Of a stretch of DNA of 64,000 bases, positions 1-64,000 are shown one piece after another. Both the position numbers and the translations under genes were made by a program. The notes under the pieces were generated by a model. The model was not told where the DNA came from, ran no database searches, and worked only from the letters and a program-made list of their open reading frames with translations. Location of the stretch: NCBI GenBank assembly GCA_001917435.1, contig MNEA01000124.1, forward strand, positions 1 to 64,000, written 5' to 3'. Position 1 is the stretch's first letter, and each line of letters starts with the position of its first letter. The DNA comes from Acidobacteria bacterium 13_2_20CM_2_57_6. GTDB taxonomy: Bacteria > Acidobacteriota > Terriglobia > Acidiferrales > UBA7541.

Positions 1-85
1 CACAACGAATTTGAGGATTAGTAGTACAGGGCATTTCAGGCTAAGCGGTCAAGTAGGGAACGGTCCAGCCCAACAAGTCTCCGGT

Positions 86-112
86 GGGACAGACATTCCT
101 GTCTGCCCTTTT
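86..112. repeat. GGGACAGACA hairpin upstream of the first gene
   Basis: The segment forms a hairpin with CAGACA pairing to TGTCTG across a TTCC loop, extended by GGG pairing with CCC around a bulged A, and is followed by TTTT on the plus strand. It could terminate a gene lying left of the window or be a copy of a dispersed palindromic repeat. Nothing else recognisable lies in bases 1-232 except a TATGAT box at 177-182 that could be a promoter -10 element for the next gene. Confidence 0.45.
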
Positions 113-232
113 CCGTTCGAAACAAATTGTGGCCCTGCACGCACGCGGCATTGGTGTATTTTGCGCCGCGTCGCGGTATGATACGAACTTCGAAGTCCCC
201 GACAGGACCAGCAAATCCAGAGGGCCAAGTCC

Positions 233-1369
233 ATGGCTCACCGCTTCACTATCGGCGTCGAGGAAGAGTTCCAGATCATTGATCCCGCGACGTGCGAATT
301 GCGTTCGCACGTTAGCCAACTCGTCTCTGCGGCTTCTCCGGACATCGCGGAGCAGGTAAAACACGAGCTGCATCAGTCCATCGTTGAGACCGGCACGCGC
401 ATCTGCGAAAACGTGAGCGAGCTTCGCATTGAAATGCACCGCACGCGCGGGGAACTCGTCGCCGCCGCCGAACGCGCCGGGCTCCAGGTGGCGGCCGCAG
501 GCACGCATCCATTTTCAAGCTGGATCGATCAGGTCATCTCTCCGGGCGAGCGCTACCAGCACATCGTCGAAGAGATGGGGCAATTGGCGCGGTCGCTGCT
601 GATCTTCGGCATGCACGTGCATGTGGCCATGCCGGACAAGCAAACCACCATCGACATGATGAACGGTGTGCGCTACTTCCTGCCGCACTTGCTGGCGCTT
701 TCCACCAGTTCGCCATTTTGGATGGGCAGAAATACCGGCTTGAAGTCTTTCCGCACCACGGTGTTTCGCCGCTTTCCGCGGACAGGCGTGCCGGAACAAT
801 TCGAATCGTGGAGCGCGTACGAAAATTTTGTGAACCTCCTGGTAAAGCTGAATTGCATCGATAACGGCAAGAAGATTTGGTGGGATGTGCGTCCCCACCC
901 GATGTTCGGCACGCTGGAATTCCGCATGTTCGACGTTTCAACGAAAGTCGAGGAGGCCGTGGCTATTGCCGCGCTGACGCAGGCGATCATTGTGAAACTG
1001 CACCGACTCTACCAGAGCAACGTGAGCTGGCGGCTCTACCGGCGCGCGCTCATCGAAGAGAATAAATGGCGCGCGGCGCGCTACGGCATTGATGGGAAAC
1101 TGATCGACTTCGGCAAGGAAGCCGAAGTGCCCATGCGCCAGTTGATTCCAGAGTTGCTGGAATTAGTGGATGACGTCGTCGATGACCTGGGCAGCCGCAG
1201 TGCCGTCGAATACGTGCACACCATCATGAGCGAAGGTACCAGCGCGGACCGGCAGCTGCGCATCTACCAGGAAACGGGCGACTTGAAAGCGGTGGTCCGG
1301 CACCTGGTTGCCGAAACCCGCGGAGGCGTCACCGAGCCGCGCACTTCTTCAGCACACGCCGTGAATTGA
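233..1369 (+). CDS. YbdK/GCS2-type carboxylate-amine ligase
   Basis: The 378-residue product fits the glutamate-cysteine ligase family 2 (GCS2, YbdK-like), cytoplasmic enzymes that join a carboxylate to an amine using ATP. Visible hallmarks are GVEEEFQIIDP near residues 8-18, GTHPFSSW near 92, FGMHVHVAMPD near 125, and the basic and aromatic C-terminal half typical of the family. The length is normal. The ATG at 233 has AGAGGG nine bases upstream. It is followed after about 50 bases by two ATP-grasp genes on the same strand, which suggests a shared peptide or amide pathway rather than glutathione synthesis. The true substrates cannot be read from sequence; many YbdK proteins have only weak glutamate-cysteine ligase activity. 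Confidence 0.9.
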   Translation: MAHRFTIGVEEEFQIIDPATCELRSHVSQLVSAASPDIAEQVKHELHQSIVETGTRICENVSELRIEMHRTRGELVAAAERAGLQVAAAGTHPFSSWIDQVISPGERYQHIVEEMGQLARSLLIFGMHVHVAMPDKQTTIDMMNGVRYFLPHLLALSTSSPFWMGRNTGLKSFRTTVFRRFPRTGVPEQFESWSAYENFVNLLVKLNCIDNGKKIWWDVRPHPMFGTLEFRMFDVSTKVEEAVAIAALTQAIIVKLHRLYQSNVSWRLYRRALIEENKWRAARYGIDGKLIDFGKEAEVPMRQLIPELLELVDDVVDDLGSRSAVEYVHTIMSEGTSADRQLRIYQETGDLKAVVRHLVAETRGGVTEPRTSSAHAVN

Positions 1370-1417
1370 CGGCCTCCAAGACGAGGTAGTTCCGCGCGAC
1401 CCTACAGGAGCACGAAC

Positions 1418-2443
1418 ATGAAAACCGTTGGCCTACTCTGCGGGCGGGAATACAGCTTTCCTCCGGCTTTTATCGAGCGCGTGAAGAAGCTGGGCGCCAA
1501 GGATGGCGTGGCTGCCGAATTTGTGAAGCTGGGCGGCACGCGCATGGGCGAGCCTGCGCGATACAGCGTCATCGTCGACCGCATCTCTCATGAAGTTGAA
1601 TATTACCGCGGCTACTTGAAGCATGCCGTCCTTCAGGGAACGTACGTTATCAATAATCCGTTCTGGTGGACGGCCGACGACAAGTATTTCAATTATTCGG
1701 TGGCCGCAAAACTCGGCATCGCGATTCCCAAGACGGTACTGCTGCCCCAGAAGGGCTACCCCCGCGATGTGGACATCACTGCCGAATCACTCCATAACCT
1801 GGAATATCCGGTGGACTGGGACGGGCTGCTCGATTACGTGGGCCGTCCCGCGATCTTGAAGCCCTTTTCGGGCGGCGGCTGGAAACACGTCTACAAAGTG
1901 CATAACAAAGAGAACTTGCTCGCGGCGTATGACAAGACTTCGCCCTACTGCATGACGCTACAAGAGTTCATCGATTTCAATCAGTACGTGCGGTGCTTCA
2001 CTTTCGGCAAGACGGACATTGTGCCCGTTCACTACGATCCCAAGGAACGCAAGTATGTTGTGGATCATCAATACCTGACGCCGGAGCTCGGCACGCGCAT
2101 CGTGAAGGATGCGCAGACCATCAACCATGCGCTGGGCTACGAGATGAATACCATCGAGTTCGCCGTTAAAGATGGGGTGCCCTATGCGATCGACTTCTTG
2201 AATCCGGCGCCGGATTTTGAACGCGACCGCATTACGGAATTTTATTTCGAACACGTCGTGGAAAAGATGGCGCGGCTGGTGATTGACCGCGCGCTGAACG
2301 GCCAGGCTTCGAATCCCTGGCCGCGGTGGGAAGAGATGCTTGGCGTTGGCGCAGCCGCCGGATTTACGGGAGCCCCAAAGAGCGCGGTCGCGGGACAAAA
2401 AAGTGTTGCCGCTCCGGGCGCCGGGGCCTCGCAGAGATCATGA
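1418..2443 (+). CDS. ATP-grasp domain protein, RimK/glutathione synthetase-like
   Basis: This 341-residue protein has no signal peptide and carries ATP-grasp hallmarks: AILKPFSGGGW at about 146-156 (nucleotide-binding Lys148 and glycine-rich loop), LQEFID at 181-186 (hinge acidic residue) and AIDFLNPAPD near 259-268, which offers the Asp and Asn metal ligands. ATP-grasp enzymes form acyl-phosphates and join them to amines, so a peptide- or amide-forming ligase is likely. An AGGAG precedes the ATG closely. The gene stops at 2443, only four bases before the next ATP-grasp gene, which implies translational coupling. I do not recognise a named family. The C-terminal tail after residue 300 is low-complexity (Ala, Gly, Ser). 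Confidence 0.8.
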   Translation: MKTVGLLCGREYSFPPAFIERVKKLGAKDGVAAEFVKLGGTRMGEPARYSVIVDRISHEVEYYRGYLKHAVLQGTYVINNPFWWTADDKYFNYSVAAKLGIAIPKTVLLPQKGYPRDVDITAESLHNLEYPVDWDGLLDYVGRPAILKPFSGGGWKHVYKVHNKENLLAAYDKTSPYCMTLQEFIDFNQYVRCFTFGKTDIVPVHYDPKERKYVVDHQYLTPELGTRIVKDAQTINHALGYEMNTIEFAVKDGVPYAIDFLNPAPDFERDRITEFYFEHVVEKMARLVIDRALNGQASNPWPRWEEMLGVGAAAGFTGAPKSAVAGQKSVAAPGAGASQRS

Positions 2444-2447
2444 AGAA

Positions 2448-3845
2448 ATGACCAGCGCGCCAACACCATCGCCCTTGCCGCCGTCCCCGGCGCAAGAATG
2501 GCATGCCATTCTGAAAGCCACCCTGCTGCGTGTGCCCGCGCTCCCCGAAGATTTGTTCAAGCGCATGCGCAAGGCTCGGCTGACCTTTGGCGACCGGGTT
2601 CACTGTCCTTTCCTGCGCCCGTTTTTTCTTTCTCCTGAAGACGAAACGCGCGTGAGAACCGTCGCGGAGACCATCGCAGATCTTGGCGAGCGTATCGCGA
2701 GCGCCGCTCTGGACGACAAGCAGCTTTTTGCGCAATTGCATCTCCGGGAGGAAGAGGAGCGTCTCGCACGGATTCCCACGGGATTTGGGCGAGCGAGCAC
2801 GGCCTCGCGTCTGGATGCGTTTTTGTTGCCGGACTCTCTGAAGTTTGCGGAATACAACGGAGAATCGCCGGCGGGCGCGGGCTACTCAGAAACGCTTGCG
2901 GAGATTTTCCGCGGACTCCCGGTGATGGGCAAATTTGCGCAGACGCACCACGTTCACAGTTATCCTCTCAGCGCCAAACTCCTCGATGCCCTGGTGATGA
3001 GCTACCTGGACTGGGGAGGACCGTCCGCGAAGCCACAGATTGCGATTGTGGACTGGGAAGACGTTCCGACCATGAGTGAGTTTGAAATCCTCAAGGAGCG
3101 CTTTGAGAGAATGGGCATCCCGACGCTGATCGCCGATCCGCGTGAGCTCGAATGGGACGGGAAGTCTCTTGTCGCGCGGGACAAGAAGATCGATCTCGTC
3201 TATCGCCGGGTGCTTATCAACGACATTGTGGCCAAGCCTGCCGAGTGTTCCGCGCTGGTCAAAGCCTATTCGGCGAACGCCGTGTGTATGGCGAATAACT
3301 TTCGCTGCAAGATTCCGCACGTAAAGGCGTTTTTCGCCGTGCTGACCGACGAGCAAAACGGTGCACTCTTCTCCCACGGCGAACGCGAACTCATCCGGAA
3401 TCATATTCCCTGGACGCGTGTCGTTGCGGATGTCGGGACGGCGCACTACGGCCAGCACGTCGATTTGCTCGCGTTGATCCGTAAAGAGCGCGAGAACCTG
3501 GTGCTGAAACCCAGCGATGAGTACGGCGGTTCCGGTGTGACGCTTGGCTGGGAAACCAATGAGGCCGACTGGGACATGGCGATCGAACGCGCTCTTTCCG
3601 CGAAGAATGGCGTTTGGATCGTCCAGGAGCGCATCCCCATCCGTCGCGAAGTCTTTCCTTACATCGCGGATGTCGGCAGAGTTGACTACCGCGACATGCT
3701 GGTGGATTTCGCGCCCTACCTGTTTCGCGGAAAAGTCTGCGGCTTTCTTACCCGTCTCAGCGCCACCGGCCTCGCCAATGTAACCAGCGGTGGCGGCCAA
3801 GTCCCGGCATTTCGCGTTTCCCCGCGAAGCTCACTAGCCAACTAG
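2448..3845 (+). CDS. Circularly permuted ATP-grasp-like ligase
   Basis: The product of about 465 residues resembles circularly permuted (type 2) ATP-grasp or glutathionylspermidine-synthetase-like proteins. Visible motifs are FAEYNGESPAGAG in the first third, LVLKPSDEYGGSGV (nucleotide-binding lysine and glycine loop), VWIVQERIPI, and a C-terminal SGGGQVPAFRV. The reading frame opens upstream at 2340, but that part overlaps the previous gene in another frame; the ATG at 2448, four bases after the upstream stop, is the natural start. It sits in a row with a GCS2-like ligase and another ATP-grasp enzyme, a combination known from predicted amidoligase operons. Substrate unknown. Confidence 0.8.
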   Translation: MTSAPTPSPLPPSPAQEWHAILKATLLRVPALPEDLFKRMRKARLTFGDRVHCPFLRPFFLSPEDETRVRTVAETIADLGERIASAALDDKQLFAQLHLREEEERLARIPTGFGRASTASRLDAFLLPDSLKFAEYNGESPAGAGYSETLAEIFRGLPVMGKFAQTHHVHSYPLSAKLLDALVMSYLDWGGPSAKPQIAIVDWEDVPTMSEFEILKERFERMGIPTLIADPRELEWDGKSLVARDKKIDLVYRRVLINDIVAKPAECSALVKAYSANAVCMANNFRCKIPHVKAFFAVLTDEQNGALFSHGERELIRNHIPWTRVVADVGTAHYGQHVDLLALIRKERENLVLKPSDEYGGSGVTLGWETNEADWDMAIERALSAKNGVWIVQERIPIRREVFPYIADVGRVDYRDMLVDFAPYLFRGKVCGFLTRLSATGLANVTSGGGQVPAFRVSPRSSLAN

Positions 3846-3993
3846 TCTCGTAGGCTTTTACGCGGGAGGCGCTTACGCGTGCCTTGTCCCTCGTGGCAGG
3901 TTTTTTGACCGCCCAATCGGCCAGTTGAGGAAAAGGAGTCTCAGTAACCTACCGTAGATAAAAAATCAGGCCGATTCAAGTAGAATTATCTGG

Positions 3994-5019
3994 ATGAACT
4001 TTGGTTGTCCACAACCAGACTTGATGCCCGGCGCGCGAAACGCCGTGGAAACGTGTCTCGGAGTGCGTTCTGGAGAACATGTGGCGCTAATTGCTGATGA
4101 AGCCAGCCGCGCCGTCGCTGCCAGCATCGCCGCCGCGCTCAACGACAGGCGTGCGCCTTACACCGGATTACTGTTGGAAGACTTTGGTCCGCGGCCGATG
4201 AGCGCCGCGCCCCCGCCGGTGCTGCAAGCTCTGGAGACCGCAGATATCGGCGTGATGTGCATGACGCCTCAGCCGGGCGAACTGGGCGCGCGCATGGCCA
4301 TCGTAAGAGTTGTGGAGCGCCGCCAGATTCGCTACGCGCACATGGTCGGCGTCACGCCGCAAATCATGCAGCAGGGCATGCGCGCGGACTACAAGCTGGT
4401 GGACCGCCTGAGCGACAGCTTGCGTGAGCGCATGGTACGCGCCGAGACGCTCACTGTAAAAACCGAAGCCGGTACAGAAATTGCCGCGCATTTCGATCGC
4501 GGACTCGACTGGGTGAAGACCAGCGGGCTCATCAGCCCGCGCTACTGGTCGAATCTGCCGGCTGGCGAAGTCTTCACCACGCCCGCAACTGTTGACGGAA
4601 CTTTCGTCTGCGACGCCACCGCCGGCGATCACTTCAACGGAAAATACGGCGACTTGCAGTCCACGCCTCTAACGCTGGAGATCAAGGACGCGCGCCTCGT
4701 GGGCGTCCACTGTGCACGCAAGGATTTAGAGCAGGAGTTCTGGGATTATTGCCACACGGACGAAAACAGCGACCGCGTCGGCGAACTCGCGTTCGGTACC
4801 AACCTTGGACTTTCTGAAATGATTGGCATTCTCCTCCAAGATGAAAAATGTCCCGGTGTCCACATCGCTTTCGGCGATCCTTACGGCAGCCAGACCCACG
4901 CCGTTTGGAAATCGAAGACACACGTCGACGTGCTAACCCGCAAGTGCGACGTCTGGATCGACGACGACCAGGTCATCGAAAAAGGGCATTACCAGCTCGC
5001 CCACCTCGGCCTTGCCTGA
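3994..5019 (+). CDS. M29-family (aminopeptidase T-like) metallopeptidase
   Basis: The 341-residue protein matches thermophilic metalloprotease family M29, cytoplasmic aminopeptidases with a two-metal centre. Candidate metal ligands are the glutamate in GELAFGTN, the histidine of HIAFGDPYG and the HVD (H-x-D) motif near the C-terminus. It is somewhat short for the family (usually about 370-410 residues), mainly in the N-terminal half. No Shine-Dalgarno precedes ATG 3994; a TAGAAT box at 3981-3986 lies so close that a leaderless transcript is possible. The alternative start Met11 is also plausible. Its position after the ligase genes suggests it trims or recycles their peptide-like product, which is inference. 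Confidence 0.85.
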   Translation: MNFGCPQPDLMPGARNAVETCLGVRSGEHVALIADEASRAVAASIAAALNDRRAPYTGLLLEDFGPRPMSAAPPPVLQALETADIGVMCMTPQPGELGARMAIVRVVERRQIRYAHMVGVTPQIMQQGMRADYKLVDRLSDSLRERMVRAETLTVKTEAGTEIAAHFDRGLDWVKTSGLISPRYWSNLPAGEVFTTPATVDGTFVCDATAGDHFNGKYGDLQSTPLTLEIKDARLVGVHCARKDLEQEFWDYCHTDENSDRVGELAFGTNLGLSEMIGILLQDEKCPGVHIAFGDPYGSQTHAVWKSKTHVDVLTRKCDVWIDDDQVIEKGHYQLAHLGLA

Positions 5020-5052
5020 AGTCTTTCTCTCCCGTTCCACCGAAGAGCAAAC

Positions 5053-5784
5053 TCAGAAAAGCTTGGAAATATATTCACGCATCTGGTGCTTCCAGTACGG
5101 CCAGTCGTGGCCGCCCTGCGGGCCCCAGTTATCCAGCGAATGCCGGATGCCCTTGCCGGAGAGCACTTCAGACAGGCGGTAGGTGGGCCCGCTGTTCTCC
5201 CATGGACCCGTGCCGGTGCTCAGGTGAATGTCGCAACTGGCAATCTGCTGATAGAACCACGGATCGCTGGCATTCGAGAGATAATCGACGGGATTGTTGA
5301 AATAAAAATTGTCGTCGTACATGCCCTCCATGAAATTCCGCAAGTCGTAAACACCGGACATCGCGAAGCAGCGCTTGATGACGTCCGGGTGCTTAAACAG
5401 GCTGTTCGCGGCGTGGTACGCGCCAAACGAAGCGCCCATCGTTGTAATCGCAATGCCCTGCGTCTGGCAATGGTTCCAGATAAAAGGCACGACCTCTTCG
5501 CGCAGGTAAGAATCAAAGACCGCCTGGACGTAGCTGCGGTGAAACGGGTGCGCTCCCTTGTTGTAAAAACTGTGCCCATTGATCGAATTCATGCAGAAGA
5601 ATTTGATTCTTCCTGCGTCGATGAAATCCGCGAGCGCACCGATCATGCTCTGGCCCTCGAGCTCCCACTCGTCGCCGGCGCTGGTCGGAAAACCAAGCAG
5701 CGGCGCGCCCCAATGCCCGTAAACGACGACGCCCAGCTCCATGCCAAGCCGGTGAGAGTACCAGCGGTGATATTCGCGTTGCAT
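5053..5784 (-). CDS. Putative esterase, alpha/beta hydrolase (esterase D-like)
   Basis: The product of about 243 residues is an alpha/beta hydrolase of the putative-esterase type. The nucleophile elbow is GASFG in TTMGASFGAYHAA, and HDWPYW near the C-terminus offers the catalytic histidine. The frame is open to 5952, but the ATG at 5784 has AGAGG seven bases upstream and begins the conserved MQREYHRWYS segment, so the shorter form is preferred. No signal peptide is seen in that form. The gene converges with the M29 peptidase and is divergent from the methyltransferase; the substrate is unknown. Confidence 0.85.
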   Translation of the reverse strand: MQREYHRWYSHRLGMELGVVVYGHWGAPLLGFPTSAGDEWELEGQSMIGALADFIDAGRIKFFCMNSINGHSFYNKGAHPFHRSYVQAVFDSYLREEVVPFIWNHCQTQGIAITTMGASFGAYHAANSLFKHPDVIKRCFAMSGVYDLRNFMEGMYDDNFYFNNPVDYLSNASDPWFYQQIASCDIHLSTGTGPWENSGPTYRLSEVLSGKGIRHSLDNWGPQGGHDWPYWKHQMREYISKLF

Positions 5785-5930
5785 CGGTCGCCTCTTGGTT
5801 GTTGCGGGGAGAAAAGAGTATGCCAGCCCGGCCGGGTGCGGGCAATCGGCTTGCAGCGAAGAGAAACCTTTTGAGACCATCCGCATGTATAATCTGTGAC
5901 TTCTAAACGCCCAGACAGGAGAGTTCATCG

Positions 5931-6953
5931 ATGGCCACACCCATTCCAACAAGCCGGCCTAGTCCGGAACGCGTTTTCAATACCCTCAACGCCTTTCAAC
6001 AAACCGCGGCGCTGAAAGCGGGAATCGAATTGGATATCTTCACGGCCATCGCGGACGGCGCGAATACCACGGCTTTGCTTGCCGAGAAGACCGGCGCCGC
6101 GGAACGCGGTGTGCGCATCCTCTGCGACTACCTGACCATCCATGAATTCCTAGCCAAGAACAATGGCCGCTACTCCCTCTCGCAGGAGTCTGCCATTTTT
6201 CTCAACCGGCATTCGCCCGCATATATGGGAACTTTGGCGGATTTTCTTGCCAGCGCGGAGCCCAAGAGAAATTTCGACGCACTGACGGAATCGGTAAGAA
6301 AAGGCGGCACTTCAGTCGCACAAGGCGACAATACCAAACCAAACGACGAACTTTGGGTGACCTTCGCGAGAACCATGGCGCCGCTGACGACGGTGTCGGC
6401 CGGGTTTATCGCGGACCTAGCCCTCGCGAAGGAAGGAAAAACATGCAAAGTACTGGACATCGCTGCGGGGCACGGGATGTTTGGCATCACCATTGCCAAG
6501 CTAAATCCGAACGCGCACATCACCGCGGCTGACTGGGCTCCGGTCCTGGCAGTCGCAAAGGAAAATGCAGCGGCCGCGGGCGTAGCGGATCGAGTCGCGT
6601 TCCGGCCCGGAAGCGCGTTTGAAGCAGACCTGGGCGAAGGCTACGATTTCGTACTGCTGACAAACATCTTTCACCACTTCGACGTGCCAACTTGCGAAAA
6701 ACTGATGCGCCGTGTTCATGCGGCACTAAAACCTGGCGGCAAAGCAATCACACTTGAGTTTGTCCCCAATGAAGATGGCGTCACGCCCCCGACGGCCGCG
6801 GCTTTCAGTCTCATTATGCTGGCACTAACGGACGCGGGCGATGCTTACACCTTTCCGCAATATGAGAACATGTTTGCGAATGCCGGGTTCGTGAAAACGA
6901 CGCAGCATTCGATTCCGGACTCGCCGCAGCAAGTGCTCCTCTCGGAGAAATAG
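5931..6953 (+). CDS. SAM-dependent O-methyltransferase with dimerisation domain
   Basis: This 340-residue class I methyltransferase has the two-part layout of small-molecule O-methyltransferases: an N-terminal winged-helix dimerisation region (residues about 10-100, with [13 protein letters not shown]) and a Rossmann domain with SAM-binding [12 protein letters not shown] near 174, an acidic AADWAPVL after strand 2, and LTNIFHHFD. An AGGAGAG site precedes ATG 5931. It is followed after 8 bases by a DinB gene, so the two are probably cotranscribed. The acceptor (often a hydroxylated aromatic or polyketide) cannot be told. Confidence 0.88.
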
Positions 6954-6961
6954 GAACCCTT

Positions 6962-7489
6962 GTGAAGAAAAAATCCAAGAAAATTGCGAAGAAGAAAAGC
7001 AATGAAGGAAACCACGATAACGTGCTGCGCGAGCACCTCGTCGCCCTATTGAAGGGCGGCCATGCGCATGTCCACTTCATGGATGCGATCGAAGGTTTCC
7101 CCGAAGCCAAACGAGGAACCTTCGTCGAAGGCCTGCCGCACACGGGATGGCAATTGCTGGAGCACGCGCGGATCGCGCAATGGGACATCCTGGAGTTTAG
7201 CCGCAGCGCAAAGCACGTCTCTCCGGGATTTCCTGAGGGATACTGGCCGAAAACTCCCGTGCCGCCGGATGAGGCTGCTTGGAAAAAAAGCGTGCAAGAG
7301 TTCCAGCACGACCTTCAGGAAATGATCAAGCTCGTTAAGAATCCGAAAACTGATTTGTACGCCGCGATTCCACACGGAGACGGCCAGACGATTCTTCGCG
7401 AAGCCCTCCTTCTGGCGGATCACAACGCCTATCATTTGGGCCAACTGGTTGATTTGCGCCGCGCGCTGGGCGCCTGGCCGGAATCGTAA
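6962..7489 (+). CDS. DinB-family putative metalloenzyme
   Basis: The 175-residue protein fits the DinB/YfiT-like four-helix-bundle superfamily, often with a three-histidine metal site; here the candidates are the histidines in [11 protein letters not shown] and in the C-terminal [11 protein letters not shown] motif. The N-terminus is a lysine-rich tail ([11 protein letters not shown]). Translation would start at GTG 6962, 8 bases after the methyltransferase stop. Members act as thiol-dependent transferases or have unknown activity; here the role is unknown. Confidence 0.82.
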
Positions 7490-7532
7490 GCACTCGCGAA
7501 TCAAGGTCAGACTGGATAATCGCGAATTTTCT

Positions 7533-8000
7533 TCAGTAGGGCGTCTTGTTTTCCTGCTGTTTCCACGCCGAAAAAACAGCGAGAGAATCGTCGCGAAGAA
7601 GTTGCGTCATCGGAATCCGCCGTACCACCGGCGCAATCTTCAATTCCTGATAAATGAAAGCGTCGTCAAACCCCGCGTCGGCGGCGTCGGCCGCGGTTGC
7701 AGCATAGAAAGTTCGCGCAGGACGCGCCCAGTAAATTGCTCCCAGGCACATTGGGCAGGGTTCGCACGTCGTATAAAGGTCGCAGCCGGGCAGTTGAAAA
7801 TCAGCCAGAACGCGGCATGCCTCGCGAATGGCCACGACTTCCGCATGCGCCGTGGGATCGTTTGTACGCGTGACGCGGTTCGTGCCTTCCGCAACAATGT
7901 GCCCGTCCTTAACGATCAGCGCGGCGAACGGTCCCCCGCTGCCCGAGTGGACATTTTCCAGCGCCAGCGCGATGGCGCGCCGCATGAACTCTGGGGACAT
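7533..8000 (-). CDS. Nucleoside/guanine deaminase (CDA fold)
   Basis: The 155-residue protein is a zinc-dependent deaminase of the cytidine deaminase superfamily. It has the HAE motif (TAHAEVVAIREA, zinc ligand and proton shuttle) and the CEPCPMCLGAIYW motif (two cysteine ligands). The aspartate-containing FDDAFIYQE region and the short length are closer to guanine deaminase GuaD than to tRNA adenosine deaminase TadA, but TadA-like function cannot be excluded. The ATG at 8000 is the only reasonable start. It is monocistronic and divergent from the molybdenum hydroxylase gene. Confidence 0.88.
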   Translation of the reverse strand: MSPEFMRRAIALALENVHSGSGGPFAALIVKDGHIVAEGTNRVTRTNDPTAHAEVVAIREACRVLADFQLPGCDLYTTCEPCPMCLGAIYWARPARTFYAATAADAADAGFDDAFIYQELKIAPVVRRIPMTQLLRDDSLAVFSAWKQQENKTPY

Positions 8001-8212
8001 AACCGGCCCTTCTACCGTGTCTCAGATTGTACTGTCCGGCCCAAAATCGCAACGCGCTATTATTCCCGTGCGCGGAATCTCTTACTGCCGGGCGATCAGC
8101 GCAGCGCGCTTCCCCGCCGCCGGACTTGCAAGATAACCAAATGGCGGTACGATGGTGCATTCCACTGCACGGTTTTGCATTTATTTTCGTCCAGTGGCGG
8201 AGCGAGGGGCGC

Positions 8213-10510
8213 ATGATTCACATCGAGAATATTTCCAATCGCAGCCATGAGTTATTCAGCAGCCGGCGGGGATTCCTCAAGGGCATGCTGGGAGCAGGCG
8301 CATTTGTTCTGAGTGTCCGCCTGATGCCTGAAGAATTGTTCGGCGCGGCCGCGAACGCTACTGCCTCGGAGGGCATGGCTAAAGCGGCGTTGCGGCCAAG
8401 CGTGTACCTGGCGATCGACATGGATGGAACCGCCTACATAATCGCGCATCGCTCGGAGATGGGAAGCGGAAGCCGTACGGCACTGCCGCGCATCGTTGCG
8501 GATGAGCTGGATGCGGACTGGTCTCGCGTGAAACTGGTCCAGGCCACGGGCGATGAAAAGTACGGCGATCAGGATACCGATGGGTCGCATTCGGTGCGCA
8601 GTTTCTTCGACACTTTGCGGGAGTCCGGCGCAACCGCGCGGCTGATGCTGATCCGCGCGGCCGCAGCGCAGTGGAGCGTGCCTCCAGCGGAATGTTCCAC
8701 GAATTTGCACACCGTGGTGCACAAGGCGTCGGGGAAACAATTAGGCTACGGGGAACTCGCGGCGGCAGCGGCGAAATTGGACGTTCCGAAAAAGGAAGAG
8801 GTAAAGCTCAAGCCGCGAAGCGAGTGGCGCTACATCGGCAAAGGCACCGTGAGCTACGACCTCAAGGACATGTGCACCGGCAAAGCCGGATACGGGCAGG
8901 ATACGCGCATGGATGGAATGCTGTATGCAAGCGTGGCGCGTCCGCCGGTCTTCGGCAGCAGTGTGAAGTCCGTGGATGACAAAGCGGCGCTTAGTGTCGC
9001 AGGCGTGAAGAAGACGGAAACCATCGAAGCGTTCAAGCCGCCCATCGGATTCCAGGCGCTCGGCGGCGTGGCTGTACTTGCGGATAATACTTGGGCGGCG
9101 ATGCAGGGAAGGAAAAAACTGAAGATCGAATGGGAGAAGAGCCCGCACGGCGTTTGGAATTCGGACGCCTACAAGAAGGAGTTGCAGGAAACGGCGCGCA
9201 AGCCGGGCAAGGTCGTGCGCGAGAACGGTAACGTGGATGAGGCCTTCGCGAAGGGCGGGAAAATCGTCGAGGCGGAATATTACGCGCCGTTGTTGGCGCA
9301 CGCCTCCATGGAGCCCCCGGCCGCGCTGGCGCTGTTTCGCGACGGCAAAGCGGAAGTGTGGGCTCCGACGCAGGGTCCGCAGGGCGCGCGAGACGCCATC
9401 GCGCAAGCGCTCGGATTGAAGAAGGAAGATGTGATCGTTCATGTAACGCTGCTCGGCGGCGGTTTCGGGCGGAAGTCGTTTCCGGATTTTGCAGTGGAAG
9501 CAGCGGTGCTCTCTAAGAAAACCGGCACGCCCGTGAAAGTAGTATGGAGCCGCGAAGACGACGTCAAGTTCGACGTGTACCACTCCGTGGCAGCGATGTA
9601 TATGAAGGCCGCGTTAGGGTCGGATGGAAGGCCCACGGCATGGTTGCAGCGGACGGTGTTCCCACCGATTGGATCGACATTCGACCCCAAGAATAATTAT
9701 TCCGACCCAGGTGAACTTGGGCTGGGTTTCACGGACGTCCCGTTCGCCTTGGCGAGCTTTCGCGCGGAGAACGGACCGGCGACGGCGCATACGCGCATCG
9801 GTTGGTTCCGCTCCGTCGCCAACATCTATCATGCGTTCGGAATTCATTCGTTTGCGGATGAGCTGGCCCATGCGGCCGGAAGAGATCCCGTGGAATACTT
9901 GCTGCAGTTGCTTGGGCCGGACCGCGTCGTGCCGAGGGCTGAACTCCCGAAGGAATTCCCGAACTACAGCGGAGACTACGAGCAATACCCGATCGATACC
10001 GCAAGATTTCGGCAGGTGCTGACTTTGGCGGCGGAGAAGTCCGGCTGGGGCAAGCAAAAACAGGGCAATGGAATAGGCATGGGGATCGCCATGCATCGCA
10101 GCTTCCTGACCTATGTGGCAACAGTGGTGCAAGCGCAGGTGGATGATGCGGGCAAGGTGCGCGTCAGCCGCGTCGATACAGCGCTGGACGCCGGTACTGT
10201 CGTAAACCCGGAGATGGTGAAACAGCAGTTTGAGGGCGCGGCCGTCATGGGGACGAGCCTCTCCTTCTACGGAGAGATCACCGCGACGAACGGCATGATT
10301 GACCAATCCAATTTTGATGGCTTCCAGATGGCGCGAATGAACAATGCCCCGCGCGAAACAAATGTCTATATCGTTCCGAGCGAAGCGCCACCGGCGGGAA
10401 TTGGTGAGCCCGGGCTGCCGCCGTTTGCGCCTGCGCTATACAACGCGATTTTTGCGGCAACCGGAAAGCGCATTCGCGAATTGCCTCTTTCGAAAGCAGG
10501 CCTTGCCTAG
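8213..10510 (+). CDS. Tat-exported xanthine dehydrogenase-family molybdopterin-binding subunit
   Basis: The product of about 765 residues is the large subunit of a molybdenum hydroxylase, resembling isoquinoline 1-oxidoreductase beta-type (CoxL/XdhB-like) proteins that oxidise aldehydes or N-heterocycles. A twin-arginine signal ([16 protein letters not shown], residues about 16-31) indicates export as a folded cofactor-bound enzyme. [14 protein letters not shown] and the C-terminal [19 protein letters not shown] are family signatures. ATG 8213 has GAGGGG upstream; the frame opens earlier at 8027 but that part has no domain. The usual partners, a small [2Fe-2S] subunit and a cytochrome, are not encoded next to it. 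Confidence 0.9.
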
Positions 10511-10587
10511 AGCGTTTTCTGAAGGGTCAGCCAGCACTATTCGGATGATGGAACGCAGATGCAAACTGCTTCCTCGATAGAAAAATG

Positions 10588-12972
10588 TTACCGCGTGACC
10601 GTGATCTGCTTGCCGCTGTACTGCACCATGTGGTCCGGTTTGTTTTCGGACAGGGTACCTACCCCATGGTTCTCGCCGACGAAAACAATTTGAAAGCCGC
10701 GCACCGCTAGCATTCCTGGAAAGTCCCCTTTGCGTTCGCCGATGGTCAAAGCCTGTTTGGCTTCGTCCCAATGGAACGGAATCGTGGCGTGCACGCCTTT
10801 TTCGTAGTTGTAGCCATCGTTCTCATCCTCGTATAGGGTGAAATCGCCGTCCGCTCCGCGATAGATCCGCAATTCCATCGGATCTTCCGCCTTTTCCGTG
10901 GACCATTCTTTTTCAGGCCCCATAAGAAGGATCGACCCCGCGCGCACAAAGAGGGGTAGCTTCTCGATCGGCGCAGCGGCATCCACTGTTCGCGGGCCGT
11001 CCGCCGAAGTTCCTGTCCAGAAATCAAACCACTTCGCCTTCGGCAGGTAAACACGTCTCGAATTGGCGCCGGGCTCGGTGACGGGATTCACCAGGAAAGC
11101 CGGGCCAAACATGAATTGGTCATTGATGGTTGCGGTGCGCGCGTCGCTGCGAAAATCCATCACCAAGCCGCGCATGGGCGTGTAGCCCTGGCTGGTGGTC
11201 ATCCACGCCAGGGAATAAATGTACGGCAGCAGCCGGTAGCGGAGACTGTCATAACTGACCAGGATTTTCTGGGCGTCGGCTCCATACGACCACAGTTCAT
11301 TCTGGTTCGTCGAACGCGTTCCATGCACTCGCAGTAGTGGATTGAACACTCCGAATTGAAACCAGCGGATAAACAGCTCGCGGTATTGCGGATCGTCCGG
11401 GTTGCCGGAAACAAATCCGCCAATGTCCGTGGTCCAGTAGGGCAGGCCGGAAATGGAATAATTCAGCCCCGCGGGTATTTGTTTCTTGAAAAATACCCAG
11501 TCCGAATTCACGTCGCCCGACCAGACGGCTGCGGCATTGCGCTGCGCTCCCGCAAACGCGGAACGTGAAAGAAGGAAGACTCGCTTCTTGTCGGATGTGC
11601 TTCTCTGGCCTTGATAAACGGCGCTCGTGGTCATCAAGGGAAACATGTTGGCGTATCTCGCGCCGTTTCCGAGGAACGTCTTGTTCGTCACAAGAATGTT
11701 GGTTTCGCGATCTTCGGTTTCCGGTTCGGTGGTATCCAGCCACCAGGCGTCCACGCCAATCTTAAAGAGCGCTTGGTCCATCAAGTTCCAATAATACTTT
11801 CGCGCCTCGGGATTGAACGCGTCGTACACACCCATTTGCGCGGGATGAAAGGAAACAACCTTCGTCTTGTCGATAAAAAAGCCCCGCTTGTCCATCTCTT
11901 CATAGGTCTTCGTGCCCGGACGGAAGTATGGCCAGAAGGAAATCATCAAGTGAAAATTGTTTTTGTGAAGATCTTCCAGCATCCCGGGAGGATCCGGATA
12001 GCGCGATTTGTCAAAGACCGGCTCACCCATGGTGTACCACCAGAACCAGTCCTGCACGATGTTGTCTGCGGGAATGTGCAGTTGCCGGTATTTGTGGGCG
12101 ACGCCAAGCAATTCCTCCTGAGTGTTGTATTTATTCTTGCACTGCCAGAATCCATACGCCCATTTGCCGAACATCGGGGGAGCGCCCGTGAGCTCCCGGT
12201 ATCCGCCGATGATCTTGTCGAATTCAGGGCCATAGAGAAAGTAATAGTCCAGAACATCAGCCACTTCGGAGCTCAAGTAAAGCGCATTCAGAAAACGGTT
12301 GTTGAAGCGGCTCCGCGACGTGTTGTTCCAAAAAATCCCATAGCCATTGCTGGACAAAACGAACGGAATGCTGATGTTGGTGTTGTCCTGCGCGATGTCC
12401 ACGGCTTCGCCGCGGTAATTCCAAACGCCTGACTGATGCTGCCCGAGCCCATAAAAGGACTCGTACGAGCCCCACAGTTTCGAGTAGAGTTCGGCGTGAT
12501 AGGTTTGCTCACCGTTCACTACGGCAGGAGTCATGCTGACTTCGTTCTGCACGAATAACGTCTTTCCGGCGGAATCCTGAAAAGTGACGCTGCTGTCCTT
12601 GCGCGCAACGACGACTTTCAGTCGCGAAGTGCTCAGCGTGATGGCATCAACGGAAGTTTGCGTCTCCCACTTCGTTGCCGGCCAGCTGTCTTTAATCACC
12701 AAAAATTCCTGGCGAGATGGAAATACCGCCGTGGGGGAATAGTGCACGCGAATGATGAAGTCGGAACAAACTTGCAGCTTCAGCGCTCCGTTTTGCAGCG
12801 TCAACTGCACTCCGTCGGCCTCCTGCTGGACGGAAAGAACTGGGTTCATTGGATTCCACTGTGCGCCCACAGGGCCCGCTACAAACAGCCATAGAAGAGA
12901 CACTGGAGCAATCAACCCGAAGAACTGCCTCATTCGTCTATGCTTCGACGACTCTCGAAACATCCTTGCCAT
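10588..12972 (-). CDS. Secreted glycoside hydrolase family 31 (alpha-glucosidase/alpha-xylosidase-like)
   Basis: The product of about 794 residues is a GH31 retaining alpha-glycosidase. It has an N-terminal beta-sandwich (YGLGQHQSG region), a TIM barrel with nucleophile segment DAWWLDTTEPE and acid/base segment WSGDVNSDW, and a C-terminal beta domain ending in YRGADGDFTLYEDENDGY. ATG 12972 has GGAG seven bases upstream and leads into a basic region and a hydrophobic stretch ending VAGPVGAQ, a Sec-type signal peptide, so the enzyme is probably periplasmic or secreted. The frame opens 38 codons earlier without support. Substrate may be alpha-glucoside or xyloglucan-derived xyloside; the neighbours give no hint. 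Confidence 0.9.
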   Translation of the reverse strand: MARMFRESSKHRRMRQFFGLIAPVSLLWLFVAGPVGAQWNPMNPVLSVQQEADGVQLTLQNGALKLQVCSDFIIRVHYSPTAVFPSRQEFLVIKDSWPATKWETQTSVDAITLSTSRLKVVVARKDSSVTFQDSAGKTLFVQNEVSMTPAVVNGEQTYHAELYSKLWGSYESFYGLGQHQSGVWNYRGEAVDIAQDNTNISIPFVLSSNGYGIFWNNTSRSRFNNRFLNALYLSSEVADVLDYYFLYGPEFDKIIGGYRELTGAPPMFGKWAYGFWQCKNKYNTQEELLGVAHKYRQLHIPADNIVQDWFWWYTMGEPVFDKSRYPDPPGMLEDLHKNNFHLMISFWPYFRPGTKTYEEMDKRGFFIDKTKVVSFHPAQMGVYDAFNPEARKYYWNLMDQALFKIGVDAWWLDTTEPETEDRETNILVTNKTFLGNGARYANMFPLMTTSAVYQGQRSTSDKKRVFLLSRSAFAGAQRNAAAVWSGDVNSDWVFFKKQIPAGLNYSISGLPYWTTDIGGFVSGNPDDPQYRELFIRWFQFGVFNPLLRVHGTRSTNQNELWSYGADAQKILVSYDSLRYRLLPYIYSLAWMTTSQGYTPMRGLVMDFRSDARTATINDQFMFGPAFLVNPVTEPGANSRRVYLPKAKWFDFWTGTSADGPRTVDAAAPIEKLPLFVRAGSILLMGPEKEWSTEKAEDPMELRIYRGADGDFTLYEDENDGYNYEKGVHATIPFHWDEAKQALTIGERKGDFPGMLAVRGFQIVFVGENHGVGTLSENKPDHMVQYSGKQITVTR

Positions 12973-13209
12973 GACTTTGCTCCGTGTTTCTTTTTTGGGC
13001 AGCTCCGGCGGGAAGCAATGGCCCAAGGTCAAAAACGTGCTGTCGACTCGCGAGACTTGGACCATCCAGGACGAATCTTTGCTCATACCGGGCGGTGATT
13101 GTCTATCAAGCCATGCACAGAATCAAGCTGGACGGCCTAATCTCGTTCCGCTAATGACTCTTGGAATCGTTCGGGTATAGGATGGCTCGGCTCTCAAAGG
13201 AGGCCCACG

Positions 13210-13407
13210 ATGGCAAGAAAGAGCAGGCTCACGCGAGTCGCAGTGAAAATTGGGACGGCCATGGGCAACGCGGATCGCAAAGTGCAAAAGGTTGCGAAGG
13301 CCGGGAAACTGGCCCGGAAGGAGCTTGACGATATAGCGAAGCAGGTTGACGCTCTCAAGCGTCAATTGCAGAAAACCGCGAAGCGGCTGAAACACGCGCT
13401 GAGCTAG
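13210..13407 (+). CDS. Small basic coiled-coil protein
   Basis: This 65-residue lysine- and arginine-rich protein is almost entirely helix-forming, with a heptad-like C-terminal half (KELDDIAKQVDALKRQLQK). AAAGGAGG ten bases before ATG 13210 is a strong ribosome binding site, which supports a real gene despite its size. It might bind nucleic acid or act as a histone-like or structural protein, but no family is recognised. It stands alone between the GH31 and cytochrome genes. Confidence 0.65.
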   Translation: MARKSRLTRVAVKIGTAMGNADRKVQKVAKAGKLARKELDDIAKQVDALKRQLQKTAKRLKHALS

Positions 13408-13512
13408 CCCGGGAACCCGTCTTTGAAATTTCGCCGGCCAATTTCAGTGTGATGCTGTGAGATAGGGACGAGTCCACGCTTTCGGTCGGCAAACCAAGAA
13501 CAACGACGGCGA

Positions 13513-14397
13513 TCATTCATCTTCTTCGTCGCGTCTCGATTCCTTTCCCGCCGCTTGTGGTTGCTTCGCTGCCCTCGCGACACGGAGCAGGTAGCTCATC
13601 AAATCATCTAGCTCAGCGCGGCTCAGCACGGAGCCGTAGTCCGAGGGCATCAGCGACTTTGGTTGATATTCGAGATGTTCAAGGTCTGATTTCAGCAGCA
13701 AGTGAAACGTTCCATCCAGCGACTGCAATTGCAGTGAAAAATTATCTTCGTTGCGCGCGATTCCCGTGAATTGTTTGCCCTCCCGAGTGGTCACCAGGAC
13801 CGTTCTTGCTTGCGGTTCCAGATCCTTATTCGGGTCGGTGATCGCTCCCCGAATCTCCTCAAGGGAAGCTTTCGATGCATAAGAGGTCAGGTCCGGCCCG
13901 AGAAAGCCGCCCACCCCGTTGATCATGTGACAGTTCGCGCAGCCCGCCTTTCCGACAAAAAGCGACTTTCCTCTCTGTGCATCCCCGGAAATGGAAGCAG
14001 CCTTATTTCCTCCCTGCAGAATACGCACGTAACCCATCACCGCCCGGACCTTCGCCACACCCAGCGAGCCAAACGCGGGCATCCCCGCTGCTGGAACTCC
14101 GGTTTGCAGGATGTGCAATAGTTCCTCGTCGGTCAGTCTCTGTGATTCCAAGCGAGTGGCGATATTGGGTCCGCGCTCTCCGCCGCGTCCATCCAAACCA
14201 TGGCAGCTCGAACAAACAGATTCGAATGTTTTCCTGCCGTCCGCGGCGGCGCCGTGTTCGATGTGCTGTTTTCTTGCCGGAGGACTTACTCCTTGCGCCT
14301 CGGAATGAATCGCAAACGCGCAAGCCGCAAAAATCACTGTGGCGGTCACTGTACAGGAGTAAGCGCGTGAAGAACGCAAAATGTAAGTTGTTCTCAT
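13513..14397 (-). CDS. Diheme c-type cytochrome
   Basis: The 294-residue exported protein has an N-terminal hydrophobic signal, a first heme site CSSCH (residues 62-66) with GMPAFG as likely axial Met106, and a second heme site CANCH (153-157) followed by GPDLT. The region REGKQFTGIARNEDNFSLQLQ through LMPSDYG is the pattern seen in putative heme-binding domain cytochromes of Acidobacteriota, Planctomycetes and Verrucomicrobia. It is divergent from the RraA/PQQ cluster that starts 210 bases away. The PQQ dehydrogenase there lacks a heme domain, so this cytochrome is a credible electron acceptor (inference). The tail is highly acidic and basic (SRRDEEDE). Confidence 0.88.
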   Translation of the reverse strand: MRTTYILRSSRAYSCTVTATVIFAACAFAIHSEAQGVSPPARKQHIEHGAAADGRKTFESVCSSCHGLDGRGGERGPNIATRLESQRLTDEELLHILQTGVPAAGMPAFGSLGVAKVRAVMGYVRILQGGNKAASISGDAQRGKSLFVGKAGCANCHMINGVGGFLGPDLTSYASKASLEEIRGAITDPNKDLEPQARTVLVTTREGKQFTGIARNEDNFSLQLQSLDGTFHLLLKSDLEHLEYQPKSLMPSDYGSVLSRAELDDLMSYLLRVARAAKQPQAAGKESRRDEEDE

Positions 14398-14606
14398 CGT
14401 GGGAGATTCTGACTTAGAAAGTGTGGTGATATCTCATTGGCCCGTGTGTGTCAACGTGCTTCGCCATGTTGAGATGCTGCAGACAATTGCTCGCGGCTAC
14501 CGTTTCCATCATCCGCGCTGGTCGTCTCACTCATTCGAACTTCTTCGGCACGGCTGCAAATCAGTGTTAGAGTCTCCGCTTTCACACTCGCTACCAGGAG
14601 GAATCC

Positions 14607-15392
14607 ATGAACAAATTCGTCGGTCTCCCCCGCCGCAGCTTTATCTGTGGAACACTCATCGCCGCCTCCATTTTCCTGACGGGAATCGCGGGACGCGGCT
14701 GGCCTGCATTCGCCAGGAACGCTCAGGAAACAGCAAAACTAAATGACGATGCCTCTTTGCTGGAAGGATTTCGCCACGTGGAAGCCGCTTCCGTTTCCGA
14801 CGCGCTGGAACAGATCAGCGAACGCAAGATGTACATGTCGCACCGCATGCGACCGATTTTTCCGTCGAAGTTTGCGGGATTTGCGCTGACGGTGCTCTTG
14901 AAAAAGGAAAGCAACCGCGATCCGGACGCGCTCAAAGGCATGCTTGCGGCAATCGATCAGGGGTCTGCAAATTCTGTCTACGTCATGGTTGTCGAAGATG
15001 GCGCGGACATCGCCGGCATGGGCGGCCTCATGGGAACGGCCATGGCCGCCCGAAATTTCTCCGGTGCGGTGATCGACGGCGGCGTGCGGGACACCGCCTA
15101 CTTGCAGAAAATAGGCTTCCCCGTCTACGCGCTGGGAATCGTGCCGTCCACTTCGGTCAGCCATTACCGCTTCGCGGGGTCGAACATTCCCGTCGTGTGC
15201 GACGGAGTCGCGGTTAATCCTGCGGACATAATCGTTGCGGATGCCGACGGCGTGGTCGTGGTTCCTCGCGCCACGGCGCCGCAAATTCTTGCACTTGCGC
15301 AAGAGATGGATTTTAAGGAGCATTCCATGTATGCCTGGATCGAGAAACTTAAGTCCATTCAGGAAGCAGTGAAGAAATTTGGGCGCCTCTAA
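14607..15392 (+). CDS. Tat-exported RraA-like protein (demethylmenaquinone methyltransferase-like/aldolase fold)
   Basis: The 261-residue protein has a Tat-type signal (LPRRSFICGTLIAASIF) followed by an RraA/HMG-aldolase-type domain: GAVIDGGVRD, FPVYALGIVPSTS, and the C-terminal PADIIVADADGVVVVPR are characteristic. In many members these motifs form a divalent-metal site that cleaves or decarboxylates 2-oxo acids. The usual acidic residue of the G-E/D-L motif appears to be glycine (GGLMG), so activity may differ. An AGGAGG stands eight bases before ATG 14607. Export is unusual for this family. It opens the sugar-acid gene run, 334 bases before the PQQ dehydrogenase. Confidence 0.85.
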   Translation: MNKFVGLPRRSFICGTLIAASIFLTGIAGRGWPAFARNAQETAKLNDDASLLEGFRHVEAASVSDALEQISERKMYMSHRMRPIFPSKFAGFALTVLLKKESNRDPDALKGMLAAIDQGSANSVYVMVVEDGADIAGMGGLMGTAMAARNFSGAVIDGGVRDTAYLQKIGFPVYALGIVPSTSVSHYRFAGSNIPVVCDGVAVNPADIIVADADGVVVVPRATAPQILALAQEMDFKEHSMYAWIEKLKSIQEAVKKFGRL

Positions 15393-15480
15393 CACTGAAA
15401 ATGAGCGCTTCTCCGTTTCTGCATCGTAGGTTTGGGACTTGGAACTTAAAAAGCTGCCGTAGTATAGAGACTTTCACAAA

Positions 15481-15651
15481 ATGATTGGTATTCTCCACGT
15501 GTGGCGGCATGCATCTGATTTCTCCGCGCGGGTGCGCGTGGTCTTGCTTTCCGCGGCTTTGCTTTGCGCCGGCGTCTTTCCGGGACAATCGGGAGCGCAG
15601 GCACCCGGATCAAAGCTCCCGCACGAACGGCGCGCGTTTCCGTTCACGTGA
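15481..15651 (+). CDS. Possible 56-residue exported peptide or gene remnant
   Basis: This short ORF in the 334-base gap between the RraA-like and PQQ dehydrogenase genes encodes an arginine-containing N-terminus, a hydrophobic core (VVLLSAALLCAGVF) and a GQSGAQA cleavage-like site, followed by only about 15 residues ending in a run of basic and aromatic residues. It has the make-up of a signal peptide. No clear ribosome binding site is seen. It could be a small secreted peptide or the surviving 5' end of a deleted exported enzyme; I cannot decide. Confidence 0.3.
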   Translation: MIGILHVWRHASDFSARVRVVLLSAALLCAGVFPGQSGAQAPGSKLPHERRAFPFT

Positions 15652-15726
15652 TGGATCAGCAGGGAAAGGACCAGGGTTCGCACAGTGAAGCCAGGGTTTC
15701 GGCAACGCACAGGAGTTCATAAAAGG

Positions 15727-17364
15727 ATGAAGTTCAGGCAGCGAGCCATCTGGATAACAGCGTCTTGCGGTCTCTTGGCTGTTGCGGCGCACCCCCAGGA
15801 GACAGCCAGCGTCTCAGTTTCCACTTCCATAGAAGTGTCTAGGGAAGCTCTTGCCGCGCAGCCCATCGGCGCCAATTGGCTGTCTTACAATGGCGATTAT
15901 ACCGGTCGTCGTTTCAGCAGTCTCGATCAGATCCATCCCAGGAATGTCGGCCAACTGCGCGCGCAATGGGTTTTCCATGCGTCCAATTCCAATAGCCTGG
16001 AAGTCACCCCGGTAGTTTTCGATGGCCTTATGTTTGTCACCTCCGCGAACGATGCCTTTGCGCTGGATGCGCAAACCGGCCGCTCCATCTGGCATTATTC
16101 ACGCCCGGTTACCGAAGGCCTGATCGACGACGCCGCGCAGCATCACAATCGCGGCGTGGCAATTCTCGGCGCCCGCATTTATATGGAAACGGACAACGCC
16201 CATCTGCTTTGCCTGGACGCGCGCTCTGGCCATCTGCTCTGGGACGTTCCTTACGCCGAAGGAAACAAAAACTACGGGGCCACCAGCGCGCCCTTGATCG
16301 TCAAAGGCAAAGTCCTGGTGGGAACCTCCGGCGGTGACGACGGCGTCCGCGGATTCGTCGCGGCCTATGACGCCGACACCGGAAAACTCGCATGGCGTTT
16401 GTGGACCATTCCCGGTCCAGGCGAGTTTGGTAATGCGAGCTGGCCCGGTGAACTTTACAAGCGCGGCGGAGGAACGACGTGGATGCCGGGCACCTACGAC
16501 CCGGAACTCAATACCATTTACTGGGGCACCAGCAATCCCTCTCCGGACTTCGATGGCGGCCCCCGCCCTGGGGATGACCTCTATACCGACTGCGTGCTGG
16601 CGCTTGACCCCGATACCGGAAAGCTTAAATGGTATTTTCAATTTACGCCCCACGACCTTTTTGACTATGACGCCACGGAAACTCCGGTTCTCATCGATGC
16701 CAGTTACGACGGCCAGCCGCGAAAGCTGCTCGTCGAAGCAAACCGCAACGGCTATTTCTACGTGCTGGACCGCACCAATGGAAAATTTCTCACTGCCTTT
16801 CCTTTCGTCGAAAACCTGAATTGGGCGAAAGGTATTGACACCCAGGGACGTCCCATCCGAACCGGCCTGCAACCCACGGCGCAGGGGACGCGTATGTGCC
16901 CTGGATTCAGCGGCGCCACCAATTGGTATTCGCCTTCTTACAATCCGTCGACTCGGCTTTTCTATTTCCTGGCAGAGGAAAACTGTGACCTCTACTTTTT
17001 GAAACCGCAGGAATTCTCCGAGGGAAAGACGTATTATTCCACGGGCGTCCGTCACAGCCCTGGCGACCACAGCCGGAAGATCCTGCTCGCCTACGGGCTC
17101 GAATCAGGCAAGCCCGCGTGGCGATATCCGCAGGTCGGTTCCGGACATTCTTCCGGTGGAACGATGACCACGGCGGGCGGGCTTCTTTTTTTTGCAGATG
17201 ATGCGCAGTCCTTCGAAGCCGTGGACGCGCAAACCGGCAAGCCGCTTTGGCATTTCAACACCGGCCAGGGCATGCATGCGTCGCCGATGAGCTATGCGGT
17301 GAACGGCAGGCAATACGTGGCTATCGCCGCGGGGAGCGACATTTTCAGTTTTGCGTTGCCTTAG
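15727..17364 (+). CDS. PQQ-dependent alcohol/sugar dehydrogenase, eight-bladed propeller, no heme domain
   Basis: The product of about 545 residues is a quinoprotein of the methanol/ethanol dehydrogenase type. It starts with a Sec signal (ITASCGLLAVAAHPQ) and continues with propeller repeats such as ALDAQTGRSIW, CLDARSGHLLW, AYDADTGKLAW, ALDPDTGKLKW and AVDAQTGKPLW. GGGTTWMPGTYDPE and PHDLFDYDATE are typical PQQ- and calcium-site surroundings, and CPGFSGATNWYSPSY lies in the last third. The frame opens at GTG 15685, but ATG 15727 with AGGAG and AAGG upstream gives a cleaner signal peptide. It lacks a C-terminal cytochrome domain and should pass electrons to a separate cytochrome. It is followed by ridA-, lyase-, transporter- and keto-sugar genes. 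Confidence 0.9.
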   Translation: MKFRQRAIWITASCGLLAVAAHPQETASVSVSTSIEVSREALAAQPIGANWLSYNGDYTGRRFSSLDQIHPRNVGQLRAQWVFHASNSNSLEVTPVVFDGLMFVTSANDAFALDAQTGRSIWHYSRPVTEGLIDDAAQHHNRGVAILGARIYMETDNAHLLCLDARSGHLLWDVPYAEGNKNYGATSAPLIVKGKVLVGTSGGDDGVRGFVAAYDADTGKLAWRLWTIPGPGEFGNASWPGELYKRGGGTTWMPGTYDPELNTIYWGTSNPSPDFDGGPRPGDDLYTDCVLALDPDTGKLKWYFQFTPHDLFDYDATETPVLIDASYDGQPRKLLVEANRNGYFYVLDRTNGKFLTAFPFVENLNWAKGIDTQGRPIRTGLQPTAQGTRMCPGFSGATNWYSPSYNPSTRLFYFLAEENCDLYFLKPQEFSEGKTYYSTGVRHSPGDHSRKILLAYGLESGKPAWRYPQVGSGHSSGGTMTTAGGLLFFADDAQSFEAVDAQTGKPLWHFNTGQGMHASPMSYAVNGRQYVAIAAGSDIFSFALP

Positions 17365-17411
17365 CAAATGCGCGATTTCAAATCACTTTTACTCAAAGGG
17401 GGAATTCGAAA

Positions 17412-17930
17412 ATGTTTTTCACTCTTAGCACAAGAAGGGGCTTTGCCGCTCGTCTGGCCGCGCTCTTGCCGGGCCTTGGCTTTGCGGGAATGGCGTCAGC
17501 CACGCCTGCATCAGCCGCGCAGAGCATCGGAGGCGTTCAGAAACTGGACGGCGAAGGCAAGCCTGCGGGCAAGGGTTTCATCACTCCGCTGATTATTCAC
17601 AATGGCTTGATCTATATCGCAGGCCAAGGCGCTCATTCGCGCGGAGACAAATCGGACGCCGGAAAGACTCCCACCATCGAAATGCACACCAAAATGGTGA
17701 TGGATGGCGTAAAAGCCACCATTGAAGCAGGCGGCGGCACTATGGACAGCATTCTTCAACTCACCGTGTACCTGGCGAAGCTGGACTATTACGACGGAAT
17801 GAACTCCGTCTTCAAGACATACTTTCCGAATGGCGGTCCGGCTCGCACCACTGTTGCCGTTGCTGGTTTGCCAGGCGAGTCGCTCGTGGAAATCAACTGC
17901 ATTGCTGCGGTCGTAAAGAAAGGGGCATAA
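17412..17930 (+). CDS. Exported RidA-family imine/enamine deaminase
   Basis: The product of about 172 residues has a twin-arginine-like signal (STRRGFAARLAALLPGLGF) ending at ATPASAAQ, then a RidA domain (residues about 60-170: GLIYIAGQGAH, LQLTVYLAKLDYYDGMN, ARTTVAVAGLPG, VEINCIAAV). The arginine in PARTTV is the usual carboxylate-binding residue. RidA proteins hydrolyse reactive enamines and imines released by PLP enzymes. ATG 17412 follows GGGGGAATT; the frame opens earlier without support. It stops four bases before the PLP lyase gene, so the two are coupled. A predicted extracytoplasmic RidA is uncommon and matches the exported PLP enzyme next door. Confidence 0.88.
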   Translation: MFFTLSTRRGFAARLAALLPGLGFAGMASATPASAAQSIGGVQKLDGEGKPAGKGFITPLIIHNGLIYIAGQGAHSRGDKSDAGKTPTIEMHTKMVMDGVKATIEAGGGTMDSILQLTVYLAKLDYYDGMNSVFKTYFPNGGPARTTVAVAGLPGESLVEINCIAAVVKKGA

Positions 17931-17934
17931 ATCG

Positions 17935-19197
17935 ATGGCCTTCAACTACAATTGGAATCGCAGAACCTTTCTTGGCACTCTCGGCGCATTGCTTGGGACG
18001 CTGTTCAGCGGACGCATGGCGTTTGCCTTACCACCCAAAGCGCGCGACAAAGCCGCTCCCCTTTCCGGCTTTGGCTCCACCGGCAACGTCTACGAAGAAT
18101 TGGGCGTGACTACGGTCATCAACGGTCAGGGAACCATGACTGTTCTGGGTGGCTCCTTGATGCGGCCCGAAGTGGAAGCCGTAATGGCCATGGCGGGACG
18201 TCACTTTGTCAGTATCCCGGATCTGGAAGTCGCCGCCGGCAAGCGTATCGTGGAAATGCTCAAGCTGCCTGAGGGATACGGCGCCATCGTCACTTCGGGC
18301 GCCGCCGCGGCCATGCAGTCTGGTCTCGCCGGCATCCTTACCGGTGACAATCCGAAGTTCATCGAGCAGTTGCCGGATTTAACCGGCTTGAAATCAGAAG
18401 TCATTATTCAGAAGTCGCACCGCAATCCCTTCGACCATCAGTTGCGCTCCACGGGTGTAAAGCTCGTGGTCATCGAATCGCGCGAAGACCTGAAGAAGGC
18501 TATCAACCCGCAGACCGCCATGATGCACTTCACAAACTTCGCGGATAACGAAGGCCAGATCAAGGCCGAAGAATGGGTCAAACTCGCTCACGAAAATCAG
18601 ATTCCCGCATTCATTGACGCTGCGGCCGATACGCCTCCCGTCTCACGTTTGTGGGATTTCGCGAACATGGGCTACGACCTCATCGCTTTCAGCGGTGGAA
18701 AAGCGATTCGCGGGCCGCAATGCGCCGGCCTGCTCATCGGCAAAAAAGATCTGGTCGCCTATGCTCTGCTCAACAACAGTCCGCACGAAGACACCCTCGG
18801 CCGCAGCCAAAAAGTGGGTAAGGAAGAAATCGTCGGCATGGTCAAGGCCCTGGAATCTTATTTGAAGGAAGATCACGACGCCCTGAACAAGGAATGGCAA
18901 CGCCGCCTCGATTATATTTCGGGTCAAATCACCAGGATTCCGGGGGTCACAACTTCCTTTCCGGCTCCGGAAATCGCCAACCATGTTCCGCACATGCACA
19001 TCAAGTGGGATTCTGCCCGAATTGCGCTTACCCCCCGCGAAGCCGCGGCGGCTTTGCGCAGTGGCAAACCGTCCATTGTTCTTGCTTCCGGGGAGCACGG
19101 CGAAGTCCTGTCGATGAATTCCTTCATGTTGCAACCAGGGGAAGAAAAGATTATTGCTCAGGAATTAGGGAAGGTCCTGAAATCACACGCCGCGTGA
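17935..19197 (+). CDS. Tat-exported SelA-like PLP enzyme, D-glucosaminate ammonia-lyase-like
   Basis: The 420-residue protein belongs to the SelA-like fold type I PLP family that includes D-glucosaminate-6-phosphate ammonia-lyase (DgaE). Signs are the N-terminal GVTTVINGQGTMTVLGGS (residues about 57-74), SGAAAAMQSG, FIDAAAD with cofactor-binding Asp228, and FSGGKAIRGPQ with probable Schiff-base Lys256. A Tat signal NRRTFLGTLGALLG occupies residues 8-21, so it is predicted to be exported folded with cofactor. DgaE-type enzymes dehydrate and deaminate 2-amino-2-deoxy-gluconates to 2-keto-3-deoxy acids. Its neighbours (RidA, keto-deoxy-gluconate kinase and aldolase) fit that reaction; the substrate is probably not phosphorylated if the enzyme is periplasmic (inference). 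Confidence 0.85.
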   Translation: MAFNYNWNRRTFLGTLGALLGTLFSGRMAFALPPKARDKAAPLSGFGSTGNVYEELGVTTVINGQGTMTVLGGSLMRPEVEAVMAMAGRHFVSIPDLEVAAGKRIVEMLKLPEGYGAIVTSGAAAAMQSGLAGILTGDNPKFIEQLPDLTGLKSEVIIQKSHRNPFDHQLRSTGVKLVVIESREDLKKAINPQTAMMHFTNFADNEGQIKAEEWVKLAHENQIPAFIDAAADTPPVSRLWDFANMGYDLIAFSGGKAIRGPQCAGLLIGKKDLVAYALLNNSPHEDTLGRSQKVGKEEIVGMVKALESYLKEDHDALNKEWQRRLDYISGQITRIPGVTTSFPAPEIANHVPHMHIKWDSARIALTPREAAAALRSGKPSIVLASGEHGEVLSMNSFMLQPGEEKIIAQELGKVLKSHAA

Positions 19198-19287
19198 TCG
19201 AAGCAGGCCCATTTTTCGCAAGTTGCGTGATAACTCTTTCGCGGAGCCGGGGCATGTCCGCAATCCCTTCGCATCGCAGGAGCCCTT

Positions 19288-20646
19288 ATGGCTGATCGTT
19301 CGCAGAGCCGCGTGCGCTGGTTTCTCATTTTCTGGCTTTTCATCCTGAGTGCCGTCGCGTACCTCGACCGCATCAATTTATCGATTGCCGGAAGCTTCAT
19401 TGCCGCCGAATTCCATCTCACCAATGTTCAGCTTGGCTCGCTGACCAGTGCCTTCTTGATCGGGTACGCGCTATTCCAAACCGTCGGAGGGTGGTTGGCT
19501 GATCGTCTCGGTTCGCGCCGCGTGCTCACTGTCGGCGTTCTGTGGTGGGGCATTTTCACTTCCCTGACTGCCGCCGTTCCCGCTTCGATCGTTTCTGCGG
19601 TTTTGGTTCTTGCGGCGGCACGATTTCTTTTGGGTGCCGGGGAGGCTGTTCTTTTCCCCGCTTCTAACCAATTCGTCTCCCGTTGGATTCCGTCTCAGGA
19701 GCGGGGAATCGCCAACGGTTTGATTTTTGCCGGCGTCGGCGTCGGTGCGGGCTCCACGCCGTTTCTCATCACCTACATTATGGTTCACTATGGCTGGCGG
19801 TGGTCCTTCTGGATAAGCGCCATCATCGGATTGGCCGCCGGGGCAAGCTGGTACGTGATTGCGCGGGACGCCCCCGAACTGCACTCTCGTGTCTCGCCTG
19901 CGGAGTTGCAGCACATTCAGGCGGGACGAACGGTTGTATCTTCGCCTCCCTCCGGCGCAGCCGGCGATTCGAATCGCAGTGTTATCGGCAACGATGATCG
20001 CATTCCGTGGAGTACCATCCTCTCGTCGAAAAATGTCTGGGCCGTTACACTTGCCTATTTCTGTTTCGGCTATGTCGCTTGGATTTTTTTTACCTGGTTC
20101 TTTATTTATCTTGCGAAAGTGCGCGGGCTGAATTTAAGGGCCAGCGCCTCTTATACGACACTGCTTTTTCTTTCCATGGCCGCGTGCAGCCCGCTGGGCG
20201 GCGCGATCAGCGATAAGTTCACAAAGCTGCGCGGAAAACGTTTCGGGCGATGCGGCATCGCCGTTTTTGCGTTTCTCTTGACCGCCGTCTTTCTTACGTT
20301 TGGTTCGCAGGTACAAAGCGCTCGCCTGGCCAGCGTTGTTCTTGCCGGCGGCGCAGGCGCGCTTTATCTTTCGCAAAGCTCCTTCTGGTCGGTTACCGCT
20401 GACATTGCTTCCGGTTCTTCAGGCTCCGTTTCTGGCTTCATGAACATGGGCAATCAATTCGGAGGCGCTCTCACCGCCTCGCTCACACCGGCCATTGCAG
20501 CGCGGTTTGGCTGGACCACTTCCTTTCTTGTTGCTGCGGGTTTGTCGGTGCTTGGCGCCGCGGCCTGGCTGCTCGTCGACCCCGGACGCGCGCTGGGGTC
20601 TGAAGCAACTTTATCTGCATCTCTGGAAGAGGCATCGATTCGATGA
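19288..20646 (+). CDS. MFS sugar-acid transporter (ACS/hexuronate family-like)
   Basis: The 452-residue protein has twelve hydrophobic segments and the anion:cation symporter-type MFS pattern: an N-terminal YLDRINLSIA segment, the GGWLADRLGSRRVL loop between helices 2 and 3, and a central hydrophilic loop around residues 195-235. Relatives carry hexuronates, galactonate and other organic acids with protons. It lies between the exported PLP lyase and the cytoplasmic keto-deoxy-gluconate kinase, with which it overlaps by four bases (ATGA). Hence it probably imports the keto-deoxy sugar acid made outside the cytoplasm. ATG 19288 follows a GGAG site. Confidence 0.9.
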   Translation: MADRSQSRVRWFLIFWLFILSAVAYLDRINLSIAGSFIAAEFHLTNVQLGSLTSAFLIGYALFQTVGGWLADRLGSRRVLTVGVLWWGIFTSLTAAVPASIVSAVLVLAAARFLLGAGEAVLFPASNQFVSRWIPSQERGIANGLIFAGVGVGAGSTPFLITYIMVHYGWRWSFWISAIIGLAAGASWYVIARDAPELHSRVSPAELQHIQAGRTVVSSPPSGAAGDSNRSVIGNDDRIPWSTILSSKNVWAVTLAYFCFGYVAWIFFTWFFIYLAKVRGLNLRASASYTTLLFLSMAACSPLGGAISDKFTKLRGKRFGRCGIAVFAFLLTAVFLTFGSQVQSARLASVVLAGGAGALYLSQSSFWSVTADIASGSSGSVSGFMNMGNQFGGALTASLTPAIAARFGWTTSFLVAAGLSVLGAAAWLLVDPGRALGSEATLSASLEEASIR

Positions 20647-21734
20647 AGATCAAACCGAGAGAAAGTTGCCGATGGGATCTGGTTAGCCTTGGCGAAGTGA
20701 TGTTGCGCCTCGATCCTGGAGATTCCCGCGTCTCCACCACGCGCGAATTTCGCGCCTGGGAGGGCGGCGGCGAATACAACGTCGCGCGCGGCCTGCGCCG
20801 CTGCTTTGGCCTGAACACCGCCATCGTCACGGCGCTCGCCGACAATCCCGTGGGACGCCTAGTAGAAGATTTGATGCTTCAAGGCGGCGTCGATCTCAGC
20901 CATGTCCGCTGGGTCGAATATGACGGCGTCGGCCGCACGGTCCGCAACGGCTTGAATTTCACCGAGCGTGGGTTTGGCGTGCGCGCCGCTCTCGGATGTT
21001 CGGATCGCGGGCACACGGCCATTTCTCAGCTCAAGCCCGGCCAAATCGACTGGGAAACAATCTTTGTCAAAGAGGGCGCGTGCTGGTTTCACACCGGCGG
21101 GATTTTTTGCGCGCTGTCGGAAACAACTCCGCAAGTAGCACGAGAAGCAATGGAGGCCGCCAAGCGCGCGGGAACCATCGTCTCTTATGATTTGAATTAT
21201 CGCGGCTCGCTCTGGAAATCCATCGGAGGAAAACCAAAAGCGCAAGAAGTAAATCGCTCGCTCGCTTCCTTTGTCGACGTGATGCTCGGCAACGAAGAAG
21301 ACTTCACCGCTGCTCTGGGCTTCAAGGTCGAGGGACTGGACGAAAGTCATTCACAGCTCGATCCTGCTAATTTCAAGCGCATGATGGAAAAGGTCATTCA
21401 ACAATTCCCTGCTCTCTCCGTTGTGGCGACCACCTTGCGTAACGCCCGCACCGCGACGCTGAATGATTGGGGCGCCGTCGCTTATTGCAACGGAAAATTT
21501 TACGAAGCAACGCGCCGGGAAAATCTCGAGATCCTGGATCGCGTCGGCGGCGGAGACTCCTTCGCTTCCGGTTTGATCTACGGTTTTCTCGCGGGGCGCG
21601 AGCCGCAGTGGGCCGTGGAGTGCGGCGCGGCGCACGGCGCCCTGGCGATGACCACTCCCGGCGATACGAGCATGGCAACTTTGCCGGAAGTTTTGCAAGT
21701 GATGGAGGGGCAGTCGGCGCGAATCGCCCGGTAA
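20643..21734 (+). CDS. kdgK: 2-keto-3-deoxygluconate kinase-like PfkB sugar kinase
   Basis: The 363-residue protein is a ribokinase/PfkB-family kinase. GGGEYNVARGLRRCFG near residues 41-56 matches the first PfkB signature and ILDRVGGGDSFASGLIYGF near 299-317 the second, with the anion hole and catalytic Asp in GGGDSFASG, a form typical of 2-keto-3-deoxygluconate kinases. It would phosphorylate 2-keto-3-deoxygluconate to KDPG in the cytoplasm. Its ATG overlaps the stop of the transporter, and the KDPG aldolase follows 38 bases later, so the three are one operon. Substrate assignment rests on context and signature and is likely but not proven. Confidence 0.88.
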   Translation: MKIKPRESCRWDLVSLGEVMLRLDPGDSRVSTTREFRAWEGGGEYNVARGLRRCFGLNTAIVTALADNPVGRLVEDLMLQGGVDLSHVRWVEYDGVGRTVRNGLNFTERGFGVRAALGCSDRGHTAISQLKPGQIDWETIFVKEGACWFHTGGIFCALSETTPQVAREAMEAAKRAGTIVSYDLNYRGSLWKSIGGKPKAQEVNRSLASFVDVMLGNEEDFTAALGFKVEGLDESHSQLDPANFKRMMEKVIQQFPALSVVATTLRNARTATLNDWGAVAYCNGKFYEATRRENLEILDRVGGGDSFASGLIYGFLAGREPQWAVECGAAHGALAMTTPGDTSMATLPEVLQVMEGQSARIAR

Positions 21735-21772
21735 AGAATTTTTATTCTCGCATGCAGTGCACCGGATAAACG

Positions 21773-22438
21773 ATGAATATCGATGGAGTTTTGAAAAAGA
21801 TTGGAGAAATTGGAATCGTTCCCGTCGTGAGGGCCGCCAGTTTCGAGGAAGCCCGGCAAGCGGTCGATGCCATTTGCGCCGGCGGAATCTCCGTGATCGA
21901 AATCACCATGACCGTTCCGAATGCGCCGGCGGTGATTCGAGAAGTCGTCCGCAAGTACGGAGACAAAGTGCTCACTGGAGCCGGCACGGTCTTGCGTTCT
22001 GAACAGGCGACGGAATGCCTGGATGCGGGAGCAGAGTTTCTGGTCAGTCCAGGCTTGTCCGTGCCGGTCATTAAAACGGCCCAGGCCCATGGAAAGCTGG
22101 CCATCCCCGGCGCGCTTACGCCCACGGAACTGATGATGGCGTCGCTCGAAGGTGCGCGCGTGATCAAGATTTTCCCTTGCGAAAACATGGGCGGCGCAAA
22201 ATACATCAAAGCTCTGAAGGCTCCTTTTCCGGGCGTGGAACTTATCCCCACGGGCGGAGTGAATCTCTCGAACGCCGCGGGTTATATCGCCGCCGGTGCA
22301 TTTGCTCTTGGGGTGGGAGCGGACCTTGTCAATGTGGCGGCGCTTCGCGCCGGGAAGGCACAGGAAATTATTGACGCCGCGAAAAAACTGGTCGAGGCTG
22401 TGCGCGAGGCGCGGGCAGCAAAAACTGCTGCGCATTAA
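21773..22438 (+). CDS. eda: KDPG/KHG aldolase
   Basis: This 221-residue class I aldolase has the family's usual length and active-site motifs: VIEITMTVPNAP (catalytic Glu near residue 44) and ARVIKIFPCENMGG with Schiff-base lysine near residue 134, plus LIPTGGVNLSNA for phosphate binding. It cleaves 2-keto-3-deoxy-6-phosphogluconate to pyruvate and glyceraldehyde 3-phosphate in the Entner-Doudoroff pathway. It is the last gene of the sugar-acid operon; 45 bases after its stop begins a tRNA fragment disrupted by an IS element. Confidence 0.93.
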   Translation: MNIDGVLKKIGEIGIVPVVRAASFEEARQAVDAICAGGISVIEITMTVPNAPAVIREVVRKYGDKVLTGAGTVLRSEQATECLDAGAEFLVSPGLSVPVIKTAQAHGKLAIPGALTPTELMMASLEGARVIKIFPCENMGGAKYIKALKAPFPGVELIPTGGVNLSNAAGYIAAGAFALGVGADLVNVAALRAGKAQEIIDAAKKLVEAVREARAAKTAAH

Positions 22439-22483
22439 CCTACAGCAGAAAACCCTGGCGAGACTGCGCTTGCGGATGAAAAT

Positions 22484-22509
22484 TGGTGGCCCGCTAGGAT
22501 TTGAACCTA
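22484..22509 (-). pseudogene. 3' end of a tRNA-Ile(CAT)-like sequence, left part, cut by IS630
   Basis: Read on the minus strand, this piece ends in an encoded CCA preceded by the 3' acceptor strand, the 3' T-stem strand CCTAG and the T loop. It continues on the other side of the IS at 23674-23692. Joined at a single TA, the two pieces match the intact tRNA gene at 26583-26628 over about 45 bases, from the CCA to the anticodon loop. The acceptor strand is one base short, and the 5' half of the tRNA is missing, so it cannot be functional. It looks like an attachment-site remnant. Confidence 0.8.
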
Positions 22510-23608
22510 GTGTGCTGTCCCGTAAATACGTTCACATAGTCGTTCGACTTTAGCGAAGATTGAATCCGCCGTTGCGGTCCAGACAAACGGCTGCGCTCGG
22601 CGGTTGGAATTCTGGACGTAGTGATCGATTTTCTCGACCAAGTCTTTCACGCTACTGAACGTTCCGCGGCGAATGGCTTGTTGCGTAATACGGTTGAACC
22701 ACATCTCCACCTGATTGAGCCAGGAGGCATAGGTGGGAGTGAAGTGCACATGGAACCGTGGCCGTGTAGCAAACCAGCGTTTAACTCGCAGATGCTTGTG
22801 CGTGGCGTAATTATCCACGATGATGTGCACCTCCAAGTTTTTCGGCACGTTCTTCTCAATCTCCCGGAGAAAACTCAGATACTCCTGATGCCGGTGACGC
22901 GGTCGACATTTCGCGAGCACCTTGCCGTTCGCCGTGTCCAGTGCCGCAAACAGCGTGGTGGTTCCGTGGCGTCGATAATCGTGGGTCACTCCTTCAACAT
23001 AACCCAAGCCCAGCGGCAACATCGGCCTGGGTGCGTTCCAGCGCCTGAATTCCGCTCTTCTCATCTACGCACAAAACCACTGCATTTTCCGGTGGATTCA
23101 AGTACAGCCCTACAATATCCCGTACCTTTTCTACAAAAAATGGATCGCTCGAAAGCTTGAACTGTTTTTGCCGATGCGGCTGCAAGCCAAACGCTTGCCA
23201 GATGCGGTGCACCGTCGATTTCGATACTCCGGTCTCGTCGGCAATTTGTCGGATACTCCAGTGCGTTCCGGCTTTGGGTTTCGTCTTCAGCGTCTTGCGA
23301 ACTAATTGTGCCACTCGCTCGTCGCTAATCGGGCGTGGGCGGCCCGGGCGTAACTCGTCGTAGAGTCCGGACACCCCCTGTCTGAGAAATCGGCACCGCC
23401 ACAGACTTACCGTGACCTTGCTCGTCTCCAGTTGTCGCGCAATTTCCACGTTCGTCTTCCCAGAAGCGCTCAGCAAAATAATCTTGGCCCGACGAACGAG
23501 CCCAGCCGGAAGAGAACGCGAGTTAGCCAAGCTTTCCAGCTGTTCGCGCAGCTCCGCATCCAAAACCAACACCGCTTTCGGCCGTCCCATCGCCATAGGC
23601 ACCTCCAT
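22507..23608 (-). pseudogene. IS630-family transposase, frameshifted
   Basis: Two frames together encode a complete transposase of about 365 residues. The first (23608-22994) has helix-turn-helix segments (TNVEIARQLETSKVTVSLW and WSIRQIADETGVSKSTVHR) and the first catalytic Asp in LCVDEKSG. The second (from 23064) supplies HIIVDNYATHK and NQVEMWFNRI, completing the DDE triad. The frames join in ALERTQ/PMLPLGLGYVEG near 23025, where one extra G in the minus-strand run interrupts the frame. The stop codon TAG uses the TA target duplication. A programmed frameshift is possible in this family, but the site has no obvious slippery heptamer, so a mutation or read error is equally likely. Confidence 0.88.
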
Positions 23609-23671
23609 TGTGCAGGTGAGATGCCTATATTCCCAGCAATACTAATGCCAGTTATTTATGGGACAGAACAC
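22510..23671 (-). mobile_element. IS630-family insertion sequence, 1162 bp
   Basis: The element is bounded by a duplicated TA at 22508-22509 and 23672-23673, the hallmark of IS630/Tc1-mariner insertion. Its ends are near-identical inverted repeats: GTGTGCTGTCCCGTAAATA on the left and GTGTTCTGTCCCATAAATA read inward from the right, with two mismatches in 19. It carries one transposase gene on the minus strand, now frameshifted. The target TA lies inside the T-stem of a tRNA-Ile(CAT) fragment. The few terminal mismatches suggest a fairly recent insertion. Confidence 0.92.
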
Positions 23672-23673
23672 TA

Positions 23674-23692
23674 GGACCAACGGATTATGAGT
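23674..23692 (-). pseudogene. tRNA-Ile(CAT)-like fragment, right part (variable loop to anticodon loop)
   Basis: This is the continuation of the fragment at 22484-22509 after the IS630 insertion: on the minus strand it reads the anticodon loop CTCATAA, the 3' anticodon stem TCCGT, the variable region TGGTC and the start of the T-stem. Identity with the intact tRNA-Ile(CAT) stops at the 5' side of the anticodon loop, a usual crossover position for tRNA-targeting integrases. The next 220 bases (23700-23920) contain no gene I can support. Confidence 0.75.
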
Positions 23693-23920
23693 TCCTGACA
23701 TGCGTTTTCGCTAAGGCTGGATTCGGCGCTGATTTGTGCCGCAACTCTCCTTATAGACCTGGCTTACATCGTTTCACCACAATTCGCGGAGTTGCACTGA
23801 GTTGCATTTTCCCCCACAGTTACGAGACGCGAGTTTTCCCATGTTCAACGAAAGCGGCTGAGAGCGTGCGATCCGCGCGGGAAATCGGCAAGGAATTTGC
23901 TTTCCCCGTTGCTAGCTGCG

Positions 23921-25798
23921 TCAGTCACAGTGCCCCACAACGGCTGTCGGAACCGCCGGAGGTTCCGGTTCGATCTGGACCAATTGGGTTCCCGCGCCCT
24001 GCGCCGGTTGCCCAAGGTCTACGTTCTTGCCGTTCGCGTAGATTTCGTGGCGGCCGTAGGTTCTATGCCATTCCGCCAGTGTTGCTGTACGGCTTTGATG
24101 CTCGACAACTTTTCGCCAACCGCCGCCGTAATAAGCGCAAAAACTGATTTCACCTTGAGTCGTTGCCACGGGCGTAGTGGAATTGCAGATTCCCGAGAAA
24201 TCGTAATTGAAGGCGTCTTGGAACCACATACCGTTTACGATCATGACTCTCCAGCGTCCGCCATACGAATAGGCTTTCTGAGACCAATGCTTGCTGCTAC
24301 CAGCAAGACGGTAGAAACAGTCCTCAAGCAAGGGGCGAAGTTCCCCGAGCCCAAACCCCGAGGGCGCCTTCTGCTGATTGAAATTGCGGACTATCGAAAG
24401 CGAGACTAGGATCCTAGTTGCTGTCGGTCCTCTTCCAGAGTCCGTTATTTCTACAGTGTCGCGCATGAATTGTTCCAAGTCGAAAAAGGTAGGAATCGGT
24501 GTCGCGGCTTTTTGCTGCGTGTCTACGAGCAAGGGGCTGAAGATCCCACGGTTGGGATGCGTCTCTTGGAAAAGGCTTCCTACTTTCGCCTCAGGGTTAA
24601 GGACATCGCACAGATGAGCGAATATCCCAAAGTCTGACAGTGGGAACCAGTCCCGCATTGGCTGCCAGCCAATCGAAGTCTGCTCATGCAGGTCGAAGGC
24701 GAGCTGCGTGAGAGGATAGCGCCGAGCGTATCGCTCGTCGGGGGATACGCGCTCGTCCCTGCCGGCAAACATGATGGGCTGAAAAACGACACCGTGGATT
24801 TTGTGTATGTTCTGAATCGCGAATCCGACAATATCGCCAAGGCCGTCGTTGTTGACGCTGTTGGTCACGGTAACTTGAAGCGTCGTTCGCATTCCGGCCG
24901 CAGCGATGTTCTCCAAAGCTTGCTGCTTCACTGCCATGTAGTTTCCCAATCCACGATGTTTGTTCTTTTCCTCGGAGACTCCATCCAATTGCAGGTATAC
25001 CGCGTGGAGGCCGGCTTCCTTCGCCTGCAAAGCAAAGTCTCTGTTCTCAGCAAAATGCACACCGTTTGTCGCAACGTGAAGTCGATGGAAACCCATGCCT
25101 TTCGCGTGGCGAACGGCATCAAGAAAAATCGGTGAAACTGTAGGCTCTCCTCCTGAGAAGAGAATGTTGATCTCTCGCTGAGGCTTGAACGAAAGTGCGT
25201 TGTTGAAAATCGTCTTTATGTCTTCGATGCTGAGTTCGTGAACGTAGCTGGAAGCATTCGCATCCATGAAACACGGCGAACACATCATGTTGCAGCGATT
25301 TGTTAGATCAACGATTAAAAACGTCCCTCGACCGGAACTGATGCTGTTTGGGCCATGAACGTGCACATTGCAATCGTCAACGCATTCGAAGTCTCTGCCG
25401 AACGCGAGGCGTTCCATCCTTCGAAAGAAGTCCGGGTGATTGGAGAGTGCATCCTCGAACGGACCATGTTTCTTGCAGGACTTCCGCATGAGGATGCGTC
25501 CTGCTTCTTCCACTATCTCGGCTTCGACAACTCCGGGGTTCTCTCGGAAATTCGCAATATCAATCTCACCTTTGAGGACAGCCTCCACTGCTTCGCGATT
25601 GCAGTCGGGGCATAGGGACAGAGTGCTCCTGGGGATGCCTGTCGGCATCGGCGCACGCTCGCGCCGTTTAAGAAGTCTGCCAGGGGCCCAGCTTGGGCTA
25701 CGCAAATTCCCCTCCGGGAAAACCTCGTTAATGGCCTTAGAAACCAGCCATGTTGCATTTGATGCCCCGCGAAGAACATGAGCCGTATTCCCAGACAT
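23921..25798 (-). CDS. Radical SAM protein, tetraether-lipid-synthase (Tes/MJ0619)-like
   Basis: The 625-residue protein has an N-terminal cysteine-rich region (C63-P-D-C66, C108 in KSCKKHG, C139 and C143), a radical SAM core with DLTNRCNMMCSPCFM (C169, C173, C176, a Cx3Cx2C cluster site), FSGGEPT for SAM binding, and a C-terminal region containing MWFQDAFNYDFSGIC and SFCAYYGGGWRK. This order, and especially the SLCPxC...KxCxxHG and FCAY segments, recalls MJ0619-like enzymes that include archaeal tetraether lipid synthase and bacterial membrane-spanning-lipid synthase candidates, which join alkyl chain ends. ATG 25798 has GAGGTGA seven bases upstream. Local base composition looks poorer in G+C than neighbours, and the gene lies between mobile-element scars, so it was probably acquired. 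Function is inferred from motif memory only. Confidence 0.72.
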   Translation of the reverse strand: MSGNTAHVLRGASNATWLVSKAINEVFPEGNLRSPSWAPGRLLKRRERAPMPTGIPRSTLSLCPDCNREAVEAVLKGEIDIANFRENPGVVEAEIVEEAGRILMRKSCKKHGPFEDALSNHPDFFRRMERLAFGRDFECVDDCNVHVHGPNSISSGRGTFLIVDLTNRCNMMCSPCFMDANASSYVHELSIEDIKTIFNNALSFKPQREINILFSGGEPTVSPIFLDAVRHAKGMGFHRLHVATNGVHFAENRDFALQAKEAGLHAVYLQLDGVSEEKNKHRGLGNYMAVKQQALENIAAAGMRTTLQVTVTNSVNNDGLGDIVGFAIQNIHKIHGVVFQPIMFAGRDERVSPDERYARRYPLTQLAFDLHEQTSIGWQPMRDWFPLSDFGIFAHLCDVLNPEAKVGSLFQETHPNRGIFSPLLVDTQQKAATPIPTFFDLEQFMRDTVEITDSGRGPTATRILVSLSIVRNFNQQKAPSGFGLGELRPLLEDCFYRLAGSSKHWSQKAYSYGGRWRVMIVNGMWFQDAFNYDFSGICNSTTPVATTQGEISFCAYYGGGWRKVVEHQSRTATLAEWHRTYGRHEIYANGKNVDLGQPAQGAGTQLVQIEPEPPAVPTAVVGHCD

Positions 25799-25804
25799 GA
25801 GCGT

Positions 25805-26143
25805 TCACCTCAACTGTGAGATTTCTCGGAAGGGCGAAATGGCCTTGGAACCGGACGACATGAGGACCCCATTGAGAGGTAGGGACATTGTATCTTGGAT
25901 GTCAAGCAAAGGTTCGCGGTTCGATCTCTGGAAATTTCTAAGCAGACGGGTACTAAAAGCATTCGCCGCAACGCTAGGAAGAGTATAAAAATTCAAGTGT
26001 GCTCTGTTGCGGACTTTTGCTGTACCAGCTTCAACACTCTCAAATAGTTCACCAACAATCTTATCTATTGCTTTAAAAACTTGACCATCACCAATGGCTC
26101 CAAGGAGCTCTCCGGTCGAATGTAGGAACGCCATTACTGCCAT
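25805..26143 (-). CDS. Unknown protein of about 112 residues, possibly a truncated gene, upstream of the radical SAM gene
   Basis: The ORF ends seven bases before the radical SAM start, and the radical SAM ribosome binding site lies inside its last codons, so the two would be translationally coupled. The deduced protein starts [19 protein letters not shown] and has amphipathic helices around [17 protein letters not shown]; no family is recognised. The frame continues upstream without a stop into IS30 transposase remnants (to 26344), so its original 5' end may have been lost at that junction. It could be a partner of the radical SAM enzyme or the tail of a disrupted gene. Confidence 0.4.
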
Positions 26144-26191
26144 GCAGCCGGCGGGCAAGCATAATGTGAGGCCGCCGTGTCTTTGCTTTCG

Positions 26192-26344
26192 CACCTTCAC
26201 GAGCGTAGTAAAACGCGAATGGCGTTCCACCAAAGTCGCAATGTGACTGTTCTTTGTGCCACCAATTAAATCACCCTCCCAATGACCGGGAATGGCGCGG
26301 TCCTCGATTTCTGCGGGTCTTTCCCGGATAGAGATGGCATCGAC
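26192..26344 (-). pseudogene. IS30-family transposase fragment
   Basis: On the minus strand this segment reads [25 protein letters not shown], then [18 protein letters not shown], the start of the IS30-family catalytic domain (DDE core; GHWEGDLI and TLVER are diagnostic). It spans only about 50 codons, lacks the helix-turn-helix N-terminus and the rest of the catalytic core, and is fused in frame to unrelated sequence on its 3' side. It is a decayed remnant. Bases 26345-26582 hold no supported gene, only a short plus-strand frame ending at about 26503 with a helical RHLAEAQKKIERYRVEREL-like tail. Confidence 0.82.
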
Positions 26345-26582
26345 GATTTAACCGCGGCACTGTCCGCGGACATGCGCGTGCCGCGAGCGGCGTATGCCAG
26401 CGGCATTTGGCCGAGGCACAGAAGAAGATTGAACGCTACAGAGTCGAGCGCGAACTGGCAGAAGCGGAGGCGCAGCAGAATACCGCTGACACAATGCAGT
26501 AGGGACTTAGAAGCGAAGTCCCCACATTTTTCACCACAGTCGGCGTTTTAGTGCAAAACAGATGCCAACCTAAGTCTTTTGT

Positions 26583-26658
<76 letters not shown>

Positions 26659-26827
26659 CACGCTTGAGGAACATTTTAGCCTGAATTTGCCCAATTCACC
26701 CGTACAGCCTCGCGGATTTCTGCTCACCCCTTTGCGGAGAGGGCGTCTATCGCCAGTGGGGTGGTCTGCCGGAGAGAAGAAAGACATTCGTATCGCTGTC
26801 TTGTGAGGAGAGGAGCAAGGTGTGATC

Positions 26828-27913
26828 ATGCGCAACGTGTGGAAGTGTGGTTTGGCCATGTTGTTGGGACTTGGCGTTTTGGCGGGGAGTGCGGGGGCGC
26901 AATTCAAGAATGGAAGCCAGCCGACGGAGCTGAATATTCCGCGGCTCAGCCAGCGCGGGACGGTGTCGCAGCGAATTGGGCTGACAGACGTCACGATTGT
27001 TTATCACCGGCCGGAAGTAGGCGGGCGGGAAATTTGGGGCAAGACGGTTCCTTATGGAAAAGTGTGGCGCGCGGGCGCGAATGAAAACACGACCATCACT
27101 TTTTCTGACGAGGTGAGCGTCGAAGGAAAACCGCTGGCAGCGGGAACGTATGGGCTGCACACCACTCCAGACAAGGATCAATGGACGATTATTTTCTCGA
27201 AGAATTCGACTTCCTGGGGCAGCTTCAGTTACGACGAGAAGGAAGACGCGTTGCGTGTAACTGCGAAGCCGCAAGCCGCGGATTTCCGCGAAGCGCTCAC
27301 GTACACGTTTGAGGAAGTCAAGCCGGATTCGGCGGCCGCAACGCTGCGTTGGGAGAAGCTGGCGGTTCCCTTTCACATTTCCGTGGACGTGAAGGCAGTC
27401 GTGCTGAAGAGCATCAAGAATGAATTGCGGAGCGTCGGCGGATTTACGTGGGCGGGATTCGACGAAGCGGCGCAATGGTGCCTGGACAACAATTACAACC
27501 TGGAAGAGGCGCTGAAGTGGGAAGACACTTCGATTCAGAATGAAGCGCGGTTCGAGAATTATGAGACCAAATCGCGCATTCTCGACGCCATGGGGCGAAA
27601 AGATGAAGCAGCGAAAGTGCTCGCTAGCGCCTTCGACAAAGCCACTGCCGTCCAGCTCTATGTTTACGCGCGCGGCCTGCAACGAACGGGAAACGCCAAG
27701 CGCGCTTTCGAGCTGTACCCGCAAGTGCCGAAGAAGGATGCGAATCATTGGGTGAGCCACCTGGCGCTCGCGCGCATCTCGTCGAACTCGGGCGACTTCC
27801 CGACGGCAGCCAAAGAAATGACGCAGGCAATCAGCGCAGCGCCGGATGCGACGAAGCCATTTCTCCAGCCGCTGCTGAAACGCCTCGAAGCGAAGGACGA
27901 CATCAATAAATAG
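26828..27913 (+). CDS. Secreted DUF2911 protein with C-terminal TPR-like region
   Basis: The product of about 361 residues has a signal peptide (CGLAMLLGLGVLAGSAGAQ), a DUF2911 domain (residues about 35-185: RGTVSQRIGLTDVTIVYHRPEVGGREIWG, WRAGANENTTITFS, AAGTYGLHTTP) and a helical C-terminal half with tetratricopeptide-like repeats (AAKVLASAFDKATAVQLYVYARGL, ALARISSNSGDFPTAAKEMTQAI). DUF2911 proteins are common in Acidobacteriota and Bacteroidota; their function is unknown. AGGAG and AAGG lie before GTG 26822 and ATG 26828; either could be the start. It stands alone. Confidence 0.85.
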   Translation: MRNVWKCGLAMLLGLGVLAGSAGAQFKNGSQPTELNIPRLSQRGTVSQRIGLTDVTIVYHRPEVGGREIWGKTVPYGKVWRAGANENTTITFSDEVSVEGKPLAAGTYGLHTTPDKDQWTIIFSKNSTSWGSFSYDEKEDALRVTAKPQAADFREALTYTFEEVKPDSAAATLRWEKLAVPFHISVDVKAVVLKSIKNELRSVGGFTWAGFDEAAQWCLDNNYNLEEALKWEDTSIQNEARFENYETKSRILDAMGRKDEAAKVLASAFDKATAVQLYVYARGLQRTGNAKRAFELYPQVPKKDANHWVSHLALARISSNSGDFPTAAKEMTQAISAAPDATKPFLQPLLKRLEAKDDINK

Positions 27914-28363
27914 CCGGAAAGCCGAAGCATCCGAGGTCCCACAGGGGGTCTCGGATGTGTGGCAGGGAAAGGACTTAAGACAAAGGAACTCGGGACGGCC
28001 CCCTCCCCGCACGCTCTTTGAAACGATATGATTCCAAAGGGGTTAGAGGGTGGGGGTCGGTAAAACGATATGACGGGAAAGGACTTAGGAGGATAGGTCC
28101 GACGGCGTGGAGGCAAGCGCAAAGGTACTGAAGGCGTTGGAAGAACTGCGCGCGGGACGAGCGTGACTTAGGGGCACCCTCCTACGGTGGGCAGGCTGGC
28201 GGAGCGTGCCGGATCAACGAGATCATTATACCACATTGGTAACATATATTAAGGATTACTTTAAGTGCTTTGGATGTTGTGGGATAGCACGGGAGGCTAG
28301 CGGAAAGAAGCAACGTCAAAAGCCTCGCCCTACAAAACCGAGGGCAGGGCATCCAAATTCAGC
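27914..28363. other. 450-bp gap with hairpin and decayed coding sequence
   Basis: Directly after the DUF2911 gene an eight-base inverted repeat (CATCCGAG at 27928-27935, CTCGGATG at 27950-27957) could end transcription, though no T-run follows. Around 28108-28165 a plus-strand frame reads VEASAKVLKALEELRAGRA and then stops, which looks like the C-terminus of a lost gene. Bases 28220-28300 are unusually AT-rich for this window. No intact gene is seen. Confidence 0.5.
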
Positions 28364-28708
28364 TTAAGATTTTAACGTCCAGGCCGCCCGGCCTTCCTCA
28401 GTGCGAAACGAATTCCGATCGACATAGCCTGGTTCGTACAAAGCAATTTCGTGCCACTGCTGCACACGGGACATTAGCCCGAGGCCATGTTTTCCATTCT
28501 TATCTCGATAGATTATGAAGTCGTGGGCAAATTCGTAGTTCAACCCCATCTCCACGAACTGCTGAAATGGCCAACGAGGCTTCTTTTTCGCCAGGCGAAT
28601 CACATCAAAGTGGTGTCCTAGCTCATAGGCCCAAAGGTCCGCGGCCTGTAACCGGACGCACTTCTGCGGTGTGTCCAGCTGATACGATTCCATGAACGCC
28701 GATACCAT
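28364..28708 (-). pseudogene. C-terminal fragment of a DUF3800-like protein
   Basis: The 114-residue frame contains VRLQAADLWAYELGHHFDV, the conserved C-terminal acidic motif of DUF3800 proteins (RNase H-like fold, often in accessory regions), followed by about 80 residues. Intact DUF3800 proteins are about 200-260 residues with an N-terminal D-E-S-G-type motif that is absent here. The upstream sequence (28709-28845) does not continue the domain. It is probably a remnant left by rearrangement together with the decayed stretch on its other side. Confidence 0.5.
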
Positions 28709-28845
28709 CGGGTTGCCTTTGCGTATAGCATGCCAGTCGGAATGACGGCGGTGAGGGGGAAGGCTGGAATTTCGTGGGGTTTGCGGGCTATGCTGTCGGG
28801 TGGCGGCGGAGCAGCAAGGGCCGCCAGAAGTGAGGAAGGAAGACG

Positions 28846-30165
28846 ATGGTTACACGACGTGAGTTTCTGGATACATTGGCGGTGGGAGCGGCGGGGCTGG
28901 CCGTGGGAACGACGGCGAAAAGCTATGAGCGGATCGTGGGCGCCAACGACCGGCTCAACTTTGCGGTGATCGGGCTGAATGGGCGCGGGTACGCTCATCT
29001 TTCTTCGCTGAAGGCGAACAAGAGCGCCGCGCGCATCTCGCACGTCTGCGACGTGGACGGCAACATCCTGAAAAAGTTCGCCGATGCCACGGAGCGCGAG
29101 ATGGGCGAAGCGGCGACGGCGGAGAAAGACTTTCGCGCGATCCTCGCACAGAAGGACGTCGACGCCATCACAATTGCGACTCCCGACCATTGGCATACGC
29201 CGATGGCCATCGCCGGTTTGCAGGCGGGCAAACACGTCTACGTGGAAAAGCCCTGCAGCCACAATCCGGCTGAAGGTGCGATGCTGGTACAGGCGCAGCA
29301 GAAATATGGAAAGCTGGTGCAGATGGGCACCCAGCAGCGCTCTTCGCCGCACACCACGGAGATCGTGGACAAGATTCACGCAGGGATCATCGGCAGGCCG
29401 TACCTGGCGAAAGCGTGGTACAGCAACGTGAGGAAGTCCATCGGCACCGGCAAAGAAGCGCCCGTACCGGCACAACTGGATTGGGACCTGTGGCAGGGTC
29501 CGGCGCCGCGCCGTCCTTACAGAGACAACGTGCATCCTTACAACTGGCACTGGTTCAGAAATTATGGGACCGGCGAAACGCTGAATAATGGAACGCACGA
29601 AGTGGATGTGTGCCGGTGGGCGCTGGGAGTGGACTATCCAAAGCGGGTTACGGCGTCAGGCGGCAGATATCACTTCAAAGACGACTGGCAGTTTTATGAC
29701 ACGCTGATGACGAGCTTTGAATACGAAGACAAAATGCTTATGTGGGAAGGCACGTGCTGCCAGGGAATGAAGTGTTACGGCCGCGACCGCGGCTCGGCCA
29801 TCATGGGAACGACCGGAACGGTAGTCATGGATCGCGACGGCTACGAAATCTACGACCTCAAAGGGAATAGGACGAACGAGTTCAAAGCCGGCAGCACGAC
29901 GTCGTCTGCGGACCTGCGCGGAGCCGATTCCATGACAGACAGGCACTTCGCGAACTTCATTGCAGGAATCCGGAGTGGCGAGAAACTGAACGCACCGATC
30001 GCCGTCGGCAACGTGGCCGTGACGATGCTGCAGCTTTCAAACATCGCGTGGGAAGTGAACCGAGAATTGCAACTCGACCCGAAAGATGGGCGAATCCTGG
30101 GCGATGAGGAAGCGATGAAGATGTGGGGGCGCGAGTACGAGAAGGGCTGGGCGCCGCATGTCTAA
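28846..30165 (+). CDS. Tat-exported Gfo/Idh/MocA-family oxidoreductase
   Basis: The 439-residue protein begins with a twin-arginine signal (TRREFLDTLAVGAAGLAVG), then a Rossmann domain (LNFAVIGLNGRG near residues 38-49; CDVDGN; ITIATPDHWH) and the conserved VEKPCSHNPAEG with the EKP lysine used in catalysis. The C-terminal part (WHWFRNYGTGETLNNGTHEVDV) carries the substrate-binding histidines. Such exported members often oxidise or reduce sugars with a tightly bound NAD(P). GGAAG precedes ATG 28846. It overlaps by eight bases with the next gene, and the pair probably handles one sugar in the periplasm. Confidence 0.9.
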   Translation: MVTRREFLDTLAVGAAGLAVGTTAKSYERIVGANDRLNFAVIGLNGRGYAHLSSLKANKSAARISHVCDVDGNILKKFADATEREMGEAATAEKDFRAILAQKDVDAITIATPDHWHTPMAIAGLQAGKHVYVEKPCSHNPAEGAMLVQAQQKYGKLVQMGTQQRSSPHTTEIVDKIHAGIIGRPYLAKAWYSNVRKSIGTGKEAPVPAQLDWDLWQGPAPRRPYRDNVHPYNWHWFRNYGTGETLNNGTHEVDVCRWALGVDYPKRVTASGGRYHFKDDWQFYDTLMTSFEYEDKMLMWEGTCCQGMKCYGRDRGSAIMGTTGTVVMDRDGYEIYDLKGNRTNEFKAGSTTSSADLRGADSMTDRHFANFIAGIRSGEKLNAPIAVGNVAVTMLQLSNIAWEVNRELQLDPKDGRILGDEEAMKMWGREYEKGWAPHV

Positions 30166-31057
30166 GAGCTGGCAACGCGAGCGGCGTGATGAAATGCAAA
30201 TGGAAGGCATTTTCTCACGCCGCGATTTCGTTCGCTCCGGTGCGCTGGTTGCGGCAACGTTCGCTGCTTCGAAGAATATATTTGCAGCGGCAGCGGGACG
30301 GCGGGCCGACGAAGGATGGGCGATTCAGCTAGGCGTAGCCAGCTACACGTTTCGCAACTTCAACCGAACGCAGATGATCGGCTTCCTGAAGCAGCTCAAC
30401 GTGCTGGCGCTGAATGCGAAGGACGTCAAAGATCATCTGCCGATGGAACCGCAGGCGGAGGCAACCGCGCTGGCGGACTATGCCGCGGCGGGCACCAAGC
30501 TTCATGCCGCGGGAACGATTTATTTTCCGAAAGATGAAGATGCGGACATCCGCAGCAAGTTCGAATACTGCAAGCGCGCAGGGATTGGCGTGATTGTCGC
30601 AGGAGACCCGGCGCCGGAGACGCTTCCGAGGATTGAGAAGTTCGTGAAGGAGTACGATATCCGCTTCGCGATCCACAACCACGGGCCGGAAGATAAACTA
30701 TGGCATTCGCCGCTGGATGTACTGAAGGCGGTGAAGGGTATGGATCCGCGCATGGGGTGCTGTATCGACGTTGGGCATACGGTTCGCGCAGGCACGGAGG
30801 TCGTGCAGGCGATTCACGAGGTGGGTGCGCGGCTGTTTAACGTGCACATGAAAGACCTCACGAGCTTCCAGAGCAAAGAGAGCCAGGTGGCGGTGGGAGA
30901 GGGCATCATGCCGGTGAAGAAAATTTTTGAGGCCCTTGGTGCGATCAAGTACAAGGGCTTCGTGGATCTGGAGTATGAGATTCATGCCGACGATCCCATG
31001 CCGGGCGTTATCGGCAGCTTTGCTTATATGCACGGCGTGATGGCGGGGATGGGGTAG
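30158..31057 (+). CDS. Tat-exported sugar phosphate isomerase/epimerase-like TIM barrel
   Basis: The 299-residue protein has a Tat signal (SRRDFVRSGALVAATFAASK, residues about 20-39) and an AP endonuclease 2/xylose isomerase-like TIM barrel: VASYTFRNF, KLHAAGTIYFP, FAIHNHGPEDK, MGCCIDVGHTVRAG, FNVHMKDL and FVDLEYEIH provide the metal-binding histidines and acidic residues. The start at 30158 overlaps the previous gene by eight bases; Met13 (30194) is an alternative that shortens the region before RR. The pair of exported Gfo/Idh/MocA protein and isomerase-like protein is frequent in Acidobacteriota and Planctomycetes sugar clusters; its exact substrate is unknown. Confidence 0.87.
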   Translation: MSKSWQRERRDEMQMEGIFSRRDFVRSGALVAATFAASKNIFAAAAGRRADEGWAIQLGVASYTFRNFNRTQMIGFLKQLNVLALNAKDVKDHLPMEPQAEATALADYAAAGTKLHAAGTIYFPKDEDADIRSKFEYCKRAGIGVIVAGDPAPETLPRIEKFVKEYDIRFAIHNHGPEDKLWHSPLDVLKAVKGMDPRMGCCIDVGHTVRAGTEVVQAIHEVGARLFNVHMKDLTSFQSKESQVAVGEGIMPVKKIFEALGAIKYKGFVDLEYEIHADDPMPGVIGSFAYMHGVMAGMG

Positions 31058-31084
31058 GCGTCGAGCAGCCTGCCTTTTGGTCCG

Positions 31085-32578
31085 TTAGGCGGAGATGCCG
31101 CCGAAGCACATATATTTGATTTCGACGAATTCGTCGATGCCGTATTTGGAGCCCTCGCGGCCGATGCCGGATTCCTTTACGCCGCCGAAGGGTGCGACTT
31201 CCGTCGAGATGAGGCCGCTGTTGATGCCGACGATGCCGTATTCGAGGGCTTCGGCGACGCGCCAAACGCGGGCGATATCGCGGCCGTAGAAATACGCTGC
31301 GAGGCCGAATTCGGTGTCGTTGGCGAGGGTGATGGCTTCAGCTTCGGTCTTGAAGCGGAAGAGCGGGGCGACGGGACCAAAAGTTTCTTCACGCGCAACG
31401 GACATTTGCGGAGTCACAGCGGTGAGCACGGTGGGCTCAAAGAAGCGGCCGCCGAGAGCGTGGCGATGGCCGCCGACGAGGACTTTTGCTCCCTTCGACT
31501 GCGCGTCGCGAATGTGGCTTTCGACTTTTTGAACGGCGGCGTCGTCAATGAGGGGGCCTTGCGTGGCGCCGGCTTCGAGGCCGGGAGCGGGCTTCAACGC
31601 CTTGACCGCGACGGCAAGCTTGGAGGCGAAAACGTCGTACACGGAGTCCTGCACGAGCAGACGGTTCGTACACACGCAGGTCTGGCCAGTGTTGCGGTAC
31701 TTCGAAGCGATGGCGCCTTCGACGGCGGCGTCCAGGTCGGCGTCGTCGAAGACGATGAAGGGCGCGTTGCCGCCGAGTTCCAGTGAAAGTTTCTTGACGG
31801 TGCCTGCGCACTGGGCCATGAGGATTTTGCCGATCTCCGTCGAGCCGGTGAACGAGAGCTTGCGGACTGTTGGGTTGGACGTCAGTTCAGCGCCAATTTC
31901 CGTTGCAGATCCGGTGACGATGTTGAGCACGCCTTTGGGGAGTCCGGCGCGCTCAGCCAACTCCGCGAGGGCGAGGGCGGAAAAGGGAGTCTGCGAAGCG
32001 GGCTTCAGCACAACGGTGCAACCCGCGCCGATGGCAGGGCCGGCTTTGCGCGTGATCATCGCCAGCGGAAAATTCCATGGCGTGATGCACGCGACGACTC
32101 CGATGGGCTGCTTAATGACGACAATGCGCTTGTCCGCTTGATGCTGCGGAATGGTGTCTCCGTAGATGCGCTTGGCTTCTTCGCCAAACCATTCGAGGAA
32201 CGCGGCGGCGTAGGCGACTTCTCCTTTTGATTCGGCGAGAGGTTTGCCCTGCTCCAGAGTCATGAGGCGGGCGAGGTCGTCTTGATTCGCCATCATGAGG
32301 TCGAACCAGCGGCGAAGAATGGCGGCGCGCTCCTTGGCGGTTTTTTTGCTCCAGGCGGGGAAGGCGCGATTGGCGGCTTCGATGGCCTGGCGAGTTTCGG
32401 CGGCGCTCAGCTTTGGGACAGTGCCGATGATTTCGCCGGTGGCGGGATTATCTACGTTGAGCGATTGGCCCGAAGCTGCCTGGACCCATTGCCCGTTGAC
32501 ATAACAAGCTTCGCGGAAAAGCCGGGGGTCCTTGAGCTGGGTGGTTGGGCTTTCCATTTTTGTGACGGTGTTTTGCAT
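31085..32578 (-). CDS. gabD: NAD(P)-dependent succinate-semialdehyde dehydrogenase
   Basis: The 497-residue aldehyde dehydrogenase has the GabD pattern: PWNFPLAMITRKAGPAIGAGCTVV with the cofactor-site lysine, FTGSTEIG, LELGGNAPFIVFDDADLD with the general-base glutamate, NTGQTCVC with the catalytic cysteine, and C-terminal GVKESGIGREGSKYGIDEF. It oxidises succinate semialdehyde to succinate. ATG 32578 has GGGAG ten bases upstream. It is the last gene of a five-gene minus-strand operon and follows gabT by 15 bases, which fits GABA degradation. Confidence 0.92.
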   Translation of the reverse strand: MQNTVTKMESPTTQLKDPRLFREACYVNGQWVQAASGQSLNVDNPATGEIIGTVPKLSAAETRQAIEAANRAFPAWSKKTAKERAAILRRWFDLMMANQDDLARLMTLEQGKPLAESKGEVAYAAAFLEWFGEEAKRIYGDTIPQHQADKRIVVIKQPIGVVACITPWNFPLAMITRKAGPAIGAGCTVVLKPASQTPFSALALAELAERAGLPKGVLNIVTGSATEIGAELTSNPTVRKLSFTGSTEIGKILMAQCAGTVKKLSLELGGNAPFIVFDDADLDAAVEGAIASKYRNTGQTCVCTNRLLVQDSVYDVFASKLAVAVKALKPAPGLEAGATQGPLIDDAAVQKVESHIRDAQSKGAKVLVGGHRHALGGRFFEPTVLTAVTPQMSVAREETFGPVAPLFRFKTEAEAITLANDTEFGLAAYFYGRDIARVWRVAEALEYGIVGINSGLISTEVAPFGGVKESGIGREGSKYGIDEFVEIKYMCFGGISA

Positions 32579-32593
32579 GGTCGACTCCCAATT

Positions 32594-33973
32594 CTAACAG
32601 CGCCGGGCAAGAGTGTGCGTCCCGCTACGCGTGGGAAGCGCAGGTTGCTTGTGCTCTGCGACGGAAGCAAGCGCCGCTTCGATAACGCCGAGGCCTTCAG
32701 CGAACTGCTCGTCAGTGACCACGAGCGGAACGAGAATGCGAATCACATTGTTGAAAGTTCCGGCGGTGATGGTAATTAGGCCGTGCTCATAGCAATATTT
32801 GGCGATGGCTTTGGTTTCGGTGTCCGCAGGCTCGCGGGTCTGCGCGTTGCGCACCAGTTCGATGGCGCACATGCCGCCCAGGCCGCGAACGTCGCCGACC
32901 AGGAGCCATTTTTTCTGCCAGCTTCGGGCGCGCTCTTCAAAAAGTTTGCCGATGGCGGTGGAACGCGCGAGGAGACCGTCCTCCTCGATGGTCTCGATGG
33001 CGGCAAGCGCGGCGGCGCACGACAGCGGATGTCCGCAGTAAGTGCCGCCGAGTGAGCCAACGCCGGGAGCGTCCATGATTTCCGCGCGGCCGGTGACCGC
33101 GGCGATAGGCATGCCGCCGCCGAGGGATTTCGCCATGGTGATCAGATCAGGCTCAATGCCGAAATGTTCGGAGGCAAACCATTTGCCGGTGCGGGCGAAG
33201 CCAGACTGCACTTCGTCGGCGATAAAGAGAATGCCGTGCTTCCGGCAGATATTTTGCAGCAGCTTGAAGTAGTCGCGCGGCGGAACGACAAAACCGCCTT
33301 CACCGAGGACGGGCTCGGCGATCACGGCGGCGACGGATTCGGGAGCTACGGAACGCTTGAAGGCATCTTCGAGATGATGAGCGAAAGTTTCCGCGGTGGC
33401 ACCCTTTTCGCCGCGGTAGGGATAGGCAAAAGGAATGCGGTAGATTTCGCTGGCGAAAGGCTCGAACCCGGCTTTATAAGGATGCGTTTTGCTGGTGAGC
33501 GACATGGTGAGCAGGGTGCGGCCGTGGAAGGCGTCCTCGAAACAAATGACGGCGGGGCGCTTAGTGTAAGCGCGGGCGATCTTGATGGAGTTTTCGATGG
33601 CCTCGGCGCCGGAATTTAAAAGAATGGTTTTCTTCGGGAAATTGCCGGGAGCCAACGCGTTGAGCTTTTCGGCGACGGCGACATAGCCTTCGTAGGGAGT
33701 GACGGCGAAACAAAGATGCAAATGCTTCCCGAGCTGCTCGCGGATCGCGGAGATCACGCGGCAGGAGCGATGACCGATGTTGAGGCAGCCGATACCGCCG
33801 GCAAAATCGAGATAGCGATTACCGTCGACGTCCTCGATGACGGCGCCATCGGCGCGCGCAGCGAAAACGAGCGTGGCATTCGAAGGTCCGCGCGGAATGG
33901 CGCCTTCGCGTCGCGCCATCAAAGCGCGTGACTTGGGTCCGGGTATTTCGCTGCGAATCTGAATCGTAGACAT
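32594..33973 (-). CDS. gabT: 4-aminobutyrate aminotransferase
   Basis: The product of about 459 residues is a class III PLP aminotransferase: NSGAEAIENSIKIARAYT, FEDAFHGRTLLTMSLT, LFIADEVQSGFARTGKWF with the cofactor-binding Asp, and TMAKSLGGGMPIAAVTG with the Schiff-base lysine; GTYCGHPLSCAAALA follows. It transfers the amino group of GABA to 2-oxoglutarate, giving succinate semialdehyde. The start ATG 33973 (MSTIQIRSE) has AAGGA eight bases upstream; the frame opens 11 codons earlier. It lies directly before gabD, which supports the GABA assignment over related omega-transaminases. Confidence 0.9.
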   Translation of the reverse strand: MSTIQIRSEIPGPKSRALMARREGAIPRGPSNATLVFAARADGAVIEDVDGNRYLDFAGGIGCLNIGHRSCRVISAIREQLGKHLHLCFAVTPYEGYVAVAEKLNALAPGNFPKKTILLNSGAEAIENSIKIARAYTKRPAVICFEDAFHGRTLLTMSLTSKTHPYKAGFEPFASEIYRIPFAYPYRGEKGATAETFAHHLEDAFKRSVAPESVAAVIAEPVLGEGGFVVPPRDYFKLLQNICRKHGILFIADEVQSGFARTGKWFASEHFGIEPDLITMAKSLGGGMPIAAVTGRAEIMDAPGVGSLGGTYCGHPLSCAAALAAIETIEEDGLLARSTAIGKLFEERARSWQKKWLLVGDVRGLGGMCAIELVRNAQTREPADTETKAIAKYCYEHGLITITAGTFNNVIRILVPLVVTDEQFAEGLGVIEAALASVAEHKQPALPTRSGTHTLARRC

Positions 33974-33996
33974 TTTTGTTTTCCTTACTATTAGAT

Positions 33997-35478
33997 CTAA
34001 TACCATCCGATCGGCGTTTCGTCGAGATTGACAAACACCTGTTTGGTTTCGAGATATTCCTCAAGGCCCCAGGGGCCTAGCTCGCGGCCAAAGCCGGACT
34101 GCTTGTAGCCGCCCCAGGGCGCTTCGACGTAAGTCGGTTGCATGTGATTGACCCAGACGATTCCGGCGCGCAGCGATTTGACAACGCGGAAAGCTTTATA
34201 AATGTCGCGTGTCCAAACGGCCGCGGCGAGGCCATAAGGCGTGTCGTTGGCGATGCGAATGGCGTCCGGTTCGCCTTCGAACGGAATCACGGAAGCCACC
34301 GGGCCGAAAATCTCTTCGCGGGAGATGCGCGCTGAGTTGTCCACGTCGTAGAAAATAGTCGGCTCAACGTAGAAGCCCTTGCTGAATTGTTTTGGTCGCC
34401 CGCCGCCGATGGCCACTTTCGCTTCCTTCTTGCCGAGTTCGACGTAGGAGCTGACGCGATCGTATTGCTCCTTGCTGACGAGCGGCCCCATTTTCGTTTC
34501 GCGCTCGAGTGGTGCGCCAAGTTTGATGCGCTTGGCTTTTTCGGTCATAGCTTCGAGGAATTTCGAGTAGATTTTCTTTTCGACGAGAATGCGGCTCCCG
34601 GCGGAACAAACTTCGCCCTGATTGATGAAGACGCCGAAGAGCGCGCCGTCGACGGCGGCTTCCCAATCTGCGCCATCGAAGAAAATATTGGGAGACTTGC
34701 CGCCGAGCTCCAGCGTGACGCGCTTGAGCGTGTCGGCGGCGCTCTTGACGATCATTTTCCCGACGGCGGCGCTGCCGGTAAAGGCAATTTTGTCCACGCC
34801 GGGATGCGCTACGAGCGCGGCTCCAGTGGTTTCGCCAAAACCGTTGACGATGTTGACGACGCCAGGTGGGAAACCCAATTCTTCAGACCAGCTGGCGACT
34901 TCCATCACAGTGAGCGGCGTTTGCTCAGCGGGCTTAAGGACACAGGTGCAGCCCGCAGCAATGGCCGGAGCGAGCTTCCAAGAAGCCATCACTAGCGGAT
35001 AATTCCAAGGAATGATCTGGCCTGCAACGCCGACAGGTTCACGCAAAGTAAAACTCAGTGCATTCGCGGGAACGGGATTGACGTGCCCGAGAACTTTGTT
35101 CGCGAGGCCGGCGTAGTATTCAAAACAAGTTGCGGCGTCGGCGATGTCGTACTCGGCTTCAACGATGGGCTTGCCGGAATTGCGGCATTCCAGTTCGGCA
35201 AGTTGCGCGGCGTTGGCGCGAATTTTCTCCGCCAGTTTATAAAGGATGCGGCCGCGATCGGCGGCGGTGGTCTGGCGCCACGGACCGGAATCAAACGCGG
35301 CGCGCGCGGCCTTGACGGCGCTATGGACGTCGGCGGCTGTACCCGATGAAACCTGGGCGATCATTTCTTCGGTGGAAGGATCGTAAACGGGAAACATTTC
35401 GCCGGAAGAACTTTTGACCCACTGACCGTTGATGTAGTTGTCGTAAGTTCGAATGATTGTTTTCGCAGTGCTCGACAT
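33997..35478 (-). CDS. Aldehyde dehydrogenase (betaine/aminobutyraldehyde dehydrogenase-like)
   Basis: The product of about 493 residues is an NAD-dependent aldehyde dehydrogenase with QIIPWNYPLVMASWKLAPAI, FTGSAAVGK, LELGGKSPNIFFDGAD (general-base Glu), NQGEVCSAGSR (catalytic Cys) and APWGGYKQSGFGRELGPWGLEEY. The sequence is closest in style to betaine-aldehyde, gamma-glutamyl- or 4-aminobutyraldehyde dehydrogenases. In an operon with a transaminase, permease, gabT and gabD it most likely oxidises 4-aminobutanal to GABA in polyamine breakdown. ATG 35478 follows GGGAGG; the frame opens eight codons earlier inside the permease gene. Confidence 0.9.
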   Translation of the reverse strand: MSSTAKTIIRTYDNYINGQWVKSSSGEMFPVYDPSTEEMIAQVSSGTAADVHSAVKAARAAFDSGPWRQTTAADRGRILYKLAEKIRANAAQLAELECRNSGKPIVEAEYDIADAATCFEYYAGLANKVLGHVNPVPANALSFTLREPVGVAGQIIPWNYPLVMASWKLAPAIAAGCTCVLKPAEQTPLTVMEVASWSEELGFPPGVVNIVNGFGETTGAALVAHPGVDKIAFTGSAAVGKMIVKSAADTLKRVTLELGGKSPNIFFDGADWEAAVDGALFGVFINQGEVCSAGSRILVEKKIYSKFLEAMTEKAKRIKLGAPLERETKMGPLVSKEQYDRVSSYVELGKKEAKVAIGGGRPKQFSKGFYVEPTIFYDVDNSARISREEIFGPVASVIPFEGEPDAIRIANDTPYGLAAAVWTRDIYKAFRVVKSLRAGIVWVNHMQPTYVEAPWGGYKQSGFGRELGPWGLEEYLETKQVFVNLDETPIGWY

Positions 35479-35498
35479 AACTGCCTCCCAAATTCCGT

Positions 35499-36959
35499 TC
35501 ACAACACTGACGCAGGCGCCGCCGCCAACTTGCGTGCGGCCTTGCGCCTGCCGTAGATGAAAAACAAAAACGCCGCGAGGCCGACGAATAAGAGCGTGCC
35601 TCCAAACATCCAGATCTCGTAAGACAAGAGCGACTTAATCTGCTGCGTCGGAAAAAATGCCAGGGCAATTCCCAAGCCCGTGGTGGTGAATCCACTGAAG
35701 CCGGCTAGTGTCAGCGTGGTCTTGCCGTAACGGCCCTTTACGAAAGAATCGCTGGAAGCAATTTTCATCAGCACGCCGAACAGGTACAGAAAAGGGATCA
35801 ATTGAAGCACGACGGCGAGCGAGAGCAATTTCTGAAACGTCTCCTGCACGCCCGCGCCGGAAAGCGAGAAGTTGATCACCACGAGAACAAGCGAAACGGC
35901 AGCGTGAACAATCAATGCCGCATACGGCGTGGCATACTTCGGGTGAATTTTGGCCATCCAGTCGGGCATATAGGAATCGAGGCCGGCAACAAAAGGAATG
36001 CGAGCCGAGCCGCCAAGCCAGGCGGAACCGATTCCAGCGATTGAAATGCTCAGGAGAAACGCAAAGGGCGCAATGATCCAGACGGCGCCAACACGGCTGG
36101 CCATGTTGCCGACAGCTTGCACTATGCCTTGGAGTACGCTGATGTCGCTCTTTTTTACGGCGATGAGCAACGTCAGCGTCGCCCCAACGTAAAGCAAACC
36201 GGATAGGAGACCGCCCCAGGCGACGGCCCCGGGAAGAGTTTTTCGCGGACTCTCGATCTCGTCGCCCATCACCGAAGCGAGTTCCAAACCCACGAGGCCG
36301 AAACAAATCACGCCGAAGGAATTCAAGACGAAACCAGGGCTTGCGGGAATACGGAAATCCGCCGCCGTCACGGACGTGCCGAAACGCAGCCAGATCACAG
36401 TTCCCAAGCCGATAAGGACAGCCGCGGCGACAAAAGTGCCAATCGCGCCGAGATTGTTCACCCACTTACCGACGCCGAGGCCAACAATGTTTAGGACCAC
36501 CAGCAGCACTAACAAGATCAAGGAAGCCGTTAACGCGAAGGATTTGTTGTCCGCGAGGGATTCATGGCCGGCTCCAAGAACAAACACGAACACGCCGACG
36601 AAGTACAGCATGACGGTGGGAACGTACATCATGTTGTTGGTCCAATAACACCAGCCGGAGAGAAAACCGTGGAAGTCGCCGAAAACCTCCTTGGCCCACA
36701 AGTACACCCCGCCTTCGCCTGGGTAGCGATGCGCAAGCTCAACCACAGCAATGCCCTGTGGCCAGAAAAAAAGCAAAAGCGAAATGATCCATAGCCAAAC
36801 TGTTACTCCGCCATTGGCAGCGATAGATGGAACAACGTTAAGATTGAAAACCGCGACGACAAAAAGCAGAACGAGGTCCCAACGGCCCAGGACGCGGCGC
36901 AAGTGCGGCGCTTCTTGTGCCACGGGTGCTGACGGCGCAGTGGTGCCTTCGTTCGCCAA
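35499..36959 (-). CDS. APC-family amino acid/polyamine permease
   Basis: The 486-residue inner-membrane protein has about twelve hydrophobic segments and the amino acid-polyamine-organocation pattern: YPGEGGVYLWAKEVFG near residues 79-94 and FGLVGLELASVMGDEIESPRKTLPGA in the middle. It starts at TTG 36959, supported by AGGAGA at good distance (TTGGCGAACGAAGG). It sits between two pyridoxal enzymes and dehydrogenases for polyamine and GABA breakdown, so it probably imports putrescine, GABA or a related amine. Confidence 0.9.
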   Translation of the reverse strand: MANEGTTAPSAPVAQEAPHLRRVLGRWDLVLLFVVAVFNLNVVPSIAANGGVTVWLWIISLLLFFWPQGIAVVELAHRYPGEGGVYLWAKEVFGDFHGFLSGWCYWTNNMMYVPTVMLYFVGVFVFVLGAGHESLADNKSFALTASLILLVLLVVLNIVGLGVGKWVNNLGAIGTFVAAAVLIGLGTVIWLRFGTSVTAADFRIPASPGFVLNSFGVICFGLVGLELASVMGDEIESPRKTLPGAVAWGGLLSGLLYVGATLTLLIAVKKSDISVLQGIVQAVGNMASRVGAVWIIAPFAFLLSISIAGIGSAWLGGSARIPFVAGLDSYMPDWMAKIHPKYATPYAALIVHAAVSLVLVVINFSLSGAGVQETFQKLLSLAVVLQLIPFLYLFGVLMKIASSDSFVKGRYGKTTLTLAGFSGFTTTGLGIALAFFPTQQIKSLLSYEIWMFGGTLLFVGLAAFLFFIYGRRKAARKLAAAPASVL

Positions 36960-36992
36960 CGGCGTTTTCTCCTAAGGATAGTGCACGCCGGA

Positions 36993-38375
36993 CTAGTGCC
37001 CAGCCGCACCGACGAATGCCGCACCGCGCTCCTGCTGGGCCTTTGTAAGCGCAGGTGCGACTTCCTCGAACACTGCGAGATGCTTGTCAACGTCCGCTTC
37101 GGTGTGCTGAACGGAGATGGTCCACTGTTCATCCCACCAATACGGCTGAGCCAGCACACCGCGATTGACCATGCCGAACCAATAGTGGCGCCAGAGATCG
37201 ACGTCAATCTTGGTCCAGTCGCGGTAGTTGCGAATTTCCCGCGGATAAAGCATCAGCGCGCCGTTTACGCCTGCACTGACGACGTAGGCTTGAAGCCCGG
37301 ACTTTTTGACGATGGCGCGATACCCTTCGGTCAGTTTCTTGCTGAGTTTGTCCACATGCGCATAGTTTTCCCGCGTGAGGACTTCGCGGAACGTCGCGAG
37401 ACCGGCAGACATCGCGACGCGGTTGGTATTGTAAGTGCCGCCGTGAAAGACTTTGTGCTGCGAGATCAAATCCATCACAGTGCGGCTTGCGCCGAAGGCT
37501 CCGAGCGGCAAGCCGCCACCGATGGACTTGGCGAGGCAAATCATGTCCGGCTTCACGCCGAAGAATTCGCTGGCGCCTCCCCAGGCAAGTTTTGCGCCGG
37601 TCTTGACCTCGTCGAAGATGAGCAACGCGCCGTTCTTGGTGCAAATGTCGCGCAGCCCTTGCAGGAACCCAGGCTGCGGCAAACACAGTCCGACGTTCAT
37701 CATAATGGGCTCGAGAATGATGGCGGCGATTTGGCCGGGATTTTCCCTGAAGCGGCGTTCGACGCTGGGGAGATTATTAAAAGCCGCGACGACCACGTTG
37801 GCAAGGGAGGCCTTCGGCACGCCACCGCCGCCCGGAACGGAAGTGGGCGCATCCGGATCGCCATAGTCTTCCGCCTTGGGTTTGACGCTGACGAGCGCGG
37901 TGTCATGCAATCCGTGGTACGAGCCTTCGAACTTCAGGATTTTGTCGCGGCCAGTTGCGGCTCGGGCGATGCGGCAGGCGTGCATGGTGACTTCCGTGCC
38001 GCTGGAGCCGAAGCGCACCCTCTCTACCGGATAGCGCTTGCAAATTTCTTCCGCGAGTTCCCATTCCTGGTCATGCGGCATGCCGAAAGTCGTTCCTTCG
38101 TGCAGCTTCTGTTCGACGGCTTTCACGACGGCAGGATGGCAATGGCCCGCCATCAGCGCGCCGAAACACAAGTTGTGGTCGATGTATTCGTTGCCGTCAA
38201 CGTCGTGAATGCGGCTGCCCTTTCCATCCTTCACGAAGAGCGGATAGGGTTCGTAGTGGCGATAGTTACTGGCAACGCCAAGCGGAATGCGTTCGAGGGC
38301 CCGCTTGTGCGCGGCGGCAGATTTTGGCGTGCCCTTTTCGTAGGTAGCGATTTCCTTTTGTAGTGCCTCGTGCAT
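36993..38375 (-). CDS. Class III aminotransferase, glutamate-1-semialdehyde aminomutase-like
   Basis: The 460-residue PLP enzyme resembles HemL-type aminotransferases: VDGNEYIDHNLCFGALMAGHCHP, FGSSGTEVTMHACRIARAATGR, FEGSYHGLHD, LLIFDEVKTGAKLAWGG (cofactor Asp) and CLAKSIGGGLPLGAFG (Schiff-base lysine). True HemL is about 425-430 residues and lies in heme operons; this one is longer, has an N-terminal extension and heads a GABA/polyamine operon, so it more likely transaminates a diamine such as putrescine. ATG 38375 follows GGAG. It is divergent from the aminoacylase gene, and the shared 220-base region should hold the operon promoter. Confidence 0.85.
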   Translation of the reverse strand: MHEALQKEIATYEKGTPKSAAAHKRALERIPLGVASNYRHYEPYPLFVKDGKGSRIHDVDGNEYIDHNLCFGALMAGHCHPAVVKAVEQKLHEGTTFGMPHDQEWELAEEICKRYPVERVRFGSSGTEVTMHACRIARAATGRDKILKFEGSYHGLHDTALVSVKPKAEDYGDPDAPTSVPGGGGVPKASLANVVVAAFNNLPSVERRFRENPGQIAAIILEPIMMNVGLCLPQPGFLQGLRDICTKNGALLIFDEVKTGAKLAWGGASEFFGVKPDMICLAKSIGGGLPLGAFGASRTVMDLISQHKVFHGGTYNTNRVAMSAGLATFREVLTRENYAHVDKLSKKLTEGYRAIVKKSGLQAYVVSAGVNGALMLYPREIRNYRDWTKIDVDLWRHYWFGMVNRGVLAQPYWWDEQWTISVQHTEADVDKHLAVFEEVAPALTKAQQERGAAFVGAAGH

Positions 38376-38596
38376 TGTGATACTCCGTCATAACAGGTCT
38401 GTTCCCCGTGGCCAGTGTGTGCGAAAGAATTGCTGGGCCTGCTGCTGGACTGATCTCATTCATTCTAGCAGACGTAAGAAGCGCCTCGACCAGGTCGGGG
38501 CGGCCCCTCCTGCTCTGCTGGCAATTCCAGAGTAGAATGCCCGCTGTGTTTGAACCTCTGAATGGCCTTTGTCGCGTGCAAAGCGAGGAGCAGACG

Positions 38597-40303
38597 ATGA
38601 CGAACGGTAATTTCCATCGATGGAAGTCCATCTTCTTATCCGTGGTCTTGCTCTTCAGTACCGTTCCCGTCGAATCCAAGAGCACGGAGCAACCTTACGA
38701 CATCGTCATCACTAACGGCCACATCATCGATGGCACAGGCTCGCCCTGGTATTCGGGCGATCTTGCTATTCGCGACGGAAAGATTGCCGCCATCGGGAAT
38801 CTTCATGACGCGGCGCGCTCCCGCACTATCGACGCGCGCGGCCAGGTCGTCGCTCCCGGCTTCATCGACATGCTCGGGCAATCGGAATACACAATCCTTG
38901 TCGATCCGCGCTTGCCTTCCAAGATCTATCAAGGAATCACCACGGAAATCACCGGCGAGGGCGAATCGATCGCCCCACTGAAGGACGCCATTCTTAAAGC
39001 AGACCAGGAACAATACGATCACTATCGCATTCACGTTGACTGGCGGACATTTCGCGAGTACTTTTCGCGGCTCGAAAAGCAGCATACCGGGATCAACATT
39101 GCCAGTTACGTGGGCGCCACGCGCGTCCGGCGCATGGTGCTCGGCGACAACGACGTTCAGCCCACGCTCGGGCAACTCGAGCAAATGAGGGAAATCGTGC
39201 GCCAAGCGATGCGCGACGGCGCCGTTGGAGTTTCCACTTCTCTCGAATACGCCCCCGCTCCCTATGCCAAAACCGAGGAACTAATCGCCCTCGCCGCAGA
39301 AGCCTCCAGATTCGGCGGCATCTACGCCACGCACATGCGCAATGAAGGCACCGGCATTTTGGCCGCTATCGACGAAGCGCTGCGCATCGGGCGTGAAGCC
39401 CGCATCCCCGTTGAAATTTGGCATCTGAAAGTCGGCGGGAAACCAAGCTGGGGACACATGCCGGAAGTCGTTGCCAAGATTAACTCCGCGAGAGCGCAAG
39501 GCCTTGACGTCACCGCGGACACATACGCCTACACCGCCTGGTTCAACGACTTTTCCGCTTTCATTCCCGCTTGGGCGCACGACGGCGGCAACGCCAAGCT
39601 CATCGAACGCTTGAAGGATCCCGCAACGCGCGCGCGCATCCGTACAGATATGCTTACTCCCTCGGATAAGTGGGACAACGAATGGCAGGAGATCCCCGGT
39701 CCCGAAGCAGTCCTCGTCGGCGTGGTACACAATTCTCAGCTGCTTCCATTGCAAGGCAAGACGCTGTCGCAGATCGCAAAACTTTGGAACAAGGAGCCGA
39801 TGGATGCGCTCTTCGACCTGCTCATCGAAGATCATGGACTCACTTCCGTGGCCGTCTTCGGAATGTCGGAGCCGGACGTTTCCCTCGCTCTCCAGCAGCC
39901 CTGGGTCTCCGTCGATAACGACTCCTCCGGCACTTCGCCCGAAGGCATCCTCGGACGGGAGCATCCTCATCCGCGCGCGTACGGCACGTTCCCGCGCATC
40001 CTTCGCAAATACGTCCGCGAGGAACACATGCTGACTCTCGAAGACGCCATCCGCAAATTTACGGCCTTGCCGGCGCAACGGATGCGCCTGACGGACCGCG
40101 GTGTGTTGAAGGCAGGTATGTGCGCGGACATTGTCATCTTCGATCCCGCGGCGATTCACGACGTCGCGACGTTCGAATCTCCCAATCAATTGTCGCAAGG
40201 GATGGATTACGTCCTCGTGAATGGCGTGCCGGTCATCGACCAGACCATGATGACCGGCGCGCTTCCCGGAAAAGTGCTCCGTGGCCAGGGTTACGTGCCC
40301 TGA
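38597..40303 (+). CDS. Exported N-acyl-D-amino-acid deacylase (D-aminoacylase)-like amidohydrolase
   Basis: The product of about 568 residues has a signal peptide (SIFLSVVLLFSTVPVES) and an amidohydrolase fold: YDIVITNGHIIDGTGSPWYSGDLAI, then VVAPGFIDMLGQSE where the usual first-metal H-x-H motif is replaced by LGQSE, YATHMRNEG, PVEIWHLKVGG and C-terminal LPAQRMRLTDRGVLKAGMCADIVIFDP. D-aminoacylases use mainly one metal, bound by a cysteine and the later histidines, so loss of the H-x-H pair may still allow activity but is unusual. ATG 38597 has GGAG seven bases upstream; the long upstream frame is not used. It could release free D- or L-amino acids from acylated forms. Confidence 0.85.
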   Translation: MTNGNFHRWKSIFLSVVLLFSTVPVESKSTEQPYDIVITNGHIIDGTGSPWYSGDLAIRDGKIAAIGNLHDAARSRTIDARGQVVAPGFIDMLGQSEYTILVDPRLPSKIYQGITTEITGEGESIAPLKDAILKADQEQYDHYRIHVDWRTFREYFSRLEKQHTGINIASYVGATRVRRMVLGDNDVQPTLGQLEQMREIVRQAMRDGAVGVSTSLEYAPAPYAKTEELIALAAEASRFGGIYATHMRNEGTGILAAIDEALRIGREARIPVEIWHLKVGGKPSWGHMPEVVAKINSARAQGLDVTADTYAYTAWFNDFSAFIPAWAHDGGNAKLIERLKDPATRARIRTDMLTPSDKWDNEWQEIPGPEAVLVGVVHNSQLLPLQGKTLSQIAKLWNKEPMDALFDLLIEDHGLTSVAVFGMSEPDVSLALQQPWVSVDNDSSGTSPEGILGREHPHPRAYGTFPRILRKYVREEHMLTLEDAIRKFTALPAQRMRLTDRGVLKAGMCADIVIFDPAAIHDVATFESPNQLSQGMDYVLVNGVPVIDQTMMTGALPGKVLRGQGYVP

Positions 40304-40402
40304 GTTATGTGCCAGGTGGTGCGTGCCCTAACGCGACGGCCGGAGTTGGTCCATAATAACGGGCAGGGTTGGTGCGCTTGAATTTAGTTCCCCGGAGGAA
40401 GC

Positions 40403-40753
40403 ATGGCGGATCGCCTGGAAGATTTTCAAAAATTTCGCGACGATCTGAACGAAGAAATTCTCGGTTGCGGCCATCTGGGGATGAAGCGTTTCTTCGCGCT
40501 GGACCACCAGGCCTACGAGCCCGGCCCGCTTGGCACCAAAACGAAAGAATTACTGGGATTGGTCGCCTCCGCTGTGTTGCGCTGCGACGATTGCATTACC
40601 TATCACCTGGTTCGCTGCGGCGAGGAAGGCTGGAAGCGCGAAGAAGTGATTGACGCGCTCAACGTGGCGCTGATCGTCGGCGGCTCCATCACCATTCCTC
40701 ACGTGCGGCGCGCCTTTGCTCGCTTGCGCGAAATCAAGGGTTTGCATCCCTGA
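40403..40753 (+). CDS. Carboxymuconolactone decarboxylase/AhpD-like protein
   Basis: This 116-residue helical protein has the AhpD-type redox motif CDDCITYHLV (Cys-x-x-Cys followed by a histidine) and the KTKELLGLVASAVLRC helix before it. AhpD-like proteins act in peroxide defence or as gamma-carboxymuconolactone decarboxylases; the CxxC here favours a redox role. GGAGG stands eight bases before ATG 40403. It is followed closely by a small membrane protein gene, probably cotranscribed. Confidence 0.88.
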   Translation: MADRLEDFQKFRDDLNEEILGCGHLGMKRFFALDHQAYEPGPLGTKTKELLGLVASAVLRCDDCITYHLVRCGEEGWKREEVIDALNVALIVGGSITIPHVRRAFARLREIKGLHP

Positions 40754-40767
40754 ATGGTCGAGCATCA

Positions 40768-41409
40768 ATGAGCAATACTTCCAGCCCGCAATCGCAGCAG
40801 CAGGCATCCAGCGGCAAGCTGCACAATGCTGCGATCGGAGCGCTCTTTGCTCTCGTGCTGATCGTGCCCAAAGTGGCGCACCTGCGGCGCAACCCGCGCT
40901 CTTGGATGTTCTTCCGCATTTTCTTGGGAATCGCCGGAGCAGCCCTGGTGATTCTCCCGCTCGGCTTCGGAAGCAGCTTCGTTCCCGCCATCGTCGGGCT
41001 GGCCATGTTCATCACCACAATCCTTCTGCCTCCGGCCGAGCCGGATGTCATCACCGGTGACAAGGCCCGCGAATTGGGCGCTTTGGTTGTCGTTAACGGT
41101 GGGCGTTTCAAGCTGGGAGAAGGGCCCTCCTTTGACGCGCAGCTTTTCGTTGGTGACAAACAGATTTCCGTGCGTGACGCTCGTCTCGAATCTGCTCTGG
41201 AAATTCCCGTCGTCGAAATCACGTCCGCACAAGCCGAAGAATCCCATGGCCGCTGGTTCCTGCGCGTCAACTGGGCAGGCAAAACAGCAGTATTTGTCTA
41301 TCGCGGAGTTTTCGCCGAGCACCTCGCGCGCGTTGCAGAGACCACCATCCGCAGCGTGATGCGCCCTGCTCTTCCCGTCCTTCCCCAACGCCGCGCGGCT
41401 GGCGCTTAA
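40768..41409 (+). CDS. Predicted two-TM membrane protein of unknown function
   Basis: The 213-residue protein has a polar serine/glutamine N-terminus, two hydrophobic segments (IGALFALVLIVPKVAHL and a longer one from FFRIFLGIAGAALVIL to AMFITTILLP) and a soluble C-terminal domain of about 120 residues rich in beta structure (ALVVVNGGRFKLGEG, RWFLRVNWAGKTAVFVYRG). I recognise no named family. It starts 14 bases after the AhpD-like gene. The C-terminal domain probably faces the cytoplasm. Confidence 0.75.
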   Translation: MSNTSSPQSQQQASSGKLHNAAIGALFALVLIVPKVAHLRRNPRSWMFFRIFLGIAGAALVILPLGFGSSFVPAIVGLAMFITTILLPPAEPDVITGDKARELGALVVVNGGRFKLGEGPSFDAQLFVGDKQISVRDARLESALEIPVVEITSAQAEESHGRWFLRVNWAGKTAVFVYRGVFAEHLARVAETTIRSVMRPALPVLPQRRAAGA

Positions 41410-41474
41410 TTATTCCTCGCAACTTTCTTGTTTGAATCGCGCACGGTTCGGCCAAAGTGTGGCAAACTATAGCT

Positions 41475-41720
41475 ATGGCACGTGGGTGGGAAAGCAAGGA
41501 CGTCGAAGCGCAGGTCGCAGAGACGGAAGAGCCCAAACAAAAAGGAGGTGGAGGACAGAAGACTCCTGAACAACTCATGCGCGAACAATCGCGCAAAGAT
41601 CTTCAGTTATCGCGGACTCGCATTGCCAACGACCTTGCGTCCGCCACTCATCCCAACCACCGCAAGTCGCTCGAAGCCGCTCTCGCCCACCTCGACAAAA
41701 AAATCGCTGACCTCAACTAA
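41475..41720 (+). CDS. Small charged protein of unknown function
   Basis: The 81-residue hydrophilic protein (MARGWESKDVEAQVAE start) has a glutamate-rich N-terminus, a KQKGGGGQK linker and a helical C-terminus (RKDLQLSRTRIANDL, RKSLEAALAHLDKKIADLN). The ATG at 41475 is preceded by CTATAG but no ribosome binding site, so translation may be leaderless. Coding character and compact order suggest a real gene; similar short proteins are familiar from Acidobacteriota genomes, but the function is unknown. Confidence 0.65.
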   Translation: MARGWESKDVEAQVAETEEPKQKGGGGQKTPEQLMREQSRKDLQLSRTRIANDLASATHPNHRKSLEAALAHLDKKIADLN

Positions 41721-41838
41721 AGAAATAAGCTCCCAGTTTTTGCGAGTAGTCTCCGTGCCCTCTGCGTATTCTCTCTGAGATCTCTGCGTTAAATCCTTTC
41801 TCTTTAATTCTTCGGCCACAATGTCACGCAGACGGCAA

Positions 41839-42933
41839 TCAACGAATAAAATCTCCCGCCAGACCCCAAAAGTCATTCACGTAATAATGCGAAAGCACGT
41901 TTCCGAACAAGTAGCAAATTCCCTGGCACGGCGGAATGTCTCCGTAAATCTTCTTCCCGCGCGCGAATATTTTCTTCAACGAACCGTCGCGCAACAAGTT
42001 TCCTGCAACCTTGCGCAACGGCTCGCAGGGATAGAAAACGTCGCCATTCGGGTACACCCGGGGAAACATGGTTGGGTAGCACTCGAAGCTGCCGAATCGA
42101 AGCAGCGTCTCAATCGTTCGCGGCGTGCCGTTGATCGGCTGGGCGCCTTTGCGCCGCCGTTCGATGATTTTGTCTACCAGCGCCTGGTACTGCGGATTTT
42201 GCAGCAGCGCCAGATTCGGCATTTTCTCCATCTGCGCGGATTGCGCCGCAAAAACGAAGCCTTGTTCCCCGCACCAATCCAGCAGCCGCTCGACTTCACC
42301 TACGTTCCATTGCTCGATCACCGTGCTGATGGTGATGCGCCGCGGGCTGCCCAGCAGCTCCTTTGCCAGTTGCAGGTTTTCCAGCACTTTCGGCAGCGCC
42401 GCCGGCTTGGAGAGCGGATTGGTCGGATCAGTCGCCAGCGCATCCAGGCTCACCACTAACCCCGTGACCGCTCGCAAGATTCGCGGCTTGCGATCCAGCA
42501 GTGTCCCATTGGTGATCAGCAGTAGCGAGCGGTACTTGCATTCGAACCTCGCCGCCTCGGTCAATTCCTCGATATCGGCTCGCAGCGTCGGCTCGCCGCC
42601 GGTAATAACGATCGAGTCTGTCTCTTTCCGAATGCGCTTCAGTAGTTGAATCGTCTTTCTCGTAGACAATTCGTCGCTGAAAACGTCCGGCTCTTTTTGC
42701 GTGCAGTAACTGCAGTCCAGATTGCATTTGTGGGTGACGTAGAAAGTAACCGCGTACGGGGCCACGACCTTGGTTCGCAATATGCGTCGTCGCCACGCGT
42801 TGCGAAAATACAGTTGAAAATTCTTCGCCACAAACGGCGCCTGTCGCACCAGCCCGCGCAACAATTCGCGTTTCGACGGAGGCCGCTTGTCCAGCGCGCT
42901 AACAGAAACGAAGTTCGCTCTCTTCTCAGCCAT
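41839..42933 (-). CDS. Radical SAM protein with C-terminal cysteine-rich (SPASM-like) region
   Basis: The product of about 364 residues has a radical SAM core: VTHKCNLDCSYCTQKEP (Cx3Cx2C), ITGGEPTLRADIEEL, LLITNGTLLDR, VSLDAL. The C-terminal part contains ECYPTMFPRVYPNGDVFYPCEPLRKVAGN and CQGICYL, the spacing of an auxiliary iron-sulfur (SPASM/Twitch) domain used in peptide or cofactor modification. ATG 42933 (MAEKRANF) is preferred to the upstream frame start. No precursor peptide is seen next to it. It may modify a peptide, lipid or hopanoid-type substrate; this is open. Confidence 0.82.
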   Translation of the reverse strand: MAEKRANFVSVSALDKRPPSKRELLRGLVRQAPFVAKNFQLYFRNAWRRRILRTKVVAPYAVTFYVTHKCNLDCSYCTQKEPDVFSDELSTRKTIQLLKRIRKETDSIVITGGEPTLRADIEELTEAARFECKYRSLLLITNGTLLDRKPRILRAVTGLVVSLDALATDPTNPLSKPAALPKVLENLQLAKELLGSPRRITISTVIEQWNVGEVERLLDWCGEQGFVFAAQSAQMEKMPNLALLQNPQYQALVDKIIERRRKGAQPINGTPRTIETLLRFGSFECYPTMFPRVYPNGDVFYPCEPLRKVAGNLLRDGSLKKIFARGKKIYGDIPPCQGICYLFGNVLSHYYVNDFWGLAGDFIR

Positions 42934-42973
42934 GGATGTTTGAGTCAGCCTACAGGACCGCCGAAGGCATGCC

Positions 42974-43012
42974 AAGAAAACAATGGGGCGCTCGCCACTC
43001 CAAGCGCCCCAT
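42974..43012 (-). terminator. Rho-independent terminator of the MBL-PilZ gene
   Basis: On the minus strand a perfect ten-base stem (ATGGGGCGCT with AGCGCCCCAT, ten-base loop) is followed by TGTTTTCTT, 31 bases after the stop of the MBL-PilZ gene and before the start of the radical SAM gene. It therefore separates the two minus-strand genes into different transcripts. Confidence 0.8.
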
Positions 43013-43043
43013 GCAAAAAATCAATTGGCTTTGAATTTCTGAA

Positions 43044-44213
43044 TCAGTCCGTAAAAACCACTCCCACCGAGCTACACCCTTTTTCCTCCCCCGAATCGAT
43101 ACGCACCACGTACCCGCGCAACTTCATTGTTTGCACGCCATCGCCGCCCGGCGCCTCCATCGTCACTTGCAGCTCCGACTGCAGCCGCGGCAGGTGCTTC
43201 AGCGAAATCAGCGCTCCCTGCAGTGAAATATCGCGGACCACGGTCTCTTCCTCAAAATCTTTTCCGGCTTCGGTTACCCCACAAACTTTCGCGTGAAATT
43301 GCGCCTCGCGGCGCAGCGCCGTCCGCGTTCCCGGCATGTGCGCCTGCACGCGGTCTCCCGGCGCTCCGAGCGTCACCACCATCCCTTCGCTCGCCGCGAA
43401 CACCGAATCGAATTCCTCCCGCGCTTGCCGCAGAATCAAATCCACCATGCGATCTGTGGAATCCGGATCGTGATGGAAGAGCACCAGCGTCTTTGTGCCC
43501 GCGTGCCGTGCCACTTTTACGCCTTCCAGCCACGAAGAGTGTCCCCAGCCTTTTCTCGTCGTCACGAGTTGTTCCGGCGTAAATTGCGCGTCGTTAATGA
43601 GAATGTCCGCGCCGGCGGCCAATTTGCGCAGGCTCTCGTCCAGTTTCGCGTCTCCAGGCTCGTTGTCCGTTGCGTATGCCACAATTCCCGCCGGCGTCTC
43701 GATGCGAAATCCCAGGCAGCCCTGCGGATGATTCAGCCAGTGCGCTGTGATCTTGTTCTCGCCAATTTTGAACGAATCGCCGCCGTCCAGTTCCTTGAAC
43801 TTTCGCTTCGCGCTCATTGCCGACATGTCGACGGGAAAATACGGAACTGCCATCTGCGCTTCAAAGACTTGTTTCAAGCTGTCGCGCCCCAGGAATTTTG
43901 ACCGGAAGCTGTAAAACTGAAACTCGTTGTTCTCCACGTAGAGCGGCGAAAAAAATGGAATCCCCTGGATGTGGTCCCAGTGGTAATGGGTCACCAAAAT
44001 ATGGGTCTCCAGCGTTTTTCCGCTGTTTGGCGCGGCCCAGCGGCTGCCCAATGTGCGCAGACCCGTGCCGCAGTCCAGAATGATTTGCGTGCCGTCCGGC
44101 GCAATCAGTTCTAGACAAGGCGTGTTCCCGCCGTAGCGCCACGTTGCCGGGTCTACCGTCGGCGTAGATCCACGCACGCCCCAAAAACTCAATTTGGCTA
44201 TGGGAACCGTCAT
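43044..44213 (-). CDS. Metallo-beta-lactamase-fold hydrolase fused to a PilZ domain
   Basis: The product of about 389 residues has an N-terminal MBL domain (KLSFWGVRGSTPT, ILDCGTGLR, THYHWDH metal motif, AYATDNEPGD, INDAQFTPEQ, LFHHDPDSTD) of the phosphodiesterase-like group, and from about residue 285 a PilZ domain with the c-di-GMP-binding RTALRR (RxxxR) and RDISLQGA (DxSxxG) motifs, ending SSVGVVFTD. So the hydrolase is probably controlled by cyclic di-GMP. The start is uncertain: the frame opens at TTG 44312; ATG 44213 lies just before the conserved domain. Substrate unknown, perhaps a cyclic nucleotide or phosphodiester. Confidence 0.87.
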   Translation of the reverse strand: MTVPIAKLSFWGVRGSTPTVDPATWRYGGNTPCLELIAPDGTQIILDCGTGLRTLGSRWAAPNSGKTLETHILVTHYHWDHIQGIPFFSPLYVENNEFQFYSFRSKFLGRDSLKQVFEAQMAVPYFPVDMSAMSAKRKFKELDGGDSFKIGENKITAHWLNHPQGCLGFRIETPAGIVAYATDNEPGDAKLDESLRKLAAGADILINDAQFTPEQLVTTRKGWGHSSWLEGVKVARHAGTKTLVLFHHDPDSTDRMVDLILRQAREEFDSVFAASEGMVVTLGAPGDRVQAHMPGTRTALRREAQFHAKVCGVTEAGKDFEEETVVRDISLQGALISLKHLPRLQSELQVTMEAPGGDGVQTMKLRGYVVRIDSGEEKGCSSVGVVFTD

Positions 44214-44398
44214 TTGCGCTGAACGAAAAACCTCTGTGCAGGCTCGTTCCACGCCGACACCCGCGGAACGGGAAGCTTGTTTCATGGTCGCAGCCGATGG
44301 AAGGAGCGTCAATCAATTCGCGTTGCCGAAGTGTCATACTGCCTAATAAGCAAAGTCCGGGGCTGCGCAGGCGCCACCGTGCGGGTAGAATAGGCCGG

Positions 44399-45379
44399 AT
44401 GGCCGCTCATTCCCACGACCATAGCCATGCCGGTCACGCGCATTCCGCCGGTCACACCCACGCTGGCCAGGGTCACGCCAGCCACGCTCACCCCGCGCTG
44501 CGTCCCTCTGTGCTCGGGTGGGCCATGGCCGCCACGCTTGGATTGGTTTTGGCGGAAGTTTTTGGCGGCATCCTGGGCCGCAGCGTCGCCCTTCTGAACG
44601 ACGCCGTTCACAATCTTTCCGATATTCCTGCGCTCGGTATTTCTTATCTCGCGATGCACTGGGCCGAACGGCCTGCCGATACCGAGAAGACCTATGGCTA
44701 TCATCGCGCTGGCACGCTCGCTGCATACACCAACGCGTTTGTCCTCGTCCTTCTCTCGCTCTGGCTCGGTTATGAAGCGTTCGAACGCTTGCGTTCCCCC
44801 GTCGAAGTGGTCGAAAGCTGGATGATTTGGACTTCCGTCGCCGCGCTCGCCGTGAACGGCGGCATCACGCTCGCTCTCGTGCGTGGACGCGGCGACCTCA
44901 ACCTCCGCAGCATCCTCATTCACAATTTTGGTGATGCGCTCTCCAACGTCGCCATCATCGCCGGCGCACTAATCATCCATGCGACGGGCGCGCGCTGGAT
45001 CGATCCGCTTCTCGGCTTGGCCATCGGTTTGCTCGTTCTCTGGTCCAGCGCCGGCATCCTGCGGGAATCCTCGCACATTCTTCTGGAGGGCCGCCCCCTC
45101 GATTTGCAGGTGGAAGACGTCGCCCGGGCCATGTTAAAGATCGAAGGCGTACAGGAAGTTCACGACGTGCATCTGTGGTCTCTCGGCGGCGGCCACCACG
45201 CGCTCAGTCTTCACGCGCGCGTCCCGGATATGCATCTCGACGAATGCGAGCGCCTGCTCGCCTCGATTAAGCAAGTGGCCTCGAAGGAATTTGCCGTCGA
45301 ACACACCACCGTGCAGTTGGAACGCGCAGGCCTTCCCGCACACTCCGGCTACGTGATGCCGGAACCCGCGAAAAACTAG
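44399..45379 (+). CDS. Cation diffusion facilitator, zinc/cobalt exporter (CzcD-like)
   Basis: The product of about 326 residues has a histidine-rich N-terminus (HSHDHSHAGHAHSAGHTHAG, metal binding), six transmembrane segments with LLNDAVHNLSDIPAL and LIHNFGDALSNVAII carrying the H-x3-D transport sites of zinc-type CDF proteins, and a C-terminal ferredoxin-like domain (VEDVARAMLKIEGVQEVHDVHLWSL). It exports divalent metals in exchange for protons. ATG 44399 is the start before the His-rich tail. The stop lies three bases from the end of the convergent gene. Confidence 0.93.
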   Translation: MAAHSHDHSHAGHAHSAGHTHAGQGHASHAHPALRPSVLGWAMAATLGLVLAEVFGGILGRSVALLNDAVHNLSDIPALGISYLAMHWAERPADTEKTYGYHRAGTLAAYTNAFVLVLLSLWLGYEAFERLRSPVEVVESWMIWTSVAALAVNGGITLALVRGRGDLNLRSILIHNFGDALSNVAIIAGALIIHATGARWIDPLLGLAIGLLVLWSSAGILRESSHILLEGRPLDLQVEDVARAMLKIEGVQEVHDVHLWSLGGGHHALSLHARVPDMHLDECERLLASIKQVASKEFAVEHTTVQLERAGLPAHSGYVMPEPAKN

Positions 45380-45382
45380 CCT

Positions 45383-46177
45383 TCACGCCGGTAGCCGAAA
45401 AGTTAGTCCGCGTTGTTCGTTGAACTGTCTCGTGGCGTCCAGGTCCAGCGCATCCAGCGTGACCGTGTGACGCAATCCCTGGCTGGTAACATATCGTAGC
45501 GCCCCGTTTTCCCAGGAGTAAGCCACCGCAAAAAATATCGTCCCATCCCGCCGCACGAAAACAAATCCATCGTTGTCGGACGAAGCTGCGTTTTCGGCTT
45601 CAGCCGCTGGCGCCTGGCCCGGTCCCGTCGCTGACTCGCTTGCTCTGCGACGGCGGCTTGCCTCGCGAGCTTCAACACGAGCTTCAATTTCTGCCTCTTC
45701 CGCCGCCGAAGCATCCGCCGCCGAAGTTTCGTCTATTGCTGCCTGCGAACCCGGCAGGAAAAATCCGCCGTCAAAAAATGGAAAGAAAGCAGGAACTCCA
45801 AGTCCGCGTCCACGCAATCCTACCGTCCCCGATCCGCAGATTGCCGCTTGGTGTACCGCATCAAATCCAAGTCCTGGTGCCGAGTTGCAATCCGGCCTTC
45901 GACCAATTCCCTCTCCATCGAAACGCCTTCTCGTTGTGACCGGTCGCCGCGTGCTCCTCACCACAGGCATCGCCGTTCGCGGGCGAACCGTTCCGCCCCT
46001 CACTACCGTCCGCGGCATAGGCACCATCTGCGAAGTCCCTGCGCGCGGTGCCGCCATCGCTACCTTTGGCGCAACCGCCGCAGCATGAGAAACAGGCGCC
46101 ATCGCCCCGCGCCCTTGCGCATGTACAGCTGCCGGCGAAATTGCCACGAAACCTGCGAGGAGAATTTGGCGGACCAT
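45383..46177 (-). CDS. Exported protein of unknown function, arginine/alanine-rich
   Basis: The product of about 264 residues has a signal peptide (RQILLAGFVAISPAAVHAQ), a low-complexity alanine-, proline- and arginine-rich stretch, a PDCNSAPGLGFDAVHQAA segment with two later cysteines, a charged helical region (EEAEIEARVEAREASRRRRA) and a C-terminal beta domain (GFVFVRRDGTIFFAVAYSWENGALRYVTSQG). I recognise no family, but the C-terminal domain looks conserved in style with other acidobacterial secreted proteins. ATG 46177 has AGGTGG upstream; upstream codons of the frame are ignored. Confidence 0.65.
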   Translation of the reverse strand: MVRQILLAGFVAISPAAVHAQGRGAMAPVSHAAAVAPKVAMAAPRAGTSQMVPMPRTVVRGGTVRPRTAMPVVRSTRRPVTTRRRFDGEGIGRRPDCNSAPGLGFDAVHQAAICGSGTVGLRGRGLGVPAFFPFFDGGFFLPGSQAAIDETSAADASAAEEAEIEARVEAREASRRRRASESATGPGQAPAAEAENAASSDNDGFVFVRRDGTIFFAVAYSWENGALRYVTSQGLRHTVTLDALDLDATRQFNEQRGLTFRLPA

Positions 46178-46410
46178 CGTACCCACCTGAAGACCCGGCC
46201 TTCTGGGCCTTCCGCGATGAGCCATCACGCACAACCCATCGCCACTAACAAGGATGCGCCCGCCACGCCATAGGTTTCAATCCAATTCGCTCTCTTCCTC
46301 TGAAATTCTTGCGCTCAGGATGCCCCTTCCTTCGGCTTCCTTCAACCCCTCTCATTGCTTCCCCTATTCCCTATCCCCCATTCCCTTCACTGTGTTATAA
46401 CCGTCCAGCC

Positions 46411-46635
46411 GTGGAACGCGCCGCGAAGTGGGGGTCAGCCCAGGTCCACGCCGAGTCGGCACAGGCCGCTGCTCGATCCGATGATGTGTCTTTGCAGGGC
46501 GGCCAAAGTCTCACCGCTCGTACAGAAGATCCTTCGCGGTATTGTCCCGTTTGCTCGCAGCGGTTGGAGTCTCGGCGCTGCAAGTTGATCTGCGCCGTAT
46601 GCGGCTATTACATGTCCTGCGCGGACTATTATTAG
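46411..46635 (+). CDS. Small zinc-ribbon protein
   Basis: The C-terminal 32 residues (YCPVCSQRLESRRCKLIC, then VCGYYMSCADYY) form a Cys-rich zinc-ribbon-like unit with CPxC, CKLxC and CGYYMSC. The start is uncertain: GTG 46411 gives 74 residues and lies just after a TATAAC box; the frame also opens at TTG 46309 with implausible proline-rich codons. This kind of short ribbon occurs as a conserved small protein in several phyla, function unknown. It precedes the STAS gene by 132 bases. Confidence 0.55.
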   Translation: MERAAKWGSAQVHAESAQAAARSDDVSLQGGQSLTARTEDPSRYCPVCSQRLESRRCKLICAVCGYYMSCADYY

Positions 46636-46767
46636 CCGCCCGGTGATTTGACCCTTGCCCGGTCTTCGATTACGATTCATCGCTCTGGGGATATCCTTTT
46701 TTGATAAGCTTTACGGCTCCGGCACGGGTTGCCACCGGAACCGCTTTCCGATGAGGAGGAAACTAAC

Positions 46768-47127
46768 GTGGCTTTGAAGATGACCAACCGCGAAGTGGAC
46801 GGCGTGTCCGTGGTGGCGCTGGACGGCCGCATTGTGCTCGGCGAGGAAAGCAATGCCTTGCGCGAGAAAGTAAAAGGCTTGATCGCCGAAGGGAAAAAGA
46901 AAATTGTCCTTAATATGGACAACGTAACCTTTATTGACAGCGCCGGCCTCGGCACGCTCGTTGCCTCGCATCACAGCGTGAAGACGCAGGGCGCCTCGCT
47001 TCGGCTCTGCCACCTCGGCAGCAAGTTCCAGGAAGTCCTGCAAATCACCAAGTTGCTGACCGTCTTCGACGTCTACAAGACGGAAGCGGAAGCCGTAGCC
47101 AGCTTCTCCAAGAGCGCCGGAGCATAA
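46768..47127 (+). CDS. STAS-domain anti-sigma factor antagonist
   Basis: The product of about 119 residues is a single STAS domain: VSVVALDGRIVLGEESNALREKV, KKIVLNMDNVTFIDSAGLGTLV with the phosphorylatable serine in IDSAGLG, and GASLRLCHLGSKFQEVLQITKL. Such proteins bind anti-sigma or switch kinases when not phosphorylated. Translation starts at GTG 46768, with GAGGAGG eight bases upstream. No partner kinase or sigma factor gene is nearby. Confidence 0.92.
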   Translation: MALKMTNREVDGVSVVALDGRIVLGEESNALREKVKGLIAEGKKKIVLNMDNVTFIDSAGLGTLVASHHSVKTQGASLRLCHLGSKFQEVLQITKLLTVFDVYKTEAEAVASFSKSAGA

Positions 47128-47290
47128 GCGTCCAGACCGGATAGCAAACCCCACGCACGCTGGTTTTGCGTGTGTGACCTTTACCGGAGGGCACGCCCCT
47201 GCAAGCCCTCTTCATTTTGTGTTTTCTCCCCGATTTTCGATTTCACTGTTCCATTTTCCGCCGTGTTATCTTTTCCCCCGTGCATTCGCC

Positions 47291-48016
47291 ATGAATTCGA
47301 AGTCCAAACTTGTCGCGAAATCCTTCAAAGCCATGCTCGAGCGTATCCCCTCGCGCTTCAACTGGGTCACTATCCGCATTCCGTTCGACGTCACTAAAGT
47401 TTGGGGAACGCGCGCCAAAGTCCGCGTCAAAGGCGAAATCAACGGCTTTCCGCTTCGCGCTTGGGTCTTCCCCACCACCAAGGGCTACCAGTGCATGCTC
47501 ATCAAAAAGAGTTTGCAGACCGGCGGCAACGCCTCCGTCGGCGACACCGCGCACTTCCGCCTCGAACCGGACACCGCAAAACGCGTCGCCATCATTCCCG
47601 CCGAATTCGAGCGCATCCTCAAGCAAGACCGCTCCTTCCGCCGCTGGTTCGACAAACTCACGTTTTCCATGCGCCAGTGGATCTGCTATTGGATCGTCAG
47701 CGTAAAAAGCCCCGAAGCCCGCGTCCGCCGCGCCGAGCAAGTCGCCGAACAGCTTATGGCCACCATGGAGGCCGAGCTCGACCTGCCGCCCATTCTGAAA
47801 CTCGCCTTCGCCCGCGATCCCCGTGCCCTTCAAGGCTGGCAGTCCATGACTCCTCTGCAGCGCCGCTACCAGTTGCTCGGCATCTTCTACTGCCGCACCC
47901 CCGAAACCCGCGACCGCCGCATCGCCAAAATGCTCGAAGACGCCCTCGCCCGCCTCGAAGGCAAACCAAAAACCAAAGCAGCCCGCGCAGAAGCAGCCCA
48001 CGAAGAACTTGAGTAG
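47291..48016 (+). CDS. DUF1905 / YdeI-OmpD-associated family protein
   Basis: The product of about 241 residues has an N-terminal DUF1905 beta-barrel domain (WVTIRIPFDVTKVWGTRAKVRVKGEINGFPLRA broken over residues 18-55, KGYQCMLIKKSLQTGG, GDTAHFRLEPD) and a helical bacteriocin-protection YdeI-like middle (FRRWFDKLTFSMRQWICYWI). A helical C-terminal extension ends in KTKAARAEAAHEELE. Function unknown. ATG 47291 is the natural start; the frame opens earlier through non-coding sequence. A dispersed palindrome begins at its stop codon. Confidence 0.8.
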   Translation: MNSKSKLVAKSFKAMLERIPSRFNWVTIRIPFDVTKVWGTRAKVRVKGEINGFPLRAWVFPTTKGYQCMLIKKSLQTGGNASVGDTAHFRLEPDTAKRVAIIPAEFERILKQDRSFRRWFDKLTFSMRQWICYWIVSVKSPEARVRRAEQVAEQLMATMEAELDLPPILKLAFARDPRALQGWQSMTPLQRRYQLLGIFYCRTPETRDRRIAKMLEDALARLEGKPKTKAARAEAAHEELE

Positions 48017-48040
48017 CGGCGACTTTATGTCGTCATCTTG
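48013..48040. repeat. Family A palindromic repeat, degenerate copy
   Basis: GTAGCGGCGACTTTATGTCGTCATCTT is a degenerate copy of the GTAGCGGCGGCCTTCAGGCCGCCATC family; the inner inverted repeat GGCGAC/GTCGTC is preserved with wobble pairing. It overlaps the stop codon of the DUF1905 gene. Confidence 0.6.
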
Positions 48041-48182
48041 CCTTACCAACGCCGCTATTTTGTCTCTTCCGGCTCGCTTCTCCCCTTGACTCGCGCCATG
48101 CCCACCTCGTAGGCTCCATCCTACGGTTCCTTCGGCCCCTTTCGAGTTACGACATTCTGGCGATCGCTCGTGGAGGATTCCG

Positions 48183-48611
48183 ATGGGGAAAATCAACCTA
48201 ACACGCCTGTTTCTCGGAGGCTTGCTGGCTGGCTTGATCATAAACATCTTCGAATATGTCTTAAACGGCGTTGTGTTTGCTTCCCAATGGGACGCGTACA
48301 TGAAAGCCCTCGGTCGTCAAATGCGTCCTGGCGCCATTCCCTTCTTCATCCTTTCTGCCTTCGTGGCCGGTATTGGCGTGGTTTGGCTGTACGCCGTCGC
48401 GCGGCCTCGTCTTGGAGCGGGTGCCAAAACAGCCGTCCTCACCGGAGCTGCCTACTGGTTCTTCGCGTACGCGATTCCAGACGCCAACTACGTCGCCGCC
48501 AACGTGGCCCCGGGGCGTCTTACACTCGCCATTTGTCTCATTTTGCTTGTCGGCGTGGTCCTCGCCTCCGTTTGCGGCGCGTGGGTCTACAAAGAGCAAG
48601 CTAATCCCTAA
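48183..48611 (+). CDS. Small four-TM membrane protein
   Basis: The 142-residue protein has four hydrophobic stretches (FLGGLLAGLIINIFEYVLNG, FFILSAFVAGIGVVWLYAV, AVLTGAAYWFFAYAI, LTLAICLILLVGVVLASVCGAWVY) and short polar loops. GGAGG stands eight bases before ATG 48183. Similar short membrane proteins without assigned function are widespread in Acidobacteriota. It is isolated between repeat-bearing gaps. Confidence 0.78.
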   Translation: MGKINLTRLFLGGLLAGLIINIFEYVLNGVVFASQWDAYMKALGRQMRPGAIPFFILSAFVAGIGVVWLYAVARPRLGAGAKTAVLTGAAYWFFAYAIPDANYVAANVAPGRLTLAICLILLVGVVLASVCGAWVYKEQANP

Positions 48612-49002
48612 TTTACTTTACGTTTGTTCGCATCCCGGTTTGGTGTTACGGGACGCGCATTCTCCGTCCCGGACGCTGCTGCAGGTTGCGTCGTTTGCAT
48701 CCTGAGGTTCCTTGGTACCCGTAGCGGCGACCTTTAGGTCGCCATCTTCTCTTCAGGGGGTCGGAGCTTTAGCTCCGACATTAGCAGCCCGGCGTGATGG
48801 GGCTTTAGCCCCTGAGGAAATGTAGCGGCCGAACTTCAGTCCACTCCACGTAGCGGCGGCCTTCAGGCCGCCATCCTGCTTCCGCCTTTCTCCCCCCGTG
48901 TCATCGCGACCGCAGCGGAGGGATTTTTCTCTGCATTTCCTTTTCTGCTTTCTAGTTTCTGCCTTCTAGTTTCTTGCCCCCTCCGAAACTAACCACTTAC
49001 AA
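48612..49002. repeat. Repeat cluster between two genes (families A, B, C)
   Basis: This 390-base gap has no gene. It holds family A palindromes GTAGCGGCGACCTTTAGGTCGCCATC (48721-48748) and GTAGCGGCGGCCTTCAGGCCGCCATC (48850-48876), related hairpins GTCGGAGCTTTAGCTCCGAC (48760-48779) and GGGGCTTTAGCCCC near 48799, a family C copy GTCATCGCGACCGCAGCGGAGG (48899-48928), and a family B pyrimidine tract TTTCTAGTTTCTGCCTTCTAG (about 48941-48975). Confidence 0.75.
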
Positions 49003-49725
49003 CTAATCGCCAGGCACCAGGTACCTCTTCGACGCATTTGCCCAGCGGACTCGCACCAGCCAGAAAATCAGCAAAATCAGTGGAAGTATGGTGAGAATTA
49101 AATACAAGGTTGTGCCGAATATAGCCGGGGATAGATGTTTCCCGAGCCCCACTTCCGAAAGCAATCTCAGTGGGCGGTTGGACGGTCCCAGGAAAAAAGA
49201 CCCCGCTGCGATGAACAGCCCAAAGCACATGCGCCAGAGATGCCGCGCGATGCGCTTTGCTCCAAGAACACCGCCGCCCACCAACATGCGCACGTCCCCC
49301 GCGGCAGCAAGCAGACAAATGGAACCCATGAACAACATCATTCCGACGGGAACTCCGTCTACTGAGTTCGCTCCGCCGCGCAGGACTTTAAGACCATACA
49401 CCCAGTTGAAGATGCCAATCGCCAAGGGAATCAGTAGCGCAACCCAATCAAAACGGCTCGTTTCCCCGTCTCTGCGCCTGGTAGTCAACCATGCCGTTGT
49501 AATCAAATAAAAGGTCAGCAAGCCCCCCACAACATTCGGCGTCTGGTGCTTCAGGATCGCCAGGTACACCGCGGCTGCAGCCAGGGTGAGCATGGATACA
49601 ACAAAGACCTTTCCCGCCAGCACATGGCGGAGGGAACCTTTGCGGAAAGACATTGCAGCGGTCCCGGACAACAACCCCAGGGTTCCACCACAAATATGAA
49701 CAAGCAGTATGGGCGAATAGGACAT
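49003..49725 (-). CDS. DUF2306-like multi-pass membrane protein
   Basis: The 240-residue protein has about seven hydrophobic segments, beginning ILLVHICGGTLGLLSGTAAMSFRKG, the DUF2306-type start with a helix-1 histidine and short basic loop (KGSLRHVLAGKVF). Later RHLWRMCFGLFIAAGSFFLGP adds another membrane segment with histidine. Histidines in helices suggest possible heme or metal binding, but function is unknown. It is flanked on both sides by repeat clusters. Confidence 0.8.
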   Translation of the reverse strand: MSYSPILLVHICGGTLGLLSGTAAMSFRKGSLRHVLAGKVFVVSMLTLAAAAVYLAILKHQTPNVVGGLLTFYLITTAWLTTRRRDGETSRFDWVALLIPLAIGIFNWVYGLKVLRGGANSVDGVPVGMMLFMGSICLLAAAGDVRMLVGGGVLGAKRIARHLWRMCFGLFIAAGSFFLGPSNRPLRLLSEVGLGKHLSPAIFGTTLYLILTILPLILLIFWLVRVRWANASKRYLVPGD

Positions 49726-50276
49726 CGACCCTTCTTGGAGAGATATACGTGGACCGGCCCCTCAGTGTTTCAAGCCACCACCACCGAACGTTAATCAAAA
49801 AGCGAAGATTGACCATTCCCCTCGTACTCCGCCTACCGCGTCATTCCGAACGGAGCAGGCCGACTTTCTCTTCCCCTTTTGCTCCTGCAAAAGGGGCGGC
49901 CTGCGGATATGAGGAATCTCTCTTCTCTTCGCACCCCGTAGCGGCGGCCTTCAGGCCGCCATCTTCTCTTCAACGTTCTGCTTTCTAGTTTCTGCCTTCT
50001 GGTTTCTAGTTTTTCCTCGCTCCTCCTCCCCTCCGCCTGTCATCCCGAGCGCAGCGAGGGATCTGCTTCTCTCTTCGCTGCTAATTTCGAGTTTCTGCTC
50101 TCCAATTTCCAGTTTCTGATTTCTAGTTTCGCTGTTCACCCCCGCCCACGCCGATGGGCCCCCCACCAGTTCTTGACCCCGTAGCTCCGTCGGAGTACCG
50201 TTCCCTTGCTTCCCAGGGAAGTCCTCTTGGGGAGCCAAACCCTTCATTTCCAATCTTTCCGCAAAAGGAGGAGAAC
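49726..50276. repeat. Second repeat-rich gap (families A, B, C)
   Basis: No gene is supported in these 550 bases. They hold a family C copy (GTCATTCCGAACGGAGCAGG, about 49839-49860; GTCATCCCGAGCGCAGCGAGGG, about 50038-50060), one perfect family A palindrome (49938-49964) and family B pyrimidine tracts (about 49977-50016 and 50085-50130). The reading frame of the next gene is open into this gap, but its ribosome binding site fixes the start at 50277. Confidence 0.7.
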
Positions 50277-50600
50277 ATGCTCTCACGCCTCATCACTTGC
50301 ACCATAAACCCGGCCAAGCTAAATGACTTCAAGAACGCGCTGAACAACCAATTTCTGCCGCGCATCCAAGCGCAGCCCGGATTCGTCGATAACATCGAGT
50401 CGCTGGACCCTGCCACGGGACAATTCAGCTGCATGACACTGTGGAAGACACAGTCGGACGTCGAAAACTACGACAACGGTCTCTTCAAGGAAGTCGCAGC
50501 CAGCCTGGTTCCGCTGATGCAGGGAAATCCAACCGTACAGACCCTTCCCGTTGAGAACTCCTCGGTACATCACCTAAAAGCAGGAAAAGCTGCGGCATAA
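50277..50600 (+). CDS. Antibiotic biosynthesis monooxygenase (ABM)-like small protein
   Basis: The product of about 107 residues has the ferredoxin-like dimeric alpha/beta-barrel pattern: MLSRLITCTINPAKLNDFKN, FLPRIQAQPGFVDNIESLDP, FSCMTLWKTQSDVENYD. ABM-type proteins act as monooxygenases without cofactors or as heme or quinone handlers; here the role is unknown. AAAAGGAGGAG lies six bases before ATG 50277, a very strong site. A terminator follows directly. Confidence 0.8.
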   Translation: MLSRLITCTINPAKLNDFKNALNNQFLPRIQAQPGFVDNIESLDPATGQFSCMTLWKTQSDVENYDNGLFKEVAASLVPLMQGNPTVQTLPVENSSVHHLKAGKAAA

Positions 50601-50617
50601 GTCTATCGATGGTCAGA

Positions 50618-50653
50618 ACGGGCGAGCCGATCACGGTTCGCCCGTCGTCTTTT
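50618..50653 (+). terminator. Rho-independent terminator after the ABM-like gene
   Basis: ACGGGCGAGCC pairs with GGTTCGCCCGT across the six-base loop GATCAC (one G-T pair), followed by CGTCTTTTCTG. It lies 18 bases after the stop codon and is the clearest terminator on the plus strand. Confidence 0.85.
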
Positions 50654-51228
50654 CTGCCTCGCCACTCGCCACTAATCACTGCCTTTTCCCTTTCTGCTTT
50701 CTAGTTTCTGCCTTCTAGTTTCTAGTTTTCCTTTTGAATTTCGAAACTGGAATCCCGCAACCACGCAGCATTTAACTTCATCTGCATCTCTCCTCACCGC
50801 CGCGCAAATCTGCACCCGGCACGGGTCCCGGCCGCAAACCCGCCTGACGTAACCCGCTCACTATCATTTGCGTTTGGTGTTTACTTCCCGCGGCATACCC
50901 GCAAGCTACGCCAGTCGCCGTTAACATGCCCCGTGCGAAAGAGAAACGCTTGCACTTATACTGTAGGCGTGGCAGACAGGGTCGAAAGACGCAGGGTCGC
51001 AATCACGGCTGACCTAAAAACAAAGGACGTAGCGCGGGAATGGGCATTTTTTGCACTGTGCGGGCTTTCATGAGGTTTCGCGGGCGGGAGGCCCTAAGAG
51101 ACACTTACCAAAAACACGGAGGGGTCCCGGTTATTGTTAACCAGGAATCAGATAATTGGAGAGTACCCCGATCGAATCCCTCGGAACAAATCGGCTGGTG
51201 GGGCGTATTACCTGACAGGGGGTGGATC
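50654..51228. other. 575-bp gap with a pyrimidine-tract repeat, no gene supported
   Basis: A family B tract (TTTCTGCTTTCTAGTTTCTGCC, about 50690-50735) occupies the first part. The rest, to the zinc-ribbon membrane protein gene, has a frame open from 51040 whose first 63 codons show no domain; a cytosine-rich stretch around 50780-50940 shows no convincing gene on either strand. Confidence 0.55.
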
Positions 51229-51882
51229 ATGTATTGCGATCGATGCGGGAACGAACTCACCCTTGGGGGACAATACTGCACGAAGTGCGGGAAAGCGATT
51301 CTGCCGGGCGGAGCGGCGACCTCTTCAGCGACGACAGGTCAAGGCATTGGGTTTACGGGAACTCATGGGGGGGCTACAGGAACTTATGGAGAGCAGGCCG
51401 GCATGGCGGCCGGGGCGCCTGCCCGGGCAGCGGCCGCGTCCGATGGGCGCGTGCGGCGCAACATCCACCGGCTGGCGGTCCTTTGGACGATCAGCGGGAT
51501 TCTCCGGCTGGTGGCTGTCGGCTGGATGATGATCTTTGGCAGGATGTTTATTCCGTTTATGCGCGGCCCAATGGTGTGGCCATTGGGAAGCAGATGGGGC
51601 TGGGACTTTCCTTTCTCGGTCGCCCTCTTTCCGCTGGGCATTTTTCTCGGACTCTTCGGTGTGCTGCACCTGGTTCTGGCGTGGGGACTGTTCGAGCGCG
51701 AGCCTTGGGCACGGTTCCTGGGGCTAGCTCTGGGTTTCCTGGCGCTGATCCGTTTTCCGTTTGGCACTGCACTGGGGATTTATACGCTATGGGTGCTGCT
51801 GCCGGAGGCTTCCGCCAGCGAGTACGACCGCCTGGCGCAAAACGGCGGCCACGTGAATTCCGCCGCCGCTTCGTCGCATTGA
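51229..51882 (+). CDS. Zinc-ribbon-headed membrane protein
   Basis: The product of about 217 residues begins with a zinc ribbon (MYCDRCGNELTLGGQYCTKCGK, two CxxC knuckles at residues 3-6 and 17-20), a glycine/alanine linker, then four hydrophobic segments (LAVLWTISGILRLVAVGWMMIF, FSVALFPLGIFLGLFGVLHLVLAWGLF, FLGLALGFLALI, TALGIYTLWVLLP). The ribbon should be cytoplasmic. ATG 51229 follows CAGGGGG. Similar zinc_ribbon_2 proteins with a membrane part are frequent in Acidobacteriota; their role is unknown. Confidence 0.8.
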   Translation: MYCDRCGNELTLGGQYCTKCGKAILPGGAATSSATTGQGIGFTGTHGGATGTYGEQAGMAAGAPARAAAASDGRVRRNIHRLAVLWTISGILRLVAVGWMMIFGRMFIPFMRGPMVWPLGSRWGWDFPFSVALFPLGIFLGLFGVLHLVLAWGLFEREPWARFLGLALGFLALIRFPFGTALGIYTLWVLLPEASASEYDRLAQNGGHVNSAAASSH

Positions 51883-51898
51883 GACAGAAGCGCAGAAA

Positions 51899-52192
51899 TC
51901 AGAAACTAGAAACTAGAAGAGGCAGAAAATCAAAAGCAGGATGGCGACCTGAAGGTCGCCGCCTCGCGACTCTGCAGGCGGATTTTTCGAGGAGTTCGTG
52001 GATGAGGGTTTGGTAGGGTTTGGATTGTTTGGCAGCCATGCGGCGGAGCCGGCGAAGCAGTTGCGGGGCAATGCGAATGGCGATGAGCTGTTTTGCTTTT
52101 CCCGAAACGGGGCGGCCGACTCTGCGGGAGCGGCGCAGTTCGGCATCGGTCGATTCCGGGATGTCGGACAGGTCGAGCTTGCTATCCGGCAT
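51899..52192 (-). CDS. brnA: BrnA-type antitoxin, read through into dispersed repeats
   Basis: The product of about 97 residues carries a BrnA/CopG-like ribbon-helix-helix region: RPVSGKAKQLIAIRIAPQLL followed by RRLRRMAAKQSKPYQTLIHELLEKS. The start ATG 52192 overlaps the end of the brnT reading frame, the usual toxin-antitoxin overlap. BrnA dimers bind DNA and neutralise BrnT RNase. The domain ends at LLEKSA; the last 24 or so residues (ending LPLLVSSF) are encoded by a family A palindrome and a family B tract, so the natural end has been replaced by repeat sequence. Confidence 0.75.
   Translation of the reverse strand: MPDSKLDLSDIPESTDAELRRSRRVGRPVSGKAKQLIAIRIAPQLLRRLRRMAAKQSKPYQTLIHELLEKSACRVARRRPSGRHPAFDFLPLLVSSF
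51940..51963. repeat. Family A palindrome within the brnA reading frame
   Basis: GGATGGCGACCTGAAGGTCGCCGCC is the reverse complement of the family A repeat GTAGCGGCGGCCTTCAGGCCGCCATC with a one-pair change. It is followed on the left by an inverted family B tract (AGAAACTAGAAACTAGAAG, about 51900-51925). Confidence 0.7.
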
Positions 52193-52462
52193 AGGCTTTG
52201 CGCTCTTTGCGTGTCGCCTGGCGCGCGCTGATGATGCGAATGATTTCTTTGTCATCTTTCAGCCTCCTGGGCATGTATATGACGATCAGAATCCGACCTG
52301 TGACCGAAGCTCCCAAACGCTTGGAGAGAAATTCACCATGGGAGTGCTCGGGATCGTGCAGTCGAGGGCTTCGGGGTCACCGAAGACGGTGGCAGCCTCC
52401 TCGAAGGACACGCCGTGTTTCTTCAGGTTGCTCAGGGCTTTCCGGGCGTCCCAAGAGAACAC
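52182..52462 (-). pseudogene. brnT: BrnT-type toxin gene, frameshifted
   Basis: From GTG 52462 the frame reads FSWDARKALSNLKKHGVSFEEAATVFGDPEALD, the BrnT N-terminus with its WD..K..NLKKHGVSFEEA motif. A missing base near 52358-52361 shifts the frame; the rest reads DPEHSHGEFLSKRLG, RILIVIYMP and EIIRIISARQATRKERKAYAG, the catalytic and C-terminal part of the RNase. So the toxin is split in two and probably inactive, unless the base was lost in sequencing. Its last codons overlap brnA. A small upstream gap of 56 bases separates it from DUF1015. Confidence 0.78.
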
Positions 52463-52518
52463 ATTACTGTATATACGCTAATTCAGCGAGGATGTAAAGA
52501 GGAGGCGGCTCAGATTTC

Positions 52519-53865
52519 TCAGGTTTCCAGGCGGTACATGGTGATTCCGCTCATCAGCTTGGGATAAAAATCGGTGGACTTCTGGGGCATCACTTCGCCG
52601 CTCGTCGCGATTTTCATCACTTGCTCGACGTCGCAGGGATTCAGCAGGAACGAAACCTGTGCGCGCCCGCTGTCCACCGCGTCGAGTGCGGCGAGCGCTT
52701 CTCGCTCGTACGTCAAATTTTCTTCCGCCTTCACTGCTTGCGGGGTGATGCCCAGTGCCGGCTCCAGGATTCCTTCGTGCAGCAGCACCACGTCCAGTTC
52801 GCGCTGCAACGGCGAAACGTTTGGCAGGAGTTGCGCCAGGTTGACGCCTTCGCGCAGCGTCAGCACGTAAAACGCGCGCTTCTTCCCTCCCGGAGTGGGA
52901 TACACGCCGATCGCCCGCTTCGCCCGCGCCTTCGCGAGCTTCGCCAGGAATTTCTTTTTCGCTTCGGACCTCTCGCCGCTGCCGGAGAACGGAAATTCCT
53001 CCGCCGCGAACCACGGCTCCAGGTGCCGCCGCACGCCGCTCCAGGAAAAATCGTGGACGTTTGCCGCCAGGCGGTGCGTCGGCAAAATCGTCAGCCCCTC
53101 GCTTCGGGTGTTGATGAACATCATCATCGCGCGCTCGTACGGCGCTTCCGGATCGATCTTTCCGCCGCGCCCGCGCCGCTCGTTCCTGTAATTCAGCGCC
53201 GTCTCATAGCGATGATGCCCGTCGGCGATCACCAGCTTCTGGTCAGCCATCGCTTTTTGGATTGCGGCCAGGCGCTGCGGCTCTGCAATCACCCACAGCC
53301 GGTGCATCACGCCGTACTCGTCACGCATCTCGGTCACCGGCGCTGCAGCCGTTTCCGCATCCGCGAGAAGCGCGTCAATGCGTTTCTCCGCGTCCGAATA
53401 CAGCATGAAAAGCTGCCCGGTGTGCGTTTTCGTGTGTCGCAGAAGCTCCAGCCGGTCCGCCTTCGGTCCGGAAAGTGTGTGCTCGTGCCGGAAAACGACG
53501 CCCGCGGAATATTCCTCGAGTGTTCCCGCTCCGATGAAGCCGCGCCGCGTTCGGCGTTCTTCGGTGTCCGGCACCGTGTATTCCTGCGTGTACCCATAAA
53601 AAGAGGGCGCAGGGTCCTGCACCACTACCTGCTTGAGAATCCAATCCTCCATCGCAGCGGCAGCGCGGGTGTAAACGTTGTTCTGCGGCGTGTCGCTCGG
53701 ATACGCGCGTCCCTTCTCCACGGCAATGAGGTTGTGCGGATCCGCGGCGTAATATTTTCCCTGCATGGCCGGAGAAATTTTGTCGTAGGGCTGCGTCAGA
53801 ACGCGGTCGAACGGCGCTTGCTTCGGGTTGTAGCGAAAAGCGCGAAAGGGATAAACCTGGGCCAT
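52519..53865 (-). CDS. DUF1015-family protein
   Basis: The 448-residue protein has the DUF1015 layout: an N-terminal PFRAFRYNP and QPYDKISPAMQGKYYAADPHNLIAVEKG region, a GTLEEYSAGVVFRHEHT segment, VIADGHHRYETALNYRNE with the conserved DGHHRYE motif in the middle, and a C-terminal EGVNLAQLLPNVSPLQRELDV domain. The family is related to ParB-like SerK kinases that act on free serine; the DGHHR segment is part of the active site there. ATG 53865 is the natural start. A serine-kinase role is suggested but not shown. Confidence 0.88.
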   Translation of the reverse strand: MAQVYPFRAFRYNPKQAPFDRVLTQPYDKISPAMQGKYYAADPHNLIAVEKGRAYPSDTPQNNVYTRAAAAMEDWILKQVVVQDPAPSFYGYTQEYTVPDTEERRTRRGFIGAGTLEEYSAGVVFRHEHTLSGPKADRLELLRHTKTHTGQLFMLYSDAEKRIDALLADAETAAAPVTEMRDEYGVMHRLWVIAEPQRLAAIQKAMADQKLVIADGHHRYETALNYRNERRGRGGKIDPEAPYERAMMMFINTRSEGLTILPTHRLAANVHDFSWSGVRRHLEPWFAAEEFPFSGSGERSEAKKKFLAKLAKARAKRAIGVYPTPGGKKRAFYVLTLREGVNLAQLLPNVSPLQRELDVVLLHEGILEPALGITPQAVKAEENLTYEREALAALDAVDSGRAQVSFLLNPCDVEQVMKIATSGEVMPQKSTDFYPKLMSGITMYRLET

Positions 53866-54022
53866 GAAGTCTCCGGAATCGAACTGTGCCGCCTGCCGAA
53901 TTGTTTATTTTACGCGAACACGCCGGAATTCCGAAAAAGCCGCAAAGTTAAATTCCCGTTGAAATTTCATGCGGGGGGGGATGACTGCCGAAAAAGCGCG
54001 GCCATATTACAATGATTTGCTT

Positions 54023-54691
54023 ATGGCTGCTGCGAATTTTTCTGCCGTGCGCGCGCTGATTTTCGACCTGGACGGCACGCTCATCGACTCGAAACTCGAC
54101 CTGATCCGTTCCGTCAACGCCATGCTGCACGAAATGGGCCGCGAGCAGCTTCATGAAGATACGATTTCCGGTTACATCGGCCACGGCGCGCCGCAACTGG
54201 TCGGCCAGGCTCTAGGCCATGGCGCCACGGAAGCGGAACGCGAGCGCGCGCTGAAGTTTTTCCTCGCATATTACGAAGACCACAAAATGGATTCAACTTG
54301 CGCGTACCCGGGAGTTCCCGAAGCGCTCGAACGTCTCGCCGCGTTTCCGATGGCGATTTTGACGAACAAGCCGGTGCGCATCAGCGTGCGCATTCTCGAA
54401 GCGCTCGGACTGGCAAAATACTTTCGCGCCGTTTACGGCGGCAACAGTTTTGAAACAAAGAAACCCGATCCGCTTGGCGCGAAAACGATTCTTCGCGAAT
54501 TCGGCGCCGCCCCGGCCGAAGCCATGCTGATCGGCGATTCCGCAGTGGACGTGCAAACCGCGCGCAACGCCGGAACTTTTGCCGCCACCGTGAATTACGG
54601 TTTCGGCGCGCACGACCGCGCCGTGCACCCCGCGGACTTTTATCTTGACCGCCTCACCGATCTCGTCCCGCTTCTCGGGAACCATCGCTGA
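54023..54691 (+). CDS. gph: HAD-family phosphatase, phosphoglycolate phosphatase-like
   Basis: The product of about 222 residues is a HAD hydrolase with motif I ALIFDLDGTLIDSK (nucleophile Asp and Asp+2), motif II MAILTNKPV, motif III KKPDPLGAK lysine and motif IV MLIGDSAVDVQTARNAG, and a helical cap. Length and GDSAVDVQTARNAG suit phosphoglycolate phosphatase, which removes 2-phosphoglycolate made by DNA repair. ATG 54023 starts just before the domain; the frame opens at 53969. Its 3' end overlaps the HupE gene tail-to-tail by 38 bases. Confidence 0.88.
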   Translation: MAAANFSAVRALIFDLDGTLIDSKLDLIRSVNAMLHEMGREQLHEDTISGYIGHGAPQLVGQALGHGATEAERERALKFFLAYYEDHKMDSTCAYPGVPEALERLAAFPMAILTNKPVRISVRILEALGLAKYFRAVYGGNSFETKKPDPLGAKTILREFGAAPAEAMLIGDSAVDVQTARNAGTFAATVNYGFGAHDRAVHPADFYLDRLTDLVPLLGNHR

Positions 54692-56066
54692 GCGCGGATC
54701 GCGCGATGGCGCTGACGCCGATTCCAAATTTTCCCGCGAAGGCTCTCCAATCGAAACCTTGCGCGCGATCCGCCCAGGGTTGAAATGTTTTTTGCAAAAA
54801 CCACAGCACGCCGCCCAGCAGCAAAAGCATCATCAGCCAGCGCGCAGCGCTTGCCAGCGATGCGGCGGTGAGCGCCGGCCATTGGAACCGGAACTGCGCG
54901 AGAACGTGCCCGCGGTCCAGCATCCAGTGCCAGCCGGTATGAGCGACGAGCGCCGACAGAACGATCGCGCCCATGCGTTCCGCGATGGCGTAGCGGAAGA
55001 AAAGTTGCAGCGCGGGAATGAGCAGGACCAGGACGAGAAGCTGGCCAAGCTCGACGCCAACGTTGAAGGAAAGCAGTGACGTCAGCAAGTGGGACCCGGC
55101 GAATTGCAGCGATTCACGCAAAGCAAACGAGAAACCAAATCCGTGTACCAAGCCGAAGCCGAAGGCCATCATCCAGCGGCGCTGCAAGCTGCTGCCACCA
55201 ACAATGTTTTCAAGCGCCATATAAACGATGGAAATAGCGATGAGCGTTTCGATCAGCGGAGGAAACCATAGAAAATTTGGCGCGAGATTGTAGGCGGACG
55301 CAATCAGCGTAATCGAATGCGCGATGGTAAACGCAGTGACGACGGGAATGAGCGCGCCGAGACGGCGGAAAGGGATCACCAGGCAGAGCAAGAACAAAAG
55401 ATGGTCGGTGCCGTCAAGAATGTGGAAAAAACCCAGGTCGACGAAGCGGAGGGCGGCTTGGTACCAGCGCGGGTCGAGCCGGACGAGGCCGGGATCCCCG
55501 GTGAATTCGAACGCGCGAACTTCGCCGCTCGGTGGCACAAAACGAAGAACAGTGACGACGCGCAGGCCCAAGCGCGCGAGCGCGGGATGGATGGAAAAAC
55601 GAGATTGTTCCGATTGGATTGGGTATTCGAACAACACGTCGAGCATGGTCTGGTCCCAATAGACATTGGTGTCGTTCGAAAGCGGGGGGCCAGTGACGTT
55701 GGCGAGCGCATTGTCATAAGAAGCGAAAGAGCGGTCGGACGGAAGCGAGATGCGGGTCGCGACGATTTGAGGCTTTGAGAGACGACTATCGTTCTCGAAG
55801 AGTTCAATGAAGTCGGAAATCCAAAGCGTGGCCGCGCCTGGAAGCACCTCATTCACGCGCGCGAGGTCCAAATAGCCGGGGCCGCGTTCGAGAAAATTAA
55901 TATCGCGCATGGCCTTGAGCGGAACCCGAACAACGAGATGGAGGCGATTGCCTTGTGGTTTGACAAATGCCTGGACGACGACATCGTTGGGGATGTCGTG
56001 AGCGGCCGCGCTAGTCGGAGAAAGCAAGAAGAGAGCGGCCAGAAACGCTGCGAAGATGCGAGGCAT
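54654..56066 (-). CDS. HupE/UreJ-family membrane protein with extracytoplasmic N-terminal domain
   Basis: The 470-residue protein has a signal peptide (RIFAAFLAALFLLSPTSAAAH), an extracytoplasmic beta-rich domain to about residue 210, then six or seven membrane helices of HupE/UreJ_2 type: GFFHILDGTDHLLFLLCLVIPF with the conserved G-x-DHLLF motif, AFTIAHSITL and FGFGLVHGFGFSFALRE with helix histidines. Such proteins are thought to move nickel, cobalt or other metals. No metalloenzyme accessory genes lie near. It converges with and overlaps the phosphatase gene. Confidence 0.87.
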   Translation of the reverse strand: MPRIFAAFLAALFLLSPTSAAAHDIPNDVVVQAFVKPQGNRLHLVVRVPLKAMRDINFLERGPGYLDLARVNEVLPGAATLWISDFIELFENDSRLSKPQIVATRISLPSDRSFASYDNALANVTGPPLSNDTNVYWDQTMLDVLFEYPIQSEQSRFSIHPALARLGLRVVTVLRFVPPSGEVRAFEFTGDPGLVRLDPRWYQAALRFVDLGFFHILDGTDHLLFLLCLVIPFRRLGALIPVVTAFTIAHSITLIASAYNLAPNFLWFPPLIETLIAISIVYMALENIVGGSSLQRRWMMAFGFGLVHGFGFSFALRESLQFAGSHLLTSLLSFNVGVELGQLLVLVLLIPALQLFFRYAIAERMGAIVLSALVAHTGWHWMLDRGHVLAQFRFQWPALTAASLASAARWLMMLLLLGGVLWFLQKTFQPWADRAQGFDWRAFAGKFGIGVSAIARSALSDGSREAGRDR

Positions 56067-56077
56067 GGGAATTGCGC

Positions 56078-56627
56078 CTACTTGGCGACGTAGCCCGCGG
56101 GCAATATTTTGTGAGGATCGACCCGCACAACAAGGTAGACGATCTGGTCGGTGGTGATTTCGCTGAACCAGTGCGGAGTGTTTGGGGGAATGATGACGAC
56201 ATCGCCGGGACCGATCTTGCGGCTCACACCGCCTTGAATGCCGCTGCCGCCAGTGCTGGGACCATTGAGCACGGTCACCACCGGGCTCTCGGCTTGAATT
56301 TCTCTTGGATTGTCCAGCGTACCGCCGGTTACAAGTGTTCCGTTTCCTTCAATCACATGGTAGACCTCGGTGATCTGGGCGTGCTCGATGCCGCTGGGAG
56401 CATCTTTGCCGGAAGTCTTAGCGCGGTGAACGACGCCGATGCTGACGTTGTATTGGCCGTTGACATTGACGACGCGAATGGCTTGGTCGCTGACGCGGTC
56501 GGCGGCCGTCTTTTGCACGAGGGCTTGCACTTCCGCGCTGCTGATGTCCGTGGCGGTTCCGCGCGGCAGGTGCTCTCCTTCGGGGAATGAACTTGACTGG
56601 CTGGCTCACTTGCTTGATTTCGGCCAC
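56078..56627 (-). pseudogene. Cupin-domain protein gene with a frameshift
   Basis: The frame from GTG 56627 reads MAEIKQVSQPVKFIP and overlaps the stop of the upstream NHL gene by about 20 bases. After a CCCC run near 56585 it goes out of frame; removing one C restores KFIPEGEHLPRGTATDISSAEV, which continues into the main frame (VSIGVVHRAKTS, ITEVYHVIEGNGTLVTGG, KIGPGDVVIIPPNTPHWFSE, cupin motifs 1 and 2 with metal-binding histidines). The remaining ORF begins at GTG 56530 and might still be translated. So the gene is either a recent pseudogene or carries a homopolymer error. Confidence 0.7.
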
Positions 56628-57808
56628 ACGACGCCCTGATCTTTTTTCGTGACCGGCGCCATGCCTTTGTAAACGAATTTCTGGACGCGCTGGCCGCGGT
56701 AGGTTTCGGTCGTGAAGAGGTTACCTTTCGAATCGGCAGCGATGCTATGCACGGCGTAGAATTGGCCGGGCTGACGCCCGCCGTCGCCGAAGCTGGTCAG
56801 GATTTCCAGCGTATCGCGGAGCAGGACGTAGACTTTTTCATTCGAGCCGTCAGCCAGGAAAATGTAGGTCTGCTGGGGATCCTTGGAAAAGGCGATGTCC
56901 CAGACCGATCCGTCACCGAGAGTTTTTGTGGCGACGAAGGCCTCTTTCACGAAAGTGCCGTCCTTTTTGAACACCTGGATGCGGTCGTTCGGGCGGTCGC
57001 AAACGTACAGCAGGCCGTCATTCGAAAGCTCGGCGCAGTGCACCGGATTGCGGAACTGCTGAGCGGGGGGCGCGTCGGGATTGTACTTGCCGAGATCGGT
57101 GTCGTCCGGCTTCTTGCCGTAAGCGCCCCAGTGGCGTTTGTACTTTCCGGTTTCCGCGTCATAGACGATCACGCGGTGATTGCCGTAACCGTCGGCGACA
57201 TACAATTCATCTGTAGTCTTATCGACGAACAATTTCGCGGGGCCCTTCAAGTTCTCCGTGTCATTGCTGCCCTGGCTCTTGCTCGGGTGGCCGATTTGCA
57301 TGAGGAATTTGCCGCTCTGCGTAAATTTCAGGACCATGTTGTCATGGTAGCCCTTGGGATCGGGGCCGCGGCTGTTGCCCCCAATCCAGACGTTGCCTTT
57401 GTAATCGACGGTGATTCCGTGGTTCGAATCAGGCCAATCGTAACCAGCCCCTGGGCCGCCCCAGTGGCCGATGAGATTACCTTCTTCGTCGAACTCAAGA
57501 ACGGGGGGAGCCGGGTAGCAACATTCCGCGGCCGGCGGCTTCTCGGCAGCATAGAGTTCCATGCGCTCGAAAGAAGTGGTGCGATGAACGATCCAAATAT
57601 GATCCTGGGAGTCTACCGAGACACCGACGGCCGAGCCGATGACCCAGTGGTTGGGAAGCGGCTTTGGCCACAGAGGGTCCACTTCAAACTGAGGTGCTTC
57701 GACGCCAGCGGCAGCGACGGCGGCGCGTTTCTCGAGGACAGCGGAAGTAATCCCGAGCGCGATGAGAAGCGCGAAAAAGGCCGCAGTCGCATGAGATTTG
57801 TATTTCAT
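56606..57808 (-). CDS. Secreted NHL/six-bladed beta-propeller protein
   Basis: The 400-residue protein has a signal peptide (AAFFALLIALGITSAVLEKRAAVAA) and then NHL/SMP-30-like propeller repeats: GVSVDSQDHIWIVHR, LEFDEEGNLIGHWGG, GITVDYKGNVWIGGN, KLFVDKTTDELYVADGYGNHRVIVYDAETG, YVCDRPNDRIQVFKKDG, SIAADSKGNLFTTETYRGQRVQKF. It resembles peptidylglycine alpha-hydroxylating monooxygenase-like propellers common in Acidobacteriota; a ligand- or lyase-type role is possible. It overlaps the cupin gene by about 20 bases, so the two form an operon. A 29-base repeat stands 102 bases upstream. Confidence 0.85.
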   Translation of the reverse strand: MKYKSHATAAFFALLIALGITSAVLEKRAAVAAAGVEAPQFEVDPLWPKPLPNHWVIGSAVGVSVDSQDHIWIVHRTTSFERMELYAAEKPPAAECCYPAPPVLEFDEEGNLIGHWGGPGAGYDWPDSNHGITVDYKGNVWIGGNSRGPDPKGYHDNMVLKFTQSGKFLMQIGHPSKSQGSNDTENLKGPAKLFVDKTTDELYVADGYGNHRVIVYDAETGKYKRHWGAYGKKPDDTDLGKYNPDAPPAQQFRNPVHCAELSNDGLLYVCDRPNDRIQVFKKDGTFVKEAFVATKTLGDGSVWDIAFSKDPQQTYIFLADGSNEKVYVLLRDTLEILTSFGDGGRQPGQFYAVHSIAADSKGNLFTTETYRGQRVQKFVYKGMAPVTKKDQGVVWPKSSK

Positions 57809-57910
57809 AATTTTCCTCCACGCTCCGGTGCTGCTTTTGCGGGTTTGTGGTTATTGCGTACGCTCCGCTTTTTCGGAGTTTGCCCACGCTCACCGAGCAA
57901 ATTGCTTAAT

Positions 57911-57956
57911 GAGTTCGAAAACGGCGTGCATTCTACACCACTTGCCTTTCGGTGAG
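57911..57956. repeat. Direct repeat, copy 1
   Basis: GAGTTCGAAAACGGCGTGCATTCTACACC (57911-57939, 29 bases) recurs exactly at 60755-60783; a further 16 bases are similar with one indel and a few changes. This copy sits just before the NHL gene on the minus strand and directly after the M48 gene. Read on the minus strand it contains TGTAGAAT, which could be a -10 element. Confidence 0.8.
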
Positions 57957-57960
57957 TGGA

Positions 57961-60753
57961 CTAGTTCGTGGATGAGATACTTGTTGTGAGCGGGGCCGAC
58001 ACATCCAGGACATACCCCATTTGGTCGTTTGTGAGCACGAAGAGGCGCTTCCCGTCGGCAGAGAAAAGATCCCCTGAGACATAACTCGAGAAGGAGAAAT
58101 CGGAAATCTGTTTCAGTGAACGCAAATCGTACACAGCCAGGCGACCTCTCCCGCTGGAAAGGCACACCCGGTCGCCGCTTCGGGAAATCTGCGGGCGGTA
58201 GCCAAACCACTTCGCCTTCTGCTCACCAGTAGAAATGGAGTAGAGAAGCACGCGATTCAGATTGTCCGTGACGACCAGCCAATCCCCCACAGCTTCCTGA
58301 TATTCGGGATGGAATGAATATTTTCCGGTGCGCACGACGATTCCCGCGGCGACAGTTCCGTCGCGCGCATTTAAAACTTCCATGAAGAAGTCGCTATCGC
58401 CGGGATTTTCCTTGCTCCAGCGCTCCTGGAGTTTTGCATCCCGAGCCAATTCGTCGTGCAAACCATCAGCCTTGGCGCTCCAGACAAAAATCACTTTTCC
58501 GCTGGAAGGCGATCCGGAAATCCAAGGGCCCTGCTTCGGAAAGCTGCGCGTCCACAGAGGCTTGGTGGTGGCCATATCAAGAGCATCCAGTTCAAAATTG
58601 CGGCGCGTCTGACGATTCTTGTCGTTGTGCCTGGTGCGCAGGAATACGTCGCCGAAAAAGGTCAGGTCATCGTCTTTATCGATCTGCCGCCCCTTCGTTT
58701 GCTGCGTCACCGGGCTGAGTACACCCATTTCGCGGTTGCTCTTTTCGAACTCCGGAAAATCCATAAAGAAATTTCCGCTCGGCGCGTAATATGCATTTTG
58801 AAACGCGCGAATGTGAAAAACTCGAGCGTTCGAATCGAGATCCCACACACCGCCGCGCGTACGGCTCGACATAGCCAGCCATTTCAAGTCCGGCGATGCG
58901 GTAAAGGTGCGCAGGACGCCCAGCTTTCCAAGCGGCAATTGCAGCGTGATGTAGGCCGTAGGGTCTGTCACCTTATAGATGCCTACCTCCCCGTTCAATC
59001 GTTCGCTAATGGATAGGTCTCCCCAGACATCGGTGGCCGCCATGCGGTTGGAATAAGCCATTTTCTTTTGCTCCAAGTCGTATGCGCCGACGGGGCGGTC
59101 TTGAATGGGGCGTATGAGGATGTATTTTGGATTCGTGGCGGCAACGAGGCTGCCGCCACCCAGTGGCATGCGGTCGATCACCTTTCCGGAAGGAAATTCA
59201 ACGAGCGGTGACTTCTGCGGACTAAAAGTGTCCACGCCCACAATGCGGTCCGGCCCGGCAAACGTGAAGGAATATTGCATCGCCGTATGAATCGAATCTG
59301 GGACGTTGATTTTCTTTCGAGTTGTCAGGTCGATGACAACTTCCTCCTTAGTTCTTGAGGACGCCGCAAAGTAGCGCCCGTCGGGAGAGAATCGCAGGGT
59401 CACCACATCCCGATGAACAAAGAAGTAAAGGAGTTTGAAGAAACCACCATATCCGCTAAGTCCGGAATCAAAATCATAAAACTTGTCTTTCTTGAAGATG
59501 ACTTCCCCGCTGCCCACGTCATAGAGCGCGAGGTCCAGCGAGTTGTCAAAGCAGGCGAGAAATTTTGCATCAGGCGAAAGCTCGGTTTGCCGGCATCCGC
59601 GTAACGCAGGAACATCACTGACGCTGGTTTGTTCCTGACGCTCCAAGTCCCAGGTTTCCACGCGCAGACCGGAGCTAAAGAATACGACTTGGCGCGAATC
59701 CGGTGAGAACTGCGCGGGCTGAGCATCCGCGGCATCGAAGCGAAATATGAACTTCAGTGGATCGCGCGAAAGCACGTAGATGCCGCCCTCGTCTTGCGCC
59801 AGAAGGTATTTCCCGTTGGGACTGAAGCGGAAGTGTTCGATGTCGCCGCGCAGGGGATTATTCAATTGCTTCCGCGAAATGACACCGGTGAGGCGTTCCA
59901 CGTGCCCGATACCCCGGTAGTGCAGCACCGCGGCCTGCCATTGGTGAAATTCTTCGGAGTGTACCGGTCCCTTCGCCTCGACGCAGGAAGCAGGCAAGGT
60001 TGCGATATCTTTGAGCGCTTCCCGCAGTCTTTTCGAGTCCGCGCCCGTAGCTCCGAACAAATCCGTAAACCAGTTTCCCGTTCTCCCCTTTGTTTGCATG
60101 AGCCTGTCCAATAGGTCAGGGAACGCCTGAGGCGCGTACCCGGATCGTGCTACCGATTGCACGCCGAGTTGATCGGCGATCTTCTGGCCCCTTGCTTCTT
60201 CTCCTGACGGCTGGGAACGCCTTTTTTTCAGGCGCACGTTCTCGACAAATTGATTGTAGAGGCCAAAAAGATCATCGTCATCGGACAGAGTTTTGAGTCC
60301 CAACACCTCCCGAAAATCGCGCGACATTTCCAGCGCCTGTTGCCTTGCGGCAAGATGTCCCAGTTCGTGACCCAACAAACCGGCCAATTCGTCTTCATTG
60401 CGGAGGAAAGACACCATTTTTCGAGAAACGTAGACGCGTCCTCCCGGCATGCTGAAAGCTTGGACTTCCGGCTGGTCGTAAAGAAGAAAATCATAATGCA
60501 AACCCGTGTCCGGCAAGTGCTGGGCAACACGGCCCCCTATGCGCTTCAAATAGGCAGTGACTTGGTCATCTTCGATGACGCGGAAACTGCCTTCCAATTG
60601 CTCGCGGATGATCTCCCCCAGTTCGCTCTCCTGCCCTGGAGTGAATAAAAGTCTTGCGGGGTCGGGAGCGGGAGCTACCAATGGCGGGCAATTCGATTGG
60701 GCGTCCGTACCGGAGGCCAGAAAGAAAATCGCGAAAAGAAGGCTGCACCGCAT
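57961..60753 (-). CDS. M48 metallopeptidase fused to a beta-propeller (WD40-like)
   Basis: The product of about 930 residues has a signal peptide (SLLFAIFFLASGTDAQS), an M48 peptidase domain (residues about 60-230) with the zinc motif GLLGHELGHLAARQQ (HExxH) and QVEAFSMPGGRVYVSR-like region (QAFSMPGGRVYVSR), then about 650 residues of propeller repeats such as HFRFSPNGKYLLAQDEGGIYVLS, PAQFSPDSRQVVFF, TLRFSPDGRYFAASS and KVIFVWSAKADG. It probably acts in the periplasm on envelope proteins. ATG 60753 lies two bases from a repeat that also stands before the NHL gene; GTG 60786 is an alternative. The two-domain fusion is unusual for BepA-like M48 proteins, which carry TPRs. Confidence 0.87.
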   Translation of the reverse strand: MRCSLLFAIFFLASGTDAQSNCPPLVAPAPDPARLLFTPGQESELGEIIREQLEGSFRVIEDDQVTAYLKRIGGRVAQHLPDTGLHYDFLLYDQPEVQAFSMPGGRVYVSRKMVSFLRNEDELAGLLGHELGHLAARQQALEMSRDFREVLGLKTLSDDDDLFGLYNQFVENVRLKKRRSQPSGEEARGQKIADQLGVQSVARSGYAPQAFPDLLDRLMQTKGRTGNWFTDLFGATGADSKRLREALKDIATLPASCVEAKGPVHSEEFHQWQAAVLHYRGIGHVERLTGVISRKQLNNPLRGDIEHFRFSPNGKYLLAQDEGGIYVLSRDPLKFIFRFDAADAQPAQFSPDSRQVVFFSSGLRVETWDLERQEQTSVSDVPALRGCRQTELSPDAKFLACFDNSLDLALYDVGSGEVIFKKDKFYDFDSGLSGYGGFFKLLYFFVHRDVVTLRFSPDGRYFAASSRTKEEVVIDLTTRKKINVPDSIHTAMQYSFTFAGPDRIVGVDTFSPQKSPLVEFPSGKVIDRMPLGGGSLVAATNPKYILIRPIQDRPVGAYDLEQKKMAYSNRMAATDVWGDLSISERLNGEVGIYKVTDPTAYITLQLPLGKLGVLRTFTASPDLKWLAMSSRTRGGVWDLDSNARVFHIRAFQNAYYAPSGNFFMDFPEFEKSNREMGVLSPVTQQTKGRQIDKDDDLTFFGDVFLRTRHNDKNRQTRRNFELDALDMATTKPLWTRSFPKQGPWISGSPSSGKVIFVWSAKADGLHDELARDAKLQERWSKENPGDSDFFMEVLNARDGTVAAGIVVRTGKYSFHPEYQEAVGDWLVVTDNLNRVLLYSISTGEQKAKWFGYRPQISRSGDRVCLSSGRGRLAVYDLRSLKQISDFSFSSYVSGDLFSADGKRLFVLTNDQMGYVLDVSAPLTTSISSTN

Positions 60754-60754
60754 A

Positions 60755-60800
60755 GAGTTCGAAAACGGCGTGCATTCTACACCCACTTGTCTTTCAGCGG
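60755..60800. repeat. Direct repeat, copy 2
   Basis: Second copy of the 29-base repeat (exact at 60755-60783) with a diverged continuation to about 60800. On the minus strand it ends two bases before the M48 start codon and contains TGTAGAAT. Its position directly before a gene, like copy 1 before the NHL gene, suggests a duplicated 5' region. Confidence 0.8.
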
Positions 60801-61122
60801 GCAGTTGAAAATGCTCTTGAGCGACCAGCGAACGATGACGGTAAAGCCGATTCGGCGAGGCTGGCAGTGGTCAGGTTCCGATTATTCGGCTACACAGCTA
60901 AGTTCTTTCAGAAGAAGAACCGCAAGTCGCAGGCATAGTTTCCGAGCCGCCGACCATCCGGAAAGTTGGCCAGAGCAGTCAATACTAATGAGCGCGCGCC
61001 TCAGGGACACGATCGCACGGACGGTCAGCCGCGTCGGCTCCGTTGAATGTTAGTTAGGCGGTCGTATGGGCTGGCGTCGGGAGGTGGGTTAACGCAATCG
61101 GCCGTCGCACTCACTGCTTGGA
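60801..61122. other. 322-bp gap, no gene seen
   Basis: Neither strand has a convincing ORF or ribosome binding site. The segment around 61025-61060 reads GTTAGTTAGGCGGTC, which recalls one core half of an integron attC site on the minus strand (GCCTAAC), but the partner core is not found, so no attC is called. Confidence 0.45.
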
Positions 61123-61518
61123 CTACTCGGCCGAGGGAAACAACAACTCATTTCCGTCGGGATCGACGATCTTGATCACGTCGTAACCCCACCAGGACTT
61201 CTCGCTCGGAACCGAGCGCTCGACGATTTCACGGCGAAGCGCGCTGAGTCCATCGCCGGTCAGTTCCACGAACAAGCGCGCCTTGTCTCTTCGCGTGGCA
61301 TCCTCGCAGAGGATGATCTCGCATTCCGCGCGATTGACTTGGCAGACCTTGCCCGCACCGTCGCCCTCATGCCAGCGCTTCTCGAAGCCGAGCATGTCGA
61401 TGTAGAATCGAAGTGCACGGTTCACGTCAGCAACGAAGAGCACCGGCCGCGTGTACCACCGGTGAGTGATTTGCTCTCTGACGGCTGCCTTGGTGACGTC
61501 GGTTCCTGATCCGCCCAA
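61123..61518 (-). CDS. VOC-family (glyoxalase/bleomycin-resistance-like) protein
   Basis: The 131-residue protein fits a single-chain VOC domain: TRPVLFVADVNRALRFYIDMLGFEKRW, then a metal- and ligand-binding core CQVNRAECEIILCED, ARLFVELTGDGLSAL, and the C-terminal YDVIKIVDPDGNELLFP. Such dimers bind toxic small molecules or act as glyoxalase-like enzymes. The only in-frame start is TTG 61518 directly after a stop, so the 5' end may be truncated or the start misread. It is isolated between gaps with foreign character, so it may be acquired. Confidence 0.78.
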   Translation of the reverse strand: MGGSGTDVTKAAVREQITHRWYTRPVLFVADVNRALRFYIDMLGFEKRWHEGDGAGKVCQVNRAECEIILCEDATRRDKARLFVELTGDGLSALRREIVERSVPSEKSWWGYDVIKIVDPDGNELLFPSAE

Positions 61519-61928
61519 CTAGTAGTAGGCCAACCAGCATATCACCGCCAACCCTGCGAGGGTCGCAATATAACGCCGAAGCCCGCCCAGCCGAAGGACG
61601 TCTGCAACTTATGCGGTCCCAAGCACTTGTTGGAAGCGACGGTTGCCGGCGAAGTCTGGTTAGACCGACCTCATAATTCTTAGTCAGCACGGCGCATGTC
61701 GCGGCGAGCCGGATAGGTCCCGCCTTGTCGGCATCTCATCAGGAAATCAAGCACTGACGAGATGCGCGTTTGCCGGTACTAATTCGACGGAAGAACCGAT
61801 AGCCTCGGGCTTGTCCGTTGTACGACCTTTTCTGTTTAACGGCCGCTGAAGTTTCGCGCGGTGCTCGCATCGACGCAACGGAGGGCCTAGGCTCAGCCTT
61901 GATGGACCGCAACGATTAGAGCGAACGA
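61519..61928. other. 410-bp gap holding one REP-like hairpin
   Basis: No gene is seen. A 42-base segment at 61727-61768 (centred on GGCATCTCATCAGG and CTGACGAGATGC) is identical to one 1.34 kb to the right, beside the IS110 transposase. Other parts contain only short frames without ribosome sites. Confidence 0.6.
61727..61768. repeat. REP-like hairpin, copy 1 (identical to 63067-63108)
   Basis: Within the 42 bases, GCATCTCATCAG pairs with CTGACGAGATGC (11 of 12 pairs, one mismatch) across an 11-base loop GAAATCAAGCA. The copy at 63067-63108 is identical over all 42 bases. Flanking sequences differ. Confidence 0.8.
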
Positions 61929-62915
61929 CTACATCGTGAGGACAGCGCGGAACCGGGCCTTGCCTTCCGCAACGCGCTCGTAAGCCTTCGATGCCTCTGC
62001 TAATGGGTACGTCTCGACAATCGTTTTAACTTTTCCTTGCGCTACGAAATCAAGCGCTTCGTAAAGATATTCGGGGCCGTTTTGCTGGCTGCCAATTATT
62101 CGAATGCGCTTCGAGATGAGATCTATCAGCGAGACCGAAATTGGCTCCGCGCCGGCACCCATGGTGACGAGCCGGCCGTCGGGCCGCAATCCCTGTATGC
62201 TGTCCACCATCGCCTTGGTCGAATTGGAGGTACTGAGGATGACATCTGCGCCTCCCGCTGCCGCAAGGCCCTTGCCATCGCGGACAACTTCATCGGCACC
62301 GAGATCCCGGATCATTTTGTCTTTATCCGGGGAATGCGAAACTGCGATAGTCTCGAAGCCTGCGGCCTTCGCGTATTGCACGGCCAAGTGCCCAAGCCCG
62401 CCGATCCCGAGCACGGCCACTCGCTCATGGGGCTGAGGATCAGCCCAGCGCAGCCCGCCATAGACCGTGTAACCCGCGCAGAAGATGGGGGCTGCCTGCT
62501 CATAAGAAACCTTGTCGGGAATCAAATAGGTTGCGTCGGCATTCATCAGCATGTACTCGGCATGTCCGCCCTGTGCTTCAATTCCTGTGCCCTTCAGATA
62601 GTGACAGAACATTCTGCGGCCGCGCTGGCACCATTCGCAGCGCCCGCACGTGGATTGAATCCAGGCGGTACCCACGCGGTCGCCCACCTTTCGCGTGGTG
62701 ACGTCCGGGGCCACGCCAATAATCTCGCCGACTGGCTCGTGGCCGAGGATTCGGGGGAATGGTCCAGGCAAGTGTCCGAGCGTTTGATGTACGTCGGTGT
62801 AGCAGATGCCGCTTGCATGCATCTTCACGAGCACTTGGTTCGGTCCGGGCTGAGGTTGCGGAACGTCTTTGACCTGCCACGAACTGCTCATAGCGGGAAC
62901 GACCGCAGCTTTCAT
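61929..62915 (-). CDS. Zinc-dependent alcohol dehydrogenase (AdhP-like MDR)
   Basis: The product of about 328 residues is a medium-chain zinc dehydrogenase: catalytic-zinc segment SGICYTDVHQTLG with Cys, GHEPVGEI, structural-zinc CGRCEWCQRGRRMFC (four cysteines), and a Rossmann VAVLGIGGLGHLAVQYAKAAG for NAD. It oxidises primary alcohols or reduces aldehydes. ATG 62915 (MKAAVVPAM) has AGGAGGAA nine bases upstream, so the 22 extra codons of the frame are not used. It is monocistronic and lies next to mobile DNA. Confidence 0.93.
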   Translation of the reverse strand: MKAAVVPAMSSSWQVKDVPQPQPGPNQVLVKMHASGICYTDVHQTLGHLPGPFPRILGHEPVGEIIGVAPDVTTRKVGDRVGTAWIQSTCGRCEWCQRGRRMFCHYLKGTGIEAQGGHAEYMLMNADATYLIPDKVSYEQAAPIFCAGYTVYGGLRWADPQPHERVAVLGIGGLGHLAVQYAKAAGFETIAVSHSPDKDKMIRDLGADEVVRDGKGLAAAGGADVILSTSNSTKAMVDSIQGLRPDGRLVTMGAGAEPISVSLIDLISKRIRIIGSQQNGPEYLYEALDFVAQGKVKTIVETYPLAEASKAYERVAEGKARFRAVLTM

Positions 62916-63066
62916 GACATTCCTCCTTACGCGATTGGATGCAAGAGTCTTTATTCTCGGTGCATTGTTTTGTATCTCCAACTACCAATCGCACACACAA
63001 GTTGACGTTGACGAGTCGGCGATCCGGAGTAATTCAGATGGGCATCGCGAGCATCAGTACCGGCAA

Positions 63067-63108
63067 GTCGGCATCTCATCAGGAAATCAAGCACTGACGA
63101 GATGCGCG
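63067..63108. repeat. REP-like hairpin, copy 2, at the IS110 left flank
   Basis: Identical 42-base copy of 61727-61768, with the same 12-base imperfect stem. It lies 95 bases before the start of the IS110 transposase, so it is either the IS target or inside its 5' noncoding end. IS110-type elements are known to insert at REP-like palindromes, guided by a bridge RNA. Confidence 0.75.
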
Positions 63109-64000
63109 CCTTTACCAGATGGGATGAGAAGGCCGGTCTCCAGCGGGATGCGATACGCTCCCGATGAAAGACGTGCTCAAGGCACAAAAAAGGAGACCGG
63201 CAATGAAGAAGATTAGCACTGTGGAGGTATTTGGGAACGAAATTTTAACGGGGCAAAAGTTGACGATCGGGCTGGATCTAGGAGATCGCTGGTCGTTCTA
63301 TTGTGTCTTGGATGAAGCAGGCAAAATCCTTCTGGAACAGAAAGTAGCGACGACACCGGAAGCGATGAAGCAGACGTTTGGAAAGATACCGCGAAGTCTT
63401 ATCGCCCTGGAGACAGGAACACATTCGCCATGGGTGAGCCGGCTGTTAACGGAGCTGAGACACGAGTTGATCGTGGCGCACGCACAAAAAGTGGAATTGA
63501 TCACCAAGAGCAATCGAAAAGATGATCGCCACGATGCCCGGACCTTGGCACGGCTGGCGCGCATCGATCCCCAGCTGTTGGGGCCGGTGCGCCATCGCAG
63601 TGCCAAGGCGCAAATCCATCTGACGGTGATCCGGGCGCGAGCCGAACTGGTGAGTGCTCGAACGGCGTTGGTGAATGCAGCACGCGGGTTGGTGAAATCT
63701 TATGGGCAACGGCTGCCGAAGTGTGGCACCCAGCAAGTGAGCCGGGAGCTGGGCGCGGGATTGCCCGCGGAGTTGCGCGAGGTTCTGGAGCCGCTGCTCA
63801 AGGAGGTCGAATCGCTGAACGAGCGCATCCAGGAATACGACGAACGGATGGAGAAAATCGCCAAGGAAGTGTACCCGGAAGTGTCTTTGCTCAAGCAGGT
63901 GAAGGGTGTAGGAACACAGATCTCTCTGACCTATGTCCTGACGATAGAGGACCCGTATCGGTTCCCGAAGAGTCGCGCGGTAGGTTGTTTTCTGGGGCTA
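63109..64000 (+). mobile_element. IS110-family insertion sequence, left part, continues past the window
   Basis: The element carries a DEDD transposase from 63203. Its left end cannot be fixed: no inverted repeats are expected in this family. The stretch 63109-63202 would then be the 5' noncoding region that encodes the bridge RNA in IS110-group members (inference). The right part is outside the window. Confidence 0.75.
63203..64000 (+). CDS. IS110-family transposase (partial, cut by window end)
   Basis: From ATG 63203, preceded by AAAAAGGAGACCGGCA, the open frame runs to the window end (266 codons). It has the DEDD-RuvC-like pattern: LTIGLDLGDRWSFYCVLDE with the first Asp, IALETGTHSPWVSRLL with Glu, DRHDARTLARLARID with two Asp, a coiled helical stretch (VESLNERIQEYDERMEKI), and the start of the transposase_20 helix-hairpin-helix region (LLKQVKGVGTQISLTYVLTIEDPYRF). 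The C-terminal catalytic serine domain lies outside the window. No stop or frameshift is seen so far. Confidence 0.93.
   Translation, partial: MKKISTVEVFGNEILTGQKLTIGLDLGDRWSFYCVLDEAGKILLEQKVATTPEAMKQTFGKIPRSLIALETGTHSPWVSRLLTELRHELIVAHAQKVELITKSNRKDDRHDARTLARLARIDPQLLGPVRHRSAKAQIHLTVIRARAELVSARTALVNAARGLVKSYGQRLPKCGTQQVSRELGAGLPAELREVLEPLLKEVESLNERIQEYDERMEKIAKEVYPEVSLLKQVKGVGTQISLTYVLTIEDPYRFPKSRAVGCFLGL

Follow-up and report, generated by a model that had tools for sequence, protein, structure and literature searches.

Bacterial brGDGTs serve to calibrate records of temperature and pH, and homologs of tetraether lipid synthase (Tes) in bacteria are taken as evidence of membrane-spanning lipids; to our knowledge, it is not settled which acidobacterial proteins make or tailor brGDGTs. 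The window, a 64,000-nt stretch from the genome of the soil acidobacterium Acidobacteria bacterium 13_2_20CM_2_57_6 (G000, 81.6% complete), contains a radical SAM gene that was assigned to the Tes/MJ0619 group from its letters, together with the suggestion that membrane-spanning lipid chemistry can be transferred horizontally. The question raised by this locus is whether the coupling of two lipid tails travels with the gene.

A Tes-fold protein in a tRNA-bounded segment

Bacterial Tes homologs were reported by Zeng et al. 2022 (PMC8941075). We distinguish here between A-, B- and C-type proteins in acidobacteria, the A/C split being defined in the present analysis, and the window gene is of the B-type. 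Its protein matched the Pfam families Radical_SAM (2.6e-16) and HMPTM (the MJ0619 N-terminal zinc ribbon; 2.2e-12) as well as the NCBIfam Tes model NF045702 (7e-73), the latter with 245.8 bits and hence under the equivalog cut-off of 450 bits. The closest sequence relative in the PDB was 7tol (MJ0619; 3e-51). In the AlphaFold model of the protein (m61e784e13a54; pLDDT 85.8), the best fold match was again 7tom/7tol, with Z 40.1 and an rmsd of 2.4 over 478 aligned residues, compared to Z 18.6 for the runner-up, and it spanned the whole protein. The assignment to the Tes/MJ0619 fold was confirmed.

The structure of the archaeal Tes, GDGT-MAS (MJ0619; 7TOL/7TOM), comprises a rubredoxin site, an [Fe4S4]N cluster (C73, C77, C80 and a His), the RS cluster and an [Fe4S4]C cluster with the labile ligand Met439 (PMC9433317). 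The window protein shares the whole fold and most SAM-site residues with it at ~28% identity, and keeps the rubredoxin-like CX2C..CX2H site (C63/C66/C108/H111) and the RS motif CX3CX2C (C169/C173/C176), which is present in all 20 proteins of the B clade. Unlike Tes, B-type proteins have an incomplete [Fe4S4]N set, in which the first cysteine is often retained and the third substituted.

The gene lies in an integrated segment bounded by tRNA-Met sequences, as had been predicted: an intact tRNA-Met gene forms one boundary and a direct repeat of its 3′ half, split by an IS630-family insertion, the other (Table 1). The IS630 transposase consists of two overlapping ORFs (22994-23608 and 22507-23064) and is possibly frameshift-expressed or broken. 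The spacing of 7 nt between the two putative promoter boxes upstream of the B gene is non-standard for sigma-70. DNA homology with the B loci of three other genomes (G008, G011 and G033) stops at 25905-25906.

Table 1 Features of the tRNA-Met-bounded segment and its flanks, in window coordinates
Feature	Position	Strand	Remark
KDPG-aldolase-like gene, other flank	21773..22438	+	Named by inspection
Repeated tRNA-Met 3′ half, part 1 (attR-like)	22488..22508	-	T-arm to acceptor
IS630-family insertion splitting the tRNA-Met repeat	22509..23672	-	Matching terminal inverted repeats
Repeated tRNA-Met 3′ half, part 2	23671..23692	-	Anticodon to variable loop
B-type Tes-fold radical SAM gene	23921..25798	-	625 aa ORF
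IS30/rve-like transposase remnant	25808..26347	-	Between tRNA and B gene; weak (rve E=0.026)
TTGACA (25900-25905) and TACAAT (25887-25892) boxes	25887..25905	-	Putative promoter upstream of the B gene
Intact tRNA-Met (CAT), segment boundary (attL-like)	26583..26658	-	Sole tRNA of the window
DUF2911-like gene, flanking	26822..27913	+	Named by inspection; adjoins B also in G008, G011 and G017

At 53.6%, the GC content at this locus lies below the average of 57.3% for the window and is the 11th lowest of 311 windows; the noted difference in base composition is real, but modest. GC3 was 0.59 in the B gene vs 0.88 in the A-type paralog of the same host. Within the segment, no gene was recognised as an intact integrase, and none of the PF00589 matches listed for G000 lies on the window contig; conjugation genes were likewise not recognised in this remnant. 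A peptide beside the tRNA (26354-26500, + strand), considered as a possible integrase tail, had no Pfam match and was dismissed.

In the sister species G019, which has no B, and G001, which carries B elsewhere, other DNA lies between the same flanks; the KDPG-aldolase-like flank shares its contig there with an intact tRNA-Met at a distance of ~4 kb, and B is absent from this contig. In another genome, G009, the space between tRNA-Met and a repeat of its 3′ half is occupied by 1.2 kb of unrelated DNA (L287, 9862-11171), with an HNH-like remnant seen by inspection. These different inserts at the same tRNA-Met site point to an integration hot spot. An exact empty site of the window locus was not found.

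Single loss of putative C-terminal cluster ligands under constraint

In Tes, the first substrate carbon is retained through a bond to sulfur of an auxiliary cluster (PMC9433317). From their invariance we infer that C338, C455 and C470 of MJ0619 are the ligands of [Fe4S4]C, the text of the structure paper naming Met439 only. All three cysteines were kept in each of 68 A, C and Tes proteins, including MJ0619 and the host paralog. In contrast, C338 and C455 were missing in 20 of the 20 B-clade proteins, and C470 (C554 in the window protein) was retained in 17 and missing in three. Y459 was replaced in the entire B clade as well and kept in 66 of the 68 others; two C-type proteins (L222 and L226) have Asn at this position, with intact cluster cysteines. 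The window protein has R417, S540 and V544 where Tes has C338, C455 and Y459. The C-terminal motif FQDAFNYD...FCAY, on which the original prediction drew, is present, yet it keeps just one of the three cluster cysteines. Since MJ0619 variants M439A and Y459F/L remain active (PMC9433317), only the cysteine losses carry mechanistic weight. The C-terminal domain of B-type proteins may hold a cluster with unusual ligands.

Further B-specific residues at the active site were found in 19 or 20 of the 20 proteins: H241, Q308 (V236 in MJ0619), M343 (S271) and S540 (C455). S271 and V236 contribute to 5′-dAH binding in GDGT-MAS (PMC9433317). The replacement residues are fixed across both gp1 and gp2 acidobacteria, and their fixation at the active and SAM sites argues for a changed reaction.

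In a tree of Tes, A, B and C proteins, B formed one clade (100/100) that adjoins the C group, sampled from families f43 and f44 and from Blastocatellia/Pyrinomonadaceae MAGs, and stands apart from A. When the diagnostic columns were removed, B was still a single clade in the resulting 88-row tree (SH-aLRT 100), on which the loss of the cluster ligands is one change. The clade lies outside the Tes clade and outside the bacterial clades keeping the cluster. Pairwise dN/dS values of B genes ranged from 0.107 to 0.208 in 11 of 12 pairs, the remaining one, the near-identical pair G032/G020, giving 0.51; the C-terminal domain was similarly constrained (0.13-0.24). Taken together, the single loss event, purifying selection and fixed B-specific SAM-site residues suggest that the B-type looks neofunctionalised rather than decayed.

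Horizontal movement among acidobacteria

The B-type is patchily distributed and was found in 13 of 36 genomes of the genus, all genomes compared here being fragmentary MAGs; MAGs bearing the label Acidobacteria gp2 or Candidatus Acidoferrales are the source of the window gene's named relatives, and the host is accordingly most likely a subdivision-2 acidobacterium. Besides the tRNA-Met of G000, G008 and G017, it adjoins tRNA-Leu(TAA) in G005 and G033 and the 3′ halves of tRNA-Ser(TGA) in G001 and tRNA-Val(GAC) in G016. The tRNA-Met of G008 breaks off after nt 38, with the upstream region of B following within 16 nt. In G033 a tyrosine integrase lies behind the tRNA-Leu. G001, G020, G032 and L208 share, at 93-98% identity, a 7.4-kb block that encodes RepB_primase, EVE, SSB and B and, between G032 and G020, ends at the B stop codon.

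In gp1 genomes, B occurs in conjugative-element contexts. The locus L205 (3071-15987; the same locus as in G436) encodes ArdC, a serine recombinase, two ParB/RepB proteins, B, TrwB and a TraI-like helicase; TrwB together with a TrwC relaxase was found near B in L204, and TrwB in L203. The L205 region represents an acidobacterial integrative conjugative element with a B-type radical SAM gene; in the open-licence literature we found no report of radical SAM genes as cargo of acidobacterial ICEs. Among viral contigs, phages and plasmids no relative exceeded ~33% identity, and a link of B to phage or plasmid databases was consequently dropped.

Comparison with rpoB points in the same direction. 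rpoB groups G022 with G032 at 99% identity, and their B proteins are 65% identical; the B data reject this pairing (AU p=9e-56), and rpoB in turn rejects the pairing of G017 and G022 seen for B (p=0.009). For rpoB, G012 and G025 were left out, their rows being wrong-frame extractions (~20% identity). Hidden paralogy could lie behind part of the conflict between the two trees. Altogether, patchiness, several tRNA scars, the rpoB conflict and recombinase or conjugation neighbours support horizontal movement of the B gene between acidobacteria. Horizontal transfer of the gene, as originally suggested, was hence upheld; B branches outside the Tes clade.

The A-type is distributed differently. Matches were found in 79 of 89 genomes of family f1, mostly of the A-type, which is near-universal there in native context with a GC3 of 0.80-0.89, whereas B is patchy and mobile with a GC3 of 0.57-0.64. 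In G000 the HMPTM zinc ribbon occurs in exactly two proteins, the B-type and an A-type paralog (G000:C159:47377-49125; L002, L111), the latter of 734 codons and 40-42% identical to B. Its context is colinear with that of genus-mates. We considered contamination of this contig in view of its gene's GC3 of 0.88 and 82% identity to the sister species G019, but a contig GC of 0.579 and the colinearity argue against it. A- and C-type proteins share the extended architecture with B at 40-52% identity and likewise lack the full [Fe4S4]N set, but their C338/C455/C470 are intact. By its residues, the chromosomal A-type appears the better candidate for membrane-spanning lipids than B, and a good candidate for the coupling enzyme behind iso-diabolic acid in these acidobacteria.

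Possible roles of the B-type enzyme

We consider it probable, though by no means certain, that B is an ICE-borne single-cluster enzyme of the Tes fold that has lost the coupling cluster and tailors lipids instead of coupling two tails. B would travel as cargo on integrative (conjugative) elements of Acidobacteriota, and the tRNA-Met-bounded segment would be a remnant of such an element. The enzyme retains the Tes fold together with its SAM-cleaving [4Fe-4S] and rubredoxin-like sites, but would lack the C-terminal [Fe4S4] cluster, which in Tes carries the first substrate carbon in a C-S adduct; this cluster would have been lost once, before B spread. A long alkyl chain may still be bound, from which the 5′-deoxyadenosyl radical would take a hydrogen atom, and the resulting radical would be resolved without capture by a cluster, through ring closure, desaturation, isomerisation or a tailoring step of another kind. 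The products would then be modified membrane lipids, not two joined tails, and tail-to-tail coupling in the host would be the job of the separate chromosomal A-type paralog. A lipid role of B is suggested by the fold. The GDGT ring synthases GrsA and GrsB form rings in lipid chains and are judged from sequence to contain no cluster besides RS (PMC11186832); such alteration of lipid chains makes tailoring the most economical guess for B, the proposed likeness being mechanistic only, as lipid-acting radical SAM enzymes with just this cluster.

Were B instead a true membrane-spanning lipid synthase with the function of Tes or of bacterial Mss, which is described as having Tes catalytic architecture (PMC13274423), coupling itself would move horizontally, as originally suggested. 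The Tes fold, the preserved RS and rubredoxin sites and the horizontal spread are compatible with this. However, two of the three inferred [Fe4S4]C ligands are gone throughout the B clade and in none of the 68 relatives, the NF045702 score reaches little more than half of the cut-off, and a ligand-complete paralog already exists in the host, which makes coupling by this copy improbable. Somewhat easier to entertain, but still unlikely, is a non-lipid substrate, for instance that of a defence or element-maintenance enzyme. Carriage on mobile elements would fit such a role, as would AbiE-like or other toxin-antitoxin-like ORFs seen by inspection near some copies, a PADLOC pVip match (6e-16) and the second rank of viperins in the fold comparison (Z ~18). 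Yet the pVip match covers the common radical SAM core only (residues ~164-348), whereas that to Tes extends over the entire protein, with more than twice the Z score.

It is also conceivable that B is a functionless passenger, decaying after its capture by mobile elements with concomitant loss of the ligands. Broken or shortened copies do occur: G059 has B in two frames, G436 a TGA inside the matched range, and the match in G420 stops at residue 557 of 625. The low dN/dS values, extending to the C-terminal domain, the fixation of the replacement residues across gp1 and gp2 and the single origin of the loss make this reading highly implausible.

Returning to single-cluster lipid tailoring as the favoured reading, one clade of Tes homologs being mobile and devoid of the coupling cluster means that counts of such homologs would mis-assign lipid producers. 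The split between A/C and B provides a simple residue test, C338/C455/C470, and a naturally cluster-less Tes offers a test case for the control of lipid radicals by radical SAM enzymes. More tentatively, and with slightly less than even confidence, we suggest that conjugative elements of acidobacteria bring with them a new class of radical SAM enzymes that act on lipids and remodel those of the host membrane in a single-cluster reaction. The class would have arisen once, when a Tes-like coupling enzyme lost its coupling cluster; membrane-lipid chemistry, though not tail coupling, would then spread by conjugation, possibly perturbing biomarkers of the brGDGT type.
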